Under the pieces are notes generated by a model. That model worked only from the letters and a program-made list of their open reading frames with translations. It did not search any database and was not told the DNA's origin. Positions 1 to 64,000 of a stretch of 64,000 nt of DNA are shown one piece after another (position 1 is the first letter of the stretch; the number at the start of each line of letters is the position of its first letter). Where the stretch lies: the NCBI RefSeq assembly GCF_014269395.1, contig NZ_JACOGK010000004.1, positions 44,543 to 108,542 of the forward strand, in the 5' to 3' direction. The position numbers were made by a program, and so were the translations under genes. Source of the stretch: Megasphaera hominis (GTDB lineage: Bacteria > Bacillota > Negativicutes > Veillonellales > Megasphaeraceae).

Positions 1-1244
1 GTTGTTCCGCGTCCACTTGCCGTATTGTAAGAAACATTAGAAATTTCAGCTCCCTGGTCGATAATCAAATGGTTGTTATTGGCTGGACCAGAAGAGAACC
101 CTGCATATAATTGCTTGAACTGAGTCAGCGTGCCGCTGGTCAAATGAACGGTATTGCCGTTGGCTTCCCCGTTGGTACTATTCATGCCGGCTATAATGCC
201 TAAGTTGGAATCATTCAGCGTCACATCCGTCAGCGTGATGGTATTCTCATCGGCCTTGCTGTCCGCAGCGTTTCCATAATTGGAGCTATAGACCCAGCCC
301 CCTACGATTTCACCGCTTATGGTACTGTTTTTGATGGTTGTCTGATTCTGGCTGGCACTGGTGCCGCCTTGGATATAGGCTGTATGGACATTGCCGATGG
401 TGCTGTCTTCTATTGTGACCACGTTTCCATCCGCCGTGTAGCCTTCATAGCCGCCATAGATATACCTGAAATTGCTGTTGTGTACTGTGACCGTATTATC
501 GTCCGAGCGGGCACCGTAGTCTATCTTGCCATCATTTGCCGATCTGCCCCCAAAGATGTCTCCGCCTGCAGAGTCCCAGACTTCTATGGTATTATGGGAA
601 ACGACACCGGTATTGCTGTTGGACTTGCCGCCGTAAAGGCTAAATTCTAAGGCAGAGCCGGCTTTTTTGACACCGTTCATATGGAGAACATTATATGTGG
701 CATTGCCAGTTTGACTGTAGCCGCCATAGGCTTTATCAAATTGCGCGGCATCGCTTATATTGAGTTGATTATTTGTCACCGTGCCGGTATTGCTCATGGC
801 CGCAGCAAGTTCAGAAGCACTGCCGCCTTTCACGGTAACGGTATTGCTGGGTGCAGTATTGCCTTCCGTATAGGAACCGAGAGCACCGGCGTCACCATAC
901 GCTCCCACAATGTATGCCAAAGTCTGTGTGGTCCCCGTACCAGAAATAGTTATATTTTTACCGGTTACCGGTTCTGCAGCCTTGTCGGTATACGACCCAA
1001 ACAGTGCCGTTTGTGAAGGCCTTGCCGGCGTAAACGTTGCTAAGTTGATGGTCAGCTTGTCTGCCGCTTGCGTAGGAGCGTAGACCGCATAGGGGCTGCG
1101 GCCCATGACCTGTGCATTTGCAGTGGTCGTCAAATCATCTGTACTGGTAATACTCGTCTCTGCCTGGACCGGTGTAGCATGTGCCAGACCACAGCCCATA
1201 AGGCCCAAAAGCACGCAAAGGGCCAATTTTCTCTTCCCAATCAT
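1..1244 (-). CDS. Secreted repetitive adhesin / autotransporter-like protein, 5' part only
   Basis: An uninterrupted reading frame of 414 codons runs from an ATG at 1244 off the left edge, so only the N-terminal part is seen. A strong GGAGGGGG ribosome-binding site lies just upstream. The protein opens with a basic stretch (MIGKRK) and a hydrophobic segment ending near ATPVQA, a convincing Sec signal peptide. An LMGC tetrad inside the segment could also serve as a lipobox. The rest is low-charge and rich in Gly, Asn, Thr and Ser, with recurring NTVTV/NTITL-like strands separated by YGGY, GSYTEGN and FGGRS turns. This resembles the beta-helical passenger of autotransporters and adhesins, common in Negativicutes, which have an outer membrane. 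The C-terminal anchor is outside the window, so the export route (type V barrel, SLH or other) is unknown. Function as an adhesin is inferred from architecture only. Confidence 0.75.
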   Translation of the reverse strand, partial: MIGKRKLALCVLLGLMGCGLAHATPVQAETSITSTDDLTTTANAQVMGRSPYAVYAPTQAADKLTINLATFTPARPSQTALFGSYTDKAAEPVTGKNITISGTGTTQTLAYIVGAYGDAGALGSYTEGNTAPSNTVTVKGGSASELAAAMSNTGTVTNNQLNISDAAQFDKAYGGYSQTGNATYNVLHMNGVKKAGSALEFSLYGGKSNSNTGVVSHNTIEVWDSAGGDIFGGRSANDGKIDYGARSDDNTVTVHNSNFRYIYGGYEGYTADGNVVTIEDSTIGNVHTAYIQGGTSASQNQTTIKNSTISGEIVGGWVYSSNYGNAADSKADENTITLTDVTLNDSNLGIIAGMNSTNGEANGNTVHLTSGTLTQFKQLYAGFSSGPANNNHLIIDQGAEISNVSYNTASGRGT

Positions 1245-1353
1245 ACTACCCCCTCCACCAACATGGTTGGTGCTATCTCTCTCTCTTAGCCACGCTCTCC
1301 TTATGAAATGGCTCGATTCCTATCTAATCACGTATCGTTATTTATCTAATTTT

Positions 1354-1362
1354 ATTATAGCA
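1354..1362 (-). promoter_or_regulatory. Extended -10 promoter of the adhesin gene
   Basis: Reading leftward the sequence is TGCTATAAT, an extended -10 element, with no good -35. It gives an untranslated leader of roughly 100 bases before the ATG at 1244. The region 1245-1450 is AT-rich and holds nothing else I recognise. Confidence 0.45.
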
Positions 1363-1446
1363 TGGTTTTTCATTCATCATGCATACTGATTTGTCATTAA
1401 TCATTCTTTATCTTGTATAATTCAAATCATATAATTATACACATTG

Positions 1447-1478
1447 AAAAAAAAAGACGCCCTGTGTGGACGTCTTTT
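1447..1478 (-). terminator. Rho-independent terminator of the quinone-reductase-like gene
   Basis: AAAAGACG (1452-1459) pairs with CGTCTTTT (1471-1478). On the minus strand the stem is followed by a long T-run. It lies directly after the stop codon at 1487. Confidence 0.75.
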
Positions 1479-1486
1479 GGCTTGCC

Positions 1487-2041
1487 TTAGCATTTCTTCA
1501 ATTCTTCTAGCAGTTTTGCTGCGCTCTTTTTGCAGTCGCTGATGATGCGCTTCTTGTCTTCTTCGGTGCTGACGCCAGGGACGTACATGCAGCCGTAGGT
1601 GACGATGGGATCATGGGGTTTCATGCCCGTGAATTCGGCGAGCTGCTGGAAGTTGTAGAGGTATTCTGCCACCGGGCGGTTTTGCGTACTGCCTGCTTTG
1701 TATGTGTCAAAAGGCGCGCCGGCAGTGAAGGAAATGATAAAGTCTTTGCCTTGCAGAGCTGTGCCCTGGCTGCCATAGGCGAAGCCGTGGGCCAGGACTT
1801 CTTCTACCCATTTCTTGAGGAGGGCCGGATAAGAATACCAATAAAAGGGAAATTGGAAAACCAGGACGTCGGCTGCTTTGACGGCGGCCTGTTCTGCCGG
1901 AATGTCGAAGTTCCAGCCTTTTGCGGCCAAGTCTTCGATGGTGATGTCCAAGTCAGATTTTTTGATTTCTTCTAGAATGGTGGCGTTCGCCAGGGATTGT
2001 TCCGGATGGGGATGACCGGCGATAAGTAATATTTTTGCCAT
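1487..2041 (-). CDS. NAD(P)H:quinone oxidoreductase family flavoprotein (YwrO/KefF/MdaB type)
   Basis: This 184-residue protein has the flavodoxin-like fold of the soluble NAD(P)H quinone reductases. It opens with the strand-loop KILLIAGHPHPEQS, typical of the FMN/FAD phosphate-binding loop. FQFPFYWYSYPALLKKWVEE (about residues 63-82) is the family signature around the flavin ring. Such enzymes reduce quinones or other electrophiles by two electrons, and some attach to potassium-efflux systems; nothing here points to a specific substrate. The gene stands alone, with its own terminator and a -10 box overlapped by an inverted repeat upstream, which fits regulation by a redox- or quinone-sensing repressor. 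The start is clear and the length is normal for the family. The physiological partner is not predictable. Confidence 0.85.
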   Translation of the reverse strand: MAKILLIAGHPHPEQSLANATILEEIKKSDLDITIEDLAAKGWNFDIPAEQAAVKAADVLVFQFPFYWYSYPALLKKWVEEVLAHGFAYGSQGTALQGKDFIISFTAGAPFDTYKAGSTQNRPVAEYLYNFQQLAEFTGMKPHDPIVTYGCMYVPGVSTEEDKKRIISDCKKSAAKLLEELKKC

Positions 2042-2064
2042 TGTGTTCTTTCCTTCTTTCGTCT

Positions 2065-2089
2065 ATTATACTAGGTGTAGCTAGTCAAT
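2065..2089 (-). promoter_or_regulatory. -10 box with overlapping inverted repeat upstream of the quinone reductase gene
   Basis: On the minus strand a TATAAT lies at 2065-2070. Immediately beside it ACTAG (2070-2074) and CTAGT (2081-2085) form a perfect 5-base inverted repeat with a 6-base spacer. A TTGACT lies at 2084-2089 but is too close to be a normal -35. A repressor operator is a reasonable guess; no regulator gene adjoins it. Confidence 0.35.
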
Positions 2090-2156
2090 TCTGTACCTAT
2101 CGGGTATATTATAGCACCATATAAGGAGAAAGGATATATATATAAAACGAGAAATT

Positions 2157-2555
2157 GTGCGAGATATCATTTTCCTTCAGCGCCATGCTGAGGCAGCGAC
2201 GCCGGACGATGCAGCTGTGGCGGTGGATTTAAAGGATACACTGGAGGCGCATTTGGAAACGTGCGCAGGCCTGGCGGCAAATATGATTGGCAGTACCAAA
2301 GCTATCATCGCCTTTCGCCATGATAAGAAGACGATCATCATGTATAATCCGGAAATCGTGAAGACGTCGAAGAACACCTACGAAACGGAGGAAGGCTGTC
2401 TTTCCCTGACAGGGACGCGGCCGTGTACGCGTTTTGAAACGATTGAGGTGCAGTATGAGGATGTCCATTTCAAGAAAAAACGAAAGAAATTCACGGGATT
2501 TACGGCTGAAGTGATTCAGCATGAAGTGGAGCATCTGCATGGGATCTTGATTTAG
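2157..2555 (+). CDS. Peptide deformylase family protein
   Basis: Peptide deformylases remove the N-formyl group from nascent proteins using a metal held by one Cys and two His. All three family motifs are visible in these 132 residues: GLAAN at 38-42 (usual GxGxAAxQ, here Asn replaces Gln), EGCLS at 79-83 with the metal-binding Cys81, and HEVEH at 122-126 with both His and the catalytic Glu123. It belongs to the short Firmicute branch that shares GLAAN/GMAAN and lacks long insertions, so it is probably active but could have specialised. The start used is GTG at 2157, which has no ribosome-binding site at proper distance. The frame stays open upstream and encodes IKREIV from an ATA at 2142, about 8 bases after AAAGG. 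Homologues I remember begin at that point with Met, so the true start may be that ATA. Confidence 0.8.
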   Translation: MRDIIFLQRHAEAATPDDAAVAVDLKDTLEAHLETCAGLAANMIGSTKAIIAFRHDKKTIIMYNPEIVKTSKNTYETEEGCLSLTGTRPCTRFETIEVQYEDVHFKKKRKKFTGFTAEVIQHEVEHLHGILI

Positions 2556-2667
2556 CTTTTTCCGGGAAGAAAGTGGCTCGCAGAGGCGTCACGTACAGTC
2601 CCTGAGGCAGGCCGAAAGCGTCCTAGTCCTTACCGATGCGAGCGCAATGAGCGGGCCAAGTGTAACG

Positions 2668-2716
2668 AAGCCGGGCTGGCGTACTATGTCCTGCGCATAG
2701 TACGCCAGCCCGGCTT
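2668..2716. terminator. 21-bp perfect hairpin between convergent genes
   Basis: Bases 2668-2688 and 2696-2716 are perfect reverse complements with a 7-base loop, GC-rich at the base. The element sits between the plus-strand deformylase gene and the minus-strand mscS gene, so it can terminate both, although there is only a short T-run on either side. The preceding 2556-2667 stretch holds no gene I can recognise. Confidence 0.6.
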
Positions 2717-2721
2717 ATTTC

Positions 2722-3762
2722 TTAGTCTTTCCTAATTAGGAGCTGTATATTTTCCTTTTGATAGACCGTAAAGATTTCTTTGATGAATTCGTGCCTGAGG
2801 ACGGCTTCATCGACGATGTTGCGGATCCGCAGGACTACGTTGAAGGTAATGCCGTAATCACCCATGGTATCGAAGCGGACCAACGGTTCAAAGCCTGTGA
2901 CGCCGCTTTCACTGCTTTCGAGGATGTCCCGGGCTACGCGCAGCGTCACGTCTTCGACGTGCTGCAGGTCGTTGTCGTACGTAATAGTCAGGGGAATGGA
3001 AATGGTGCATTCGGCCAAGGGCTGTTCGTAGTTGGTAAGTGTGGCTGAGGCGATGCTTTTATTCGGCACGATGACCATATTTCCTGTACCGGTACGAATG
3101 GTAGTGTTGCGCCAGTTCATGTCCGTTACGCGGCCGGATTCGCCGGAGGCGAGGCGGATATAGTCGCCCATGTGCACCTGCCGGGACAGGAGTGTCGTAA
3201 TACCTGAAAAGAGGTTGGCCAGTGTATCTTGCAGGGCCAGGGCCGACGCCAGGCTGCCTGCACCGAGAGCCGTCAGGAGCGGCGAAATGGAAATGCCGTA
3301 GGAACCGAGGATGATGATGAGGCCTACCATGTAGACACCTAAGTCGACGATAGTCGTCAAGATGGATGTCGTGGCCGATTCATTGCCGCTCTTCATGAGT
3401 TTGCTTTTCAGGTAGCTTGACAGGAGGTGGGCAAAGAAGAAGGTCACCGTAATGATGACGACGCTGTGATAATGGCGCTCTAAGATATTTTGCACGAAAT
3501 CGGGCAAATTGAGTATACCCTTCGTCAGCTGAATGCCCAGGAGTATCCCAAGGAGAGTCGGCATGAAGCGGAACGTATTGCGCCAGCTTTCCCGGCGTAC
3601 TGGCGTAACGCGGCACAACAGCTCGATGAGGCCGCGGAAGACCCAATGCAAAATAAAAATACCGATGCCGATAAACAGAAAAAAGGCCAGCATGTGCACG
3701 TGCGGGCCGCCATGTTCTATTTCTCTGCTCATCATATTATAAACCGAAACAAACCAATCCAT
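2722..3762 (-). CDS. mscS: Small-conductance mechanosensitive channel (MscS family)
   Basis: A 346-residue MscS-type channel that releases solutes when membrane tension rises after osmotic downshift. Several hydrophobic segments come first. They are followed by the pore-lining helix rich in Gly and Ala (ALGAGSLASALALQDTLANL) and the cytoplasmic beta-domain signature containing GDYIRLASGESGRVTDMNWR. This order is diagnostic of the family. The frame is open further upstream, but the ATG at 3762 is preceded by GGGGGAG at normal spacing, and the extra 21 codons would run through the terminator of the gene before it, so I start at MDWFVSVYN. It is a single-gene unit. The window also encodes MscL, giving two independent osmotic safety valves. 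Confidence 0.9.
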   Translation of the reverse strand: MDWFVSVYNMMSREIEHGGPHVHMLAFFLFIGIGIFILHWVFRGLIELLCRVTPVRRESWRNTFRFMPTLLGILLGIQLTKGILNLPDFVQNILERHYHSVVIITVTFFFAHLLSSYLKSKLMKSGNESATTSILTTIVDLGVYMVGLIIILGSYGISISPLLTALGAGSLASALALQDTLANLFSGITTLLSRQVHMGDYIRLASGESGRVTDMNWRNTTIRTGTGNMVIVPNKSIASATLTNYEQPLAECTISIPLTITYDNDLQHVEDVTLRVARDILESSESGVTGFEPLVRFDTMGDYGITFNVVLRIRNIVDEAVLRHEFIKEIFTVYQKENIQLLIRKD

Positions 3763-3805
3763 TCTCTTCTCCCCCAAGGGTCCTAAAAGACCGCAAAAAA
3801 TAGAC

Positions 3806-3832
3806 GGGCAGCATGCAAACGGCATGCTGCCC
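3806..3832. terminator. Terminator downstream of the metallo-hydrolase gene
   Basis: GGGCAGCATGC (3806-3816) and GCATGCTGCCC (3822-3832) form an 11-bp perfect stem with a 5-base loop. T-rich tracts follow on both strands, TATTTTTT on the minus strand. Confidence 0.8.
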
Positions 3833-3917
3833 TTGTTTTTGAACGTATTCTATATTAGCTGTTTCGAAGAAAAAAAGCAAGAAAAAGAGATGAAATGACA
3901 CGAAAATGCAACAATTA

Positions 3918-5024
3918 CTACCGCATTTGTTCCCACCAGTGCGTAAAGGTCTGCTGTGTATCACCGATGCGTACGACCTGGCCGATTTCCGGCGTGGCTA
4001 AATAATAGTCTTTTCCGGCTGAAGCAGCGACGATGCGTTTGTACGGTTCGTCCCAGTCGTGCATAGACAAGGGGTACTTGCCGTTGTGGCAGGGTACAAC
4101 TTCGCGGGCCCGGAGATCGACGGCGGTCTGGGCTGTTTCTTCGGGCATCATGTGGACAGAGGCCCAATTTTCGTTGTACTGGCCGTCTTCAAGGAGAGCC
4201 AGGTCAAAGCCGCCAAACTGGTCGCCTATACGCTTGAAGCGGCCGTCATAACCGCCATCGCCGCTATAAAATACCTTACGGTCCGGCGTAATGAAGGCAA
4301 AGCTGGCGTACAGGGTTTGGTTGCGGTGCAGCATGCGTCCTGAGAAGTGACGGGCCGGCAAGACCCAGACAGTCAGGTCGTCGTCGATTTTGACTGGCGT
4401 ATTCCAGTCTTCTTCAGCGATCTTAGACAAGGGGTAGCCCCATTTTTCATAGTAGCCGCCGTTGCCCAGGCCTGTGACGACATGCTTGACTTTAGGCTCA
4501 ATGGCACGAACGAAGTCATAATCCAAGTGATCCCAATGATCGTGAGACAGGACCATAACGTCGATGTCGTCCGGTATATCGTCAGGACCATAGACGTTGC
4601 TGCCGTCAAAGGCTTTGTCTACGAAGGGCACTGGTGACGCATACGTAGCGGCAATGGGATCGATGAGGATTTTCTTACCGTGCAGTTGCATATAAAAGGA
4701 CGAGTGGCCCAGCCAGACGACGACGTCCTGCTGCGGGTCCAGTGCTTTGAGATCCGTTTTTTCCGCAACCATAGGCACGGCAGGAATGGTCTTGCCCGGC
4801 GTAGGAAAGAGAAATTCTTTCCAGAAGGACCACGACGGTGTTACAGGCGTGTGCGGCGTCTCCGGCACGAACTGGCCGTTCACATAGTGTGGTGACGCTT
4901 CAATGCAGGCCTTGCGCTCAGGCGTCATGAGCGGATCCATCTGCGGCAGCGAGACGAACCAATACGCACCGGCGCCAATGACGGCAATGATAGCGGCGAG
5001 CCATTTGAGTACAGTAACAAACAT
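3918..5024 (-). CDS. Membrane-anchored MBL-fold metallo-hydrolase (RomA / NAPE-PLD-like)
   Basis: A 368-residue metallo-beta-lactamase-fold hydrolase with one N-terminal transmembrane helix (WLAAIIAVIGAGAYWF). The metal-binding motif is in LSHDHWDHLDYDF (HxHxDH). Further ligand-type His and Asp residues sit in GDGGYDGRF, which usually supplies the bridging Asp, and in VPCHNGKYPL. The family is often labelled RomA-like or NAPE-phospholipase-D-like; the substrate in bacteria is generally unknown, though phospholipid-like or acyl compounds are suspected. The ATG at 5024 is preceded by GGGGGGAAG at proper spacing and places the helix at the very N-terminus, so I prefer it to the longer frame. The catalytic face is predicted to be on the outer side of the inner membrane. 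It may be cotranscribed with the pyridoxamine kinase gene if the hairpin between them is leaky. Confidence 0.85.
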   Translation of the reverse strand: MFVTVLKWLAAIIAVIGAGAYWFVSLPQMDPLMTPERKACIEASPHYVNGQFVPETPHTPVTPSWSFWKEFLFPTPGKTIPAVPMVAEKTDLKALDPQQDVVVWLGHSSFYMQLHGKKILIDPIAATYASPVPFVDKAFDGSNVYGPDDIPDDIDVMVLSHDHWDHLDYDFVRAIEPKVKHVVTGLGNGGYYEKWGYPLSKIAEEDWNTPVKIDDDLTVWVLPARHFSGRMLHRNQTLYASFAFITPDRKVFYSGDGGYDGRFKRIGDQFGGFDLALLEDGQYNENWASVHMMPEETAQTAVDLRAREVVPCHNGKYPLSMHDWDEPYKRIVAASAGKDYYLATPEIGQVVRIGDTQQTFTHWWEQMR

Positions 5025-5050
5025 AGTGTATCTTCCCCCCATACGTAAAA

Positions 5051-5080
5051 CTTCCACGGGAGAAGAGCCTCTCGTGGAAG
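5051..5080 (-). terminator. Hairpin between pyridoxamine kinase and metallo-hydrolase genes
   Basis: CTTCCACGGGAG and CTCTCGTGGAAG form a 12-bp stem with one wobble pair. On the minus strand it is followed by only TTTTA, so this may be a weak or partial terminator. Confidence 0.55.
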
Positions 5081-5097
5081 TAGGAATCGCTAAGAAA

Positions 5098-5940
5098 TCA
5101 GAGTTTTAGCAGTGCCGGCAGCTTATCTTCCAGCTGAATACCCTGACGCGGGTCGATACCCGAATCGAGAGTAGCCTGAATGACTTCGCTTAGGAAATCG
5201 GCGGCAATGTGCGTGCTTTCTGCCAGGGCTTTGCCCTTGAGTACGCAGCCCGTAATGACGCTCGTAAAGATATCGCCTGTGCCACAGGTACCAAAGGGAA
5301 TACGCGGTACAGCGTAGATCTGGAAATCGTCTTCGCCGGCACTCTGGCTGACGACCTGGATTTCATTGGCTGCACCCGGTACAGAGGTGATGATGATCTG
5401 TTTTGGCCCCAACGCCAGAAGCTTGCGGCAGAGCGTTTCCAATTCATCCCTCGTTGGCGCCGTTTCACGCCACGGTGTATCCGTCAAGAGGCAGGCCTCT
5501 GTGTAGTTCGGTGTTATAAGACCGGCAACGGCGACGAGTTTCTTCATTTCTTCTACCATGGACTGGTCGAATACGGCATAGAGCTGGCCGTCATCGGCCA
5601 TGGCCGGATCGACGATAACCAGCTGGCCGTCTTTAGCAAAGCGCGTAACGGCTTCACGGACGACAGCGGTCTGGGCAGCGTTAGCCAGGAAGCCACTGTA
5701 AATCGCGTCGAAATGGAGATTTAATTTTTCCCATTTGTCCATCATATCGGCCATGAAGGGTGTCAAGTCGTTAGAAACGAATTCCCCGTAGGTCAGGTTG
5801 TTGCTAAAAAGGGCTGTCGGGAACGGACAGACCTGGGAGCCTAAGGCAGAAATTACAGGAATGGCTGCGGTCAAGGAACAGCGGCCAAAGGAACAAAGAT
5901 CATGAATTGCCAATACGCGTTTTATCGTCACGGAAACCAT
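5098..5940 (-). CDS. pdxY: Pyridoxamine/pyridoxal kinase (PfkB superfamily)
   Basis: A 280-residue kinase of the ribokinase superfamily that phosphorylates pyridoxal or pyridoxamine in vitamin B6 salvage. The N-terminal IHDLCSFGRCSLTAAIPV and the stretch VCPFPTALFSNN are characteristic of pyridoxal kinases; in the latter the substrate base stacks. The catalytic anion-hole motif appears as FGTCGTGDIF, with the GTGD whose Asp acts as base. Normal length for PdxY. The gene is followed by a weak hairpin and then the metallo-hydrolase gene. An upstream ATTATA (TATAAT read leftward, 5975-5980) gives a plausible -10. Whether pyridoxamine or pyridoxal is preferred cannot be told from sequence. Confidence 0.9.
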   Translation of the reverse strand: MVSVTIKRVLAIHDLCSFGRCSLTAAIPVISALGSQVCPFPTALFSNNLTYGEFVSNDLTPFMADMMDKWEKLNLHFDAIYSGFLANAAQTAVVREAVTRFAKDGQLVIVDPAMADDGQLYAVFDQSMVEEMKKLVAVAGLITPNYTEACLLTDTPWRETAPTRDELETLCRKLLALGPKQIIITSVPGAANEIQVVSQSAGEDDFQIYAVPRIPFGTCGTGDIFTSVITGCVLKGKALAESTHIAADFLSEVIQATLDSGIDPRQGIQLEDKLPALLKL

Positions 5941-5974
5941 CTCCTAACTCACATTATCTTCTTTTTGTTCTTTT

Positions 5975-6003
5975 ATTATACAACGTAAGAATAGAAAATA
6001 GAA
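5975..6003 (-). promoter_or_regulatory. Probable promoter of the pyridoxamine kinase gene
   Basis: Read leftward: TTCTAT (5998-6003), 17 bases, TATAAT (5975-5980). The -10 is perfect and the -35 poor. Confidence 0.35.
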
Positions 6004-6053
6004 CACCAAATTTATCTATTTTCTACGATTTATACGCTTTCACCATATTCGCA

Positions 6054-6102
6054 TATAAAAACTCCCTATAGCCTTTCGAGTATGCGAACAGCCACAGGGA
6101 GT
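6054..6102 (-). terminator. Terminator of the alcohol dehydrogenase gene
   Basis: ACTCCCT (6061-6067) pairs with AGGGAGT (6096-6102), with a small inner TTCG/CGAA helix. On the minus strand TTTTTATA follows the stem. Confidence 0.6.
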
Positions 6103-6125
6103 CTTTTCACCTATATGGTCACAGC

Positions 6126-7292
6126 TTAACGGTACGATGCCTGATAAATGTGAATAATATCCTCATCAGAAAGTTCTGCCGGATCGAAGAGGAACAAGGG
6201 GCCCATACTGTCACGGGCATTCTTGGCCATCTTAGGGAATTCGTCAGGCGTAATGCCATAGTCGCTCATCTTGAGGTCCGCTACGCCGCACGCTTCCTGC
6301 ATAGCCTTGAGAGCTGTCAGGAAATCTTCCGGTTTATTGGCATCGATGACGCCCATGGCCCGGGCCATATCGATGAAGCGGTCGTCGCAGGCGTGTTTTT
6401 CGATAAAGGTGGCGAAATAGGCCAGGGAGAGCATGATCAAGCCGGCGCCATGGGGCAATTCCTGGTGGTACGCCGAAAGGGCGTGTTCCAGGCTGTGTTC
6501 GCTCGTGCAGGTGCTGACGTCCATGGAGTAGCCGCCCAGCGTATTGGCAAAGGCTACCTGTGTACGCGCGTCGAGGTTGCTGCCATCGGCGACGGCAATG
6601 GGCAGGTAGTGGGCCAGCTTCTTAATGGCCGTCAATTCTACCATTTCACCGGCTTCGTTACAGCCCTTGGAAATGTAACCTTCAGCATTATGGAAGAAGG
6701 CATCGAAGCCCTGGAAGGCCGTGAATTTGGGCGGTACCGTCAGCATCAGTTCCGGATCGACAATGGCCAAAACAGGCATTTTGCCAAAGAAGGCCGTCTT
6801 TTCATTGGTCACAGGGTTGGTCACGACGCCGCCGGCGTCGACTTCACTGCCCGTGCCGGCACTGGTCGTGATGGCAATAAAGGGCAGGGCCGGTTCGGTC
6901 TGCGGTTTCTTGCCGCCTGAGCCCATGGCAACGTAATCCCAGACGCGGCCACCTTTCTGGGGAATCATAGAAGCGATGACCTTGGCCGAGTCCATGACGG
7001 AGCCGCCGCCTAAACCGATGACAAAATCGCACTGGTTCTGCTGGCCAAATTCTACGCCTTCCTGGATGGTCGGTTCCAGCGGATTGGCCTGAATTTTATT
7101 GAAAATGACGTGGTCTACGCCCCACTGCTGTAATTCGCCGAGCAGCTTATCCAGGCTGCCATTGGTCTTGACGGATTTACCGTTGGAAATGACAATGAGC
7201 GCTTTCTTGCCTGGTGCGGCTTCTTTATGCAACGTGCCCAGTTTGCCCGGGCCAAATAATACCTTCGTCGGAATATTCCAAGTGTAACTCAT
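6126..7292 (-). CDS. Iron-containing (group III) alcohol dehydrogenase
   Basis: A 388-residue NAD(P)-dependent, iron-activated alcohol dehydrogenase of the butanol dehydrogenase/YqhD-like group. The N-terminal Rossmann-like half contains GGGSVMDSAK (95-104), the dinucleotide phosphate loop. Metal ligands are visible as Asp197 and His201 in FDAFFH, plus His270 and His281 in the EHALSAYHQELPHGAG segment. These enzymes interconvert aldehydes and alcohols; in a butyrate- or propionate-forming anaerobe they usually dispose of excess reductant. The gene is monocistronic, between a terminator and a good upstream promoter. Alcohol chain length and preference for NADH or NADPH are not predictable. Confidence 0.9.
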   Translation of the reverse strand: MSYTWNIPTKVLFGPGKLGTLHKEAAPGKKALIVISNGKSVKTNGSLDKLLGELQQWGVDHVIFNKIQANPLEPTIQEGVEFGQQNQCDFVIGLGGGSVMDSAKVIASMIPQKGGRVWDYVAMGSGGKKPQTEPALPFIAITTSAGTGSEVDAGGVVTNPVTNEKTAFFGKMPVLAIVDPELMLTVPPKFTAFQGFDAFFHNAEGYISKGCNEAGEMVELTAIKKLAHYLPIAVADGSNLDARTQVAFANTLGGYSMDVSTCTSEHSLEHALSAYHQELPHGAGLIMLSLAYFATFIEKHACDDRFIDMARAMGVIDANKPEDFLTALKAMQEACGVADLKMSDYGITPDEFPKMAKNARDSMGPLFLFDPAELSDEDIIHIYQASYR

Positions 7293-7388
7293 AGTACTTG
7301 CCTCACTTTCTATAAAAAGGAAAGATTCTTTTGAATGACCTGCTTACTACATTTCAATATTTCACATAGTATTGGTTATTCTTCTCAT

Positions 7389-7417
7389 AGTATAGCAAAA
7401 TTGCCTTAGTCCTGCAA
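7389..7417 (-). promoter_or_regulatory. Promoter of the alcohol dehydrogenase gene
   Basis: Read leftward: TTGCAG (7412-7417), 17 bases, TATACT (7389-7394), with a TGC extending the -10. The leader is about 90 bases. Confidence 0.6.
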
Positions 7418-7445
7418 TGTTTCCCGCGTAGTTGCGCCCATGCCA

Positions 7446-7478
7446 AAAGGCCTCTCCGCTAAACCGGAAAGGCCTTTA
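7446..7478. terminator. Terminator after the broken SDR gene
   Basis: AAAGGCCTCTCCG pairs with CGGAAAGGCCTTT, with one mispair. The longer T-tract is on the plus strand, a shorter one on the minus strand. Confidence 0.65.
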
Positions 7479-7489
7479 CTTTTTTTTGC

Positions 7490-8326
7490 TTATTTTGTTT
7501 CCGGCTGCAAGGGGCCATAGTAAAAGGATGCTGTGGCACCGCCGTCAACTAAAAAGGTCGAACCGGTAATGAAGCCGGCCCGTTCGCTCATGACGAGTTC
7601 TGCCACATCGGCTACTTCGTCAGCCGTACCGGGACGGCCGGCCGGGCATTTTGCGAACATGTTCTTGTAAAAATCGCCGCGAATACCGTTGAATTCGTCC
7701 AATGCCAAGGGCGTGACGATGATCCCCGGTGCAATGGCGTTAATACGGGCTCCCCGCCTTCCTCAGCGGACTGCTTCGTACATGACGCGTTTTTCATTAC
7801 ACCGCTTCGCCAGCTGATACGCATGGAGCGTGTCACGGATCTGTGACGTTTGCAAGAGCGGTAATTGGAGCAATTCTTCTGCCGGGGTCATAGCTAAGGC
7901 CCGGTCTTCTGCTGCCGTGAGAGCAGGCATACGATGGCCGGACTGGCTGGAAATGATAACCCCGGCACCACCGGGAGCTATGACCTGGCCTGCTTCTTCA
8001 AGAAGCACGGCCGTACCGTACAGATCAACTTTTAAAATGGTTTCTATCGATGCCTGGGACGGCGAAACGCCGGCACCGTTGATCAGCCCTGTAATGGGCC
8101 CGTAGGACTGTCCTTTTTCAATAAAGGCCCGAATATCGTTACGGGACGACACATCAAGCGTCGCCGGTTCCGCATCAAAGCCAGCCTGCTGCAACAGTGT
8201 GGCTGCCGCTTCGGCATGGTCCTTTTTCAGGTCACCGATGAGGATTTTTTTGCCTGTCCCCAGGCGTCTTGTAATAGCCAGAGAAATCTGGCCGGCACCG
8301 ACAACCAGCATGATTTTCTTATCCAT
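7490..8326 (-). pseudogene. SDR-family oxidoreductase interrupted by one in-frame TGA
   Basis: The reading frame spans 278 codons but is interrupted by a single TGA at 7763-7765. Upstream of it lie the N-terminal cofactor loop VVGAGQISLAI, a serine of the active site in GVIISSQSGH and the catalytic YxxxK as YQLAK. Downstream, in the same frame, lies a normal SDR C-terminus: GARINAIAPGIIVTPL, PAGRPGTADEVADVAELV and FLVDGGA. There is no frameshift; the TGA sits where relatives I recall have Trp (VKWG..GARIN), so one G-to-A change in TGG explains it. A truncated 187-residue protein would keep the Tyr-Lys pair but lose the substrate-side helices, so I treat the gene as inactive in this strain. 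A sequencing error or rare read-through cannot be excluded. The upstream neighbour on the same strand is a LysR regulator that may control it. Confidence 0.8.
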
Positions 8327-8368
8327 ATACTATACCGCCTTTCTGTTTCCCAATCAGCCAGGCTCCGT

Positions 8369-8382
8369 ATACTGCGCAGTAT
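8369..8382. repeat. 14-bp perfect palindrome in the SDR leader
   Basis: ATACTGCGCAGTAT is its own reverse complement. It lies about 45 bases upstream of the SDR start and downstream of its predicted promoter; it could be a protein-binding site. Confidence 0.4.
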
Positions 8383-8396
8383 CTTTCATGCCTGTA

Positions 8397-8430
8397 CCTA
8401 TATTGTATAGGAGATACGGCGACGAATCAA
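8397..8430 (-). promoter_or_regulatory. Promoter with operator-like palindrome before the SDR gene
   Basis: Read leftward: TTGATT (8425-8430), 17 bases, TACAAT (8402-8407). The -10 lies inside CCTATATTGTATAGG (8397-8411), an inverted repeat with 6-base arms. A related sequence, CCTAATTGTATAG on the opposite strand, lies around 8445-8457. The pair look like sites for the adjacent LysR protein. Confidence 0.45.
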
Positions 8431-8462
8431 TTCCAATTTCGGTGCTATACAATTAGGGATTC

Positions 8463-9347
8463 TTATTTCCCAAGTTTTTCTTCAAACATAGCGACGAAGT
8501 CAGCAATGTATTCTTCTGTCTGTTCATTATTCCAGAAGGCATAATAATCGCGCGTTACCTGTTTGCCATCCTTCATGAGCGGCAAGAGCTGGATGCCGCT
8601 GTTGTCAGCGTTGACGGGCTGACGGCATTCGGACAGATAGTAGCCCCGGTTGGACAAGACGAAGAGCTGTGCTTCTTCTAAGTTGGCTGCCTGGACAAAA
8701 TCGCCCTGGACGCCGAAATAGTCGCGATAAAAGGCTTCATCATCGGACTGCTGGGCCGGCGTCGTAATGATGATGCACGGCGTATTTTTCAGATCGTCCA
8801 TCGTAATATCTGACAATTGGCCCAAATAGCTTGTTTCCGGTAATTCTACGTAGACCTTTTCCTGGATGAGGAACTGGTTGACATATTTATCAGCAGGCTG
8901 ACGGCGCAGGTCATTAAAGACCAGATCGGCTTTGCCTTCCCGTAAAAGGTTGTATAAGTCATCATGTGTACCGCTTACGAGGTAGAGCGGCAAATGCGGA
9001 TATTTCTGACGAAATTCCGGGATGATCTGCTGCAATTCCGTGCCGTGATATTGGCGCGGATAGCCTACGGTAAATACCTGTTTAATGCCCTGGTCGAGCA
9101 ATTTCGTTTCTTCGCACAGGCGGTCGAAATCGTGGATCAGGATGAGGCTCTTGCGGTAGAAATGTTCACCTGCCGGCGTAAGAGAAAATTTTCGTCTGTC
9201 ACGGTTGAGTAATTTGACGCCCAGTTCCCGTTCCAGCGCCTGAATCTGCTGTGATACGGCAGATTGGGAAATGTTGCATTCTTCTGCAGCTTCAGTAAAG
9301 TTGCGGCAGCGCACGACTGCCTGAAAGTATCGCATTTGTTTAATCAT
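8463..9347 (-). CDS. LysR-family transcriptional regulator
   Basis: A 294-residue LysR-type regulator. The N-terminal winged helix-turn-helix is textbook: RYFQAVVRCRNFTEAAEECN, then SQSAVSQQIQALERELG and LLNRDRRKFSLTPAG. The remaining two thirds form the periplasmic-binding-protein-like effector domain. The effector is unknown. The gene lies immediately upstream of the SDR gene on the same strand rather than divergent from it. The spacer between them contains repeated palindromes and its own promoter, which suggests the SDR gene is, or was, the target. Its own upstream region carries nested inverted repeats, consistent with autoregulation. Confidence 0.9.
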   Translation of the reverse strand: MIKQMRYFQAVVRCRNFTEAAEECNISQSAVSQQIQALERELGVKLLNRDRRKFSLTPAGEHFYRKSLILIHDFDRLCEETKLLDQGIKQVFTVGYPRQYHGTELQQIIPEFRQKYPHLPLYLVSGTHDDLYNLLREGKADLVFNDLRRQPADKYVNQFLIQEKVYVELPETSYLGQLSDITMDDLKNTPCIIITTPAQQSDDEAFYRDYFGVQGDFVQAANLEEAQLFVLSNRGYYLSECRQPVNADNSGIQLLPLMKDGKQVTRDYYAFWNNEQTEEYIADFVAMFEEKLGK

Positions 9348-9388
9348 GTTTTTTACCCTTCATACTCTCTCTCTAATTACATTAAAAA

Positions 9389-9466
9389 ACTATGGATGCC
9401 CTATTCAATCGGGTGAATAGGAAAAAGGATATATTTCACAAATGCCCTTTTGTATTCTTCCATAGT
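9389..9466 (-). promoter_or_regulatory. Nested inverted repeats upstream of the LysR gene
   Basis: CCTATTCA (9400-9407) and TGAATAGG (9414-9421) form perfect 8-base arms around six bases. They are nested inside ACTATGGA (9389-9396) and TCCATAGT (9459-9466), another perfect 8-base pair. The position just upstream of the regulator's start fits an autoregulatory operator. Confidence 0.45.
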
Positions 9467-9603
9467 TTACCTTTATACTCATAAATTATTTTATCGTTTA
9501 TGTTAACAAAATGTCAAGAGTTTCAAGATAAGGTTTATACATCTTTTAAGTTTCAAGTCTTATTTTCCATTTTGGCTCTTTTCTGTCACATCCTTTGTGT
9601 TAT

Positions 9604-9729
9604 TCATTTTTTACTTGATTTTTTTAGTTTTTTATATATACCGAAAAGAAATATATACGTGATTCCCAGTAGCGTAGCAGCCATAGAGAAGACTGGCTGC
9701 CAGAGAAAAAGTAATACGAAAGAAGCCAT
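9604..9729 (-). CDS. Possible 41-residue membrane peptide
   Basis: A short frame in the AT-rich spacer encodes 41 residues: a strongly hydrophobic stretch (VLLFLWQPVFSMAATLLGIT, then YIFLFGIY) ending in a Lys-rich tail (KKLKKSSKK). This is the shape of a small single- or double-pass membrane protein with positive-inside topology. Evidence against it: the ribosome-binding site is poor (AGG only three bases before the ATG), AT-rich DNA easily yields hydrophobic frames, and I recognise no family. It could equally be a gene remnant; the frame stays open for 11 codons upstream of the ATG. Treat as a candidate only. Confidence 0.25.
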   Translation of the reverse strand: MASFVLLFLWQPVFSMAATLLGITYIFLFGIYKKLKKSSKK

Positions 9730-9961
9730 TAGCCTGAACGATGCGGAAAAACCGGCTTCCTTTCTATCTTTTTATTTTACACCTAAATTGTCTCTTGTAT
9801 ATACAGAAAAGCCTATTTATCGCATATTTTCGCTATTTGAATATGCACTTTAGTCATTTCTAATTTGCGTTTAATAATAAATTAAATAGTCGTCTTTTCA
9901 TTAATAACTTTTGAACTTTACATGTTTTATGATAAAAACAAAATATTTTTCATGAAATATC
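9730..9961. other. AT-rich spacer with no recognised gene
   Basis: Together with 9467-9603 this AT-rich stretch separates the LysR gene from the permease. A plus-strand frame at 9500-9853 exists but lacks a ribosome-binding site and looks random. GAAAGAAGCC and GGCTTCCTTTC (9717-9765) could form a loose hairpin. I see nothing else. Confidence 0.5.
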
Positions 9962-9989
9962 TTTACAAATTAATAAATGCGTGTATAAT
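9962..9989 (+). promoter_or_regulatory. Promoter of the amino-acid permease gene
   Basis: TTTACA (9962-9967), 16 bases, TATAAT (9984-9989), giving a leader of about 40 bases before the ATG. Confidence 0.65.
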
Positions 9990-10036
9990 CTACAGTTGTT
10001 ACGGATGTACAAAACTTATTCGAGGGGGAATGTCTT

Positions 10037-11521
10037 ATGAGGAAGAATATCTTCCGCACCAAAAGTATCAACGAGTTCATTTTAGAAACCAAGAAGGACG
10101 GCGGTATGAACCGCGTTCTCGGAACCTTTGGCCTGACAATGCTGGGGATTGGGGCCATCGTAGGGACAGGGATCTTCGTTCTGACAGGGGTGGCAGCTGC
10201 GAATTATTCCGGTCCTGCACTGATTATTTCTTTCATTATTGCTGCTATCGCCTGTGGCTGTGCGGCTCTCTGTTATGCCGAATTCGCTGCTATGGTGCCC
10301 GTTGCCGGCAGTGCCTACACGTATGGCTATGTAGCCCTGGGGGAATTCTGGGCTTGGGTCATCGGCTGGGATTTGATTCTGGAGTACGCCTTCGCCGTGT
10401 CGGCTGTGGCCATTGGCTGGTCCGGCTATTTTAACAATATCCTTATGAATCTGGGTATTACACTGCCTCAGGCCCTGACTATGGCCCCCTATGACGGCGG
10501 TCTCGTCAATCTGCCGGCTATTGCCATTTTGGCGCTTATAGCCTTTATCAACATTCATGGTGTACAGCAGAGCGCTACTGTCAACAACATCATCGTCGGC
10601 ATCAAATTGGCCGTTGTTGCCTTATTCCTGGCCTTGGGCGTGAGCCACGTAGAAACAACCAACTGGGTTCCCTTTATGCCCTTTGGCTGGTCTGGTGTCT
10701 TTGCCGGTGCTTCGATCATCTTCTTTGCCTACATTGGCTTTGATGCCGTTTCAACAGCAGCTGAAGAAGTAAAAAATCCGCAGCGTGATTTGCCCCGCGG
10801 CATTATTCTTTCTCTCATTATCTGCACGGTTCTTTACATCGCCGTTTCTGCTGTCCTCACCGGCATGGTACCGTATCTTGAATTCAAGACAACAGCCGCT
10901 CCGGTTGCCTTTGCCCTGCAGAGCGTCGGCTACCACTGGGGTGCCGCAGCCATTTCTGTCGGCGCCATTTGCGGTCTTTCTTCGGTACTCCTGGTCATGA
11001 GCTTTGGCCAGAGCCGTATACTCTTCGTTATGTCCCGTGATGGTCTCTTGCCGAAATTCTTCGGTCACGTCCATCCGAAATATAAGACGCCGGCCCGCAG
11101 CTCCCTGCTGGTCTTCATCATTACGGCCGTCACAGCAGGCTTCCTGCCCATCAATATCGTTGCCGAAATGACCAACATCGGTACGCTTTGTGCCTTCATC
11201 ATCGTCTCTGCCGCAGTTATCGTCTTGCGCAAAAAAGCTCCGAACCAGGTCCGTGCCTTCAAGTGCCCCCTCGTTCCGGTCATTCCGGCCTTAGCTATTC
11301 TCTTCTGTGGCGTCCTCATTTACATGCTGCCCTTAGTCACACAGATCCGTTTCGTCGTCTGGCTCGTCCTGGGCTTTGCCATTTACTACTTCTACGGCTA
11401 CAATCACAGTATCTTAACGACACTGCGCCGCAGTACCGTACCGCTTGAAGATGGCGCTGTTCCCGTAGCTACGGCAGAAACCGTACAGGACAAAGGTCAT
11501 ATCATCGATATCCATCATTAA
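10037..11521 (+). CDS. APC-superfamily amino acid permease (CAT/YfnA type)
   Basis: A 494-residue inner-membrane transporter with about 12 to 13 hydrophobic helices. GIGAIVGTGIFVLTGVAA near the N-terminus is the substrate-binding unwound helix 1 signature of the APC superfamily. GSAYTYGYVALGEFWAWVIG and FFAYIGFDAVSTAAEEVKNP are typical of the cationic amino acid transporter branch that includes Bacillus YfnA. It probably imports an amino acid by proton symport, but the substrate (branched-chain, threonine, cationic) cannot be assigned. A GAGGGGGAA ribosome-binding site precedes the ATG, a clear promoter lies upstream and a strong terminator follows, so it is monocistronic. Only a short hydrophilic tail follows the last helix. 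Confidence 0.9.
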   Translation: MRKNIFRTKSINEFILETKKDGGMNRVLGTFGLTMLGIGAIVGTGIFVLTGVAAANYSGPALIISFIIAAIACGCAALCYAEFAAMVPVAGSAYTYGYVALGEFWAWVIGWDLILEYAFAVSAVAIGWSGYFNNILMNLGITLPQALTMAPYDGGLVNLPAIAILALIAFINIHGVQQSATVNNIIVGIKLAVVALFLALGVSHVETTNWVPFMPFGWSGVFAGASIIFFAYIGFDAVSTAAEEVKNPQRDLPRGIILSLIICTVLYIAVSAVLTGMVPYLEFKTTAAPVAFALQSVGYHWGAAAISVGAICGLSSVLLVMSFGQSRILFVMSRDGLLPKFFGHVHPKYKTPARSSLLVFIITAVTAGFLPINIVAEMTNIGTLCAFIIVSAAVIVLRKKAPNQVRAFKCPLVPVIPALAILFCGVLIYMLPLVTQIRFVVWLVLGFAIYYFYGYNHSILTTLRRSTVPLEDGAVPVATAETVQDKGHIIDIHH

Positions 11522-11539
11522 TCACATATCCCTAACTAA

Positions 11540-11580
11540 CGAAAAGACCGCCTGCACATACGCCGCAGGCGGTCTTTTCG
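11540..11580. terminator. Bidirectional terminator
   Basis: CGAAAAGACCGCCTGC and GCAGGCGGTCTTTTCG form a perfect 16-bp stem with a 9-base loop between the convergent permease and FMN-reductase genes. T-runs are built into both arms. Confidence 0.85.
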
Positions 11581-11594
11581 CATAGATTTAATTT

Positions 11595-12230
11595 TTATTG
11601 GCTTAACCGGGCTGCCATGGCTTTGACGGCTGCCATATCTTTAGGAAATTGAAATTCCTGGTGTTCCTTTTTTTCCGTTTCGCTGAAGGAAGCCATGTTG
11701 AACTTGCTGTAGTCTTCTACTTGCAGCGTATTGCACGCCGCATAGATAGAGACCGTCCCTTTGAGGTAGCGGAAGAGGTCTTCTGTCCGTTTGAATTGTT
11801 CCTTGTAGGTTTTTTCGTAGTATTCATAGGGAGCATTCATGGTGTAAATGAGGCCGACATTGATTTTCTTGTCTACATAGGACGAATAGTCGTCATACGA
11901 GAAGGAACAGAAAATAAGCCGTTCTACGAGGGCCCGGAACTGGGCTGTCGGTTCACCGAAATAAATAGGCGTACCGATGATGACGGCGTCAGCGGCGAAG
12001 ATGGAATCGATGAGCGGCGAAAAGCCATCGGGCCAGAAACAATGACAGCGGCGGCCGTCCTTTTTCTTACAGGCCAGACAGCTGCGACAGCCTGTCCCCT
12101 TGACGTCATAGAGATCGACGTATTCCGTTTCTGCTCCGGCTTCGCAGGCGCCCGCTTCGGCAGCCTTCAGCAAATGGGCTGTATTCCATTTTTTACGGGG
12201 ACTGGCATTGATGAGTATCGTTTTTTTCAT
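11595..12230 (-). CDS. NADPH-dependent FMN reductase-like flavodoxin-fold protein
   Basis: A 211-residue flavodoxin-fold protein. ILINASPRKKWNTAHLL at the N-terminus is the FMN phosphate-binding loop of the NADPH-dependent FMN reductase/iron-sulfur flavoprotein group. The following CRSCLACKKKDGRRCHC has four cysteines in the place where many relatives carry redox or metal cysteines. GTPIYFGEPTAQFRALVERL is the second flavin-binding segment. I start at the ATG at 12230 because AGGAGG lies seven bases upstream; the longer frame has no ribosome-binding site. It likely uses FMN to pass electrons to an unknown acceptor. Whether the cysteines hold an Fe-S cluster is open; the spacing is not the classical compact motif of iron-sulfur flavoproteins. 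Confidence 0.8.
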   Translation of the reverse strand: MKKTILINASPRKKWNTAHLLKAAEAGACEAGAETEYVDLYDVKGTGCRSCLACKKKDGRRCHCFWPDGFSPLIDSIFAADAVIIGTPIYFGEPTAQFRALVERLIFCSFSYDDYSSYVDKKINVGLIYTMNAPYEYYEKTYKEQFKRTEDLFRYLKGTVSIYAACNTLQVEDYSKFNMASFSETEKKEHQEFQFPKDMAAVKAMAARLSQ

Positions 12231-12400
12231 GGTGATTACCTCCTGTATATGTTTGGTCAATTGCTTTGTCATACTTTGCGTTTAGGTTCTGCAGAGACTT
12301 GCAGGTCCGCTTGCCTCGCAGGGAATGCTTTTTATATTATTATACGTCATATTTTGTTATACGGAAACTGCAATTGCACAAAATAATACTAAGAAATAAC

Positions 12401-12429
12401 TAACACAAAGTAAGAATTTGTGTTATTAT
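12401..12429 (+). promoter_or_regulatory. Promoter region with a 9-bp inverted repeat
   Basis: TAACACAAA (12401-12409) and TTTGTGTTA (12417-12425) form perfect 9-base arms around seven bases. They overlap a TATTAT -10-like box (12424-12429). The symmetric site over a promoter suggests a repressor or redox-regulator operator for the flavoprotein gene downstream. The rest of 12231-12400 is AT-rich, with the -10 of the leftward FMN reductase gene (TATAAT read leftward) near 12340. Confidence 0.45.
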
Positions 12430-12443
12430 ATAACTAAGAAGTG

Positions 12444-12516
12444 GGAAAAGTGAAAAGCCGTGCTTCAGCGTGCGCGTGTGAAGTACGTGAGGGGCTTTCG
12501 CTTCACCCCATTTTCC
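12444..12516 (+). ncRNA. Long structured 5' leader of the ferredoxin-reductase-like gene
   Basis: The leader can fold into one long interrupted hairpin. GGAAAA (12444-12449) pairs with TTTTCC (12511-12516), GTGA (12450-12453) with TCAC (12503-12506), AAAGCC (12454-12459) with GGCTTT (12493-12498), and an apical GTGCTTCA (12460-12467) with TGAAGTAC (12479-12486) around a GC-rich loop. No T-run follows, so it is not a terminator. It matches no riboswitch class I can name. It lies between the promoter and the ribosome-binding site, so a regulatory role is plausible but unproven. Confidence 0.45.
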
Positions 12517-12568
12517 GTCCAACAGATATTATCTCTCAACGTATTATACTACAAGGAGGTTCTTTGCT

Positions 12569-13264
12569 ATGGATTTTGCTAAGACGAAAATTACCAAAAT
12601 TGTTCAGGAAACGAGTGACACATACAGCTTTATTCTCGACGTTCCCGCAGGCTTTACATGGGTAGCCGGCCAGCACGTACTTTGGAAATTACCGGGTTTC
12701 GAACTGGCTGAAGAAGATCGTGATACGCGTGTATTTACGATTGCATCGGCTCCGGAAGATGGCTATCTCATGTTTACAACGCGTATTGCCGACCCGCATA
12801 CGAGCTTCAAGGAAGTATTGCTTCACAAAATCAAGGTAGGAGATCCCATGGAAGTTGCCAAACCGATGGGCACGTTTGCTTTTGATACGGACCATTACAA
12901 GAAGACCGTTGTCCTGGCCGGTGGTATTGGGATTACGCCGATTCGTGCTCTCCTACGTCATTATATGGAAGCTCCCGTTGCGGACCATAAATTGACGGTT
13001 CTCTATTCGGATGACCGCGGCGAATTCGCCTATAAGGATTTCTGGGAAGAAATGAAAGCCAAGGTTCCGGCCATCGATTTGCAGCTCATTTCTATTCGCG
13101 ACAAATTCATGAGCGGTACGGATGATTATGCCAAGGCTAACGGCAATGAAGCAGAATATCTGGTTGCCGGTTCGCCAGGCATGAACAAAGCCTTCACGGA
13201 ACGTCTGGAAGGCTTAGGTGTCAAAGCCGAAAACATCAAGACCGACGTTTTCATGGGCTACTAA
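12569..13264 (+). CDS. FAD/NAD(P)-binding ferredoxin reductase-like oxidoreductase
   Basis: A 231-residue two-domain flavoprotein of the ferredoxin-NADP reductase fold. The N-terminal beta-barrel binds FAD: DTRVFTIASAPEDG resembles the RxYS-type flavin motif, here R-x-F-T. The C-terminal nucleotide-binding domain starts at VVLAGGIGITPIRALL, the classic GGxGxxP pyridine-nucleotide motif, and ends with the aromatic-bearing DVFMGY. Such stand-alone reductases move electrons between NAD(P)H and a small carrier; the partner is unknown. AAGGAGG lies at ideal distance from the ATG. The leader is unusually long and structured. A terminator follows directly, so this is a single-gene unit. Confidence 0.87.
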   Translation: MDFAKTKITKIVQETSDTYSFILDVPAGFTWVAGQHVLWKLPGFELAEEDRDTRVFTIASAPEDGYLMFTTRIADPHTSFKEVLLHKIKVGDPMEVAKPMGTFAFDTDHYKKTVVLAGGIGITPIRALLRHYMEAPVADHKLTVLYSDDRGEFAYKDFWEEMKAKVPAIDLQLISIRDKFMSGTDDYAKANGNEAEYLVAGSPGMNKAFTERLEGLGVKAENIKTDVFMGY

Positions 13265-13277
13265 GTACATAACGTGT

Positions 13278-13310
13278 GAGGGTGCGCCGCGGCGTACCCT
13301 CTTTTCTTTT
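13278..13310 (+). terminator. Terminator of the ferredoxin-reductase-like gene
   Basis: GAGGGTGCG (13278-13286) pairs with CGTACCCTC (13293-13301), then TTTTCTTTT. Confidence 0.75.
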
Positions 13311-13318
13311 GCCACGTA

Positions 13319-13360
13319 AAAACAGCGCTTTTGCAGAACTGTCTGCAAAAGCGCTGTTTT
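13319..13360. terminator. 19-bp perfect terminator hairpin, end of the ribosome/SRP operon
   Basis: Bases 13319-13337 and 13342-13360 pair perfectly around ACTG. A- and T-tracts flank both sides. It terminates the leftward operon ending in yebC and backs up the rightward terminator. Confidence 0.85.
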
Positions 13361-13370
13361 ATGTAAGGAA

Positions 13371-14111
13371 TTAGTCTTCCGGCATATCTTCCGGGAATTC
13401 ACCGTTGTGATATACGTCCTGTACGTCATCGATATCTTCGAGGGCGTCGATCAGATTTTCCAGCTTCTTGCCATCTTCTACACTGAGAGCGATGGTGTTG
13501 TCCGGAACCATAGTGATCTGGGCGTGTTCCGTTGCGATATTGTTGTCGGCCAAGGCTTTTTCTACGTCATCAAACACGTCCGGCGTCGTGATGATTTCGA
13601 ATTCTTCATCACCGGTCTTGACGTCGTCAGCACCGGCATCGAGGGCTACTTCAAAGAGCTGTTCTTCTGTAGCGTTGTCTTTGCTGACAATAAAGATACC
13701 CTGGTTTTTGAACATCCACGATACGCAGCCTGTTTCACCGAGGTTGCCGCCGTGTTTGCTGAATTCATGACGTACGGCAGCTGCTGCACGGTTGCGGTTA
13801 TCCGTAAGGACGTTAGCCGTAACGGCAACGCCTGCCGGGCCGTAGCCTTCGTACGTGATTTCTTCGTAGTTCTGGCCTTCCGAAGCGCCTGCGCCCTTCT
13901 GGATAGCCCGTTTGATATTATCTTTCGGAATGTTGTTTTCCTTTGCTTTCTGCAGTGCGAGCTTCAAGCGCATATTGCCTGTCGGGTCAGCGCCGCCCAT
14001 GCGTACGGCAATAGTGATTTCACGGGAAATCTTCGTCGTGATCTTGCCGCGGATGGCGTCGTTTTTGCCTTTTTTGCGCTTAATGTTCGCCCATTTGGAA
14101 TGTCCGGACAT
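13371..14111 (-). CDS. yebC: YebC/PmpR-family protein
   Basis: A 246-residue YebC/TACO1-family protein. It begins with the invariant MSGHSKWANIKRKK and shows GGADPTGNMRLKLALQKAK and NIPKDNIKRAIQKG, then the three-domain arrangement of the family. YebC proteins were first described as transcriptional regulators; later work on family members links them to ribosome function and translation of difficult stretches such as polyproline. Here it is the last gene of the rimM-trmD-rpsP-ffh operon, which fits a translation role. Start and length are standard. Confidence 0.95.
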   Translation of the reverse strand: MSGHSKWANIKRKKGKNDAIRGKITTKISREITIAVRMGGADPTGNMRLKLALQKAKENNIPKDNIKRAIQKGAGASEGQNYEEITYEGYGPAGVAVTANVLTDNRNRAAAAVRHEFSKHGGNLGETGCVSWMFKNQGIFIVSKDNATEEQLFEVALDAGADDVKTGDEEFEIITTPDVFDDVEKALADNNIATEHAQITMVPDNTIALSVEDGKKLENLIDALEDIDDVQDVYHNGEFPEDMPED

Positions 14112-14127
14112 GGTATTTCCTCCTCCG

Positions 14128-14700
14128 TTATTGCCACCAGGCTTCGCCGGCCAGGCGGTCCAGGATGATCGCCGCTGCCGAGCGGACCGAAAGGTGGTTA
14201 TATTCCCCGGCTCCGTAAATCGGTTCCAGGATATAATCGAATTTTTCCATTGTTTCTTTAGTCATGCCATAGCCTGTGCCGAGCAGCAACAGGATGGGCG
14301 TAGCCTCGGTCTCCCGTTTGGCGCGCAGGTCCTTGTAGGAAATAGTATTCGCATAGGTCCGCGCGTCTGTCGTGACGACGTAAGGGCGCTTGCCTTCGCT
14401 CTCCGTGACAGCTGCCACAGCCGCTTCAATGGAAGGGCGGATGTCCAGAATATCAAAGGCTTCTGTACGGTAGGCGTTGTAATTCTTACCGACAGGACTA
14501 TGCCAGAACCCGGTGATCTTGCGGACCATATCGAGCTGGCCTTCGATGTGATGGATGATGAAGTATTTCTTCACGCCATACGTCTTGGCCGAGCGGGAAA
14601 TGTCGTGCAAGTCATAGTTGGTAATGGCCGTAGCAATGACATTAAAATTTTTATCGTAAATCGGGTAATGCACCAACCCTACATAGAGTGATGATTTCAT
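14128..14700 (-). CDS. Predicted SPOUT-class RNA methyltransferase adjacent to trmD
   Basis: A 190-residue protein of the family found immediately downstream of trmD in many anaerobic Firmicutes (predicted SAM-dependent RNA methyltransferase, Methyltrn_RNA_4-like). The C-terminal half has the knot-type SPOUT signature: PILLLLGTGYGMTKE, then ILEPIYGAGEYNHLSVRSA, the region that binds S-adenosylmethionine. YVGLVHYPIYDKN at the N-terminus is a conserved family start. Its ATG overlaps the trmD stop codon (ATGA), so the two are translationally coupled. The RNA target is unknown to me; tRNA is a reasonable guess from its neighbour. Confidence 0.85.
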   Translation of the reverse strand: MKSSLYVGLVHYPIYDKNFNVIATAITNYDLHDISRSAKTYGVKKYFIIHHIEGQLDMVRKITGFWHSPVGKNYNAYRTEAFDILDIRPSIEAAVAAVTESEGKRPYVVTTDARTYANTISYKDLRAKRETEATPILLLLGTGYGMTKETMEKFDYILEPIYGAGEYNHLSVRSAAAIILDRLAGEAWWQ

Positions 14701-15434
14701 AATTCCAGTTCCTTTTTCAGTCTGGCCAGGATTTCCCGGTCCTTTGCCGACAGCTGGCTGTGCGCGAGGAGATCGGGCCGCAGCTGCAGCGTCCGGGCCA
14801 GTGCCTGGGTACGGCGCCAGGTGGCAATTTTTGCGTGGTCACCGTTGCGCAGGACCGGCGGCACATCGTGGCCGCGAAAACTGGCTGGTTTGGTATACTG
14901 CGGATATTCGAGGAGGGACGCATAGAACGAGTCTTCTACGGCACTGCCTGCTGAGCCGAGTACACCGGGCAGCATACGGGCTACGGCATCGGTAATAGCC
15001 ATAGCGGGTATTTCGCCGCCTGTGAGGACGTAGTCGCCGACGGAAATGGTTTCGTCAGCCAGATATTTTTCGACGCGATAATCGACACCTTCGTAATGTC
15101 CGCATAACAAAATGAGCTGGTCATACTCTGCCAGCTCACGGGCCTTGACCTGATTGAAGGTAGAGCCGGCCGGTCCCATGAGGATTACCCGTCGTTTGGG
15201 AACATCTCTGCGCACTGTTTCCACAGCGGCATAGAGCGGACCGGCTTTCATCAGCATGCCACAGCCGCCGCCGTAGACCGTATCATCGGCCATACGGTGC
15301 CGGTCGTAGACAAAGCTCCGCGGGCTGGTAACATCCAGTTCGAGGAGCCCTGCTGCACGGGCGCGGCCAATAATGCTGTGCTGATAAAAAGCTTCTATAA
15401 ATTCAGGAAATAAGGAAATTATATCGATTCTCAT
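14697..15434 (-). CDS. trmD: tRNA (guanine-37-N1)-methyltransferase
   Basis: TrmD methylates N1 of guanosine 37 next to the anticodon, preventing +1 frameshifting. The 245 residues carry DIISLFPEF at the start, the AdoMet-binding trefoil-knot segments ILLCGHYEGVDYRVE and SVGDYVLTGGEIPA, and PQYTKPASFRGHDVPPVL, which positions the catalytic Asp region. I use the ATG at 15434, which overlaps the rimM stop as ATGA, instead of the frame start four codons earlier. The order rpsP-khpA-ylqD-rimM-trmD is the standard Firmicute arrangement. Confidence 0.96.
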   Translation of the reverse strand: MRIDIISLFPEFIEAFYQHSIIGRARAAGLLELDVTSPRSFVYDRHRMADDTVYGGGCGMLMKAGPLYAAVETVRRDVPKRRVILMGPAGSTFNQVKARELAEYDQLILLCGHYEGVDYRVEKYLADETISVGDYVLTGGEIPAMAITDAVARMLPGVLGSAGSAVEDSFYASLLEYPQYTKPASFRGHDVPPVLRNGDHAKIATWRRTQALARTLQLRPDLLAHSQLSAKDREILARLKKELEL

Positions 15435-15934
15435 TCGTCTACCCATTCTGGCGGATCTACCACCATTTTCTTCGCGTCTATGTCAATAGAGCGAACGACG
15501 TCGGGGATGGCAGCAAACAGGAGCTCTTTGCCTGTATCGTCTTTGACGACATAGACATCGTTACTGCCTGTTTTAAGGACATCAGACACTTTGCCCAGGA
15601 CCTGGCCGTCCAAATCATAGACGGTTATGCCGATGATATCAAAGACATAGTACTGTCCTTTTTTGAGCGGTACGAGCTCTTCGCGCGGTACTTGAATCAA
15701 TTTCTTGACCAAGGCTTCCGATGCGTTGCGGTCGTCGACGCCGGCAAATTTCATGAGTACTACGTTTTTGTGCAAACGTACGTCTGTCACTTCATATTTT
15801 TTGCCATCAATATAGGCGTGTTTCATGTGCAGAAACCGCTTGGGGAAATCTGTTTCCGGATAAATACGAACATCACCCCGCACGCCGTGCGGGGCAACTA
15901 TTTGACCTATGGTAAAAAGCTCCATGTCTTTCAT
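15431..15934 (-). CDS. rimM: Ribosome maturation factor RimM
   Basis: A 167-residue RimM, which assists maturation of the 30S head around S19. FTIGQIVAPHGVRGDVRIYP is the family's N-terminal signature. The C-terminal PRC-barrel contains QYYVFDIIGITVYD and a closing VDPPEWVDE. The start at 15934 lies six bases after the ylqD stop; a second ATG three codons later (15925) is equally plausible. It overlaps trmD by four bases. Confidence 0.94.
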   Translation of the reverse strand: MKDMELFTIGQIVAPHGVRGDVRIYPETDFPKRFLHMKHAYIDGKKYEVTDVRLHKNVVLMKFAGVDDRNASEALVKKLIQVPREELVPLKKGQYYVFDIIGITVYDLDGQVLGKVSDVLKTGSNDVYVVKDDTGKELLFAAIPDVVRSIDIDAKKMVVDPPEWVDE

Positions 15935-15940
15935 CGTATG

Positions 15941-16348
15941 TTACTGGCGGAAGGCAACGATCTTGTCATCTTCCAGCAAGATTTCCATGCCCATAAGCTT
16001 GCCCAAATCATCGCCGATTTTGACGGTAACGGCTTGGTCAAGAGTTCCCTGTCTGATTTCAGAACCGATTTCCAGTGCTTCGGCTGCTTCGCGGTCGCTC
16101 TGGGCCTTCGCTTTGGCAGCGGCAAGGCGCTGCTTCTGTTCTTCTACCTGAGCGCGCAACGAAATGAGGCCCTGTGCGTCGATTTTGGCCTGTTCGGTCA
16201 TCATGCGCTTAGCCTGGAATTCCAGATTCTGAGCTTCACGATCGATATCGCTCAATGCCTGGTCAGTATTTCTGATGATTTTGTCTTTCAGTGCCTGCGT
16301 AACCTTCGATTTTACAACCACGGGGACACGCAATGTAATCTGATCCAT
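15941..16348 (-). CDS. ylqD: YlqD-family protein
   Basis: A 135-residue conserved protein of unknown biochemical function, recognised by position between khpA and rimM and by its make-up. A short N-terminal segment (ITLRVPVVVKSKVT) is followed by a long Lys/Glu/Gln/Ala-rich coiled coil with an EEQKQRLAAAKAKA stretch, and a C-terminal beta-rich segment ending KIGDDLGKLMG. Firmicute YlqD proteins have exactly this design. Cytoplasmic. Its role is not established to my knowledge; the context suggests ribosome or RNA biology. Confidence 0.85.
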   Translation of the reverse strand: MDQITLRVPVVVKSKVTQALKDKIIRNTDQALSDIDREAQNLEFQAKRMMTEQAKIDAQGLISLRAQVEEQKQRLAAAKAKAQSDREAAEALEIGSEIRQGTLDQAVTVKIGDDLGKLMGMEILLEDDKIVAFRQ

Positions 16349-16356
16349 GCTTCCTC

Positions 16357-16584
16357 CTATACGATATCCACTGATACTTTTTTATTAGCTTTCACAGCAG
16401 CGGCCTTGACGACAAGACGCAAAGCCTTGGCAATCTTACCTTGTTTGCCAATGACCTTGCCCATGTCTTCCGGTGCTACGTGAAGCTGATAGACTTCGAG
16501 GCCTTTCTTCTGAATCTTGGTAACAGTAACCGCTTCCGGACACTTTACCAATGCCCGTGCAATACAAGCAATTAATTCTTCCAT
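16357..16584 (-). CDS. khpA: KH-domain RNA-binding protein KhpA
   Basis: A 75-residue single KH-domain protein. The RNA-contacting GxxG loop is GKQG in DMGKVIGKQGKIAKALR. KhpA binds RNA with KhpB (Jag) and influences cell-wall and division-gene expression in Gram-positive relatives. I start at the ATG at 16584 because GTGAGG lies nine bases upstream and the resulting length matches the family; the longer frame would begin with a GTG inside that ribosome-binding site. It lies directly downstream of rpsP. Confidence 0.9.
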   Translation of the reverse strand: MEELIACIARALVKCPEAVTVTKIQKKGLEVYQLHVAPEDMGKVIGKQGKIAKALRLVVKAAAVKANKKVSVDIV

Positions 16585-16599
16585 AGTATCCAGCCTCAC

Positions 16600-16866
16600 T
16601 TACTTTTTGGATGCTTCAAACTGAGCCATGATGCCAGCTTTTTTGAAGAGAGAACGAATCGTTTCGGTCGGCTGTGCACCTTTACCGAGCCAAGCCAAAG
16701 CTGCTTCTGTGTCTACAGAGAGGCTTTCGATGCCCTTAGCGGGATCGTACTGGCCAAGCGTAGCAACAGGACGGCCGTTGTTACGAGCGTTGTGAGAATC
16801 AGCAACTACTACGCGGTAAACCGGTTTCTTCTTTGCACCTAAACGTGCTAAACGAATTTTAATCAT
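16600..16866 (-). CDS. rpsP: 30S ribosomal protein S16
   Basis: An 88-residue S16 with the standard start MIKIRLARLGAKKKPVYRVV, then ARNNGRPVATLGQYDP, matching the family throughout. S16 is an assembly protein of the 30S body. An AAGGAGGTG ribosome-binding site precedes the ATG. The gene sits between ffh and khpA, as usual in Firmicutes. Confidence 0.97.
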   Translation of the reverse strand: MIKIRLARLGAKKKPVYRVVVADSHNARNNGRPVATLGQYDPAKGIESLSVDTEAALAWLGKGAQPTETIRSLFKKAGIMAQFEASKK

Positions 16867-16913
16867 TGAGTTTCACCTCCTTGTGTTAGTATACACGGCT
16901 CGTGACGAGCCCC

Positions 16914-18266
16914 TTAGAAAGGCAGACGCGGCAGGAAGCCCCGTCGTTTGTTACCCTGCATTTTCTTCGCCTGTTTCATCATCTTCTGCATATCCGTAAA
17001 CTGCTTAAGCAGGCGGTTGACATCCTGCACGCGCGTACCACTGCCTTTGGCAATGCGGCGCTTGCGGCTGTCCTTAATCAGCATTTTCGGATTGGAGCTG
17101 GCGCGTTCCTGCGCCGTCATGGACTGAATAATGGCTTCAATGTGTTTGAACTCCCGGCCGTCCATGTCTATTTTATCTATTTCCTTCTTGTACTTGCCAA
17201 TGCCCGGGATGAGGCTGACCAGACTGCTCATATTGCCCATTTTCTTGACCATATTGAGCTGGGAAAGGAAATCGTCGAAGGTAAAGGAATTACTCTTCAT
17301 GGCCCGTTTCATTTCGGCCATCGATTCTTCATCGAAGGCTTCCTGGGCCCGTTCGATAATCGTTTCGACGTCGCCTAAATCGAGGATACGCGACGCGTAG
17401 CGATTGGGGTGAAATTCTTCGAGACCGTCGAGCTTTTCGCTGACGCCGATGAATTTGATCGGCTTGCCTGTGACGGCCTTGATAGAAAGGGCCGCACCGC
17501 CGCGGGCGTCACCGTCGAGCTTGGTCATGATAATGCCGTCAATGCCGAGAGCTTCGTTGAAAGCCGTTGCGGCCGTAACAGCGTCCTGGCCGGTCATGGC
17601 GTCGACGACTAAGAGAATTTCGTGTGGTTTGACGCTCTGCTTGATATGAACCAGTTCATCCATGAGTGTTTCATTGATATGGAGACGGCCTGCCGTATCG
17701 ATGATGACGACATCCTTCAAGTGGCTGAGCGCGTACGGCACAGCGTGCTGGGAAATGGCAACGGGATCCTGGCTGCCTTCTTCTGTGTAGACGGGCACGT
17801 CCAAATCCTTGCCGAGCACCTGCAGCTGTGTAATAGCAGCCGGCCGGTATACGTCGGCTGCGACCAGCATGGGGTTCTTGCCCTGCTGTTTCAGCTTTTT
17901 GGCCAGCTTGGCTGCCGTCGTCGTTTTACCGGCGCCTTGCAGACCAACGAGCATGATGATCGTCGGCGGGTTGCTCGCCATGGCAATACGGCTTTGCGTA
18001 CCGCCCAGGAGCTCCGTCAATTCATCGCGGACGATCTTGATGACCGTCTGGGATGCGTTCAGGCTGCCGAAGACTTCTTCGCCTACAGCCTTTTCGCGGA
18101 CGCGCTTGATAAAATCCTTGGCGACGGCAAAGTTGACATCCGCTTCCAGGAGGGCGCGGCGCATCTCTTTCAGCGCTTGGTTTACATCTTCTTCTGTCAG
18201 TTTGCCTTTGCCGCGCAGCTTTTTAAAGGCTGCCTGAAATCGTTCGGAAAGACTTTCGAATGCCAT
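16914..18266 (-). CDS. ffh: Signal recognition particle GTPase Ffh
   Basis: A 450-residue Ffh, the protein part of SRP that binds signal sequences and, with FtsY, targets ribosomes to the membrane. The N domain leads into the G domain: P-loop GLQGAGKTTTAAKLA (G1), DTAGRL (G3) and TKLDGDARGG (G4/insertion). The methionine-rich M domain follows, with the RNA-binding SGTRVQDVNRLLKQF and a C-terminal run of Met- and Lys-rich sequence (MQKMMKQAKKMQGNKRR). It is cotranscribed with ylxM upstream; its partner ftsY is about 40 kb away beside smc. Confidence 0.97.
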   Translation of the reverse strand: MAFESLSERFQAAFKKLRGKGKLTEEDVNQALKEMRRALLEADVNFAVAKDFIKRVREKAVGEEVFGSLNASQTVIKIVRDELTELLGGTQSRIAMASNPPTIIMLVGLQGAGKTTTAAKLAKKLKQQGKNPMLVAADVYRPAAITQLQVLGKDLDVPVYTEEGSQDPVAISQHAVPYALSHLKDVVIIDTAGRLHINETLMDELVHIKQSVKPHEILLVVDAMTGQDAVTAATAFNEALGIDGIIMTKLDGDARGGAALSIKAVTGKPIKFIGVSEKLDGLEEFHPNRYASRILDLGDVETIIERAQEAFDEESMAEMKRAMKSNSFTFDDFLSQLNMVKKMGNMSSLVSLIPGIGKYKKEIDKIDMDGREFKHIEAIIQSMTAQERASSNPKMLIKDSRKRRIAKGSGTRVQDVNRLLKQFTDMQKMMKQAKKMQGNKRRGFLPRLPF

Positions 18267-18293
18267 GAGGAAGCCTCCTTTGTCATGACGAAA

Positions 18294-18614
18294 TTACAAC
18301 TCTATACGTTCCAGTGTTTCCCTGGCCTTAGCTGTTTCTCCTGTATCGAGAAGGCTTACGGCCTGGTCGATACGGGCCCGCACGCTATCAAAGCGCGTGA
18401 GCAACTGCAGCCGTGTTTCATAGCTTTCCAGTGCTTTTGAAGCTCTATTGAGCATGTCGTAGGCACCTTGCCGGGAAATCTGCAGTTCTTCACCGATTTC
18501 GCTGAGGCTGAGATCGAGATTGAAATACATATCCAGGCAGCGGCGCTGCCGTTCAGTCAGGAGCGGTCCGTATATATCGAGGAGCCGGCCCTTGCGTACT
18601 ACGTCTTCAATCAT
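18294..18614 (-). CDS. ylxM: YlxM-family DNA-binding protein
   Basis: A 106-residue YlxM/p13-like protein. It has a sigma-70 region 4-type helix-turn-helix: LTERQRRCLDMYFNLDLSLSEIGEELQISRQGAYDMLNRA. It is nearly always the first gene before ffh in Firmicutes and is linked to SRP function or regulation of the operon. Directly upstream is a near-consensus promoter, so this is the first gene of the nine-gene operon down to yebC. The overlap-free 27-base gap to ffh contains the ffh ribosome-binding site. Confidence 0.9.
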   Translation of the reverse strand: MIEDVVRKGRLLDIYGPLLTERQRRCLDMYFNLDLSLSEIGEELQISRQGAYDMLNRASKALESYETRLQLLTRFDSVRARIDQAVSLLDTGETAKARETLERIEL

Positions 18615-18648
18615 GGTTTCACCACCTCGTGCAAACTCGTACTGTGAT

Positions 18649-18677
18649 AGTATACCCTATGAGGAAAACGCTGTCAA
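18649..18677 (-). promoter_or_regulatory. Near-consensus promoter of the ylxM-ffh-rpsP-trmD operon
   Basis: Read leftward: TTGACA (18672-18677), exactly 17 bases, TATACT (18649-18654). The start point would be around 18642, with a short leader before ylxM. Confidence 0.75.
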
Positions 18678-18735
18678 GTACTTCTACTTGTCAGTTCGGA
18701 AATTTCTGCTTATTTTTGTATGTACGCGCAAAAAA

Positions 18736-18775
18736 GAAGGACTGTGCCACCGGTGGTTCCAGGGCGCAGTCCTTC
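18736..18775 (-). terminator. Terminator of the AICAR formyltransferase gene
   Basis: GAAGGACTGTGCC (18736-18748) pairs with GGCGCAGTCCTTC (18763-18775) with one wobble; on the minus strand TTTTTT follows. Confidence 0.8.
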
Positions 18776-18797
18776 TCTTCAGTACATATTATGCGTA

Positions 18798-19973
18798 TTA
18801 GTGATGGAACAGGCGGACATGTGTCATGGCCATGGTAATGCCATACTTGTCACATGTTTCGATGACATTATCGTCACGGATGGAACCGCCGGCTTGGGCG
18901 ATAAAGTCTACGCCACTGCGGTGAGCCCGTTCGATATTGTCGCCAAAGGGGAAGAAGGCATCGCTGCCGAGAGCTACGCCGTGCAGCTGGGCAATCCAGG
19001 CTTTCTTTTCTTCCCGTGTAAGCGGTGCCGGCTGCTCTGTAAAGAGGTCCTGCCAAACGCCATCGGCCAGGACGTCTTCGTAGTCGTCGGAGATGTAGAC
19101 GTCAATCGCGTTGTCGCGGTTCGGACGGCGTACGTCGTCGCGGAAAGGCAAGGCCAATACCTTCGGGTTCTGGCGGAGCCACCAGACATCGGCTTTGTTG
19201 CCGGCCAGGCGCGTGCAGTGTACGCGCGACTGCTGGCCTGCGCCTACGCCAATGGTCATGCCGTCTTTTACGTAGCATACAGAGTTAGACTGTGTATATT
19301 TGAGGGTAATCAGGGCAATCATGAGATCCCGCTTGGCTGCAGCGGTCATATTCTTGTTCTGCGTCGGAATTTCATTAAAGAGGTCCGTCGTAATCTTTAC
19401 GTTATTGCGGTCCTGTTCGAAGGTAACGCCGAAGACTTCCTTCGTTTCCGATACCTGCGGTACGTAATCGGGATTGATCTGGAGTACGCAGTAGTTCCCT
19501 TTTTTCTTCGTCTTCAGAATGGCCAGGGCTTCCGCTGTGTACCCCGGTGCAATGACGCCGTCCGATACTTCGCGCTTGAGGAGCGTTGCCGTCGGTACGT
19601 CGCATACGTCGGAAAGGGCGACAAAATCGCCGTACGAGCTCATCCGGTCGGCACCACGGGCGCAGGCATAGGCCGTAGCCAAGGGGGATAATTCCAAATC
19701 GTCGACCCAGTAAATGCGTTTCAGCGTATCGCTCATTTCGTTAGCTACGGCAGCACCGGCCGGGCTGACGTGTTTAAAGGATGCTGCTGCAGGCAGCTTG
19801 GTTGCTTCTTTCAGTTCCTTTACGAGCTGATAGCTGTTCAAGGCATCGAGCAGGTTGATGTAGCCCGGACGGCCGTTGAGCACCGTAAAGGGCAATTCAC
19901 TGCCATCTTTCATATATACGCGGGCCGAAGCCTGATTGGGATTGCAGCCATATTTTAATTGCAGTTCTTTCAT
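18798..19973 (-). CDS. purH: Stand-alone AICAR formyltransferase (PurH transformylase half)
   Basis: A 391-residue enzyme corresponding to the C-terminal transformylase domain of PurH, which uses 10-formyl-tetrahydrofolate to formylate AICAR, the penultimate step of IMP synthesis. The IMP cyclohydrolase domain is absent, as in the short form known from clostridia and relatives. LKYGCNPNQASARV at the start, SFKHVSPAGAAVA with the catalytic Lys-His, QNKNMT, and GDNIERAHRSGVDFIAQAGGS near the end are family hallmarks. I start at the ATG at 19973 with GGGAGG upstream; the longer frame would read through a riboswitch. The cyclohydrolase must be supplied elsewhere. Control is by the ZTP riboswitch immediately upstream. 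Confidence 0.93.
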   Translation of the reverse strand: MKELQLKYGCNPNQASARVYMKDGSELPFTVLNGRPGYINLLDALNSYQLVKELKEATKLPAAASFKHVSPAGAAVANEMSDTLKRIYWVDDLELSPLATAYACARGADRMSSYGDFVALSDVCDVPTATLLKREVSDGVIAPGYTAEALAILKTKKKGNYCVLQINPDYVPQVSETKEVFGVTFEQDRNNVKITTDLFNEIPTQNKNMTAAAKRDLMIALITLKYTQSNSVCYVKDGMTIGVGAGQQSRVHCTRLAGNKADVWWLRQNPKVLALPFRDDVRRPNRDNAIDVYISDDYEDVLADGVWQDLFTEQPAPLTREEKKAWIAQLHGVALGSDAFFPFGDNIERAHRSGVDFIAQAGGSIRDDNVIETCDKYGITMAMTHVRLFHH

Positions 19974-20004
19974 GATTAATCCTCCCATATTGTCCCTAAT
20001 AAAC

Positions 20005-20046
20005 AAAAATACCGACACTTCCGGACTCTTTGCCCAGACGGTCGGC
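20005..20046 (-). terminator. Intrinsic terminator of the ZTP riboswitch
   Basis: On the minus strand CCGAC pairs with GTCGG (20041-20045 with 20012-20016) and an inner TCTGG pairs with CCGGA. TATTTTTGTTT follows. The 5' arm is part of the aptamer's conserved 3' segment, so ligand binding and termination are mutually exclusive. Confidence 0.7.
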
Positions 20047-20098
20047 TCTACATCGGCATGCTCCCTGTGGTTTCTGCTCCACTCTCCGTCAGTCACAT
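20022..20098 (-). promoter_or_regulatory. ZTP/ZMP (pfl) riboswitch aptamer
   Basis: Read leftward the leader contains GTGACTGACGG, then GTGG...CCACAGGGAGC and finally GCCGACCGTCTGGGCA. These are the conserved blocks of the pfl motif, the riboswitch that senses the purine intermediate ZMP (AICAR) and its triphosphate. It lies directly upstream of the enzyme that consumes AICAR: AICAR accumulates under folate shortage and the switch then turns the gene on. The identification rests on motif match and context. Confidence 0.9.
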
Positions 20099-20109
20099 GC
20101 TTCGTATTT

Positions 20110-20139
20110 ATTATACAAAGTAAAATACCCTTGTGTCAA
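20110..20139 (-). promoter_or_regulatory. Consensus promoter of the ZTP-riboswitch transcript
   Basis: Read leftward: TTGACA (20134-20139), 18 bases, TATAAT (20110-20115). Both hexamers are perfect. The riboswitch begins within about ten bases of the predicted start. Confidence 0.85.
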
Positions 20140-20187
20140 CGGTTTCCCCCGTCGTTCCGTAGAAAGGATGCTTTTGGGCATACAAAA

Positions 20188-20223
20188 AGCCAGGCTGCAT
20201 CCTTTAGGGAATACAGCCTGGCT
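20188..20223 (-). terminator. Terminator of the hrcA-grpE-dnaK-dnaJ operon
   Basis: AGCCAGGCTG (20188-20197) pairs with CAGCCTGGCT (20214-20223); TTTTT follows on the minus strand. An overlapping alternative pair, AAAGGATGC with GCATCCTTT, is present but its role is unclear. Confidence 0.8.
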
Positions 20224-20230
20224 GTGTATG

Positions 20231-21457
20231 TTATGTGCGGTTGACGAGTGCTTCCGGGCGTTGCATGCGGCGGATGACATCTAAGACTTTTTTCTTGATC
20301 TTGTCTACGATGCTTTCGTCTTTAGTCTCCCCCACCCAGTCTTCACCGCTGGCTTTAGCAAATTCTTTAAGCAGCTCTTTCTGCTTGGCATTCATGCGTT
20401 TTGGCGTGTTGATGTTGACCTGTACGTGGTGATCACCGCGCCGGCCGCTGCTGCCGAGAATTTGTACGCCATGTCCTTTGATGCGGAAGACCGTACCGGT
20501 TTGCGTACCTGCCGGGATTTTCAGATCTACCTTGCCGTCCAGCGTATCGACGCGGATGGTGCAGCCCAGTGCTGCCTGGGCAAAGCTGATGGTCTGGCGC
20601 GATACGATGTCGTTGCCCTGGCGCGTAAAGTTCGGATCTTCGCGTACGAAGATATAGACGTACAGGTCGCCGTAGCCACCGCCACGAACCCCTGCTTCGC
20701 CTTCACCGGCTACGCGCAGCCGCGAGCCGTTATCGACGCCGCCAGGAATCTTGATCTGCAATTTCTTGCGTACATTGACCTTGCCTTCGCCATGGCATTT
20801 CTTACATTTTTCGTGAATCACCTTGCCTGTACCGCCGCAGTGGGAGCACGTACGGACATTGACCATCTGGCCAAAGGGCGTATTTTGTACGACCCGCTGC
20901 TGGCCTGTGCCGTGGCAGACAGGGCAAGTATCTACCTTGCTGCCCGGTTCGGCGCCTTCGCCGTGGCAGTGATCACAGATTTCATCTTTGGGTACTTGGA
21001 TTTCCATTTCCGTCCCAAAAGCAGCCTGTTTGAAAGAAATGTCTACGTCGAAACGGAGGTCTGCCCCCCGTTCCGGACCGTTAGACTGACGGCTGCCCTG
21101 GCCACCGAAGAAGGAATCAAAGATATCGCCAAAACCGCCAAAGCCACCTTGGCTAAAGCCGCCCTGGCCGAAACCGCCAAAGCCGCCGAAACCACCAAAG
21201 CCCTGGCCGGCACCGGAAGCGTTGCCGTTCTGGAAGGCATCCATGCCGAACTGGTCGTACTGGGCGCGCTTGTTCTTATCAGACAAGACGCTGTAGGCTT
21301 CGTTGATTTCCTTGAACTTTTCTTCTGCAGCCTTAGGGTTGTCCCGGTTTTTATCAGGATGGTACTTTATAGCCAATTTACGGAAGGCTTTCTTAATATC
21401 CGCTTCGCTGGCATCTTTGGGAACGCCAAGTACTTCATAATAATCTCTTTTGCTCAT
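20231..21457 (-). CDS. dnaJ: Chaperone protein DnaJ
   Basis: A 408-residue type I DnaJ, the co-chaperone that delivers substrates to DnaK and stimulates its ATPase. The J domain at residues 1-70 has the essential HPD in KYHPDKN. A long Gly/Phe-rich linker follows, then four CxxCxGxG zinc motifs ([32 protein letters not shown]) and the C-terminal substrate domains. The glycine stretch is unusually long and Gln-containing. It is the last gene of the CIRCE-controlled operon. Confidence 0.97.
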
Positions 21458-21480
21458 ATGGGCAGCCCCTCTTTATCTAC

Positions 21481-23343
21481 TTACTTCTGGTCGTCGTCGA
21501 CTACTTTGTAGTCAGCGTCAACTACTTTTTCATCACTCTGGCCACTCTGCTGTGCGCCTGCCTGCTGCTGTGCACCGGCCTGTTGCTGGGCACCAGCCTG
21601 CTGCTGTGCGTCAGCCTGCTTGTACATTTCGCTGGTCAGGTCGTAGAGCGGTTTCGTCAATGCTTCCGATGCAGCTTTGATTTTTTCTACATCGTCAGTC
21701 TTTACAGCTTCTTTCAGGTCGGCAATCTTCGATTTGATTTCCGAAACCTTCGACGCATCGGCTTTGTCACCGAGGTCTTTAATCGTCTTTTCGGCCTGAT
21801 AAATCAGGGAATCGGCGTTGTTCTTGGCTTCGATGCCTTCTTTACGTTTCTTATCTTCTGCTTCGTGAGCAGCGGCTTCTTTGACCATGCGGTCGATTTC
21901 GCTCTTGTCGAGGCCCGACGAGGATTTGATGGTAATCTTCTGTTCCTTGCCAGTGCCGAGGTCTTTTGCCGTTACGTTAACGATACCGTTGGCATCGATG
22001 TTGAAGGTAACTTCGATACGAGGTACGCCACGGGGAGCAGCCGGAATACCGGTCAGTTCGAAACGGCCCAGTGTCTTGTTGTCAGCAGCCATTTCACGTT
22101 CGCCCTGGAGGACGTGTACGTCAACGGACGGCTGGTTATCGACAGCGGTGGAGAATACCTGGCTGCCAGAAGTCGGGATCGTCGTGTTGCGGTCGATGAT
22201 CTTTGTGAAGACGCCGCCCAAGGTTTCAATGCCGAGGGAAAGCGGTGTAACATCGAGGAGCAATACGTCTTTGACATCGCCTACGAGGACGCCGGCCTGG
22301 ATAGCAGCACCAACGGCTACACATTCATCAGGGTTGACGCCTTTGCTCGGTTCTTTGCCCAGGATCTGTTTGATAGCTTCCTGAACAGCCGGGATACGGC
22401 TGGAACCGCCGACGAGGATGATTTTATCGATTTCGTTGATGGAGAGACCGGAGTCAGCAATAGCTTTACGGGTCGGTTCCATCGTAGCCTGTACGAGGCT
22501 TTCTGTGAGTTCGTTGAATTTAGCACGGGTCAGCGTGAGGTCCAAGTGTTTCGGGCCTGTAGCATCGGCTGTGATGAACGGCAGGTTGATGTTTGTGGAA
22601 AGAACTGTCGAAAGTTCGATCTTAGCTTTTTCAGCAGCTTCCTTGAGGCGCTGTTCAGCCATCTTATCCTGCGAGAGGTCGATACCGGTCTGGGATTTGA
22701 ATTCGGAAACCATCCAGTTCATGACAGCGTTATCGAAATCATCGCCGCCCAGGTGAGTGTTACCGTTTGTAGCTTTTACTTCGAAGACGCCATCGCCCAG
22801 TTCGAGGATGGATACATCGAATGTACCGCCACCAAGGTCGAAGACGAGAATCTTGCCGTCGCCGCCTTTATCGAGGCCATATGCCAGGGCTGCAGCTGTC
22901 GGTTCGTTGACGATACGGAGAACGTCGAGACCGGCAATTTTACCGGCATCCTTTGTAGCCTGACGCTGGCTGTCGTTGAAGTAAGCCGGTACGGTAATAA
23001 CGGCCTGGGTTACTTTTTCACCCAAATAGCTTTCTGCGTCTTCTTTCAGTTTCTGCAGAATCATAGCGGAAATTTCCTGCGGTGTGTATTTCTTGTCGCC
23101 GATCGTTACGGTGTAATTTTCGCCCATGTGACGTTTAATGGAAGCGATGGTGTTTTCCGGGTTGGAAACAGCCTGACGTTTAGCCAGCTGGCCTACGAGG
23201 CGTTCGCCTGTTTTCGAAAAACCGACAACGGACGGTGTGAGACGGGAGCCTTCCGTGTTCGTAATTACTGTCGGTTCGCCGCCTTCCATAACAGCGACTA
23301 CCGAGTTTGTTGTACCTAAGTCAATACCTATAACCTTAGCCAT
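21481..23343 (-). CDS. dnaK: Molecular chaperone DnaK (Hsp70)
   Basis: A 620-residue Hsp70. [20 protein letters not shown] opens the ATPase domain. [19 protein letters not shown] and [16 protein letters not shown] are the other nucleotide-binding signatures. The substrate-binding domain begins around [17 protein letters not shown]. The lid ends in a repetitive tail of alternating Gln and Ala-Gly-Ala units (about four copies of AGAQQQ-type repeat) and a terminal acidic [12 protein letters not shown]. Start and length are normal. It sits between grpE and dnaJ in the heat-shock operon. Confidence 0.98.
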
Positions 23344-23379
23344 AGTAAAATTCCTCCAATCCTATACTTTCTACGATGT

Positions 23380-23952
23380 TTAACCGTTAAATGCAACTTT
23401 TACCATTGCCGGACGCAAGGTCTTGTCGCCCAGCAAGTACCCTTCCTGCAGGACTTCTACGACCATATCATTGTCGAATTCTTCACTTTCTACGCGCATG
23501 ACGGCTTGGTGATAATTCGGGTCGAACGGTTTGCCTACAGCATCAATTTTCGTAACACCTTCTTTTTCCAGAACGCCCATGAGTTGTTTGTAGATCATGT
23601 CGTACCCGTCTACAAAGGACTTCATTTCGTCTGTCATGGCATCTTGCGGGGCCTGTAAGGCCCGTTCGAAGTTGTCAATGACGGGCAGGATATTCTGGAG
23701 TACTTCCATTTTTACGACTTCAGAAATCTGCAGCTTTTCACCGGCTGTCCGTTTCTTGAAATTCGAGAAATCGGCCTGAAGCCGCAGGTAGCGGTTTTTC
23801 ATTTCCTCTACTTTAGCTTCTGCATCGGAGGCAGCCTTTGCTTCAGCTGCTTCGTCCGTTTCTTCTGCCGGCGTTTCTTCTGCTATTACTTCATCAGCGG
23901 CCTGCGTCGTTTCCTCTGCAGCCGTTGCCGTCGTCTTTTCTTCTTCACTCAT
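23380..23952 (-). CDS. grpE: Nucleotide exchange factor GrpE
   Basis: A 190-residue GrpE, which releases ADP from DnaK. The first 50 residues are a Glu/Ala/Thr-rich disordered tail. Then comes the long dimerising helix (NRYLRLQADFSNFKKRTAGE) and the DnaK-contacting beta-domain signature VGKPFDPNYHQAVMRVESEE, ending GYLLGDKTLRPAMVKV. I start at the ATG at 23952 because AGGAGGG lies about nine bases upstream; the ATG three codons earlier abuts that site. Confidence 0.96.
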   Translation of the reverse strand: MSEEEKTTATAAEETTQAADEVIAEETPAEETDEAAEAKAASDAEAKVEEMKNRYLRLQADFSNFKKRTAGEKLQISEVVKMEVLQNILPVIDNFERALQAPQDAMTDEMKSFVDGYDMIYKQLMGVLEKEGVTKIDAVGKPFDPNYHQAVMRVESEEFDNDMVVEVLQEGYLLGDKTLRPAMVKVAFNG

Positions 23953-23966
23953 TGCCTGCATCCCTC

Positions 23967-25007
23967 CTATTTATCGTCGTGGTAATGTTCCAGGATATTT
24001 GTTACATGCTGCTTCATAAAGTCCAGAAGGCTGATGATTTTCGCATATTCCATACGCGTCGGGCCTAATACGGCGATCTTACCGAGGACCATATCGTTGG
24101 CTGTGAACGTGGCTTCGATGATGCTGCAATCGTTGATGGGCGAAAGCTTGGTTTCTTCACCAATGCGTACCGTTACAGGACGGTTACCCTTTTCGCCTTC
24201 GTCATGCAGCAGGTTAGCGACTACATCCTGCTCTTCCAGCATGGTAAATAAGCTTTTGGCTTTATCTACATCCTTGAATTCCGGCTTGTTAAGAAGCTCC
24301 ATCGTGCCGCCTTTATACAACTGTTGTTTCTTCCGAAACGCCTTATGCAAGGAACGGAATGCCGTCCGGTATAAGTCGAGGTCGTCTACAACAGTTCCCC
24401 GGAATTTTTCCAGAACGTCCATGTTGATCTCCGATAAGGGCACTCCTGCAAGGCAGCGTGTTAATTTTTCAGCTACGACGTTCAGGTCATCTACATCTAC
24501 GCCATCCGGTTTCGCATAAATACAGTTTTCGATTTGTCCTGTATCTGTGACGACGATCATGATCGCCCGGCGGTGATCTAAGGGCAGAAAGCGTATATAC
24601 TTCAATTTTGAACTCGTTTGCTGAGACGTCATGACCAGCGTGACATTGTGCGTAATCCGTGCCAGGCCTTGTGCCGTGGACTGGAATATTTGATCGACAT
24701 CGCTCATCTTGTCTTCAAACCAGGCTTCTACGAACCGCTTTTCATCGCTCGTAATCTTTGCCGGCTGCAGGAGACAGTCTACGTAAAAACGATAGCCTTT
24801 GATGGAAGGAATCCGTCCGGCCGACGTATGCGGCTGTTCGAGATAGCCCATCATTTCAAGATCAAACATTTCATTACGGATCGTCGCTGCACTGACACCT
24901 AAATCATATTTACGCGCAATCGTTCTGGATCCGACAGGTTCGGCAGATGTGATGTAATCCTGAATGATAGCTTGCAGTATTTTCTGTTTTCTTTCATCCA
25001 AATCCAT
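23967..25007 (-). CDS. hrcA: Heat-inducible transcription repressor HrcA
   Basis: A 346-residue HrcA, the repressor that binds CIRCE and whose folding depends on GroEL. The winged-helix domain includes RKQKILQAIIQDYITSAEPV and VGSRTIARKYDLGVSAATIR, followed by MMGYLEQPHTSAGRIPSIKG. The frame is open upstream to 25100, but the ATG at 25007 has GAGGTGAG at the right distance, and the longer form would read through the promoter and CIRCE, so the shorter start is certain. First gene of hrcA-grpE-dnaK-dnaJ and therefore autoregulated. Confidence 0.97.
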   Translation of the reverse strand: MDLDERKQKILQAIIQDYITSAEPVGSRTIARKYDLGVSAATIRNEMFDLEMMGYLEQPHTSAGRIPSIKGYRFYVDCLLQPAKITSDEKRFVEAWFEDKMSDVDQIFQSTAQGLARITHNVTLVMTSQQTSSKLKYIRFLPLDHRRAIMIVVTDTGQIENCIYAKPDGVDVDDLNVVAEKLTRCLAGVPLSEINMDVLEKFRGTVVDDLDLYRTAFRSLHKAFRKKQQLYKGGTMELLNKPEFKDVDKAKSLFTMLEEQDVVANLLHDEGEKGNRPVTVRIGEETKLSPINDCSIIEATFTANDMVLGKIAVLGPTRMEYAKIISLLDFMKQHVTNILEHYHDDK

Positions 25008-25033
25008 ACGTCTCACCTCTATGCCGTTTAGCA

Positions 25034-25060
25034 TTAGCACTCTTTTTATTTGAGTGCTAA
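25034..25060. promoter_or_regulatory. CIRCE operator
   Basis: TTAGCACTC (25034-25042), nine bases, GAGTGCTAA (25052-25060): a perfect match to the CIRCE consensus bound by HrcA, placed between the promoter and hrcA. Confidence 0.97.
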
Positions 25061-25071
25061 TAACTATATAA

Positions 25072-25100
25072 AAGATAGCATGATTAAAGCCATTTGTCAA
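25072..25100 (-). promoter_or_regulatory. Promoter of the hrcA operon
   Basis: Read leftward: TTGACA (25095-25100), 17 bases, TATCTT (25072-25077) with an extended TGC. CIRCE follows directly, so the repressor would block the start region. The upstream 25101-25223 stretch is AT-rich spacer with no gene. Confidence 0.75.
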
Positions 25101-25223
25101 TGGAAAAAGGTAAATTAGTCAAAAAGTCAAAGAAAAATTTTCGATTTTGTCTTTTCTTCTTTTTTTCCGGACTGGCTTTTTCTATATACATATATATGTA
25201 CTTTTTCTTAATACACAAAAAGG

Positions 25224-25247
25224 ACGGCGGCATATGCATGCCGCCGT
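25224..25247 (-). terminator. Terminator of hbd-crt
   Basis: ACGGCGGCAT (25224-25233) and ATGCCGCCGT (25238-25247) form a perfect 10-bp stem; on the minus strand CCTTTTTG follows. Confidence 0.85.
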
Positions 25248-25302
25248 ACCCAATTAAGGAGAAATCCCTATGACTAGGAATCACAGTGAAATGAGGTAAA
25301 CC

Positions 25303-26085
25303 TTATTTACCTGTAAATTCAGGTTTACGTTTTTCCATGAAGGCTTTCATGCCTTCCTTCTGGTCAGCCGTTGCGAAGCAAAGGCCAAAGACGTTGCTTT
25401 CGAAAGCAAGGCCCGTAATGATATCTGCATTGATACCGTTGTTGATAGCTTTTTTAGCGATCTGAACGGCTACAGGTCCCTGAGCCATGATCTTCTTAGC
25501 AGCTTTAATAGCAGCCGGCATCAATTCAGCCTGCGGAACAACTTTGTTGACGAGGCCAATACGCAAGGCTTCATCAGCTTTAATGTTCTTGGAGCTGTAA
25601 ATGATTTCTTTAGCCATGCCAAGACCAACGAGGCGGGCTAAACGCTGTGTGCCGCCGAAGCCCGGGATAATACCGAGGCCTACTTCAGGCTGGCCAAAGA
25701 TAGCGTTTTCGGAGCAATACCGGAAATCAGCAGCCATGGAGATTTCGCAGCCGCCGCCCAGAGCGAAGCCGTTTACTGCAGCGATAACAGGCTGCGGTAA
25801 TTTTTCGATTTTCGTAATGACGCCTGCGCCATAAGCAGCCCATTTGCCGCTTTCAGCCGGGCCATAGTCAGCCATTTCTTTAATATCAGCACCGGCTACG
25901 AAGGATTTTTCACCAGCACCGGTAATGATAACAACCTGGATGTCTTTGCTTTCAGCAATGTAGTCAACCGCTTTTTCGATATCTTCTACAGTTGCTTTAT
26001 TGAGAGCGTTCAAAGCCTTCGGGCGATTGATCGTTAAGGTAGCAATACCGTCTTCTACTTTGAAAATGATGTTTTCGAATTCCAT
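25303..26085 (-). CDS. crt: Crotonase / 3-hydroxybutyryl-CoA dehydratase
   Basis: A 260-residue enoyl-CoA hydratase-fold enzyme. AGADIKEMA is the oxyanion-hole region. NGFALGGGCEISMAADFRY is the crotonase signature with the second oxyanion Gly. FGQPEVGLGIIPGFGGTQRL carries the two catalytic Glu residues typical of hydratases. Next to hbd, it most likely interconverts 3-hydroxybutyryl-CoA and crotonyl-CoA in the butyrate or chain-elongation pathway. Thiolase, butyryl-CoA dehydrogenase and EtfAB are not in this window, so the pathway is split. It lies 35 bases downstream of hbd and is terminated by a strong hairpin. Confidence 0.93.
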   Translation of the reverse strand: MEFENIIFKVEDGIATLTINRPKALNALNKATVEDIEKAVDYIAESKDIQVVIITGAGEKSFVAGADIKEMADYGPAESGKWAAYGAGVITKIEKLPQPVIAAVNGFALGGGCEISMAADFRYCSENAIFGQPEVGLGIIPGFGGTQRLARLVGLGMAKEIIYSSKNIKADEALRIGLVNKVVPQAELMPAAIKAAKKIMAQGPVAVQIAKKAINNGINADIITGLAFESNVFGLCFATADQKEGMKAFMEKRKPEFTGK

Positions 26086-26120
26086 ATGATGTGACCTCCT
26101 TAAATATGCTTGTCAGCCTA

Positions 26121-26978
26121 TTATTTGTTGTAGTCGTAGAAGCCTTTACCAGTCTTCATGCCGAGGTAGCCAGCTGCAACATATTTACGGAGAAGCGGGC
26201 ACGGACGATATTTAGGATCGCCATAACCTTCATAAAGAACGTCCATAACGTGGAGAACAACATCGTTACCGATGAGGTCGCACAGAGCCAAAGGTCCCAT
26301 TGGATGATTGTAACCGAGTTTGCAAACTGCGTCGATACCTTCTCTTGTAGCTACGCCTTCCATCAAAGCATAGATAGCTTCGTTCAGCATAGGAACAACG
26401 ATACGGTTAGCAGCGAAGCCCGGGAAGTCAGCAACTTCAACAGGTTCTTTGCCCAATTCTTTAGCAGCGTCGACAACCGTCTTAACGGTTTCGTCGGAAG
26501 TAGCCAGGCCTTTGATAACTTCGATCAGTTTCATAACAGGGGCCGGGTTGAAGAAATGCATGCCGATAACTTTGTCCGGACGGTTTGTAGCTGTAGCAAT
26601 TTTCGTGATCGGCAAGGAAGATGTGTTGGAAGCGAGAATCGTGTTAGCCGGGCATTTTTCGTCGAGGTTTTTGAAGATCTGGCTCTTGATCTTGTAGTCT
26701 TCGATAGCTGCTTCAACAACCAGTTCTACGTCTTTCATGTTTTCTTCCGTAATTTCTACGATGCCTTCGAAATGGCCAAGGATTTCAGCTTTCTGGTCTT
26801 CCGTGATTTTGCCTTTGGAAACTTTTTTCGTCAGCTGTTTGTCGATTTTTTTCATGCCGCCGTCGATGAATTCTTGTTTGATATCGTTAAGAACTACATC
26901 TACGCCGTGTTCAGCGAATACTTGAGCAATACCGGAACCCATTGTGCCTGCACCAATAACCATTACTTTTTTGAACAT
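26121..26978 (-). CDS. hbd: 3-hydroxybutyryl-CoA dehydrogenase
   Basis: A 285-residue NAD(P)-dependent dehydrogenase that reduces acetoacetyl-CoA to 3-hydroxybutyryl-CoA. The Rossmann motif is [18 protein letters not shown] at the N-terminus. The active site is recognisable in [17 protein letters not shown] (catalytic His) and the Asn/Glu region around [32 protein letters not shown] is a strong family signature. Normal length. First gene of the hbd-crt pair, behind a leader with symmetric GTGA/TCAC sites that could bind a redox regulator. Confidence 0.96.
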
Positions 26979-27001
26979 GTGAAACTCCTCCTTTTATTAG
27001 C

Positions 27002-27039
27002 GTGATTTTTTTCACTTTTGTGATCAAAAAAAAATCACA
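27002..27039. promoter_or_regulatory. Two GTGA/TCAC inverted repeats upstream of hbd
   Basis: GTGA-6-TCAC at 27002-27015 is followed by TGTGAT (27019-27024) and ATCACA (27034-27039). They lie between the promoter and the hbd ribosome-binding site. GTGA-N6-TCAC is the core of Rex- and CRP/FNR-type operators; Rex controls butyrate genes in clostridia. This assignment is inference. Confidence 0.45.
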
Positions 27040-27074
27040 TTTGACAATAATTAAGATGCACTGCTTACATTCAT

Positions 27075-27102
27075 AGTATAACACGTTTGCAAAAAAAGTC
27101 CA
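27075..27102 (-). promoter_or_regulatory. Promoter of hbd-crt
   Basis: Read leftward: TGGACT (27097-27102), 16 bases, TATACT (27075-27080). The 27103-27304 stretch upstream is AT-rich and shows no gene or structure. Confidence 0.5.
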
Positions 27103-27304
27103 CTAAAAAATAGATATATTTTATAAATTTCTGTGCGTCTATATGCAGAAAATGCATTATTTATGCTTTTTATTTACTTATATATCGATGTTTATGACTT
27201 AATGTAATGATTATTTCTACTCTATGATGATTCCGTATATTCTGTTAGGCCGTCCGGGTAGCTTGTACTATTTATAACGTTTTATACCATTTTAGAATGA
27301 AAAT

Positions 27305-27340
27305 AAATAGGAACTGGTTATATTATACCAGTTCCTATTT
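27305..27340 (-). terminator. Terminator of the FGGY kinase gene
   Basis: AAATAGGAACTGG (27305-27317) and CCAGTTCCTATTT (27328-27340) form a perfect 13-bp stem, with a preceding GTGAAT/ATTCAC pair at 27341-27360 just before the stop codon. Confidence 0.8.
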
Positions 27341-27366
27341 GTGAATTTGTGCACATTCACGAACTC

Positions 27367-28893
27367 TTACATCGTTTCCGTGCTATTCAGAGCCGCTAAT
27401 ATATGACGGCGTTTTTCATATTGCTTGCGGTATAAGGTCGTCAGTTCTGCATGGGGTTCATAGCTGTCTTTGACGGCCAGACGCTGCTGCAGGACAGCCT
27501 TCAAATTCGTAATATCGCCTACGGCCCGGGCGGCGACGAGGCAGTTCGTCGGCACGGCACCGCCGGCTACCTGCAGTGTCTGGACGTGTGTCGAAAGCAT
27601 ATCGGCCTTGATCTGGTTCCACAGAGCATCGCGGCTGCCCCCTTCAGTAACTGTGAGCTGATTGAGGTCGATGCCGGCTGCGCGGTAGCGGTCCGTTACT
27701 TCCATGTAGTCGTAGCCGATACCTTCGAGGACGCAGCGCCAGAGAGCGCCTTGATCCGAATCGAGGGTCAAGCCTGTAAAGGTACCGCGTACGTGCGGGA
27801 ATTCGCCGTTGCCTCCGGTCAGGTACGGAATAAACATAGCACCTTCACAGCCGGCAGGATGACGGCTGGCGAGACGGTCCATTTCACCGTAATACGTATC
27901 GTCCGTTTCCTTGCGGGCAATACTGTCTTTAAACCAGCGCAGGGCCAGGCCGCCTGTGCGTACCATGCCCCAGTAGAAATACGTATCCGGCAGGGTACCG
28001 GAATTGAAGATGAGCCCCGTCCCAGGTGATGACAGTTCCGGAATGATGCCGTCCGTAGCGACGCAGAACATAGCACACGTACCGGCTACGTCGACGGCGC
28101 GGCCGGCTTCTAAGATGCCGCTGCCCATCATGGATTCCATCGTGTCGCCGGCTCCGGCACAAATGGGAATGCCTGCCGGGAAGCCCGTTTCGGCCGCATC
28201 AGCCGCACAGAGCGTACCAATGATATCCCACGGCTTGACGACGCGGGGCAAGTACTTCCTATCGAGGCCCAGGATTTCCAGCTGCTTAGGTGACCACTCT
28301 TTGGTGACCACGTTGTAACCCAGGCCCCAGCCCGACAAGGTGCCCCAGTCGATGAAGGCATCGGCCCCGGAAAGACCGGCCAGGTGCATGAGGATGTACG
28401 GGCAGTTGTGGACGAACTTGACGCCTTTTTCCTTCACTTCAGGTATATTCTTCAGGAACCAGCGGGCAAACATGGCTGGAAACATGACGTTTGGTTCGGC
28501 ATTACCCGTTTCTTCACCCCAAATAGCCAGGTGCTGCGCTTTCAGCGCTTCTACGTCGTCAGCTGTACGGCTATCGAGGTAATTAATATACGGTGTAATG
28601 GCGTTGCCGTCAGCATCGACGCAGGCAATGCCGCAAATGATGCCGTCACCCATGATGGCCCGTACGCCACGTACGTCCAGATTCTTAGCGGCCATCTGGC
28701 AGCTGCATTCACGCATGCACTGCTTGATAAGCTGGTAATATTCGCCTACGTCCATTTGTACCCAGCCAGGCTGGGGATAGTTGAGCGCCGTCTGGGCTGT
28801 CGCCATGGCGACTTCCTGCATCTGGTCGTCGTAGACGGCAACCTTTACGCTTTGTGTGCCGGCATCAAAGCCGAGATAATATCTTTTTTCCAA
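27367..28893 (-). CDS. FGGY-family carbohydrate kinase under FMN-riboswitch control
   Basis: A 508-residue sugar kinase of the FGGY family (xylulokinase, ribulokinase, glycerol kinase). The N-terminal YLGFDAGTQSVKVAVYD is the phosphate-1 ATP motif. YINYLDSRTADD lies near the substrate region. CAGAGDTMESMMGSG and EGGSRDALWNQIKADML belong to the C-terminal ATPase half. The substrate cannot be assigned from sequence; it looks most like xylulo/ribulokinase-type members. The start is a TTG at 28893 with AGAAGG eight bases upstream. It is the only gene between an FMN riboswitch with terminator and its own terminator, so the switch appears to control this gene alone, an unexpected pairing. One idea is supply of a pentulose 5-phosphate, since ribulose 5-phosphate is a riboflavin precursor; this is speculation. 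Confidence 0.85.
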   Translation of the reverse strand: MEKRYYLGFDAGTQSVKVAVYDDQMQEVAMATAQTALNYPQPGWVQMDVGEYYQLIKQCMRECSCQMAAKNLDVRGVRAIMGDGIICGIACVDADGNAITPYINYLDSRTADDVEALKAQHLAIWGEETGNAEPNVMFPAMFARWFLKNIPEVKEKGVKFVHNCPYILMHLAGLSGADAFIDWGTLSGWGLGYNVVTKEWSPKQLEILGLDRKYLPRVVKPWDIIGTLCAADAAETGFPAGIPICAGAGDTMESMMGSGILEAGRAVDVAGTCAMFCVATDGIIPELSSPGTGLIFNSGTLPDTYFYWGMVRTGGLALRWFKDSIARKETDDTYYGEMDRLASRHPAGCEGAMFIPYLTGGNGEFPHVRGTFTGLTLDSDQGALWRCVLEGIGYDYMEVTDRYRAAGIDLNQLTVTEGGSRDALWNQIKADMLSTHVQTLQVAGGAVPTNCLVAARAVGDITNLKAVLQQRLAVKDSYEPHAELTTLYRKQYEKRRHILAALNSTETM

Positions 28894-28917
28894 TTTTGCG
28901 CCTTCTTTCTCTAATAA

Positions 28918-28944
28918 AAAAAGACTGGCATCGCCAGTCTTTTT
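28918..28944 (-). terminator. Terminator (expression platform) of the FMN riboswitch
   Basis: AAAAAGACTGGC (28918-28929) and GCCAGTCTTTTT (28933-28944) form a 12-bp stem; T-rich sequence follows on the minus strand. It lies between the aptamer and the kinase start. Confidence 0.85.
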
Positions 28945-28991
28945 ATGTCAAAGGAAATACACCCGGACGGCCTGCACCTGTCCCGGCTTTT

Positions 28992-29120
28992 GTCTTTTCC
29001 CATCCAGACTATACTGTCGGTATCGAAATTGCATCGATTCGGCTCCCCTGCGGGAGGTCGCGGACTATCACCGCCGGTCAGGAATTGAAAGGGTTCCCTT
29101 TCGCACCATGCCCTAAAGAC
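28992..29120 (-). promoter_or_regulatory. FMN riboswitch (RFN element)
   Basis: Read leftward, GTCTTTAGGGCATGGTG, then AATTCCTGACCGGCGGTGA, AGTCCGCGA, and near the end ACCGACAGTATAGTCTGGAT and GGGAAAAGAC reproduce the conserved blocks of the RFN element in order. The closing helix GTCTTT/AAAGAC is present. Binding of FMN should favour the downstream terminator and switch the next gene, the FGGY kinase, off. Motif identity is very strong; the biological logic of the target is not obvious. Confidence 0.95.
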
Positions 29121-29162
29121 TAAACGATATGTAGATTGTGTATATAGAAATACTTGCATTAC

Positions 29163-29191
29163 ATTATATCATGCACATAGTAAAATTACAA
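29163..29191 (-). promoter_or_regulatory. Promoter of the FMN riboswitch transcript
   Basis: Read leftward: TTGTAA (29186-29191), 17 bases, TATAAT (29163-29168). The -35 overlaps the stop codon of the preceding gene. Confidence 0.65.
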
Positions 29192-29719
29192 GCGGCTCAT
29201 GAGCTCTTCCATAACGCCTGTCGTCGACGTTTCCACCGGCGGAAAACGGCGCAGGTCCGAATGGGCTTCGATGTAACCGAGGAATTCGCAGATACTGTTT
29301 TCCATATCCTGCAGGCTGTCTTCGTTGAGATTTTCCAGAAGGGCCGGTACGTTTTGGTCGTAACGGCACAGGAGTGCGCGAAGATGGGTAAATTCCGTAT
29401 GGGCGGCTGTACCAAAAACAGCCCGCATAAGTACGTCATAGAGGGTACACAGGGATGGTACAGAGCGCACGTCTTCACTCTGCCCCAGGCGGGAGAGCCA
29501 GGTCATGACGACGCTCGTAAAGAAGGTATATAAGGACATGGCTGCTGCCCGTTCATAGCGCTGGGCCAGGAGTTTATTTTTCTTGTGCCCCTTGGCTGCG
29601 TGAGCAGCGGCTTTCTTAAAGAAAAAGCGGTAATCCCGCCATAAATCCTCGTGAATAGAATTGCGGAGAATATCTACGTCTCCGCTGCCAAAAATGGTAA
29701 TGCCTATCTTCGCTTTCAT
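29186..29719 (-). CDS. Unrecognised 177-residue protein
   Basis: I do not recognise this protein. It has no signal peptide; a weakly hydrophobic stretch (AAAMSLYTFFTSVVMTWLS, about 63-81) is too polar at its borders to be a confident membrane helix. The rest looks alpha-helical, with a basic segment (FFKKAAAHAAKGHKKNKLLAQRYE) and an acidic C-terminal half rich in Leu and Glu. Codon use looks like its neighbours, so it is probably a real gene. The ATG at 29719 has no good ribosome-binding site; a GGTCCCTTAGGGCC self-complementary stretch sits about 20 bases upstream. It lies between mscL and the FMN riboswitch, on the same strand as both, with nothing to link it to either. Confidence 0.6.
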   Translation of the reverse strand: MKAKIGITIFGSGDVDILRNSIHEDLWRDYRFFFKKAAAHAAKGHKKNKLLAQRYERAAAMSLYTFFTSVVMTWLSRLGQSEDVRSVPSLCTLYDVLMRAVFGTAAHTEFTHLRALLCRYDQNVPALLENLNEDSLQDMENSICEFLGYIEAHSDLRRFPPVETSTTGVMEELMSRL

Positions 29720-29823
29720 AGACTTTGACAGCGCGCGGCCCTAAGGGACCACCGTGTCTGTCTCCTCTCTGTATATGATTTATTTTCTAATAGGTTTTAT
29801 TACTAGTCTGTAACCTAAAAGAA

Positions 29824-29842
29824 CTCCCGGAAAAGCCGGGAG
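29824..29842 (-). terminator. Terminator of mscL
   Basis: CTCCCGG (29824-29830) pairs with CCGGGAG (29836-29842); on the minus strand TTCTTTT follows. The stretch 29720-29823 is otherwise empty. Confidence 0.7.
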
Positions 29843-29859
29843 CTCTTAGTATACCGCAC

Positions 29860-30306
29860 TTATTGAAGCGGCGGCAATTCGCTGGTGCAATGGGGGCAGC
29901 GCGTAGCGTCATCGGCTACAGGCTGTTTACAGTACGGGCAAAGGCGCGGTTCCGGAGCGGGTGCCGGGGCCGGACGCATACGATTGATCTGTTTAATAAC
30001 GAGAAAGATAGCAAAGGCTATGATCAGGAATTCGATCAATACGTTGATAAACGACCCATAGGCAATAACAGGAATACCTGCCGCTTTGGCATCAGCCAGC
30101 GTTTCTACATGCTGGGTCAAGCTGAGGGGAATAAAGAAATCCGAGAAATCGATACCACCGAGAAGAACACCAATAGGCGGCATAATGATATCATTAACCA
30201 GGGATGTAACGATTTTGCCAAAAGCACCGCCAATAACAACGCCGACGGCCATATCAATGACGCTGCCGCGCATGGCAAACTCTTTAAATTCTTTAAAAAA
30301 TCCCAT
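29860..30306 (-). CDS. mscL: Large-conductance mechanosensitive channel with C-terminal zinc ribbon
   Basis: A 148-residue MscL, the pentameric emergency-release channel. [33 protein letters not shown] is split here as the amphipathic N-terminal helix and the pore helix TM1 with its conserved Gly/Ala face; TM2 is [20 protein letters not shown]. After a Pro/Ala/Glu linker the C-terminus carries CPYC and CPHC thirteen residues apart, a zinc-ribbon knuckle that the basic MscL lacks. I start at ATG 30306 (MGFFKEF), the family's usual N-terminus, with AGGAG upstream; two in-frame ATG codons lie a little earlier. The ribbon would sit in the cytoplasm under the pore. Confidence 0.93.
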
Positions 30307-30381
30307 GTCCATCACTCCTAACATTATAATTTAAAATGATTCTCTCCTTATCGTACAATATCTCATTTTAAATTGCAATGC

Positions 30382-30714
30382 TTATTTCTTCTTAATACCG
30401 ATTTTTAACAAGTCAGGGTTCTTTTCCGCCATGCGGTCGAGGATTTTCCCATAACCGCCGCTGCCATAATTGAGGCACCGTTTGATACGGCTGATGGTTG
30501 CCGTACTGGCGCCTGTCTGTTTGACGATGTCTTCGTAAATATCGCCGGCCTTGAGCATGCGCGCTACTTCCAGGCGCACAGCAATGGCCCGCATTTCCTG
30601 AATCGTGCAAATATCTTCAAAAAACTCGTAACATTCATCTATGGACTGGAGCTCCAATACTGCTGCAAAAAGCTGGTCATGCAGATGATCTCTCAGTTTT
30701 TCATTGACTGCCAT
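30382..30714 (-). CDS. TrpR-related YerC/YecD-family regulator
   Basis: A 110-residue protein of the TrpR-superfamily YerC/YecD group. The helix-turn-helix is ARMLKAGDIYEDIVKQTGAS, then TATISRIKRCLNYGSGGY. YerC proteins are small cytoplasmic DNA-binding proteins of unknown regulon. I start at the ATG at 30714, with GAGGTG upstream; the longer frame reads through the polC terminator. It is separated from polC by a terminator and from mscL by about 75 bases. Confidence 0.85.
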   Translation of the reverse strand: MAVNEKLRDHLHDQLFAAVLELQSIDECYEFFEDICTIQEMRAIAVRLEVARMLKAGDIYEDIVKQTGASTATISRIKRCLNYGSGGYGKILDRMAEKNPDLLKIGIKKK

Positions 30715-30803
30715 ATGGACACCTCGTTTACTTTCATGCTTTAACATAGTAAATCTTTTCTCTTTATTATAGCTCAGAACGGGTCTCCTGTCGATACCTG
30801 AAA

Positions 30804-30841
30804 AAGGAAGGGCCAAACACAAGGTCCGGCACCACTTCCTT
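30804..30841 (-). terminator. Terminator of the comEA-polC gene run
   Basis: AAGGAAG (30804-30810) pairs with CTTCCTT (30835-30841) plus an inner GGGCC/GGTCC helix; on the minus strand TTTTTC follows. The stem overlaps the polC stop codon. Confidence 0.7.
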
Positions 30842-33800
30842 ACATAGCAAAGAGATCGAGCAGTTCGTCTTCAGGCAAATCACCGAGGCAGCCATATTCG
30901 CTCATCAGGTCCAGCATGGTCTTGCCTACTTTACCGCGCAGCTTGAGGTCCGCTTTGGATGTGAAAGGACGTTCATTGCGGGCCGTTACAATCTGTTCGG
31001 CAACGTTTTCGCCAAGGCCGTCGATAGCCGTAAAGGGCGGCAGTATTTTGCCATCGCAAATGGTAAACTTCGTCGCATCGGAACGGTTAATATCGACATT
31101 GAGGAAGGAATAACCGCGCAGGCTCATTTCCTTCGCCAGTTCCAGGGCCGAATAGAGATCCTGGTCGATTTTGGAGGCACTCTTGCCCATGGCTTTGATT
31201 TCCTTCATAGCCTGCTCCTGTCCTTCCAGGCCGTGTACCATGGCCGAAAGCTTAAAGGCCTTGGCGCGGATCGTAAAGTACGCCGCATAGTAAGCCAGGG
31301 GATAATTGATCTTGAACCAGGCAATGCGGAAGGCCATCATAACGTAGGCCACGGCATGGGCACGGGGGAAGAGGTAGCCGATTTTCAGACATGATTCGAT
31401 GAACCATTCGGGAATGTGCCCTTCCCGCAATTCGCCTTCATAATCGGTCGTCTTCTGGCCCAGCTTGTTCGGCTTGTCAATGCCCTTGCCTTTACGAACA
31501 TTTTCCATGACCTTGAAACTCGTCTTGGGTTTGATACCGTGCTGAATCAGATAGTTCATGATGTCATCACGGGTGGAAACGGCTTCTTTCAGCGGTACGA
31601 CCTTGTTCCGGATCAAATCCTGGGCGTTGTTCAGCCATACGTCTGTACCGTGGGAGAAACCGGAAATACGTACCAGTTCGGAGAAGTTCTTGGGCTTCGT
31701 GTCGACGAGCATTTGCCGGACAAAGGGCGTACCGAATTCGGGAATGCCCAGGCTGCCTACAGGCGAGCCCAGTTCTTCCGGCGTCAGGCCCAGGGCCTTC
31801 GTCGAGCTAAAGAGGCTCATCGTCGCCGGGTCATCAAAGGGAATGGACTTGGCGTCTACGCCGGTCATGTCTTCAAGCATGCGGATAACCGTCGGGTCAT
31901 CGTGACCGAGGATATCGAGCTTGACCAGACGGCCTTCGATGGAGTGATAGTCAAAGTGAGTCGTAATAATGCCCGTATCCTTCTTATTGGCCGGATACTG
32001 GACAGGCGTAAAGTGATGGACGTCCATATCACGGGGAATAACCATGACGCCGCCCGGGTGCTGGCCCGTCGTATTCTTGACACCCATGCAGCCGTTGACC
32101 AGGCTGTTGACGAAGGCATCGTTGACCTTAATCCCCTTGGCGTCGGCCCATTTCATGACGTAGCCGTAAGCCGTCTTGTCTTTGACGACACCGATCGTAC
32201 CGGCGCGGAAAACGTTATCCTTACCAAAGAGTTCTTCCGTATATTTATGGGCTTTCGGATGGTATTCGCCGGAGAAGTTGAGGTCAATATCCGGTACTTT
32301 GTCGCCATCGAAGCCTAAGAAAATAGCAAAAGGAATGTTGTGCCCGTTTTTCTGGAGCTCTGCACCGCAATGGGGGCATTTCTTGTCAGGCAAATCGAAG
32401 CCGCCGCCGTATTCGCCATGCGTAAAGAATTCACTGTACTGGCATTCAGGGCACACATAGTGTGGCGGCAAGGGATTGACTTCTGTAATATCGGACATGG
32501 TCGCAACGAAGGACGAGCCGACAGAACCACGGGAGCCTACGAGGTAGCCATCGTCGTTGGAGTGCTTTACGAGCTTGTGGGCAATGTAATAGAGCACGCC
32601 AAAGCCGTGTCCCAAAATGGATGTAAACTCTTCGGTCAGGCGGTCTTCGACGATCTGCGGCAACGGGTTGCCGTAAATCTTGTGAGCTTTTTCATAGCAC
32701 ATCTTTTTCAGGGCTTCCGAAGAACCGGCAATGCGCGGGAAATAGAGGGTTTCCTTAGGAATAGGCCGGACGTAATCGATTTCATCGTTAATGGCGTTCG
32801 GATTCGTAATGACGACTTCCCGGGCCCGTTCTTCACCGAGATAGGAAAACTCTTCCAGCATTTCATCGGTCGTGCGGAAATAGAGATCCGGCTGGTGCTG
32901 GGCATCCTTGAAGCCCTTGCCGGTCATGAGAATTTCCCGATAGATTTTGTCTTCAGGATTCATGAAATGGGCGTCACACGTAGCGACGGTCTTTTTGCCC
33001 AGTTCATCACCGATGCGCAGGATCTTACGGTTAATATCGCGCAGCCCTTCGTCGTCCGACACGAGGCCTTCGCGGACGAGAAACTCGTTATTCGTAATAG
33101 GCTGGATTTCCAGGTAGTCGTAATACGAGGCGATCTTCTTCAGTTCTTCATAGGGCAGGTTTTTCTGCACCATAGAGCGGACCAGCTCGCCGGCTTCACA
33201 GGCCGAGCCGAGAATGAGTCCTTCGCGGTATTCGTTGAGGACGGCCCGGGGAATACGCGGACGGCCACGGTAAATATATTTCAGGTGGGAAATGCTGACC
33301 AGCTTGTACAGGTTGCGCACGCCGATCTGATTTTTCGCCAGGATAACGATGTGGTACGATTCGTCTATTTTCGTATCGAAGAGGTACCCTTCCATGCCAT
33401 AAATAACCTTGACGTTGTTGGTTTTATTCGTCGAGACGTCCTGCAAGAGCGGGAACGACTGGACGACACCGTGGTCCGTCACGGCAACGGCGGGATGATG
33501 CCATTTCTTGACGGTTTTGATGAGGTCCTTGACCGTAATGAGGGCATCCATATCGCTCATGACCGTATGCAGGTGCAGTTCGACACGGGGCGTCGGGTTC
33601 GTATCGACCCGTTCTGTCGTCGTAGTAGCCGCCGGCATGATGCTGTCTACGTTGAGAACGTAATCGTTGAGATAATCGCTGTACTTGACGTCGCCGTGCA
33701 CCTTGACACTGGCGCCGACCTTCAGGTTGGCCTGCAGAGCATCCAGTTCTTCCTGTGTTATCGTGTTGCGGCGGCGGAATTTACTGTTGCCCTTGGCTAC

Positions 33801-34472
33801 ATCCAAAAATTTCTGGGCCGAAATGCCATTGGTCTTATCGGCCAGCTGGAAATTGACGATAATTCGCTTGGTCTTCGTTTCCCGGAATTCGACTTTGACA
33901 ACGTCTCCCTGGAACAGTACATCCGGCCGTTCTTCACCGATGACGTCGTTAATAGGCGTTACTTCGCCCTTGACGTATTTACCCAGCCAAACGCGGCTGT
34001 CCTTTGTCGTACTGCCGGCAGAACGGGATGCTTTCGTACTGCCCGAACTGCCACCCTTAGCTTCATTAGCTACGGCCATGCAGGCTTTGATGTACGCCGG
34101 ATCGTTGCGCAAGGAATCATCCGGCTCTTCCTGGTCATATATATCTTCATGGGGAATATCATAGCCTTCCATATCCTGACAATCGACATTAGCTATAGCA
34201 TTGAGATCGGCATCGGTCTGGCTGAGGGGCATATCACCGCCGTGATGGAGAAATTCCACACGGTTTTCAACGGTAACCTCACCGGGCAGGGAAAGATGTG
34301 ATACGACTGCTTGTTTCAGAGCTGCTGCATCTTCTACGTTCCAATCGGTCCGGGTCCGCACGTGCCAGTGCCGGCCTTTTTCTTCCGCACAGATTTCCTG
34401 TACCAGAAGATACTTATTTTCTGCAATGGGCAGAGAAAACTCTGTTTTCGGAACAATGTGCAAAATTCTCAT
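30840..34472 (-). CDS. polC: DNA polymerase III PolC without a proofreading exonuclease domain
   Basis: PolC is the essential Gram-positive replicative polymerase. Visible in its 1210 residues are an N-terminal domain, an OB fold (around 160-290), the PHP domain starting VELHLHTVMSDMDA (297-310) and VTDHGVVQSFP (331-341), a zinc-binding CPEC...CPHCG inside the polymerase core, the catalytic-Asp motif VPDIDLNFSGEY, and a helix-hairpin-helix C-terminus. In standard PolC (about 1430 residues) a DEDDh 3'-5' exonuclease of roughly 180-200 residues is inserted in the PHP domain right after YGME. Here YGMEGYLFD (358-366) runs directly into TKIDESYHIVILAKN, the second PHP part, and no FDxETTG motif exists anywhere. 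The length deficit matches. The frame is intact and the junction clean, so this is a domain loss or ancestral absence, not damage. Proofreading would need a separate subunit. Confidence 0.96.
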   Translation of the reverse strand: MRILHIVPKTEFSLPIAENKYLLVQEICAEEKGRHWHVRTRTDWNVEDAAALKQAVVSHLSLPGEVTVENRVEFLHHGGDMPLSQTDADLNAIANVDCQDMEGYDIPHEDIYDQEEPDDSLRNDPAYIKACMAVANEAKGGSSGSTKASRSAGSTTKDSRVWLGKYVKGEVTPINDVIGEERPDVLFQGDVVKVEFRETKTKRIIVNFQLADKTNGISAQKFLDVAKGNSKFRRRNTITQEELDALQANLKVGASVKVHGDVKYSDYLNDYVLNVDSIMPAATTTTERVDTNPTPRVELHLHTVMSDMDALITVKDLIKTVKKWHHPAVAVTDHGVVQSFPLLQDVSTNKTNNVKVIYGMEGYLFDTKIDESYHIVILAKNQIGVRNLYKLVSISHLKYIYRGRPRIPRAVLNEYREGLILGSACEAGELVRSMVQKNLPYEELKKIASYYDYLEIQPITNNEFLVREGLVSDDEGLRDINRKILRIGDELGKKTVATCDAHFMNPEDKIYREILMTGKGFKDAQHQPDLYFRTTDEMLEEFSYLGEERAREVVITNPNAINDEIDYVRPIPKETLYFPRIAGSSEALKKMCYEKAHKIYGNPLPQIVEDRLTEEFTSILGHGFGVLYYIAHKLVKHSNDDGYLVGSRGSVGSSFVATMSDITEVNPLPPHYVCPECQYSEFFTHGEYGGGFDLPDKKCPHCGAELQKNGHNIPFAIFLGFDGDKVPDIDLNFSGEYHPKAHKYTEELFGKDNVFRAGTIGVVKDKTAYGYVMKWADAKGIKVNDAFVNSLVNGCMGVKNTTGQHPGGVMVIPRDMDVHHFTPVQYPANKKDTGIITTHFDYHSIEGRLVKLDILGHDDPTVIRMLEDMTGVDAKSIPFDDPATMSLFSSTKALGLTPEELGSPVGSLGIPEFGTPFVRQMLVDTKPKNFSELVRISGFSHGTDVWLNNAQDLIRNKVVPLKEAVSTRDDIMNYLIQHGIKPKTSFKVMENVRKGKGIDKPNKLGQKTTDYEGELREGHIPEWFIESCLKIGYLFPRAHAVAYVMMAFRIAWFKINYPLAYYAAYFTIRAKAFKLSAMVHGLEGQEQAMKEIKAMGKSASKIDQDLYSALELAKEMSLRGYSFLNVDINRSDATKFTICDGKILPPFTAIDGLGENVAEQIVTARNERPFTSKADLKLRGKVGKTMLDLMSEYGCLGDLPEDELLDLFAM

Positions 34473-34499
34473 AGGGATTCCTTTCTATATGGTTAACGG

Positions 34500-36053
34500 T
34501 CATTCACTCTCCCCAGCGTCTGCGTCACCAGCTGCAGACGGGGACACGGCTTCTTCGGCCGGGGCTTCCGGGATTTGCGTCGGGTCATGGGGTGCATTGA
34601 GCATGGCATCCTGTGGCTGTTCGCCGTCGAGGTTCGTCGTCTGTACCGTTTCTTCTGACGACGGTCCCGGCGTGAGGATGATTTCCGAGTTAGGGTCGTA
34701 ATGGGAAACGATCGTATCGGTATAATGATCGCCGTCGGCGTAAGCCACAGTGCGGCGGATTGTAATATCGTGGCCGTCGTAGCCTTCCTGATCACGTTTA
34801 TCTTCTGTGACGGAATCGTCATGACGATGGATGACGCGGTGAGGCAGTGTTTTTTGCGAAACCGTGGCAAAAGACACGTTGCATGTATCGGCGTGATTCC
34901 CCAGAATATAGACGGTCAGGGAGCCTTGGTTCATTTCCGTGCAAATATACACGGGATGTTTAAACGGATTAGTAAAAGCGAAATCCAGCGAGTTATCGGC
35001 TACTGTCGCATCCATACCGACGGGTACGTAGCCGGCCGGTGCGTAATGGGGCGAACGGCTGGCGATAATCATGCCCGAACGCAGGGCTGCATTAAAGAGG
35101 GTCGTACTCACCTGGCAGACACCGCCGCCGGCATCGAGGACGACTTTATTATCGAAATAAACCGGTGCGTCTTTGTAGCCCTTATCGCGCGTACGCGTGC
35201 CGATTGTATCGTTAAAGGAGCAATCCTTGCCGGCTGCCACAAGGGTATGATTGAGGAGCTTTTGGGCAATGTTGATGTTTTCATCGCGATTGCCGTTGAC
35301 GCCGTCAAAATGGGTCGTATAGTACGTCAAGACCGTATCGATATCCTTCAGATCAGCTTCTTTGACCTTGGCTTCTGTACGTGCTGTGACCGGCACAGCG
35401 ACGGCAGCCGTACTGCCCTGGTGCAGTTCATCTACGACGCGCTGCTTTAAAGCGTCCGCATCAATGGTGATCTGCGCTTTTTCTTTATGAATTTCTACAC
35501 CCCCCTTGCCTGTCGGCGAGGCATAGGCGTCTTGGGGCTCTGCATTATAGGAATCATGGATCTCGCCGATAGCCTGCGTCAGCTTCTCGTCATCGACAGC
35601 AATGGAAAGAGGTACGTCCTTGCCAAAGCGCAAGGTCTGCACGACATCGGCTACGCGCTGCCAGGGAGTACCCGTGCGGCCGACGAGCAAGGCTTCGTCC
35701 ATAATGCGTTCCCTGTCGAAATGGCCATCGAGTTTCTCCAAAGCCAATGTTTCATTGACGCCGTCTGCCTGGAGGGCCAGCGTCTTTTTGCCCAGCTCCC
35801 CTTCCCGTTCGTCCAAGTACGCATTAATATCGTCTTCCGTCAGATTGGCTGCCTCCTGGCCGTCAATGCTTACCAAGGAAGCTGCCTTGGTCTGGGCAGC
35901 AAAGAAGGTGCCACCGCCAACGACACAGAGGACGGCTACACCGGCGAGTATTTTTTTCCAAGGCCGTTTATGTTCCTTGATGCCGTGGCTTTCGCGATAG
36001 CGACGGCGGTAGTCTTTCATTCTCTCTTTTCTTGCTTTTTCTTCATCCTGCAA
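34500..36053 (-). CDS. VanW-like membrane-anchored protein
   Basis: A 517-residue protein with a short basic cytoplasmic N-terminus and one transmembrane helix (ILAGVAVLCVVGGGTFFAA), placing the bulk outside the inner membrane. The centre has a repeated peptidoglycan-binding-type segment (DVPLSIAVDDEKLTQAI), then the VanW domain with GTRTRDKGYKDAPVYFDN and DAGGGVCQVSTTLFNAALRS. The C-terminal 120 residues resemble a G5-like/extracellular domain and a Glu/Ala/Pro-rich tail. VanW-family proteins are tied to the cell envelope in Firmicutes but have no settled activity. The frame begins with TTG at 36053, three bases after holA's stop; an ATG at 36020 is an alternative start. It lies between holA and polC on the same strand. 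Confidence 0.8.
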   Translation of the reverse strand: MQDEEKARKERMKDYRRRYRESHGIKEHKRPWKKILAGVAVLCVVGGGTFFAAQTKAASLVSIDGQEAANLTEDDINAYLDEREGELGKKTLALQADGVNETLALEKLDGHFDRERIMDEALLVGRTGTPWQRVADVVQTLRFGKDVPLSIAVDDEKLTQAIGEIHDSYNAEPQDAYASPTGKGGVEIHKEKAQITIDADALKQRVVDELHQGSTAAVAVPVTARTEAKVKEADLKDIDTVLTYYTTHFDGVNGNRDENINIAQKLLNHTLVAAGKDCSFNDTIGTRTRDKGYKDAPVYFDNKVVLDAGGGVCQVSTTLFNAALRSGMIIASRSPHYAPAGYVPVGMDATVADNSLDFAFTNPFKHPVYICTEMNQGSLTVYILGNHADTCNVSFATVSQKTLPHRVIHRHDDSVTEDKRDQEGYDGHDITIRRTVAYADGDHYTDTIVSHYDPNSEIILTPGPSSEETVQTTNLDGEQPQDAMLNAPHDPTQIPEAPAEEAVSPSAAGDADAGESE

Positions 36054-36055
36054 CG

Positions 36056-37102
36056 TTAAGCCCTGCCTTTATGGTGACAATATAAGCAAATGAGCTGTTC
36101 CATATCGATGGGCGCAGCCATACCTCTGCGAATATTGAGCTGTAGTGTAAATATCTGGCTGATGAGTTCATCCAGTTCTTCTATTTTCCAATATGAAATC
36201 ACTTTTTTCAAGCTATATAACGCATATTTTACAGATTTTCCCCGATTGACGCCGGTGAGGATTTCATCACACTGCCGGGGCGGACAATGGGCGGCTAATA
36301 ATTCCTTATAGGCCCGTAAGAGCCGCAGGCGCGTAATGACATACCCCGTATTCTTCAGAAAGGCATCCTGCTTGGCGAAGAGGCCATCTACAAAGGGCAA
36401 GGTATGGGCCCCATCGCGTTGGAGAAAATAATCGGTAAAGGTAAAAAGATTCTTTTCCATAGAACCGGCAAAGAGGGCCGTCAAGTCCTTCGCGTCGATC
36501 TGCTTCGTGCCATCGGGAAGCATGATCTGCAGCTTATCCAGTTCGGAAAAAACGTACATGAGGGGAATCGTTTCCCACGTCTGAAAGAGGGCCCGCAAAT
36601 AGCGGTCGCCCCGGCTGGTTAGGGAAAGGTTATGCTGCGCCAGGTAGTCGTTGACATAGGTCATGACCGATTTGTTATCGACAGGGCGGCATTCTGCCAC
36701 GTCGGCCAGCTTAGACAATTCCTTGAAAAAGACACAGCCCGTATCGAGCTTGCTCGTTTCTTTGGGCATCTTGGTAATAAAAAGGAGACCATTCGTTTCG
36801 GGCATATTCTCCATTTGCGCAAGAAACCACGTCTCTTCCTTCGTCAGCTTACTGCGCGAACGGCCGCCATGCTTGATGGGCAGCAAAGGGCAATCCTTCC
36901 AAATGACCAGGCCGCTGCCGCCAAAAAGGGATGATGCCTGAAAGGCCTCCACCACCGTGGCTACAGGTACGTCTTTTTCAAAAACCGTCTGTTCCGGCGC
37001 TTCCCCGGCCCGCTGCTGGCAGGCTGTGAGAAAGCGGCGTTCTTCCCGTTCCATGAGGTACGGTTCATTACCGTATATACACTTAATATTGCTATGCTTC
37101 AT
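36056..37102 (-). CDS. holA: DNA polymerase III delta subunit (clamp loader)
   Basis: A 348-residue HolA, the clamp-loader subunit that opens the sliding clamp. IKCIYGNEPYLMEREERRFL is the typical Firmicute start. FQASSLFGGSGLVIWKDCP and the ISYWKIEELDELISQIFTL C-terminal segment are recognisable. The frame is open for another 131 codons upstream, but that part is a shadow of comEC; the ATG at 37102 has AGGAGG at ideal distance and overlaps the comEC stop by 11 bases. The comEA-comEC-holA order is standard. Confidence 0.9.
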   Translation of the reverse strand: MKHSNIKCIYGNEPYLMEREERRFLTACQQRAGEAPEQTVFEKDVPVATVVEAFQASSLFGGSGLVIWKDCPLLPIKHGGRSRSKLTKEETWFLAQMENMPETNGLLFITKMPKETSKLDTGCVFFKELSKLADVAECRPVDNKSVMTYVNDYLAQHNLSLTSRGDRYLRALFQTWETIPLMYVFSELDKLQIMLPDGTKQIDAKDLTALFAGSMEKNLFTFTDYFLQRDGAHTLPFVDGLFAKQDAFLKNTGYVITRLRLLRAYKELLAAHCPPRQCDEILTGVNRGKSVKYALYSLKKVISYWKIEELDELISQIFTLQLNIRRGMAAPIDMEQLICLYCHHKGRA

Positions 37103-39233
37103 GAGCGGTGCCTCCTGCTGTCGTATAAGACCAGGTTCCCTGGCGCCACGTTGCCGTAATGGCACCGTCCAACGCCGGTGTAAAACAAGGAATACCATAA
37201 GCCTGGCCCAAGCGCCGCCATTCTTTCCAGGCCCTGTCGGAAAAGGCCTGGCCGCTGTCGTAGACGACGAGAGCCGCTGCCTCTTTGGGAAAGGCTTCCG
37301 GCGAAATTCCCTGCAGGGACCGTACTTCCAGGCAGGCCATAGACGGCCAGTCTGTATGGGGAATCGTATCATAGACATAATAAGGCAGAGAAACGGCTGC
37401 GGCCGTATAAGGTCCTGCCTTTTCACCTGCTTCGATGACCTGCTGCACGGCCAGATTGCTGCACAGCTGCGTCGCCGTAGGGCCTGTAGTTTCACCGCTC
37501 ACGGTAACACTTTCTAAGGCAAAGATGCCGTGATAGCGCAAGGCCGGTACGAGGACACAGGCAGCCTGTTCGGGATTAGACCATCGGCTCTTATTATACC
37601 ACAAGTACGCCGAACTATCATCATGGACGACGCACGTAGCCTTGTCGTTTCCTACGTCGAAAATATAGACCGTAAGCTCCGGTTTTTGCCACCACGCATA
37701 GCACGACGGCACGAGAAAAACCAGTGCCGCCAGCGGCATGAGCAGGCGGCGTTTTTCCGGCAAGAAGAAGATGGCTCCGATGAGGAGATAATAGGCAGCG
37801 GCACTATACCAGGGCAGGGCACCGAGCCACCAGCGGCTGTGCGGCAAGGAGGCGAGAAAATAATTGCCCTTGACGGCCAGCTCCATGAAAGGCTGAATGA
37901 CTGCCAGTAGTACCTGGCCCAAGGGCAGAAAGAGAAGGCCTGCGACGGATGCGGCCAGGCCCAGCAAAATAACCAGATCGAGGATGGGGCCGACGAGGAT
38001 ATTGGCAAAGACCGAATAGACCGGCAAGGAGGAAAAGCTGGCCAGGAGCAAGGGTACGAGCAGGAGCTGCGCACTCACGCAGACGGCAATACCGTCACGC
38101 AAAAAGGGTGGTAAGGCCGTGAGGACCCGGCTTATAGGCTGGCGCAGGAGGATGATGCCGGCAGAAGCACCATAGGACAGGCGGAAGCTCAAATCAAAGA
38201 GCAGGCAGGGACTATAGATGAGCATCACCAGAGATGTCAGGGCCAGGGCGTGAAAGGCCGTATAGTCACGGCGGGCAACGAGACTGCCGGCAGCGATGAT
38301 GCCCATGGCTGCTGCACGCACGACGGGCGCCGTAAAATCCGACAGGGCTCCATAAAAGAGAACGACCACAGCGGAAAGAGAAAAGAGCGCCGCTTCCCGT
38401 AATTTCAAAGACCGTCCCAGAAGCTGGATCAAGGACAGCAAGAGAGCTACGTGGGAACCCGATACAGAAAGTATATGGATAATCTTTGTCGAACTGAAGC
38501 TTTCCAGGAGAGCCGGTGGCAGTTCATCGTAATGGCCGCCAAAGAGAAGGCTGCTCAGCATGTTTGCCTGATCTCTGGAAAGGACAGTCCCATAGAAAGC
38601 TACCAAGCGCTCGCGCAGGGAATAGACGACCAGGGAAAGTCCCCGTGGCGGCGCAAGGATACGTACAGGCGTACCGGCCTTGGCGTAGGCTTTGAGGAAG
38701 ATGTCCCCTTCCCGATCACGGTGCCTGGCATCGTAAAGACCTTCGTTGCCGTAATAGCGTATGGGCCGTACAGCCGCCGTCACGGCCAGACGTGTAGACG
38801 GGATGTACTCTTTGCTGCCCGGCAGCGTCACGTACAGGTTTCCCGTGGGCTCGTCCAAAACGGCAGCACCGGCAGCGCTATAGGCCAGGCGGTCCAAGGT
38901 AAGGACATAGCGGGTCAGGGTCCCTTCGTCCGTACTGTAGGAGTTCTTCTTCTCTACAACCGTTCCTTCTATGTACCAGGTTTTGCCGGCCAGGTGCACC
39001 GGTAATGACGCATAGTGCCGGGCATCCCACTGCATTCGTCCGGCACCGCAAAAAAAGACGGCTATGAGGAGCAGAGCCAGAAAGAGATGCGGCTTTTGCC
39101 GGGCCAGCCAGCAAAGGGGCGCACAAAGAGCGGCTAAAACAAGCCAGCTGTACCAGGGCAAACTAAAGGCATCGGCCACGGCAATGCCACAGGCGAAGGC
39201 CACCGCCATGGCCAGGCCGAGATAGAGCTTCAT
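37092..39233 (-). CDS. comEC: DNA uptake channel ComEC/Rec2 with a degenerate MBL domain
   Basis: ComEC forms the inner-membrane channel through which single-stranded DNA enters during transformation. This 713-residue copy has the N-terminal OB-like segment (TWYIEGTVVEKKNSYST) and a competence core with IIHILSVSGSHVALLLSLIQ, the family's best signature, followed by many hydrophobic helices. The C-terminal region begins VYIFDVGNDKATCVVHDD, the normal start of the metallo-beta-lactamase-like domain. The HxHxDH metal motif that should follow is missing: the equivalent stretch reads VSGETTGPTATQLC. The fold seems kept but not the nuclease-type active site. The gene overlaps comEA and holA by a few bases each. 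Confidence 0.92.
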   Translation of the reverse strand: MKLYLGLAMAVAFACGIAVADAFSLPWYSWLVLAALCAPLCWLARQKPHLFLALLLIAVFFCGAGRMQWDARHYASLPVHLAGKTWYIEGTVVEKKNSYSTDEGTLTRYVLTLDRLAYSAAGAAVLDEPTGNLYVTLPGSKEYIPSTRLAVTAAVRPIRYYGNEGLYDARHRDREGDIFLKAYAKAGTPVRILAPPRGLSLVVYSLRERLVAFYGTVLSRDQANMLSSLLFGGHYDELPPALLESFSSTKIIHILSVSGSHVALLLSLIQLLGRSLKLREAALFSLSAVVVLFYGALSDFTAPVVRAAAMGIIAAGSLVARRDYTAFHALALTSLVMLIYSPCLLFDLSFRLSYGASAGIILLRQPISRVLTALPPFLRDGIAVCVSAQLLLVPLLLASFSSLPVYSVFANILVGPILDLVILLGLAASVAGLLFLPLGQVLLAVIQPFMELAVKGNYFLASLPHSRWWLGALPWYSAAAYYLLIGAIFFLPEKRRLLMPLAALVFLVPSCYAWWQKPELTVYIFDVGNDKATCVVHDDSSAYLWYNKSRWSNPEQAACVLVPALRYHGIFALESVTVSGETTGPTATQLCSNLAVQQVIEAGEKAGPYTAAAVSLPYYVYDTIPHTDWPSMACLEVRSLQGISPEAFPKEAAALVVYDSGQAFSDRAWKEWRRLGQAYGIPCFTPALDGAITATWRQGTWSYTTAGGTAHEA

Positions 39234-39766
39234 ACAGAAACCTTATCCTTGAGTTTGTCATATTTAGCCTGGCCAATCCCTTTGACCTGCTGCAGTTCTT
39301 CTATGGAGGTAAAGCTGCCGTGTTCTTCGCGATAGGTCAGGATCTGTTCGGCCATGGCCGGACCGACGCCAGGCAGTTCCGCCAGCTTTTTGGCATCGGC
39401 TTCGTTGATATTGATGGTGCCATCGTCTACAGCGGCCCCGGCAGGAATGCCGTCGAGGTTATAGGGAATGTGGACGTGCATGCCATCGTGCACGCGGGCG
39501 GCAAAATTTACAGCATCAGCACTGGCATAGGGCAAGGCTTCCCCTGCGGCCTGGACGGCTTCACCGACGGTTACGTCCTTGGCAAAGGTATAGAGGCCAG
39601 GCTTGCGCACGGCCCCGGTAATATAGACGTACAAATCAGATGGCTGGGGCTCCTCTACGCGCGGTACTGCGGCCGTACGGTCAGCCGTCAGTTCCCCTAA
39701 GGACGTACCGAGGACCTGCCAGGCTGCAAAGGCCAGGAAAAACAGGATGACGAGCAGCTTTTTCAT
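39230..39766 (-). CDS. comEA: DNA receptor ComEA
   Basis: A 178-residue membrane-anchored DNA-binding protein that captures DNA at the surface and hands it to ComEC. The N-terminal helix is KLLVILFFLAFAAWQVLG. A SLBB-type domain follows (LYVYITGAVRKPGLYTFAKD), then the helix-hairpin-helix DNA-binding domain ININEADAKKLAELPGVGPA and GIGQAKYDKLK. I start at the ATG at 39766 with AGGAGGAACC upstream; the longer frame would read through a terminator. The stop overlaps the comEC start. Confidence 0.93.
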   Translation of the reverse strand: MKKLLVILFFLAFAAWQVLGTSLGELTADRTAAVPRVEEPQPSDLYVYITGAVRKPGLYTFAKDVTVGEAVQAAGEALPYASADAVNFAARVHDGMHVHIPYNLDGIPAGAAVDDGTININEADAKKLAELPGVGPAMAEQILTYREEHGSFTSIEELQQVKGIGQAKYDKLKDKVSV

Positions 39767-39785
39767 AGGTTCCTCCTTTTCAAAA

Positions 39786-39825
39786 AAAACAGCTTCCGGC
39801 GCACAAAGCGTCAGAAGCTGTTTTT
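39786..39825 (-). terminator. Terminator-like hairpin just before comEA
   Basis: AACAGCTTC pairs with GAAGCTGTT around a partly paired GC-rich loop. TTTTTTTT follows on the minus strand, ending at the comEA ribosome-binding site. It can end the trk transcript, but the promoter-like box at 39894 lies upstream of it, so it may also limit transcription into comEA. Confidence 0.7.
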
Positions 39826-39893
39826 CCGTGTAGAAACGATCTAAAACAAAAAAGAAACAGAGCATGAATAGGAAACAGTATAGGTATGGGTAT

Positions 39894-39902
39894 ATTATAG
39901 CA
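39894..39902 (-). promoter_or_regulatory. Extended -10 box upstream of comEA
   Basis: Read leftward: TGCTATAAT, with no recognisable -35. It lies between trkH1 and the hairpin before comEA. Confidence 0.4.
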
Positions 39903-39957
39903 TACTGCTACAAAGGCGGCCATATTCTTTACCCTGTTGGAATGACTGCAAATTGTC

Positions 39958-41409
39958 CTACCAATTCCCCTTGCTTTTCCAAAAGCTGCGGTGCAGCATA
40001 GCCAGTACCGTAAACAGTTCCAGCCGCCCAAGGAGCATGGAAATGCAAAGAATAGATTTGGAAAAGACCGAAAGGCCGGCATAGGTACTCGTTGCGCCAG
40101 TAATGCCAAAGGACGGTCCAATACAGCCCATGGTCGTCACGCTGATGCCGATGGCATCGAAAATATTGATACCATCCCACGTGAGGAGGAGGGCCCAAAA
40201 GGCAATGAAGGCTAAATACAGAAAAAAGAACTGGCTCACGCGGATGACCGTATCTTCGTTGACGCGCTTATTATTGACACGCACTTCGGCAATCATGCGC
40301 GGATGAACGCGCTGGAAGACCAAGGTCCACAGGGAACGGCACAGGATAACGACACGGGAAATCTTAACACCTGCCGCCGTCGAGCCCGTACAGCCGCCAC
40401 TGATCATGAGCAGCATGAGGATGCCCTTGGAAAAGCCCGGCCACTGGTCGTAATCGGCCGAGACAAAACCAGTCGTAGCAATAGACGCTGCCTGAAAGGA
40501 CGCGTAGCGGATGGCCGTAAAGAGATCGATAGGAAAGGCCTGCAGCAAATCGGCGGCAATGCAGGCCGTAGCCAGGCCGAGGATGAACAGGTAGGCCTTA
40601 AATTCCGTATTTCTGCGGACGACGCCAAAGCCCTTGCGGTAAAACTGGTAATAGAGACCAAAGTTACCACCGGCGAGGACCATGAAAAAGGTCATCCACC
40701 CTTCAATAGCCGGACTGTCGAAATGGGCAGCACTTTGATTATAAATAGAAAAGCCACCGGCAGAAATAGTCGACATGGCGTGGTTGAGAGCGCTGAAAAA
40801 GTCCATGCCGCAGAGATAAAAGACGATGATCGCCACGACCGTAAAGAGCATGTACATGCGAAAAAGCATGTGTGTCGTATCGCGCAGGCGCGGCAAGAGC
40901 CGGTCTGCCGTCGGGCCCGTATCCTCGGCGTTATGCATGAAGACCGTATGCTGCCCCGATTCAGGCAGGATGGCAATGAAGATGACGACGATCCCCAGGC
41001 CGCCGAGCCAGTGGGTCAAGCTGCGCCAAAAGAGGATGCTAAAAGGCAGAACTTCCAGGTCTTCAATGACTGTCGCCCCCGTACCGGTAAACCCGGAAAT
41101 GCTTTCAAAGACGCCGTCCAATAGATTGAGGTAGCCGCCGACGACGTAAGGCAGCATGCCCAGGAAGGTTGCCAGGAGCCAGCCCAGGCCCGTAATGGCA
41201 ATGCCTTCGCGCATAGTGAGACGCTTCGTACGGATGCGGCCAATGCGCAAAAGAACGATGCCACACAAGGCCATGATGGCAGCCGAAATTATAAAATAAA
41301 TCAGATCGTCTTCCCAATATACGAGTGCCATGAGCAGGGGCACACAGGTTACACCGGCCTCAGCCAGGGAAATCTGTCCCAGGAAGCGGCAGACAACACG
41401 ATAATCCAT
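39958..41409 (-). CDS. trkH: TrkH/KtrB-type potassium transporter subunit (copy 1)
   Basis: A 483-residue K+ channel-like subunit with four pseudo-repeated membrane-pore-membrane units. The four selectivity-filter loops are all conserved: SGFTGTGATV, STISAGGFS, SIATTGFVS and TMGCIGPSFG. It works with the cytoplasmic TrkA ring for K+ uptake. It is about 65% similar by eye to the next gene and is the last of three tandem paralogues downstream of trkA. The start at 41409 follows a ribosome-binding site-like AGGTGAG. Confidence 0.92.
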   Translation of the reverse strand: MDYRVVCRFLGQISLAEAGVTCVPLLMALVYWEDDLIYFIISAAIMALCGIVLLRIGRIRTKRLTMREGIAITGLGWLLATFLGMLPYVVGGYLNLLDGVFESISGFTGTGATVIEDLEVLPFSILFWRSLTHWLGGLGIVVIFIAILPESGQHTVFMHNAEDTGPTADRLLPRLRDTTHMLFRMYMLFTVVAIIVFYLCGMDFFSALNHAMSTISAGGFSIYNQSAAHFDSPAIEGWMTFFMVLAGGNFGLYYQFYRKGFGVVRRNTEFKAYLFILGLATACIAADLLQAFPIDLFTAIRYASFQAASIATTGFVSADYDQWPGFSKGILMLLMISGGCTGSTAAGVKISRVVILCRSLWTLVFQRVHPRMIAEVRVNNKRVNEDTVIRVSQFFFLYLAFIAFWALLLTWDGINIFDAIGISVTTMGCIGPSFGITGATSTYAGLSVFSKSILCISMLLGRLELFTVLAMLHRSFWKSKGNW

Positions 41410-41455
41410 AGACTCACCTCTTTTGCGCAGAATTGATAGTATGTTTCCTTAGGAA

Positions 41456-42907
41456 TTACCAGCCGCTGCGCCGCCAAAAGGCAGGCATGAGAAGAGCCAG
41501 TATGGGATACATTTCCAAACGGCCGAGAAGCATGGAAATACAAACGACGATCTTGCTGAGAACAGGCAGGTCCGCATAGGTACAGGTCGGGCCTACCATG
41601 CCGAAGGCCGGACCACAGCTGCCCATAGTAGAAACGCTGAGACCAATGGCATCCAGCGTAGGGACACCATCCCAGATAAAAAGGACCGACCAGAGCGTAT
41701 CGAGGAATACATACATGACAAAAAAACGCATGACGCCGTATAACACATCTTCACTGTAATCGGAACCATTAGAATGGACGACGAGAACGCTACGCGGCGC
41801 CAGCTTTTGCCGCACGAGCGTATATATAGATTTTACCAGCAGCTGCAACCGCGTCATTTTCAGGCCGCCGGCAGTCGAACCGGCACAGCCGCCGCAGAAC
41901 ATGAGAAACAACAGGAGGGCCCGGGAAAAGGCCGGCCACGTATCGAAATCAGCCGACACGAAGCCGGTAGACGAGGAAATGGATGCCGCCTGAAAAAGGG
42001 ACTGCCGGAAAGCCTCTACCGGTGCATAAGCGAGGTCACTCACAAGATTCCAGGCCATGAGGGCCGTCGTCACGAATACGAGGCACACGTAGAGGCGGAA
42101 CTCTGCGTCCTTCAAAATCACCTTAGGGCCCTTGCGCCAGGCAGCGACGTACAGGCCGAAGTTGGCGCTGGAAATGATCATGAAAAAGGTAATCCAGCCT
42201 TCAATGAGGGGACTGTCAAAATGGGCCACACTGTCGTTATACGGCGAAAAACCGCCTGTAGCGATGGTTGAAAAGGCATGATCCAGAGCGACGAGAAAAC
42301 TCATGCCACAGAAATAATACGCTGCCGTCGCCGCTGCCGTAAAGACGACGTACACGAGGAACAAGGCCTTGGCCATTTCCCGGATACGCGGCATCATGCG
42401 GTCCGACGTAGGACCTGTACTTTCGGCATCGATCATGTGCCCCATGCCCCGGCCGAGTTGGGGAAAGACGGCGACGAAGATAACGACGATACCGAGGCCG
42501 CCAAACCAATGGGTCAGGCTGCGCCAAATAAGAATGCTGCCCGGCAGGGCTTCGATATCCGTAAGCACCGTAGCGCCTGTGCCGGAAAGGCCGGAAATAC
42601 ATTCCAGCGTACCATCGAGAACATTCAAATAGCCGCCAAATACATAGGGCAGCATGCCCAGGAAGGTAATGAGAATCCACGCCAGTCCTGTAATGGCCAC
42701 GCCTTCACGGCCCGTCAGGGTTTCACTGGCAAAGTTCCCCTTCTTTTCGAGGATCCAGCCCAGGCAAAAATTGATGACCGCCGCCATAAAGAGCGGTACA
42801 AGGCCACCGTCCTGCTCAATCAGAGCAATAACCGCCGGAATGAGGAGAACCAAGCCCAGCGCCTTGGCAATACGGCCCAAAAAATACAATACTACACGTA
42901 TATCCAT
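41456..42907 (-). CDS. trkH: TrkH/KtrB-type potassium transporter subunit (copy 2)
   Basis: A 483-residue paralogue of copy 1, the same length to the residue, with matching filter loops SGLSGTGATV, STIATGGFS, SISSSTGFVS (one extra Ser in the third loop) and TMGSCGPAFG. It lies 46 bases upstream of copy 1 on the same strand with no terminator between them. The close resemblance of copies 1 and 2 indicates a local duplication followed by divergence. Confidence 0.92.
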   Translation of the reverse strand: MDIRVVLYFLGRIAKALGLVLLIPAVIALIEQDGGLVPLFMAAVINFCLGWILEKKGNFASETLTGREGVAITGLAWILITFLGMLPYVFGGYLNVLDGTLECISGLSGTGATVLTDIEALPGSILIWRSLTHWFGGLGIVVIFVAVFPQLGRGMGHMIDAESTGPTSDRMMPRIREMAKALFLVYVVFTAAATAAYYFCGMSFLVALDHAFSTIATGGFSPYNDSVAHFDSPLIEGWITFFMIISSANFGLYVAAWRKGPKVILKDAEFRLYVCLVFVTTALMAWNLVSDLAYAPVEAFRQSLFQAASISSSTGFVSADFDTWPAFSRALLLFLMFCGGCAGSTAGGLKMTRLQLLVKSIYTLVRQKLAPRSVLVVHSNGSDYSEDVLYGVMRFFVMYVFLDTLWSVLFIWDGVPTLDAIGLSVSTMGSCGPAFGMVGPTCTYADLPVLSKIVVCISMLLGRLEMYPILALLMPAFWRRSGW

Positions 42908-42955
42908 GAATAGTGCACTTCTCTCTTTCTACTGTGCTGTCTCAGGCCACAGTGG

Positions 42956-44401
42956 TTACCATTTGCTGCGAAATTGGGAAATCACAGTCTGTATGACGAC
43001 GAGGAAGGAAAAGATTTCTATCCGTCCCAGAATCATGACCAGGCTGCAATACAATTTGGTCCATACAGGCAGTGTCGCATACGCATCGAGGCCATACAGA
43101 GCTGCCGTCGAGCCGACACTGGAAAGGCAGCCTGCAGCCAGGCCCATGGCTTGGAGCAAGGTCACGCCGGATAAGGAAATAATCAGCATGGACAGGAAAA
43201 AGACAGACATATATAAAAAGAAAAAGCTAAGGACACGGCTAATAATCCGCATGGGCACAGGCACATTATCGATTTTCAGGCTAATGACCATTTGCGGGTG
43301 GAGCGTGCGTTGCATTTCCTTAATGGCCATACGAAAGAGGACGATAATACGCATAACCCGGAGGCCGCCTGTGGCCGAACCGATACAGCCGCCGACGAAT
43401 ACCAGGAGAAATAAGGCGTAGCGGTCAAATTCAGGCCAGCCTGTAAACTGGGTAGATGAAAGGCCTGTCGTACTGATAAAGGAAATAACTGCAAAGAAAC
43501 CATAGCGCAGGCTTGCCAGGCCATCGAAGGTGTGCGTATGCCAAAGGTGAAAAGAAATCAGGATCCCTGCGACAGCGATAATTCCCAGGAAGGTGCGCAG
43601 CTCGTGATCGCGGAAAATTTCCAGCCAGCGTTTCCGGGCAAAGGCCTTCCAAATGAGGAGAAAGTTGCAGCTCGCTACGATCATCGAAAGGATGGCCGCC
43701 AGCTCGAGGAAAATGTTGCCGTTGCCTACGACATCGAGGGACATGAGGGTACCACTCGTTGAAACCGTATCCATCGACCAGGCAAGGGCATCGGTCGGCG
43801 CCAGGCCGGCCAGAAAGTACAAGACAAAGGATAATACCGTAATGGCAATATAGACCTTGCCAGTCTGGATGGCTGCATTGTCCATGCGCGTCAGCATAGG
43901 GCTAAAGGCGATACTCTGGTGGGCCGACAGGACGATGCCGAAACCGCCGCTGACCTGCGGTATGATAGTTACGACGAGGATGATAAAATTGAGGCCGCCC
44001 ATCCATTCCATCATACTGCGCCAAAGGAGGATAGAATTGGGGACCACATCGTAATCGAGAAAACTGAGGCCTGTCGTCGTATAGGCAGAAATACTTTCAA
44101 AAAATGCGTCTGCCGGCGCCAGGAGGCCCTGTAAAATATACGGTGTCATGCCGATAAAGCCCAGGAGAAACCAGACGGAAAGCAAGTAAACGGCACCTTC
44201 AGCTACGCCAAGCTGTTTCTTATGCACGTGGCCAGTCCGTTCGAGAAAGACCCCTAACGCCAACGTCACTACTAAGGGCATGGCGTAGGACAGTTCCGTA
44301 TTCTCCTGCCAGAGCATGGCGCAGACCAGGGGTATAGCCAAGGCCGCCGCGTTCAGCAAAGCCATCCGTCCCATAATGAACAGATAAAGGCGTATACTCA
44401 T
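42956..44401 (-). CDS. Divergent TrkH-like potassium transporter subunit (copy 3)
   Basis: A 481-residue TrkH-like protein clearly less conserved than the other two. Its filter loops are SAYTTTGLSF, DTVSTSGTLM, SFISTTGLSS and CLSSVGSTAA. The first three keep a central Gly; the fourth reads SVGST where the others have a G-P-x-F-G context. ESISAYTTTGL and WRSMMEWMGGLNFIILVV are still family-typical. The gene starts two bases after the trkA stop codon, so this copy, not copies 1 or 2, is translationally closest to the regulatory subunit. Altered selectivity or a regulatory role is possible. Confidence 0.85.
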   Translation of the reverse strand: MSIRLYLFIMGRMALLNAAALAIPLVCAMLWQENTELSYAMPLVVTLALGVFLERTGHVHKKQLGVAEGAVYLLSVWFLLGFIGMTPYILQGLLAPADAFFESISAYTTTGLSFLDYDVVPNSILLWRSMMEWMGGLNFIILVVTIIPQVSGGFGIVLSAHQSIAFSPMLTRMDNAAIQTGKVYIAITVLSFVLYFLAGLAPTDALAWSMDTVSTSGTLMSLDVVGNGNIFLELAAILSMIVASCNFLLIWKAFARKRWLEIFRDHELRTFLGIIAVAGILISFHLWHTHTFDGLASLRYGFFAVISFISTTGLSSTQFTGWPEFDRYALFLLVFVGGCIGSATGGLRVMRIIVLFRMAIKEMQRTLHPQMVISLKIDNVPVPMRIISRVLSFFFLYMSVFFLSMLIISLSGVTLLQAMGLAAGCLSSVGSTAALYGLDAYATLPVWTKLYCSLVMILGRIEIFSFLVVIQTVISQFRSKW

Positions 44402-44403
44402 GA

Positions 44404-45750
44404 CTAGTCCCTGCCTTTAAAATAACGCATAACTGTTTTGGAGTGTTCTGTCTGGATAAAGAGGATCGTCCGGTCACCAGCTTCGAGGACAGAGCTGCCG
44501 TCCGGAATGTGGGCCACGTCATCGCGCACGTACGCACAGACCAGGCATTCCCTTGGGAGCCGTACATCCATAAGGCGTTTGCCTGCGACAGGCGCACCGG
44601 CCTGGACGATGACTTCTACGGCCTCAGCCTTGGCCCCTTCAAGAAGTGATACGGATACAACGCCGCCACGGCGGGCGAAGGCCAGCACTTCACTGGCAGA
44701 AAGGAGACGGGACGAAAGGACGATATCGACACCGACCTTCTGCATGAGGTCTACATATTCGATGCGGGCTACACGGACGATCGTCTTTTTGGCACCAAAA
44801 TGCTTGGCAATAAGGGCCAGCATGAGGTTCAGCTTGTCATCTTCTGTAATACAGATGACTACGTCCGCATCGGCTACGCCTTCCTGGACGAGGAGGTCGA
44901 TATCCGTGCCATCGCCACAGATGGCAATGCCGCTGTTTAAATGATCGGCAACGAGGCGGCAGCGTTCGCGGTCCTTTTCAATGACCTTTACATTGACGTC
45001 CTGATCGTCGAGCATGGCTGCCAGGGAGCGGCCTGTCCGGCCGGCGCCGATAATCATGACCCGTTCGACCTTTTTTGTGCCGCTGGGGACGAAGTTGGTG
45101 CTGAATTTTTCAATGGCTTTGGGATCGCCAATGAAATAGGCATTATCATGAGGCAAGAGACAATCATCGCCATGCGGGATGATCATGCGGTGATCCCGGA
45201 AGATCATGCCGGCCAGAATAGATTTTGGCATTTCCAAATTTTTTAAGGGAATGTTGGCCAAGGGCGAATGGCGGCGTACCTTCGTTTCAAAGAGACGGAC
45301 CTTGCCGTTGGCAAAATCTTCTACGTCGAGAGCTGCCGGCATCATGAGGATGCGGTCAATTTCACGGGCCGTAATCAATTCCGGATTGAGCATGAGGTCG
45401 ATGTCGAAATTTTCCCGCAAATAATCTTTGGCTTCCGACATGAACTGCATATCGCGGATCCGCGCTGCCGTATAGCGGATGCCATGTTTTTTCGCTAAAA
45501 TACAGGCGATCATATTTACTTCGTCTACAGCCGTAACGGCGACGAGGATATCCGAATTGCGGATATCCGGATCGTTCATGGTAATCGGGCTGGCGCCATT
45601 GGCCTGAATCGTCAAGACATCAAGGTTATTCTTGACGTTTTCCAACCGATCCTTATTCTGGTCTACTACTACTACATCATACTGTTCGTTTGACAATAGC
45701 TCAGCAATACTATATCCTAGCTTGCCGGCGCCAATTATTACAATACGCAA
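44404..45750 (-). CDS. trkA: Trk potassium uptake regulatory subunit TrkA
   Basis: A 448-residue cytoplasmic protein made of two RCK units, each a Rossmann NAD/ATP-binding fold plus a TrkA-C domain: VIIGAGKLGYSIAELL at the N-terminus and VMIIGAGRTGRSLAAML around 230. It gates the TrkH channel in response to nucleotides. The start is a TTG at 45750, well supported by GGAGGGAC upstream and the exact family N-terminus (LRIVIIGAG). It is the first gene of a four-gene operon with three trkH paralogues, so one ring protein may serve several channel subunits. Confidence 0.93.
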   Translation of the reverse strand: MRIVIIGAGKLGYSIAELLSNEQYDVVVVDQNKDRLENVKNNLDVLTIQANGASPITMNDPDIRNSDILVAVTAVDEVNMIACILAKKHGIRYTAARIRDMQFMSEAKDYLRENFDIDLMLNPELITAREIDRILMMPAALDVEDFANGKVRLFETKVRRHSPLANIPLKNLEMPKSILAGMIFRDHRMIIPHGDDCLLPHDNAYFIGDPKAIEKFSTNFVPSGTKKVERVMIIGAGRTGRSLAAMLDDQDVNVKVIEKDRERCRLVADHLNSGIAICGDGTDIDLLVQEGVADADVVICITEDDKLNLMLALIAKHFGAKKTIVRVARIEYVDLMQKVGVDIVLSSRLLSASEVLAFARRGGVVSVSLLEGAKAEAVEVIVQAGAPVAGKRLMDVRLPRECLVCAYVRDDVAHIPDGSSVLEAGDRTILFIQTEHSKTVMRYFKGRD

Positions 45751-45779
45751 GCGATGTCCCTCCTTTATAAATCGGTATT

Positions 45780-45788
45780 AGTATAGCA
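45780..45788 (-). promoter_or_regulatory. Extended -10 promoter of the trk operon
   Basis: Read leftward: TGCTATACT; no clear -35. It lies about 35 bases before the TTG start. Confidence 0.45.
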
Positions 45789-45947
45789 TATGTACTGCAA
45801 TAAAAACAGATTTTATCCCTATACAGCCTAGATTTTACGTAGTCCTTTCTCTATCTTTTTCTCTATAGGTATGATAAAATTAATTGTTTATTGCATAATA
45901 AAATTTTGATATGCTCGTCTGTGAGCAGCGTAAAAAGAGGTTGTACA

Positions 45948-47495
45948 ATGGCAAATAAATTCGTCTCCGGGACACTCATCCTGACACTCTCCGGCTTTGT
46001 CGTCAAAGCCATCGGCAGTATCAACTGGATTATTCTTTCCCGTATCCTGGGTGGTGAAGGTATTGGTATTTACCAGATGGCCTTCCCTATTTACTTATTG
46101 GCGCTAGAAATTTCCAGTGCCGGTATTCCGATTGCAATTTCAATTATTACGGCGGAAAAAGTAGCCCGCCTGGATTATGGCGGGGCCCAGCGGATTTTCC
46201 GCGTTTCCCTGTCTATGCTCTGTACGACGGCACTGATTCTGAGTATCCTCGTCTTTTTCGGCTCGCGCCTGCTCATCGATTATCACATTATCCGTGAAAG
46301 CCGGGCCTACTATTCTCTCATCGCCCTGGCACCGGCCATTTTCTTCACGACCATCATCGCCGGCTATCGCGGCTACCTACAAGGCTGGCAGCACATGACA
46401 CCGACGGCGATTTCCCAGATTGTGGAACAGCTCGTCCGCGTCGTCGTCATGCTCGGCTTTGCGGCGCTCCTCATGCCGTACGGCCTGGCCTATGCCGCCG
46501 GCGGCGCCAGCCTTGGTGCCGGTGCCGGGGGCCTGGCCGCCTGGTTCGTCCTCATTTACTATTACTATAAGCTGAAACGGGGTCTGCCTAAGGACGGTCC
46601 TGTATTCCCGCAGGAAAGCATTACGCACATCCTAAAACGGCTTATCGCCCTGGCCGTACCGATTTCCCTGGCCAGCATCATGCTCCCTGTCGTCTCTAAT
46701 CTGGATCTGCTCATCGTACCGCGCCGCTTGGAAGTAGCCGGCTATGCGACACACCAGGCGACAGAGCTCTTCGGTTATCTCACAGGCATGTCCGTACCGC
46801 TCGTCAACCTGGCAACGATCCTTACGGCGGCTATGGCTATGAGCCTCGTACCGGCCATTAGCCACAGCTTTACCTTAGGCGATAAGGTGGAAATCTACGG
46901 TAAGACCGCCGGCGCTATGCGCGTGGCCCTTCTCGTAACGATTCCCTTTTCCGTCATGCTCTACGTCCTGGCTGAACCGGTAGTTACCTTTATTTACAAT
47001 GCTCCGGCAGCTACGGAAGCTACGCGGGCTGTATCAATTGCCATTTGCTTTCTCGGCCTGCACCAGATTACGACAGCAATCCTGCAGGGTCTCAAAAAGC
47101 CGAAAATCCCGGTTATCAACATGGGTATTGCCTGCCTGGTCAAGGTTGCCTGCAACTGGTTTCTCGTCGCCATTCCGGCTTTAGGAATCACCGGCGCGTC
47201 CTATGCCACCGTTGCCGATATCGGCGTCGCTGCCGGCCTCAACCTCTTCTTCATTTACCGCAAGACCGGCTACATCATCGACGTCAAGATCATCCTGCGC
47301 AATGTCGTCTGCGCTGTCATCATGGGCGTGGTCATGTATTTCCTCTACGCCGCCATCGGTTCAATCGGCCTCTTCATCAGCCTGGCCGTTACGACCATCG
47401 TTGGCTCTGCCGTTTACCTGGGCCTCATGGCGCTCTGCGGTGGTGTCACGCGGGAAGATGCAGCACGCGTACCGTTCTTCGGCCGTTTCTTTTGA
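45948..47495 (+). CDS. SpoVB/MurJ-type membrane flippase (MOP superfamily)
   Basis: A 515-residue polytopic membrane protein with about 14 hydrophobic helices, of the MOP/MVF superfamily that includes the lipid II flippase MurJ and the Bacillus proteins SpoVB/YtgP. The N-terminal FVSGTLILTLSGFVVKAIGS and IILSRILGGEGIGIYQMAFP are typical of the SpoVB/YtgP branch. It probably moves a lipid-linked cell-wall precursor across the inner membrane. I start at the ATG at 45948 (MANKFVSG) with AGAGG upstream instead of the longer frame. Monocistronic with its own terminator; divergent from trkA. Confidence 0.85.
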   Translation: MANKFVSGTLILTLSGFVVKAIGSINWIILSRILGGEGIGIYQMAFPIYLLALEISSAGIPIAISIITAEKVARLDYGGAQRIFRVSLSMLCTTALILSILVFFGSRLLIDYHIIRESRAYYSLIALAPAIFFTTIIAGYRGYLQGWQHMTPTAISQIVEQLVRVVVMLGFAALLMPYGLAYAAGGASLGAGAGGLAAWFVLIYYYYKLKRGLPKDGPVFPQESITHILKRLIALAVPISLASIMLPVVSNLDLLIVPRRLEVAGYATHQATELFGYLTGMSVPLVNLATILTAAMAMSLVPAISHSFTLGDKVEIYGKTAGAMRVALLVTIPFSVMLYVLAEPVVTFIYNAPAATEATRAVSIAICFLGLHQITTAILQGLKKPKIPVINMGIACLVKVACNWFLVAIPALGITGASYATVADIGVAAGLNLFFIYRKTGYIIDVKIILRNVVCAVIMGVVMYFLYAAIGSIGLFISLAVTTIVGSAVYLGLMALCGGVTREDAARVPFFGRFF

Positions 47496-47508
47496 GCCTG
47501 TCAGCTAA

Positions 47509-47537
47509 GGAAGTTCCTCTGGGGACTTCCTTTTTTT
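47509..47537 (+). terminator. Terminator of the flippase gene
   Basis: GGAAGTTCC (47509-47517) pairs with GGGACTTCC (47522-47530); TTTTTTT follows. Confidence 0.8.
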
Positions 47538-47620
47538 GTTTTACTCAGGTGCAATGCGTCCCTAAATATGATACTATAAATGTAACATTATATAACATTT
47601 TTACGTAGGGAGGCTTTTAG

Positions 47621-49522
47621 ATGCTAAAAATAGCACTTGCCCAAATGAAAGTATATCCTGGCGATCCACGCCGTAACGTCACGGTCATGAGGGACTATAT
47701 CAGCCAGGCCAAAGAAAAGCATTGCCAGCTCATTATTTTCCCGGAGCTTGCCGTTCCGGGATATTTGATTGGCGATATATGGGACCAGCCTGATTTTATT
47801 CACGAATGTGTCCGCTTAGGCGATGAGATCAAGGACTTATCCCAGGATATAACAATTATCTTCGGCAACGTTGCGACCGATCCGGAACGCATCAACCCTG
47901 ACGGGCGGCAGCGCAAGTACAATGCCATGTTCATTGCCCAGGGCGGTAATTTCCTGGCACCGGCCAACTTCCCTTATCCCTTCTATATTAAGACACTCAT
48001 GCCGAACTACCGGGAATTCAGCGATACGCGTTATTTTACGTCACTCCTCGAAGTGGCCCAGGAAGATCTCGTTTTTGCGGAAGACCTGGTCGCACCAGTT
48101 GTACTCCCCCTGCCGGGCGGCAAGACACTTAAAATCGGACCGCTCATCTGTGAAGATAGCTGGGATGACAACTACTCCTTCAAGCCCATGCAGTATTTAC
48201 AAAAACAATACGGCGTCGATCTCTTCATCAACATTTCCAACTCGCCTTTTACGCTGGGCAAGACCCAGCGCCGGCACCGTCTCTTTGGCAAGGCCATTGA
48301 CGACCTGCAAGCACCGGCCCTCTACGTCAACTGCACGGGCATCCAGAACAACGGTAAAAACGTTTTTACCTTTGACGGTGCCAGTGGCGCTTACAACAAA
48401 GACGGTTCTCTGCAATACGAATGTGACCTCTTTCAGGAGGAACTGGCCATCGTCGACTTCGATGAGGACGCTCATGCCTTCGTTTCACCTGTAAAGAGGA
48501 ATGAACCTCAGGCAGAAGCCGGTGAAATCTACGCCAGTCTCCATTATGGTCTCCAGTCTTTCCTGGAGAGCACAGGTCTAAAAAAAGTAGTGCTCGGCGT
48601 ATCAGGCGGTATCGATTCTGCCGTCAACGCGGCCCTGTACGCTACAGTATTGCCACCGGAAAATATTCTTCTCGTCAATATGCCCAGTGTCTACAATTCG
48701 GATATGACCAAAAGCCTGGCCAAGGAGCTGGCCGATAACATTGGCTGCCTCTATACGGTCATCCCCGTCCAGGACAGTCTGGAACTGACACGGCGCCAGT
48801 TTGCTGCAGCCGAACTGACCCAAAAGGATCAGCCTGCAGGCCTCTTGGAACTGAGCGACTTCATTGAAGAAAACATTCAGGCCCGCGACCGTTCGAGCCG
48901 AATTCTCGCAGCCGCTGCGGCAGCCTTTGGCGGCGTCTTCACGTGCAACGCCAATAAGGCCGAACTCTCCGTCGGCTATGCTACACTTTACGGCGACAGT
49001 GCCGGTTTCCTGGCGGCAACAGCCGACCTTTGGAAGCATCAGGTTTACGATTTGGCCCGCTATTTGAACGAAACCGTCTTCGGACGGGAAGTCGTCCCTC
49101 AAGGCAGTATCGATATTGTACCGAGTGCGGAATTATCGTCCAAACAGGACGTTACTAAGGGCCAGGGCGATCCTCTGGTCTATCCGTACCATGACTACCT
49201 CTTCCGCGCCTTTATCGAACGCTGGCAGCGGGCAACACCGCAGACGATTCTCGAATGGTATCTTGCAGGCACGCTGGAAGAAAACCTGGGCTGTAGCGTC
49301 AAGGTGGCCGACCTCTTTGCCACACCGGCTGACTTCATTGCCGATTTGGAAAAGTGGTGGCGCCTCATTGCCGGCTTTGCCGTAGCCAAACGTATTCAGA
49401 GCCCGCCGCTCCTTTCCGTGAGCCGCAGGTCTTTTGGCTACGACCTGCGCGAAGCCCAGCTCACGCCATATTATACGACGCGTTATGAAGAACTGAAAGC
49501 ACAAATACTGAAACAAGGCTAA
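47621..49522 (+). CDS. nadE: Glutamine-dependent NAD+ synthetase
   Basis: A 633-residue NadE that converts nicotinic-acid adenine dinucleotide to NAD using glutamine. The N-terminal nitrilase-type glutaminase has its catalytic Glu in IIFPELAVPGYLIGD and its Cys in PLICEDSWDDN. The C-terminal synthetase has the PP-loop GVSGGIDSAVNAAL and SAELSSKQDVTKGQ near the end. Domain order and length match the glutamine-using form. GGGAGG precedes the ATG. Followed by a strong terminator. Confidence 0.96.
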   Translation: MLKIALAQMKVYPGDPRRNVTVMRDYISQAKEKHCQLIIFPELAVPGYLIGDIWDQPDFIHECVRLGDEIKDLSQDITIIFGNVATDPERINPDGRQRKYNAMFIAQGGNFLAPANFPYPFYIKTLMPNYREFSDTRYFTSLLEVAQEDLVFAEDLVAPVVLPLPGGKTLKIGPLICEDSWDDNYSFKPMQYLQKQYGVDLFINISNSPFTLGKTQRRHRLFGKAIDDLQAPALYVNCTGIQNNGKNVFTFDGASGAYNKDGSLQYECDLFQEELAIVDFDEDAHAFVSPVKRNEPQAEAGEIYASLHYGLQSFLESTGLKKVVLGVSGGIDSAVNAALYATVLPPENILLVNMPSVYNSDMTKSLAKELADNIGCLYTVIPVQDSLELTRRQFAAAELTQKDQPAGLLELSDFIEENIQARDRSSRILAAAAAAFGGVFTCNANKAELSVGYATLYGDSAGFLAATADLWKHQVYDLARYLNETVFGREVVPQGSIDIVPSAELSSKQDVTKGQGDPLVYPYHDYLFRAFIERWQRATPQTILEWYLAGTLEENLGCSVKVADLFATPADFIADLEKWWRLIAGFAVAKRIQSPPLLSVSRRSFGYDLREAQLTPYYTTRYEELKAQILKQG

Positions 49523-49538
49523 GAGCCCTTACACAGAA

Positions 49539-49580
49539 ACAAGCCTCTATAAGGAAGCGACCTTATAGAGGCTTGTTTTT
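49539..49580 (+). terminator. Terminator of nadE
   Basis: Bases 49539-49554 and 49561-49576 pair perfectly over 16 bases around AAGCGA; TTTT follows. Confidence 0.85.
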
Positions 49581-49587
49581 ATCCAAA

Positions 49588-49623
49588 AATAACTCCGCCC
49601 GGTAGTACCAAGGCGGAGTTATT
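49588..49623 (-). terminator. Terminator of the RND efflux operon
   Basis: AATAACTCCGCC (49588-49599) pairs with GGCGGAGTTATT (49612-49623); TTTTT follows on the minus strand. Confidence 0.8.
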
Positions 49624-49657
49624 ACGTTACTGGCCGAAGTCTATGTAGTCGTGCGAT

Positions 49658-52600
49658 TTAGTCCATGTCCCGCAGGTGGCCTACGGTCTGGGGCTGTTTC
49701 GGCGCATGGTGTTTCTTGCCACTACCCAGGTTTTCAATGATGATGAAAAGCATGGGGATGATGAATACACCAAAAATCGTCGCAATAGACGTACCGAAGA
49801 CGACAGTGACACCCATGGTGACACGGGAAGCCGCGCCGGCGCCGCTTGCCAGGGCCAGCGGCACAGAGCCGACGACGAAGGCCAGGGACGTCATGATAAT
49901 CGGGCGGAGACGGATCTTTGCCGCTTCGATGGCAGCTGAAACAGGGTCCATACCACGATTATCGACACGCACCTTGGCGTATTCGATGATCAGGATGGCA
50001 TTCTTGGCGGCCAGGCCGATAACGGCGAGAAGGCCAATCTGGAAGTAAATGTTGTTCTGCTGGCTCAGGATATAGGCAAAGAAGGATGCCCCAAAGAGAC
50101 CAGCTGGTACGCTGAAGAGCACGGCAAATGGTACTTTCCAGCTTTCGTACAAGGCAGCCAGTACGAGGAAGACGAAGAGCAGAGCCAGGATGAAGACGTA
50201 AATCGTCTTGTTGCCGGCTTCAATTTCTTCACGGCTCATGCCGCTCCATTCGTACGTGTAGCCTTCGCCGAGCGTATCTGCAGCCACTTCCTGAAGCGCT
50301 TTCAGGGCGTCACCAGAGCTGGCGCCGGCACTCGGGCTGCCCTGGACCGTAATGGCCGGGTAGTCATTGAAACGGTTGATGATCGACGCCGAGCCGATTG
50401 GCTTTGGACGAACGAAGTTAGCCACCGAGACGAGGTCATTATTGGCATTGCGTACATAAATGTGGTTATTGGCATCCACGGTCTGGCGGAACTGCGGTGC
50501 TGCCTGGATGATAACCTTGAAGTTACGACCGAAGATAGTAAAGTCGTTGACCTGGTACGAGCCGTAGTACGACTGGAGGGTCGAGTACAGCGTGCTCAGG
50601 GTAACGCCTTGTTTGGCAACCTGGTCACGGTCGATGTCGAACTGGAAGCCCGGCGTATCGGCAGCGAAGGCCGTGTAGACTGAGCCGATTTCCGGACGCT
50701 GGCGGGCAGCGGCAATGAATTTCTGAGCCGTATCATTCAGCTCAGCCGTCGTGTGGCCACCGCGGTCTTCAATCTGGATGGTAAAGCCAGACGATGTGCC
50801 CATGCCGTCGATTGGCGGCGGGTTCATAGCCATGAGCTGTACCTGCGGCATCTGGGAGCCCACGCCCATAGTCTTACCGACGAGGGTATCGACGGAAAGA
50901 TCCTTAGTCGTACGTTTGCTCCAGTCGTCGAAGCTGACGAAGGCCGTCATGCCGTTGGACTTAACGCCGCCGGCAAGAATACTAAAGCCTGTAACGTTCA
51001 TGACATTGTTGACGCCAGGCTGCTGGCGGAGCCAATTGCTGATCTGCGTTGCCGCTTTTTGTGTTTCCGTCTGGGAAATCCCTTCCGGCAAGGTCGCGTT
51101 GACCATCATGAAGGCGTTATCTTCTGACGGCACGAAGCTCGTCGGCATAACGCGGAAGACGGCGCCTGTGAGAGCACAAAGAACGAGCAGGAAGGCTACG
51201 ACCCATTTCAGGTGCAGTTGCAGGTGAGCCAGGCGTATGCCGTACCAGTCGATGAGGCGGTCAAAAGCCAGGTTGAACTTTTGGAAGAACTTGTAAATGC
51301 CCTTTGGATTTTCATTGGGCTTATGGACGTTCAAGAGGGATGCGCACATGGCCGGTGTCAGGGTCAGGGCGACGAAGGCCGAAATGATGACCGACACGGC
51401 AATGGTGAGGGCGAACTGTCGGTACAGGATACCGCTCATGCCGCTCAGGAAGGCTACCGGAACGAATACGGCCGAAAGAACGCAGGCAACACCGATAACC
51501 GGATTCTGTACGTTCTGCATGGCGATGATCGTCGCCTCTCGCGGACTCTTGGCGTTATATTTTATTTCGTATTCAACGGCTTCAATAACGACGATAGCAT
51601 CATCGACGAGAAGGCCGATAGCCAAAACCATGGCGAACAAGGTCAGCGTGTTGATAGAAAAATCGAGGACCTTGAAGCAGGCAAAGGTACCTAAAAGGGA
51701 TACAGGAACAGCAATCAATGGAATGAGTGTCGAACGGCCGCTCTGCAAGAAAAGATAAACGATGAAGGCAACGAGGAGCAAGGCTTCGATGAAGGTCTGA
51801 ATAACTTCTTCAATAGAGGCCCGGACGAACTTCGTGCTATCGTAAACGACGACATAATCGAGGTCATTCGGGAAAGATTTCTTAGCATTTTCCAGGACCT
51901 TCATAGCGCCGGTGACACTCTGCATGGCGTTGGCATCAGCCGTCAGGCTGACCATGAAGCTGGCCGCGTTCTGGCCGTTCAAGTCACTGGAAATGTCATA
52001 GCTCTTCTTGCCCAGGTTGACATCGGCAATATCGCCGACACGGACCATGGAACCATCGCTGTTCCTGCGGATAATGATATTTTTAAACTGTTCTGCTGTC
52101 TGCAGACGGCCATCCGTACGCAGCGTATACTGGAAGGTCTGGTCGTTCGGCGTCGGCTGGGAGCCAATACTGCCGATAGCAGCCTGTGTATTCTGGGATT
52201 GAATAGCTGAGATGACATCCGTTGGCGTAACCTTGAGGATGCTCATCTTCATAGGATTGAGCCAAATACGCATAGCGTAGTCAGCGCCGAATTCCTGTAC
52301 GTTCCCAATACCGGGGACGGATTTCAAGGCATCCATAAAGAACTGTGTTGCATAGTTCTTCATGAACGTGGCATCATACGTGCCATTTGGGGAAACGAGG
52401 GCGAAAACCATAGCCGTCGAACTGGTCGACTTTTCTACGGTAACGCCGGTCTGCGTAACTTCTGACGGCAGTGTAGACGTAATCTGGCTGACACGGTTCT
52501 GCGTGTTGACCATGTCCATGTCGTCATCCGTGCCGGTTTCGAATTGCGCCGTCATGGAGTAAACGCCGTTATCGTTACTGGAGCTGGACATGTTGACCAG

Positions 52601-52825
52601 GCCGTCGACGCCAATCATCTGGCGTTCGATAACACTGGCAACGGTCGTGCCCAAAACATCGGCATTAGCCCCAACGTACGTCGTATATACCCGAATCTGC
52701 GGCGGCGTTACGCTAGGATATTTTGCCACCGGCAAGGTTACCATCGACAAAGCCCCGAGAATAGAAATAACCAGGGCAATAACGACGGCAAAGATAGGCC
52801 GGTCTATAAAGAACTTAGATAACAC
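49658..52825 (-). CDS. RND efflux pump inner-membrane transporter (AcrB/MexB-like, HAE1)
   Basis: A 1055-residue proton-driven multidrug pump. It starts FFIDRPIFAVVIALVISILG, has twelve hydrophobic helices and two large periplasmic loops. Motif FAMVLAIGLLVDDAIVVIEAVE in helix 4 carries the paired Asp residues of the proton relay. A cytoplasmic-end GLAAKNAILIIEYAKVRVD lies in the second half. Such pumps need an outer membrane, good evidence for a diderm. Cotranscribed with the adaptor and the TetR regulator upstream. No TolC-like outer-membrane gene adjoins it, so it must use one encoded elsewhere. Confidence 0.95.
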   Translation of the reverse strand: MLSKFFIDRPIFAVVIALVISILGALSMVTLPVAKYPSVTPPQIRVYTTYVGANADVLGTTVASVIERQMIGVDGLVNMSSSSNDNGVYSMTAQFETGTDDDMDMVNTQNRVSQITSTLPSEVTQTGVTVEKSTSSTAMVFALVSPNGTYDATFMKNYATQFFMDALKSVPGIGNVQEFGADYAMRIWLNPMKMSILKVTPTDVISAIQSQNTQAAIGSIGSQPTPNDQTFQYTLRTDGRLQTAEQFKNIIIRRNSDGSMVRVGDIADVNLGKKSYDISSDLNGQNAASFMVSLTADANAMQSVTGAMKVLENAKKSFPNDLDYVVVYDSTKFVRASIEEVIQTFIEALLLVAFIVYLFLQSGRSTLIPLIAVPVSLLGTFACFKVLDFSINTLTLFAMVLAIGLLVDDAIVVIEAVEYEIKYNAKSPREATIIAMQNVQNPVIGVACVLSAVFVPVAFLSGMSGILYRQFALTIAVSVIISAFVALTLTPAMCASLLNVHKPNENPKGIYKFFQKFNLAFDRLIDWYGIRLAHLQLHLKWVVAFLLVLCALTGAVFRVMPTSFVPSEDNAFMMVNATLPEGISQTETQKAATQISNWLRQQPGVNNVMNVTGFSILAGGVKSNGMTAFVSFDDWSKRTTKDLSVDTLVGKTMGVGSQMPQVQLMAMNPPPIDGMGTSSGFTIQIEDRGGHTTAELNDTAQKFIAAARQRPEIGSVYTAFAADTPGFQFDIDRDQVAKQGVTLSTLYSTLQSYYGSYQVNDFTIFGRNFKVIIQAAPQFRQTVDANNHIYVRNANNDLVSVANFVRPKPIGSASIINRFNDYPAITVQGSPSAGASSGDALKALQEVAADTLGEGYTYEWSGMSREEIEAGNKTIYVFILALLFVFLVLAALYESWKVPFAVLFSVPAGLFGASFFAYILSQQNNIYFQIGLLAVIGLAAKNAILIIEYAKVRVDNRGMDPVSAAIEAAKIRLRPIIMTSLAFVVGSVPLALASGAGAASRVTMGVTVVFGTSIATIFGVFIIPMLFIIIENLGSGKKHHAPKQPQTVGHLRDMD

Positions 52826-52838
52826 GATGTAGCCTCCT

Positions 52839-54002
52839 CTATTTAGACGTCGTTGTTGCAGCAGTCGAATCCTTTTCGAGTTCGGCTTTCGTCAGCAAAT
52901 TCTGATCGAGAGTTGCTCCTTTGGCTTTCTGATAGCCATCGACGATGATCGTATCGCCATCGTTGAGGCCGCTCGTAATGATCCAGAAGTTACCGACTTT
53001 CTGGCCCGGTGTGACTTCCTTCGTCTGGGCCTGGCCATTGCCGTCGATGACAGTAATGTAATATTTACCAAGTGTCTGCTGTACAGCCCGCTGCGGTACG
53101 GCTAAGGCGTTGCGCTGTACCTGCGTATCAGAAACGACCGTTGCATAGAGGCCCGGAATGAGGACATTATCGGGGTTGTCGAAGACAGCCTTGACGATAA
53201 TGGAGCCGGACGTGCCGTCCATGCCGTGGTTGATCTGCGTGACGTGGCCTTCATAGGGATACATAGTGCCATCGCTCAAGCGCAGCATGAGGTGGCTGCC
53301 CCAGTTATTAGGCATATTGCCGGTCCCCTGTTTGGTCATCTGCAGATATTCTGCTTCACTGACGGAGAATTCTACATAAACCGGATTGGTCGAGGAAATG
53401 GTGACCAGTGCCGTCGAGCCGGCTGTAGCATAGGTGCCGATAGGAACATCGTCGACATTTAATTTACCTGAAAAAGGCGCATATACAATCGTATCGTCAA
53501 CGTTATCCTGGGCTGCATCTACTTGTGCAGCGTTCGCTTCGAGAACGGCCTGCTGCTGCGCTGTAGCAGCTGCCTGGTCGGTTACGGTCTGCTGGGAAAT
53601 AGCATCCTGGCTGGCCAATTCCTGGTAGCGGCGCAAATTGAGCTGCTGATTGGCCAGGTTGGCAGCGGCCTGAGCCTGCGTAGCCTTGGCCTGAGCCAAG
53701 GCTGCATCATATTGGCGGCTGTCCAAACGAAACAGGGCCTGTCCCTGTGATACGTTCTGCCCGCCTTGTACATATTTTTCTACGACACGGCCGGAAATCT
53801 TTGGCTGTACAGGCACCTTTTCCGTAGCCGTTACGGTACCGCTGTATTCAGCAGCTACGGGCATATCTTCTGCCTGTACCTTATACGTGTTAACCTTTAC
53901 GGCTGCCTTTTGTGCCCCCTCTTGTGAGCCACAGCCGGCCAATAAGGCAACCACCGTCAGTAAGGCGATGCCTAATGTCCCTAATTTACGTTTCTGTATC
54001 AT
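52839..54002 (-). CDS. RND efflux periplasmic adaptor (AcrA/MexA-like lipoprotein)
   Basis: A 387-residue membrane-fusion protein. The signal sequence ends in LLAGC, a lipobox that anchors it to the inner membrane. PKISGRVVEKYVQGGQNVSQGQALFRLD is the lipoyl half-motif (given here as the PKISGRV and GQNVSQGQ parts). A long alanine/glutamine-rich coiled-coil hairpin follows (residues about 100-160), then the beta-barrel and membrane-proximal domains. It bridges the pump to the outer-membrane exit duct. The start overlaps the TetR stop by 17 bases; the pump starts 13 bases downstream. Confidence 0.93.
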   Translation of the reverse strand: MIQKRKLGTLGIALLTVVALLAGCGSQEGAQKAAVKVNTYKVQAEDMPVAAEYSGTVTATEKVPVQPKISGRVVEKYVQGGQNVSQGQALFRLDSRQYDAALAQAKATQAQAAANLANQQLNLRRYQELASQDAISQQTVTDQAAATAQQQAVLEANAAQVDAAQDNVDDTIVYAPFSGKLNVDDVPIGTYATAGSTALVTISSTNPVYVEFSVSEAEYLQMTKQGTGNMPNNWGSHLMLRLSDGTMYPYEGHVTQINHGMDGTSGSIIVKAVFDNPDNVLIPGLYATVVSDTQVQRNALAVPQRAVQQTLGKYYITVIDGNGQAQTKEVTPGQKVGNFWIITSGLNDGDTIIVDGYQKAKGATLDQNLLTKAELEKDSTAATTTSK

Positions 54003-54660
54003 GCAATACTAGCCCCCTGTCTTTTTTTATTCCATAAAGAATGATACGGATGCATTTTTCCATATATTCCGGGTAAGAGAAATCATCCTTCGTCTGTTCC
54101 ACATAATCTAAGACGCCATCGGATGCGCTGCGCAGTATATGCATGAGCAGCTGCTGATCGAATTCCCGGAACTCTTCACTGGTCTGGGCTTCTTGAAAGA
54201 GCCGTTCCAAAAGGCTCCAGTCCCGCTGGGAGTATTCATCCAGGCCGGCACAAATCTCAGGCATTTTGGTAAAAATCTGATTGGCCCTGCGCATGGAAAA
54301 TACACCTGTCGTACGCGTGCGGATTTTGAAAAAACCGACGAGCTTTTCTTCTGCCGAAAGGCTTGGATCCTGCAATAGTTCCAAATGCCGGTCATAAATG
54401 GCGTCCATCATGGATATCAGTGCTTCCTTGATGATTTCTTGTTTTGATGAAAAATATTCGTATAATGTCCTCTTGCTGATACACATCTTGCGGGCCAGGT
54501 CGTCCATATGGAAATCAGGCCCTTGTACTTCAATTTCATCGAGTGTCGCGTTCAGAATATCCTGTCGTATATCCTGACGCGACCGCTTGCGCATGGTACA
54601 GCGCGTCTCCTGTTGTTCTGACACGGTTTGTCGTTTCTCGTCTACTAATTCATTACTCAT
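53986..54660 (-). CDS. TetR/AcrR-family repressor of the efflux operon
   Basis: A 224-residue TetR-type regulator. After a variable N-terminal extension of about 30 residues, the helix-turn-helix reads FHMDDLARKMCISKRTLYEYFSSKQEIIKEAL, of which MCISKRTLYEYF is the recognition part. The C-terminal helical domain binds an inducer. As first gene of its operon it likely represses its own promoter and the pump genes, and is released by a pump substrate. The stop overlaps the adaptor gene. Confidence 0.9.
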   Translation of the reverse strand: MSNELVDEKRQTVSEQQETRCTMRKRSRQDIRQDILNATLDEIEVQGPDFHMDDLARKMCISKRTLYEYFSSKQEIIKEALISMMDAIYDRHLELLQDPSLSAEEKLVGFFKIRTRTTGVFSMRRANQIFTKMPEICAGLDEYSQRDWSLLERLFQEAQTSEEFREFDQQLLMHILRSASDGVLDYVEQTKDDFSYPEYMEKCIRIILYGIKKDRGLVLHDTET

Positions 54661-54702
54661 AGCATCACCTGATCTTCATCCCCTATATTAAAACTAGAAT
54701 CG

Positions 54703-54756
54703 AAAACTCAGTACCAGTTTATAGTTTAATATACCAGGCGTCATTAGTCAATGCAA
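54703..54756 (-). promoter_or_regulatory. Promoter and possible operator of the RND operon
   Basis: Read leftward: TTGCAT (54751-54756), 17 bases, TATATT (54728-54733). Just downstream, AAACT (54704-54708) and AGTTT (54716-54720) form a 5-base inverted repeat near the start point, a possible TetR-family operator. Confidence 0.5.
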
Positions 54757-54796
54757 ATAGGGCTTTGACAACAAAATTCGTGACGGGAAACACTGT

Positions 54797-55309
54797 TTAT
54801 CGTTTCAGTAAATCTTCTGCCAGTTTTTTCAGGGGCAGGATTTTTAAGAGCACAGCGGCGCAAATGGAGCCGATGAACGTATTGGGCAGGAAAGCTACGA
54901 TAAAAAACCACAAAGCAACGGCCTTGGAATCGAGGATGAAGGCTGCCAGCGGATAAGCGATGAGGCCGCCTAAGACACCTGTGCCGATGATTTCACCAAC
55001 GACGGCACCCCAAATGGAGCCGGTCTTTTTATAGAGGATCCCCGAAAGGCAGGCACCGATCATGCTGCCCGGATAGGCCAGGATCGTACCGACGCCCATG
55101 GCTATACGGATAGACGAAATACAAAAGGCGCCGGCCGTCGAATAACGCCAGCCCAAGAGCACAGCCAGGAGCACGTTGATCAAGTGCTGCAAGGGAAAGA
55201 CGCGGGCGCCGCCGAACGGAAAGGAAACGAACGGTGCCAAGAGGACGCCAAGAGCGATAAAAAGAGCTGTTAAGGTGAGTTTTTTTAATTGAATTGCCTG
55301 ATCATTCAT
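54797..55309 (-). CDS. thiW: ECF transporter S component, ThiW family
   Basis: A 170-residue membrane protein with about six helices, the substrate-binding component of an energy-coupling-factor transporter. The ThiW family is thought to import the thiazole moiety (hydroxyethylthiazole) of thiamine. LTLTALFIALGVLLAPFVSFPFGG is typical of the N-terminus (quoted only in part here: FPFGGARVFPLQHLIN). I start at 55309, where ATGA overlaps the thiM stop, not at the longer frame inside thiM. The shared EcfAAT module is not in the window. Pairing with thiM supports a thiazole-salvage unit. Confidence 0.87.
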   Translation of the reverse strand: MNDQAIQLKKLTLTALFIALGVLLAPFVSFPFGGARVFPLQHLINVLLAVLLGWRYSTAGAFCISSIRIAMGVGTILAYPGSMIGACLSGILYKKTGSIWGAVVGEIIGTGVLGGLIAYPLAAFILDSKAVALWFFIVAFLPNTFIGSICAAVLLKILPLKKLAEDLLKR

Positions 55310-56111
55310 AGCTATGCCAAACCTTTCCCAAGCTGGCATACATGTCAGCCTGCAAACTATATAACGAATCGAATAATTGCTGATGAAAGGTGCCCGGTCC
55401 CTGGCTCTTCCTGGCCGCCTGTTCACCGGCCAGGCCCATAGAAAGGACACCGCCCACGGCCGCTACAAAAGGCGACGTTACGGCTGCAAAGGACGCGATA
55501 AGCGACGTAGTCATACAGCCTGTGCCGGTCACGTAGGTCAGCATGGGCGTGCCATTTGCCAGAAGGAGGGACTGGGTCCCATCGGACATAGCGTCGACGG
55601 CGCCGGTAATGACGACAGTCGTCCCCAGGGCCTGGGCCATTTGGGTAATCAGGGCTGCCGTGACCTGGCCTTTGGCGTGGTTATCTACGCCGGGATTGAT
55701 GCCGCTCCGTCCCTGGACGAGGCAGGTTATTTCGCTAAGGTTGCCACGAATGACACTGACCGGGATTTCCTGCAAGAGCTCCCGTGCCGCTGCCGTACGG
55801 TACGCCGTGCCGCCGGCACCGACAGGGTCGAGGACAACCGGCACGCCTGCCTTAGCGGCAGCCTTGCCGGCGCGCAGCATGGACGTCAGCGTCCACGGCT
55901 GGAGGGTACCTAAGTTGAGCACCAGAGCCTGTGCGGCCCGGGCCATATCTTCTACTTCTTCCGGAGCCCAGGTCATGGTCGGTGACGCGCCAATGGCCAA
56001 GGTGGCATTGGCACAATCGTTGACCGTTACGACATTTGTAATTTGATGAATAAGAGGCCGCCGGGCCCGCAGTGTGGTGAGAGCCTGTCCGGCTGCGTGT
56101 AATACATCCAT
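55302..56111 (-). CDS. thiM: Hydroxyethylthiazole kinase
   Basis: A 269-residue ThiM that phosphorylates 4-methyl-5-(2-hydroxyethyl)thiazole in thiamine salvage. PLIHQITNVVTVNDCANATL is the family's N-terminal signature. VVLDPVGAGGTAYRTAAARE, VIRGNLSEITCL and YVTGTGCMTTSLIASFAAV (with the catalytic Cys region) follow. It overlaps thiW at the stop. No thiamine-pyrophosphate riboswitch is visible upstream; instead a yhcH-type gene precedes it by 13 bases. Confidence 0.94.
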   Translation of the reverse strand: MDVLHAAGQALTTLRARRPLIHQITNVVTVNDCANATLAIGASPTMTWAPEEVEDMARAAQALVLNLGTLQPWTLTSMLRAGKAAAKAGVPVVLDPVGAGGTAYRTAAARELLQEIPVSVIRGNLSEITCLVQGRSGINPGVDNHAKGQVTAALITQMAQALGTTVVITGAVDAMSDGTQSLLLANGTPMLTYVTGTGCMTTSLIASFAAVTSPFVAAVGGVLSMGLAGEQAARKSQGPGTFHQQLFDSLYSLQADMYASLGKVWHSYE

Positions 56112-56124
56112 AGGTGCGGCTCCT

Positions 56125-56595
56125 TTACACGTGTATTTTCATAATGATTTTGCGCACACCTGCACCCGTACCGTCCGGTGCACAGAGCGTGCGATGGCCG
56201 TCGGCCGGCGAAAAGATAGCAAAGGTGCCGGGCGTCATATGAATGACTGCATCCTTTTCCGGCGAACCGTCGTAAAACCAAAGATCCTTTTCCGGCTGGG
56301 ACGACTGGACCTGGCCTGCGTCAAAAAGTGGCTGCCAGCCAATGTCTTCGGCCCCTTCCAGGAGAAACTGGATATCCACATACTGCCGGTGTGCTTCGAT
56401 AGGCCGGTCCGCAGCCGGCGCTGTCTGTGATTCATCGACGTTAAAATAATGGGGACCGGTCAGGTCATGACGGCCGGTGGTCAAAATTTCCGGCGGCAGC
56501 AGGGCCAGTTCGGCCAGCTTTTCAACCCACGGCTGTAAGAACGACGGCACCATAGCCGTGTCTTCTTTCCACTGTTGAATATTGCCTACATACAT
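56125..56595 (-). CDS. YhcH/YjgK/YiaL-family protein
   Basis: A 156-residue cupin-like protein of the YhcH/YjgK/YiaL (DUF386) family, small metal-binding beta-barrel proteins sometimes linked to sugar or sialic-acid metabolism. GPHYFNVDESQTAPAADRPI, IEAHRQYVDIQFLLEGAED and GTFAIFSPADGHRTLCA show the His/Glu/Asp set of the family's metal site. It is the first gene of a run with thiM and thiW, an unusual pairing. The role is unknown. Confidence 0.85.
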   Translation of the reverse strand: MYVGNIQQWKEDTAMVPSFLQPWVEKLAELALLPPEILTTGRHDLTGPHYFNVDESQTAPAADRPIEAHRQYVDIQFLLEGAEDIGWQPLFDAGQVQSSQPEKDLWFYDGSPEKDAVIHMTPGTFAIFSPADGHRTLCAPDGTGAGVRKIIMKIHV

Positions 56596-56650
56596 ATAAA
56601 TCCTTCTTTCCTATACTGATAAAACTGATTTCGACTTTTACAATCTATGT

Positions 56651-56677
56651 TATAATATATATATGTTATATATTATA
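56651..56677. promoter_or_regulatory. Symmetric AT-rich divergent promoter region
   Basis: TATAATATATA...TATATATTATA is almost symmetrical, so one stretch supplies a -10 for both the rightward flavin reductase gene and the leftward yhcH-thiM-thiW run. No strong -35 is seen on either side. Confidence 0.4.
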
Positions 56678-56700
56678 CAGCTATTTAGGAGGTACCTAGT

Positions 56701-57198
56701 ATGTTAGAAGCCAAAGAATATGCAAAAATTTTTGCCGACCGCATTGCCAAGGGGGCGTTCCTCACCACCTGTGACGGCCAAAAATCCGATACGATGACTA
56801 TCGGCTGGGGCAGCGTAGGCTACATGTGGGCCATCCCGACGGTTACGGTCATGGTCCGTCAGACCCGTTTGACCAAAGAAAACCTGAACCAGGTCAAAAG
56901 CTTCACCATTTCCGTACCGGTTGATGATTCCTATAAAGACGCTATTGCCCTGTGCGGCACAAAATCGGGCCGCGATCTGGACAAATTCGCAGCTGCCGGC
57001 CTGAAATGCAAAGCTTCCAAAGCCGGTACGACACCGGTCATCGACGGCAAGGGCCTCTTGCAGCTTGAATGCACAGTCCTCTATGAACGTCTCATGGATG
57101 TCGACGCCTTGGCACCGGAATTAAAAGACAAATGGTACACAGGCGATACGGAACATACGATTTACGTCGCCAAGATTACGGACGCCTATTTGGATTAA
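56701..57198 (+). CDS. Flavin reductase-like FMN-binding split-barrel protein
   Basis: A 165-residue protein of the flavin reductase/FMN-binding split-barrel family. AFLTTCDGQKSDTMTIGWGS at the N-terminus and VMVRQTRLTKENLNQVKSF are the typical flavin-contacting strands. SFTISVPVDDSYKDAIALCG is the conserved centre, with a Cys in the usual place. Members reduce or bind FMN for a partner oxygenase or act as small redox proteins; the partner is unknown here. AGGAGG lies eight bases before the ATG; terminator after. Confidence 0.85.
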   Translation: MLEAKEYAKIFADRIAKGAFLTTCDGQKSDTMTIGWGSVGYMWAIPTVTVMVRQTRLTKENLNQVKSFTISVPVDDSYKDAIALCGTKSGRDLDKFAAAGLKCKASKAGTTPVIDGKGLLQLECTVLYERLMDVDALAPELKDKWYTGDTEHTIYVAKITDAYLD

Positions 57199-57214
57199 TG
57201 CCCCTTTAGGCAGG

Positions 57215-57248
57215 ACAGCCTGTTTCCTCGGAAACAGGCTGTTTTTTT
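57215..57248 (+). terminator. Terminator of the flavin reductase gene
   Basis: ACAGCCTGTTTCC (57215-57227) pairs with GGAAACAGGCTGT (57230-57242) with a very short loop; TTTTTTT follows and touches the ftsY stop codon. Confidence 0.75.
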
Positions 57249-58192
57249 TAGTCTTCTTCCTGTTCATGGGCTTCAACGTTGCGGTCAAAGAGAGCATCGG
57301 CAAACTGGGCCGCATCAAAGGGCCGCAGATCATCGACACCTTCGCCGACACCGACCCAGCGGACCGGTACGCCCAAGGTCCGTTTGACCGACAGGATAAC
57401 ACCGCCCTTGGCCGTGCCATCGAGCTTCGTCAGGACGACGCCCGTCAGGGGTACGACTTCGCCAAAGAGCTTGGCCTGGCTGACGGCGTTCTGGCCGGTC
57501 GTCGCATCGAGGACGAGGAGCGTTTCCTGCGGTGCACCATCAATATTCTTGCCAGCGACGCGGGCCATCTTGCGCAATTCTTCCATGAGGTTGGCCTTGA
57601 CGTGGAGACGGCCGGCTGTATCGACGAGAAGAACGTCAATATGACGGGCCTTGGCAGCCGCCGTCGCATCGAAGACGACAGCCGCAGCGTCGGCACCTTC
57701 CTGATGCTTCACGATAGGTACACCTGTCCGTTCCGCCCAGATGGTGAGCTGTTCAGACGCAGCGGCACGGAACGTATCGCCAGCGGCAACCATGACCGAC
57801 TGGCCCTGTTCTTTATAATATTTGGCTAATTTGCCAATGGTCGTCGTCTTGCCTACACCGTTGACGCCAACGATAAAAATAACCCGCGTCGTACCCGTGC
57901 AATCCGGTACAGGTTCGTTATTTTCTTCGAGGAGTTCGACAATGCACTTTTCCAAATAGGGCACGACGTCGTTGCCGTCTTTGATCTGCCGCGATTTAAC
58001 ACCTGTGCGGATCTGGTCGAGGAGATATTCTGTCGTTTCTACACCCATGTCCCCGGTGAGCATAACAGCTTCCAGGTCATCGTACATATCTTCATCGATC
58101 TTGGCGTACCCCCGTACAACCGTTTCAATATTCTTAATGAGCGAGCCCTTCGTCTTTTCCAGGCCCTTGCGCAAGCGCGAAAAAAATCCCAT
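57248..58192 (-). CDS. ftsY: Signal recognition particle receptor FtsY
   Basis: A 314-residue FtsY, the membrane-associated GTPase partner of Ffh. The acidic A domain is absent, as usual in Gram-positive and many other species. FFSRLRKGLEKTKGSLIKNI is the amphipathic membrane-binding start. G1 is GVNGVGKTTTIGKLA, G3 DTAGRLHVKANLM and G4 TKLDGTAKGG; the end VGEGVDDLRPFDAAQFADAL matches the family. It starts two bases after the smc stop. Confidence 0.96.
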   Translation of the reverse strand: MGFFSRLRKGLEKTKGSLIKNIETVVRGYAKIDEDMYDDLEAVMLTGDMGVETTEYLLDQIRTGVKSRQIKDGNDVVPYLEKCIVELLEENNEPVPDCTGTTRVIFIVGVNGVGKTTTIGKLAKYYKEQGQSVMVAAGDTFRAAASEQLTIWAERTGVPIVKHQEGADAAAVVFDATAAAKARHIDVLLVDTAGRLHVKANLMEELRKMARVAGKNIDGAPQETLLVLDATTGQNAVSQAKLFGEVVPLTGVVLTKLDGTAKGGVILSVKRTLGVPVRWVGVGEGVDDLRPFDAAQFADALFDRNVEAHEQEED

Positions 58193-58194
58193 AC

Positions 58195-61100
58195 TTAACT
58201 TCCTTTCTGCATTACATCATCTACTTTTACCGTCAAAAGGCGTGAAATGCCCTTTTCTTCCATGGTCACACCTTGCAGTGTATCGGCAGCTTCCATCGTC
58301 TTGCGGCGGTGGGTAATGACGATAAATTGTGTCGTTTGACTGTATTTCTTCATATAATCGGCCATGCGGATGACATTAGCTTCATCCAAGGCAGCGTCGA
58401 CTTCGTCAAAGAGAATAAACGGTGCCGGATGGTAGGCCTGAAAGGCCAGGAGCAGGGCAATAACCGTAAGCGCCCGTTCCCCGCCGGAAAGGAGGGTCAG
58501 TGTCTGCTGCTTCTTGCCCGGCGGCTGAATCGTAATTTCGACACCGGCGTTGAGGACGTCGCTTTTATCGGTAAGGCTGATCTGGGCCTTGCCGCCGCCA
58601 AAGAGCTGGCTGAAAATCCGCTGGAAATGACCGCCAATGACACCAAAGGCCTGGGTAAACTGCTGGCTCATGGCGTCATCAATTTCTGCTACCACCGTCT
58701 GCAGGCGTTTGCGTGATTCCAGCAGGTCATCACACTGGGTACGGTAAAACTGCTGCTTGGCTACAGCCTGCTCGTAGTCTGTATCGGCGTTTGGATTGAT
58801 CTGCCCTAAAGCGGCCATCTGTTCCTGTAGGCGGGCCAGGTGCTCCGTCAATTCCTTTAAGGATCCCTCGCGCCGCCGTTCCAACGCCTGTTCCCGCGTC
58901 AAGCCCTGGCGGGCCAGGTGTTCTTCACTGCGGGAGATTTCACTGCGGTACTTTTCTGCCTGCATTTCGGCTGCATGGACCTGATGATTCCACTTTTCCT
59001 GATCTGCCCGCAGGGAAGACAGTTGCTGATCCAGTTCCTGGTTTTTATGGAAATTGGCTTCCCGCGCAGCATAGAAGGCCTTCTTTTCCTGATCCTTCGC
59101 TGCCGTTTCCTGCTCTTTTGCCGCTATATTCGTTGCTAATTCCTGCAGGAGCTGTTTTGTTTCGGCCTGGCGCTGCTGCAGCTGGTGGCGCCGCTCAGAG
59201 AGGCGCTGCCATTCGCCGGCAGCCTGGTCGGCCAGGTCCTGCTGCTGTTGCTGCTGGGCCTGTATATGCCGCACCTGCTCCTGCAGCGTCGCCAAGGCGA
59301 CCTGCCGTTCCGTCAGAGCCTGGCGGCAGCTTGCCAATTCTGCCTGGGCCTGGCTCAGGCCGGCTTCCAGTTTTTCTGTATCGGCCGCAACCGGTGCCGC
59401 CTGGGTCGTAAGTTCTTCTTCCTTAGCCCATAAGGCTGCCTGTATTTCCGAGCGGCTGTCATACAGGTGTTGCAGCTGCTGACTGGCCTGACTGCTGGTC
59501 TGGCTGGCCTCGGCAACTGCCGTTTTTGCCTGTTCCAGTTGCCACGTCAGCTGCTGTACTGCCAGCTGCCCTTCTTGTACGGCTTTGCGCACTGCTTCGG
59601 CCTGGCTGGCAGCGTCCGTAAGCTGTTGGCGCAAGGCTTCGCCTTCCTTAGTCAGGGCCTGCAAGCGCTGGTCTGTATCGTGCCATTGTGTCTGCAGGGA
59701 TTGGATCGTCGCCCGCCGGCTGAGAAGGGAGCCTTCCCGGTTCTTGTTGCTGCCGCCGGTAAGGGAACCGCCGGCATTAAACAGGGTACCATCAAGACAG
59801 ACGATACGCAGGCGGTGTCCGTATTTACGGGCCGTTTGCGACGCGTCAGCCTGGCTTTCAGCTACGAGAGTTTTCCCCAACAGGGACGAAAAAATCCGGG
59901 CATATGCTGCATCGTATTGAATGAGGTCACTGGCAAAGCCCAGGATTCCCTTTTCCTTGGCTGCTGCTAATTCATCGGCTGTGCGCCGCCGTTCTTTCAC
60001 CGTATCGAGGGGCAGGAAGGTCGTCCGGCCAGCCCGCCGCTGGCGCAAGTAGGCAATGGCTTCTTTGGCCGTTTCTTCTGTACGCGTGACGATGTAGCGG
60101 GATGCACCGCCTAAGGCGATATCCATAGCCGTCACATAGTCTGCCGGCAAGGTACACAGCTCGCCTACGAGACCGCAAATATCGGCCTGCCAGGTTGCCC
60201 GTGCTTCGAGGACCGTCTTGGCTGCCAGGCCGGCGCCTTCGTGTTCCTGTTCCATACTTTCCAGTACGTGAATACGCTGCTGCAAGGCTGCCGCCTGGCC
60301 TTTGAGCTGACGGTATTCCTGCTCAGCCCGGGCCGTTTCGCGGCTCTGGAGCTGCTGCTTTTGCATTACCTCTTCCAGCTCGGCCTGCCAGGTCTGCAGT
60401 TTTTCCTGTGCTTCACACAGGCTTCTTTCCCCTTCGTGCTGGCGGCTTTGGGCCTGCGCTGCTTTTTCCGTTTCTTCTGTCTGCTGCCGTTCCAATTCCT
60501 CTGCGCGCTGCCTGTTTTCATCGAGACGGCGCCGCAGGTCTTCTATTTCTCGTTTCAGGATGAAGAGGTTCTGGGCCTTTTCCGTGTTTTCTGCCTGCAC
60601 CTGAGACAAGGCAGCCTGCATGCGGCTAACCTTCTCTTCCGCTTTGGCTAAGACGGACTGGGTCAGGTTAAAGCCCTGACGGGCTGCTTCGCAGGCGGCC
60701 TGGCGCTGGGCCAGGTCGTGCACGCTCTGTTCCTGCTGGGCCTGAATATGGGCCTGTTTCTTTTTCGTTTCCGCTTCTTCTTCTTGCAGCTGTACGTGCG
60801 AACGAAGGAGTTCTTCCTGGCGTGTCACAAATGCTTCCTGACGGCTTTTCATGCTATCCAGTTCATTATGAACGGTCAGGGTTTCTTCATCGAGGCGGCG
60901 CAGATCGGCACTTTCCTGTTCCATGACAGCGAGTAATTCTTTTTTAGCCGCTTCTGTCGCTTCCGTCTGCCGTGACAGGGCCCGGTACTCGCCGGTAGCG
61001 GCAATGCGGTTATTTTCTGCCTTAGAAAGGAGCCGTTCGGCATTGCGTAATTCCTGCAGTGCCAGCGTTCCCGCATAGGAAATGCGTTCACTGTCGAGGG

Positions 61101-61749
61101 CCCTAAAGGCAGTAAGCCGTTCAGCCTGGGCTTTTAACGGCACGAGCTGTTCTTCCAGGACGCCCATCATATCGTGAATGCGTTCTAGATTATGCTCTGT
61201 TTCGGCAATCTTTCGCAGTCCTTCCTGTTTACGGCTTTTGTAGCGGCTAATACCGGCCGCTTCTTCAAAGATGAGACGCCGTTCTTCCGGTTTACTGTTT
61301 AAAATAGCATCTACCCGGTTCTGACTGATGACGGCCATGGAATCCTGGCCGATCCCCGTATCGGCAAAGAGCAAATGAATATCCTTTAAACGGCACGGCC
61401 GTTTATTGATAAAAAATTCACTCTCGCCGGAGCGGAAAATACGCCGCGTAATGACTACTTCCGTAAAATCTACGTCCAGCTCGTGCTGGCTGTTGTCAAA
61501 ATACAGGGATACTTCTGCCGCCCCCTGGGGACGTCTCTTTTCCGTGCCGGCAAAGATAATATCTTCCGACTTTTGTCCCCGCAGGTGACGTACATTCTGT
61601 TCGCCCATAACCCAGCGCACGGCATCGGAAATATTACTTTTGCCGCTCCCGTTGGGGCCGACAATGGCCGTAATGCCATGGGCAAAGGTCAAGGTTGTCC
61701 TGTCTGCAAAGGATTTAAATCCCTGCAGTTCCATTTTTAATACCTGCAT
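58195..61749 (-). CDS. smc: Chromosome partition protein SMC
   Basis: An 1184-residue SMC condensin ATPase. The N-terminal Walker A is IVGPNGSGKSNISDAVRWVM. Two long coiled coils flank the hinge (around residues 510-680, with GLVGELCTLPADYVTAMDIA and GRTTFLPLDTVKERR). The C-terminal signature is TLLSGGERALTVIALLLAF and Walker B ILFDEVDAALDEAN. The coiled coils are very Gln-rich in this strain. It is cotranscribed with ftsY; the usual upstream neighbour rnc is missing and a DUF554 gene lies there instead. Confidence 0.97.
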   Translation of the reverse strand: MQVLKMELQGFKSFADRTTLTFAHGITAIVGPNGSGKSNISDAVRWVMGEQNVRHLRGQKSEDIIFAGTEKRRPQGAAEVSLYFDNSQHELDVDFTEVVITRRIFRSGESEFFINKRPCRLKDIHLLFADTGIGQDSMAVISQNRVDAILNSKPEERRLIFEEAAGISRYKSRKQEGLRKIAETEHNLERIHDMMGVLEEQLVPLKAQAERLTAFRALDSERISYAGTLALQELRNAERLLSKAENNRIAATGEYRALSRQTEATEAAKKELLAVMEQESADLRRLDEETLTVHNELDSMKSRQEAFVTRQEELLRSHVQLQEEEAETKKKQAHIQAQQEQSVHDLAQRQAACEAARQGFNLTQSVLAKAEEKVSRMQAALSQVQAENTEKAQNLFILKREIEDLRRRLDENRQRAEELERQQTEETEKAAQAQSRQHEGERSLCEAQEKLQTWQAELEEVMQKQQLQSRETARAEQEYRQLKGQAAALQQRIHVLESMEQEHEGAGLAAKTVLEARATWQADICGLVGELCTLPADYVTAMDIALGGASRYIVTRTEETAKEAIAYLRQRRAGRTTFLPLDTVKERRRTADELAAAKEKGILGFASDLIQYDAAYARIFSSLLGKTLVAESQADASQTARKYGHRLRIVCLDGTLFNAGGSLTGGSNKNREGSLLSRRATIQSLQTQWHDTDQRLQALTKEGEALRQQLTDAASQAEAVRKAVQEGQLAVQQLTWQLEQAKTAVAEASQTSSQASQQLQHLYDSRSEIQAALWAKEEELTTQAAPVAADTEKLEAGLSQAQAELASCRQALTERQVALATLQEQVRHIQAQQQQQQDLADQAAGEWQRLSERRHQLQQRQAETKQLLQELATNIAAKEQETAAKDQEKKAFYAAREANFHKNQELDQQLSSLRADQEKWNHQVHAAEMQAEKYRSEISRSEEHLARQGLTREQALERRREGSLKELTEHLARLQEQMAALGQINPNADTDYEQAVAKQQFYRTQCDDLLESRKRLQTVVAEIDDAMSQQFTQAFGVIGGHFQRIFSQLFGGGKAQISLTDKSDVLNAGVEITIQPPGKKQQTLTLLSGGERALTVIALLLAFQAYHPAPFILFDEVDAALDEANVIRMADYMKKYSQTTQFIVITHRRKTMEAADTLQGVTMEEKGISRLLTVKVDDVMQKGS

Positions 61750-61880
61750 ATTTTGTCAGCATTCCTTTACATCATCCATTTATTATCTGCTTGAGAACAT
61801 AGTGCAAGCAATAATAACATACATATAATATCATACTTCAGAGCGACATACCATGACCGGCGGCGGCATAAAAATAAAAA

Positions 61881-61915
61881 AACCGTTTACGCCGGTATAC
61901 CCGGTATAAACGGCT
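61881..61915 (-). terminator. Terminator of the DUF554 gene
   Basis: CCGTTTA pairs with TAAACGG and an inner CCGG with CCGG; on the minus strand TTTTTTTATTTTT follows. Confidence 0.75.
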
Positions 61916-61922
61916 GCCTTTT

Positions 61923-62603
61923 TCAGACGAAAAGATGGTAATACAAAATAGGAATGAACAGGGCCGGCAGAAAATCGGCTACCTTTAATTCTGTTACGCG
62001 GAACATATTAAGGGCAATACCAAGGATCATAACGCCGCCTACCGCATTGAGCTCGCGGATAACGTCCGGTGTCATAAGTGGCATAAAGAAACTCGCCAAG
62101 AGAAAGAAAAAGGCTTCATAGACCAGGTTGACCAGGCCGACGGGAACGACGCCCAGACCGTAAATGGTACCGAAAATGAAGGCCGACGTAAAGTCGAGGA
62201 CACTCTTAAAGTAGAGAAGGTCATTGCTGCCCAGGGCGGCCTGAATGGGGCCGAGAATAGCGAGGGCGCCGACGACCTGCATGACCGACAAGGTGACAAA
62301 GCCTTTGACAAAGGTGTTGTCTTCACCTGGCCGCTGCATGCGCCGTTTCAAAAACTCACCAAACTGCTGCATGCGGTCTTCAATACCGATGATCGTCCCC
62401 AAAAGAGTGCCGACGATGAGGCTCGCCAGGACGAGGAGCAAATTCTGGCTTTGCACGGCGCTTTGGACGCCCATAATGGCAACACATAAGGAAATGACGC
62501 CGAAAATGGCCTTCGTATATTTTTCTGAAATGCCCCGTTTGAGGAAAAACCCCAACAGGGCGCCTAAAGACGCCGTAACGCCGTTGATAATGATTGCAAT
62601 CAT
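61923..62603 (-). CDS. DUF554 family membrane protein
   Basis: A 226-residue inner-membrane protein with about seven hydrophobic helices, of the DUF554/YdfK family. IIINGVTASLGALLGFFLKR and IVGTLLGTIIGIEDRMQQFG are characteristic, with GFVTLSVMQVVGALAILGPI in the middle. The function is unknown; transport is a guess from topology only. I use the ATG at 62603, which gives the family's usual start, although the spacing from GTGAGGAG (11 bases) is a bit long; a GTG four codons earlier abuts that site. Promoter and terminator flank it closely. Confidence 0.8.
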   Translation of the reverse strand: MIAIIINGVTASLGALLGFFLKRGISEKYTKAIFGVISLCVAIMGVQSAVQSQNLLLVLASLIVGTLLGTIIGIEDRMQQFGEFLKRRMQRPGEDNTFVKGFVTLSVMQVVGALAILGPIQAALGSNDLLYFKSVLDFTSAFIFGTIYGLGVVPVGLVNLVYEAFFFLLASFFMPLMTPDVIRELNAVGGVMILGIALNMFRVTELKVADFLPALFIPILYYHLFV

Positions 62604-62640
62604 GCTGGCTAACACTCCTCACTTCACGCTGATAGCTATT

Positions 62641-62649
62641 ATTATAGCA
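62641..62649 (-). promoter_or_regulatory. Extended -10 promoter of the DUF554 gene
   Basis: Read leftward: TGCTATAAT; the -35 position holds TGGCAG. Confidence 0.5.
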
Positions 62650-62738
62650 AACTTCCCCTCTCTCTGCCAGGAAATGAGCGAGAAAGCGGCCTGGAGGTAA
62701 ATTTTACATACCTATGACAGGGAATTTCCTGTTTTCCC

Positions 62739-62767
62739 TTGACTTACTCCCTATTTATGATTATATT
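62739..62767 (+). promoter_or_regulatory. Promoter of corA
   Basis: TTGACT (62739-62744), 17 bases, TATATT (62762-62767). The leader is about 45 bases. Confidence 0.7.
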
Positions 62768-62818
62768 GTACTTTGGACTTTATTCTTACCCATCACACCA
62801 GGAAAGAGGGCTGCCGCC

Positions 62819-63772
62819 ATGATTCAGGTTTATAAGCACAACAATGGTCACCTCGATGACGATATTTCCCTGGCTTCTGCAGAGAAGGGATCGTGGATTC
62901 ACGTCGTAAATCCTAGCGCCGAAGATTTACAGCTCGTTTCCATGGTTACGGAAATCCCCACAGATGTATTAAAAACCTCACTGGATACGGAAGAACGTTC
63001 CCACGTGGAACTGGAAGACGAATACATTTTCGTCGTTATTAATATTCCTATTATTATGGAAACGGACAGCTACGACACACTGCCTCTTGGCATTTTCATT
63101 ACGCCTGATTTTATCATTACGCTCTGCATCCAGGAAACAGAAGTCATGCGGACGTTTACGGAAAATAAATACCCTCTTTTCTATACCTTTAAGAAGACGC
63201 GCTTCCTCTTTCAGATCCTCTATCGTACGGCCACGCTCTTCCTGCGCTATTTGCAGCAGATCAATCACCGCACAGACGATATTGAACAGGACCTGCGCCA
63301 TTCCATGCAAAACAAGGAATTCTTTCTCCTCCTGGAGTTACAGAAATCCTTGACCTATTTCACATCGGCCCTGCGCAGTAACGGCACGGTTATGGAAAAG
63401 CTCATGCGCCTGCGCCGCAATACGTCCCTGCATCACCTGTTAAAGATGTACGAAGAAGACGAAGACCTCCTGGAAGACGTCATTATCGAAAATAAACAGG
63501 CTATTGAAATGGTTGAAATGTATTCCAATATTCTCATGAGTACGTCCGATACATTTGCTTCCATCATTTCCAATAACCTGAGTATTGTCATGAAATTTTT
63601 GGCCTCTATTACGATTATTCTGGCCGTACCGACCAATCTCTTCAGCCTCTGGGGCATGAACGTCCCGGTACCGCTGGCCGACAGTCCCTTGGGGTTTCCC
63701 ATCGTCATCGGCCTGGCGATTCTTTGTTCGTGCATCGCCATCTACATGCTCTGGAAGAAAGATCTCTTTTGA
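62819..63772 (+). CDS. corA: CorA-family magnesium/divalent cation transporter
   Basis: A 317-residue CorA-type channel. A large cytoplasmic funnel domain comes first, then a long stalk helix, then two transmembrane helices at the C-terminus. The GMN selectivity signature is present in FSLWGMNVPVPLAD, followed by a last helix and a short basic end (WKKDLF). It probably mediates Mg2+ (or Co2+/Ni2+) uptake. I start at the ATG at 62819, with AGAGGG upstream; the longer frame covers the promoter. An IS3-family element ends about 40 bases after its stop codon. Confidence 0.92.
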   Translation: MIQVYKHNNGHLDDDISLASAEKGSWIHVVNPSAEDLQLVSMVTEIPTDVLKTSLDTEERSHVELEDEYIFVVINIPIIMETDSYDTLPLGIFITPDFIITLCIQETEVMRTFTENKYPLFYTFKKTRFLFQILYRTATLFLRYLQQINHRTDDIEQDLRHSMQNKEFFLLLELQKSLTYFTSALRSNGTVMEKLMRLRRNTSLHHLLKMYEEDEDLLEDVIIENKQAIEMVEMYSNILMSTSDTFASIISNNLSIVMKFLASITIILAVPTNLFSLWGMNVPVPLADSPLGFPIVIGLAILCSCIAIYMLWKKDLF

Positions 63773-63865
63773 TAGCTGCGCGTTACCTATACGGATAAGA
63801 GCCCGTTCCACCTTGAACCGCTCCCCGTCAAGTAGACAGAGCAAAAAATAAAACATGTACTTATT

Positions 63866-63893
63866 CTGCCACCGATATCCGGTGGCAGTTTTT
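63866..63893 (+). terminator. Hairpin at the IS end
   Basis: CTGCCACCG (63866-63874) pairs with CGGTGGCAG (63880-63888); TTTTT follows on the plus strand. It lies between the transposase stop codon and the IS tip and may block inward transcription. Confidence 0.65.
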
Positions 63894-64000
63894 ATGCTGC
63901 CACGTAATAGTTATTGTGCTTTTCCATCGGGGTTACTACACCCAGTTTTCTCTGTAAACGCTTAGTATTGTAATAGCCAATGTAATCTTCAATCATTGCA
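63892..64000 (-). CDS. IS3-family transposase, C-terminal end only
   Basis: The last 36 residues of an integrase-core transposase are encoded up to a TAA at 63892. IEDYIGYYNTKRLQRKLGVV is the near-invariant C-terminal signature of IS3-family OrfB (YIxYYNxxRxQxxLG), followed by TPMEKHNNYYVAA. The rest, including the DDE residues, lies beyond the right edge, so I cannot tell whether the element is intact. Confidence 0.85.
   Translation of the reverse strand, partial: AMIEDYIGYYNTKRLQRKLGVVTPMEKHNNYYVAA

Follow-up and report, generated by a model that had tools for sequence, protein, structure and literature searches.

The replicase PolC, which is essential and serves as a drug target, is usually described with its own DEDDh proofreader. 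In B. subtilis-type PolC (9qpc; the G. kaustophilus 3f2b construct) this exonuclease (Exo) is inserted in the natural protein, unlike in the PolC encoded in the window, the whole stretch of 64,000 nucleotides that was analyzed here. A PolC without the Exo insertion was described by Timinskas et al. in 2013 for Clostridia and Negativicutes, at 6% of PolC sequences and 16% in PolC plus DnaE1 systems (PMC3919608); the first-pass annotation, made from the sequence alone, was unsure whether its case had been described for the lineage, and for the class it had thus already been published. With that variant, as presented in the accessible part of the article, the window protein has in common the PolC domain order, the lack of Exo in PHP, the class and, in its relatives, the DnaE1 partner, and the name of the window's species was not found there. 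For Sporomusa ovata PolC1, a study from 2015 noted all metal ligands and suggested a proofreading role for PHP (PMC4632017). This protein is Exo-less here (L037, 1223-aa frame), a feature that the accessible part of that paper does not mention, and its E587K change corresponds to window residue 563, past the last ligand, if the published numbering begins at the first Met of the frame. The window PolC fits the Exo-less variant by its continuous PHP and its placement in Negativicutes (class by the PolC tree alone) and, because the variant had already been published and a PHP role suggested, it adds one more case to a known variant. PHP exonuclease activity was measured for M. tuberculosis DnaE1 (PMC5636811), which differs from the window protein in being a DnaE with a 29-residue loop at the place where PolC has or lacks Exo. 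A drug-target survey from 2025 (PMC11963600) retained, out of 1,158 PolC sequences, only the 620 whose PHP carries the RNase T insertion, and an insertion-based selection of this kind would omit Exo-less PolCs.

The polC locus and its missing DEDDh domain

The following features were recognized in the window:

36056..37495 (-): holA-like ORF (DNA polymerase III delta domain), upstream; PF06144, E 1e−6; start codon uncertain
34500..36053 (-): VanW-like gene, flanked by the holA-like ORF and polC; PF04294
30840..34472 (-): PolC ORF, ATG start, 1210 aa; Pfam and NCBIfam matches
33633..33914 (-): OB-fold region, residues 187–280, N-terminal of PHP, as in PolC
33120..33581 (-): PHP domain, residues 298–451, unbroken (Pfam); the final ligands lie beyond it, at 500 and 502
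33546..33575 (-): PHP ligands H300, H302 and D309
33471..33473 (-): PHP ligand H334
33351..33392 (-): DEDDh-site junction, 12 residues separating E361 (ligand 5) and H374 (ligand 6)
33198..33200 (-): PHP ligand C425
32967..32975 (-): PHP ligands D500 and H502
32283..32291 (-): polymerase catalytic D728 and D730
31914..31916 (-): polymerase catalytic D853
30849..30863 (-): position of the C-terminal clamp-binding motif, LLDLF; almost every listed relative has QxxLF

The protein scored 1482.8 bits against NF001688 (cut-off 873) and 1364.5 bits against TIGR01405 (cut-off 1043.45) in NCBIfam, with the best stretch of the PolC model match beginning at residue 371, which equals position 613 of 1445. 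Pfam recovered PHP (298–451), DNA_pol3_alpha, DNA_pol3_finger and HHH_6 (1121–1200); the OB region is present in the predicted model, and its Pfam match stayed under the cut-off. By descent and HMM the protein is a PolC, but not one of the Exo-containing architecture.

The first-pass annotation had described an unbroken PHP domain and an absent DEDDh domain, and both were confirmed: Pfam PHP runs as one stretch, PF00929 gave no match in the window PolC at E ≤ 1, and an Exo-domain HMM built from 30 Exo-containing PolCs (the 30 training domains score 264–319 bits) had zero matches at E ≤ 10 in 179 Exo-less rows, the window included. The YGMEGYLFD site, residues 358–366 at 33401–33375, falls within the interval originally assigned to it, and the junction is as clean as was claimed, with 12 residues between ligands 5 and 6; this spacing amounts to 12–37 residues in Exo-less rows vs. 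209–217 in the 30 Exo-containing PolCs, while the slot of residues 356–376 is 21 residues long in the window vs. 218–226 with the insert. In the predicted model, a short turn at the junction links two strands. The protein is also, as had been noticed, short by about one Exo domain (1210 aa vs. 1382–1488 aa in the 28 Exo-containing PolCs uncut by contig ends), and its polymerase is intact, with catalytic Asp 728, 730 and 853 present. A reading as "no proofreading" would be too strong, because the DEDDh domain alone is missing. An assembly or annotation error that took out the Exo domain, a concern raised at the same time, is effectively refuted by the locus and row counts: broken PolC frames do occur in drafts (polC of Megasphaera sp. 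NM10, L010, is split by a frameshift into two ORFs, 442 and 813 aa long), but nothing in the window itself supports one here, in other assemblies 52 of 53 loci carry the same single continuous Exo-less frame (1203–1294 aa), and 176 Exo-less rows could be read through the junction.

At the clamp motif, the window has Leu (CTG, 30861–30863) vs. Gln (CAA) in its nearest relative and Gln in nearly all relatives listed, among which the other deviants are L178 (His) and L307 (Ser); the Leu may be either a true change or a sequence error. The frame of the holA-like ORF overlaps a ComEC-like ORF, and the other flank of polC holds a TrpR-like regulator and MscL. PF00929 at E ≤ 1e−5 was absent from the 47 likely-gene ORFs scanned in the window besides PolC. 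Phage records yielded no hit at the nucleotide level. Three consecutive TrkH-like genes stand next to a TrkA-like gene at 39958–45750 (-).

Distribution of the Exo-less state

In the PolC tree, the window and 53 loci with related PolCs, which were fetched as named relatives (together group N), fell into a single supported group (Megasphaera, Veillonella, Sporomusa, Pelosinus and their relatives). The row nearest to the window was L001, Veillonellaceae bacterium Marseille-P2974, and, judged by this tree alone, the window PolC belongs with Megasphaera (Negativicutes). A PolC match at E ≤ 1e−80 was obtained in 145 of 150 genomes of the class, and no PolC frame > 1350 aa occurred among the matches listed from them. 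From these genomes 90 PolC loci were collected as group C, which overlaps in genomes with the named relatives; 88 junctions were readable, and Exo was missing in all 88. The alignment across Negativicutes that had been proposed as a check shows the same state as the window in 88 class junctions and 52 named loci.

Among the 119 genomes of a phylum sample, 90 were over the PolC cut-off, with, by our reading of the matches, 31 PolCs spanning the Exo region, 56 skipping it and 3 cut by contig ends (the piece from one of the latter, G196, extends into Exo). The Exo-less share was 56 of 87 resolvable PolCs here vs. 6% of PolC sequences in PMC3919608, in samples that differ. Group S comprises 35 of these 56, and the 176 Exo-less rows with a readable junction are the sum of the 52 named loci, the window, 35 rows of group S and 88 of group C. 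L010 and L187 represent one and the same frameshifted polC. Two rows, L152 and L322, are fragments, and in L307, whose ligands are intact, < 15 residues could be aligned in the junction slot.

The Exo state changed repeatedly. A 76-row tree spoke against a single origin of the Exo-less state, as one split was rejected (AU p 0.00137) and 5 changes were counted, 4 of them forced by supported branches; a 119-row tree gave 7 changes, only 2 of them forced. The smaller tree was built without L152, L133, L139, all but six of the group C rows and all but eight of the group N rows. Both trees are quick, unrooted searches in which gain and loss of Exo look alike.

The PHP metal site and candidate proofreaders

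The PHP metal ligands, which the first-pass annotation had left to be checked, are all conserved in the window: the nine residues H300, H302, D309, H334, E361, H374, C425, D500 and H502 (HHDHEHCDH) give the complete ligand pattern HHDHEH[C/H]DH of PHP-type proofreading exonucleases. Of the 176 Exo-less rows that are fully readable, 170 have the same nine, and the six exceptions make up one Veillonella clade. By group, 47 of 54 rows are intact in group N (window included; 6 have Asn at ligands 3 and 8, and 1 is a fragment), 35/35 in group S, and 88 in group C, with 2 fragments. Exo-containing PolCs were intact in 27 of 30 cases and had Asn at ligand 8 in 3; G. kaustophilus PolC has Asn at the ligand equal to window D500. 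The PHP site of the window is predicted to adopt a closed fold.

For the window PolC, proofreading by PHP has the best support among the mechanisms considered, and we infer its exonuclease activity, the transfer of the primer to PHP and the share of PolC in replication alike. In the reading that we consider probable, this is an ordinary, vertically inherited Negativicutes Exo-less PolC that would act as a clamp-bound polymerase alongside DnaE1, with PHP editing its errors. After addition of a wrong nucleotide the primer end would fray, and the frayed end would most likely be cut by PolC's own PHP, a putative three-metal nuclease like that of Mycobacterium DnaE1, rather than by a DEDDh domain. 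Counted against PHP proofreading are the loop at the junction (29 residues, DNA-guiding, in M. tuberculosis vs. 12 in the window), the presence of a DEDDh protein in most class genomes (PF00929 in 135/150) and the fact that no extra PHP constraint was found in Exo-less PolC, as the median PHP/Pol distance ratio was 1.51 in 83 Exo-less pairs vs. 1.58 in 13 Exo-containing pairs (P 0.56). As Exo-less PolCs are the majority in the phylum sample, PHP editing, shown for some DnaE, may be at work in many bacteria with PolC.

Among the three options put forward at the outset (a separate DnaQ-type subunit, a PHP-based exonuclease or a tolerated high error rate), the PHP-based one is best supported, by the nine intact ligands and the closed predicted fold, while stand-alone DEDDh proteins proved to be common in the class and not universal; the list was also incomplete, as DnaE1, a second replicative polymerase, could add to fidelity as well. 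DnaE was found above the TIGR00594 cut-off in 16/16 relatives examined, all of them with the nine ligands, and the PHP of PolC could be mainly structural, with DnaE1 and its own PHP carrying out accurate synthesis and editing and PolC being secondary. A DnaE1-led arrangement was raised by Timinskas et al. for the PolC plus DnaE1 system (PMC3919608), and the Veillonella clade survives the loss of PolC PHP ligands with polymerase residues and clamp motif retained. However, ligand retention in 170/176 Exo-less rows goes beyond the needs of a purely structural role, and we regard this division of labor as unlikely. Slightly less likely still is editing in trans by a separate DEDDh protein, in the manner of E. 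coli epsilon, for example by a ~190-aa family with the motif "IDFETAN". The profile of the ~190-aa family matched 112/150 class genomes (E ≤ 0.001; some of these are weak cross-matches to other DEDDh proteins), and in Megasphaera hutchinsoni a member of this family is the sole PF00929 match. On the other hand, that search left 38/150 genomes without the family, no connection with polC was observed, its best match was PRK06195, under that family's cut-off, and it matched the PolC Exo model weakly (85–107 bits). Furthermore, no DEDDh-type exonuclease was found in 14/150 class genomes with PF00929, TIGR00573 (E ≤ 1), the A1 profile and the PolC-Exo alignment A3, which detected 6/6 other genomes with a known DEDDh match. 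G032, which is without a PF00929 match, was caught by TIGR00573 and A1, so that a PF00929 search can miss DEDDh proteins.

Among these 14 genomes, G128 had no PolC match, the PolCs of G031, G112 and G147 lie outside the ten that were fetched, and of these ten PolCs nine have all ligands and L322 has the five that were readable. One of the 14 (G057) is a single contig of 4,781,198 bases, and the PolC sequences of G117 and G125 are those of Sporomusa silvacetica DSM 10669 and S. acidovorans. DnaE with intact ligands was present in all six of the 14 genomes searched for it.

Three stand-alone DEDDh proteins, L141 (G198), L142 (G236) and L143 (G179), reached 213–218 bits with the PolC Exo model, which brings them much nearer to it than the ~190-aa family (85–107 bits), and a quick tree, whose branches are long, put them within the PolC Exo domains. 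The PolCs of G198 and G236 are Exo-less (L168 and L161), and G179 had no PolC over the cut-off. The idea that they arose by fission, as an Exo domain that left PolC and persisted as its own gene, was set aside because each fits PRK06807 better than the PolC model (189.0/181.3, 183.5/181.1 and 211.8/176.9 bits, respectively). According to an ORF reading, L141 and L142 are each flanked by an MFS-like gene and an HD-like gene.

Veillonella PolCs with an altered PHP site

The six exceptions come from Veillonella sp. VA142, VA137, VA139, CHU740, 3310 and 3891 (L034, L035, L036, L038, L039 and L049), which form one supported clade and have Asn at the positions of D309 and D500, with unambiguous local sequence at the altered ligands. 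Exo is absent, the catalytic Asp are retained, and the C-terminal end reads QMSLF or QMNLF. Paired by chain order and ligand type, D309 and D500 match M. tuberculosis D23 and D226, and the Asn changes correspond, by chain order, to the dead mutants D23N and D226N. PHP evolves fast in this clade: among its members, PHP dN was ~6× Pol dN (0.135/0.021, 0.133/0.022 and 0.026/0.004), vs. 1.1–1.9× in five intact Veillonella pairs and 0.9–1.2× in two pairs with the window, dS being saturated or undefined for several of these pairs. The protein-distance PHP/Pol ratio was 3.62 and 6.94 in two disjoint pairs of the clade (P 0.023; one evolutionary event), compared to a median of 1.51 and a range of 0.45–5.54 in the 83 intact Exo-less pairs.

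On balance, we lean towards a clamp-binding PolC that lost both intrinsic proofreaders in these six genomes and would be retained by the living cells, with editing by the PHP of DnaE1 or by a DEDDh protein in trans. All nine PHP ligands are present in DnaE1 of the six genomes, each of which also has three PF00929 matches (~210–240 aa, ~310–340 aa and 877–887 aa). A PolC with neither intrinsic proofreader is the part that could be new; no published account of the double loss was found in the open-licence literature, supplements aside, and the clade would be an exception to NAR 2026 (PMC12926913) for the intrinsic part. If true, the double loss in Veillonella, together with Sporomusa genomes that have PHP and in which no DEDDh protein was detected, would form a natural series on the role of PHP in PolC that is directly testable. 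In Veillonella and kin, proteins of ~860–890 aa (L056, L092–L105 and similar) carry a DEDDh domain in their second half (~490–680).
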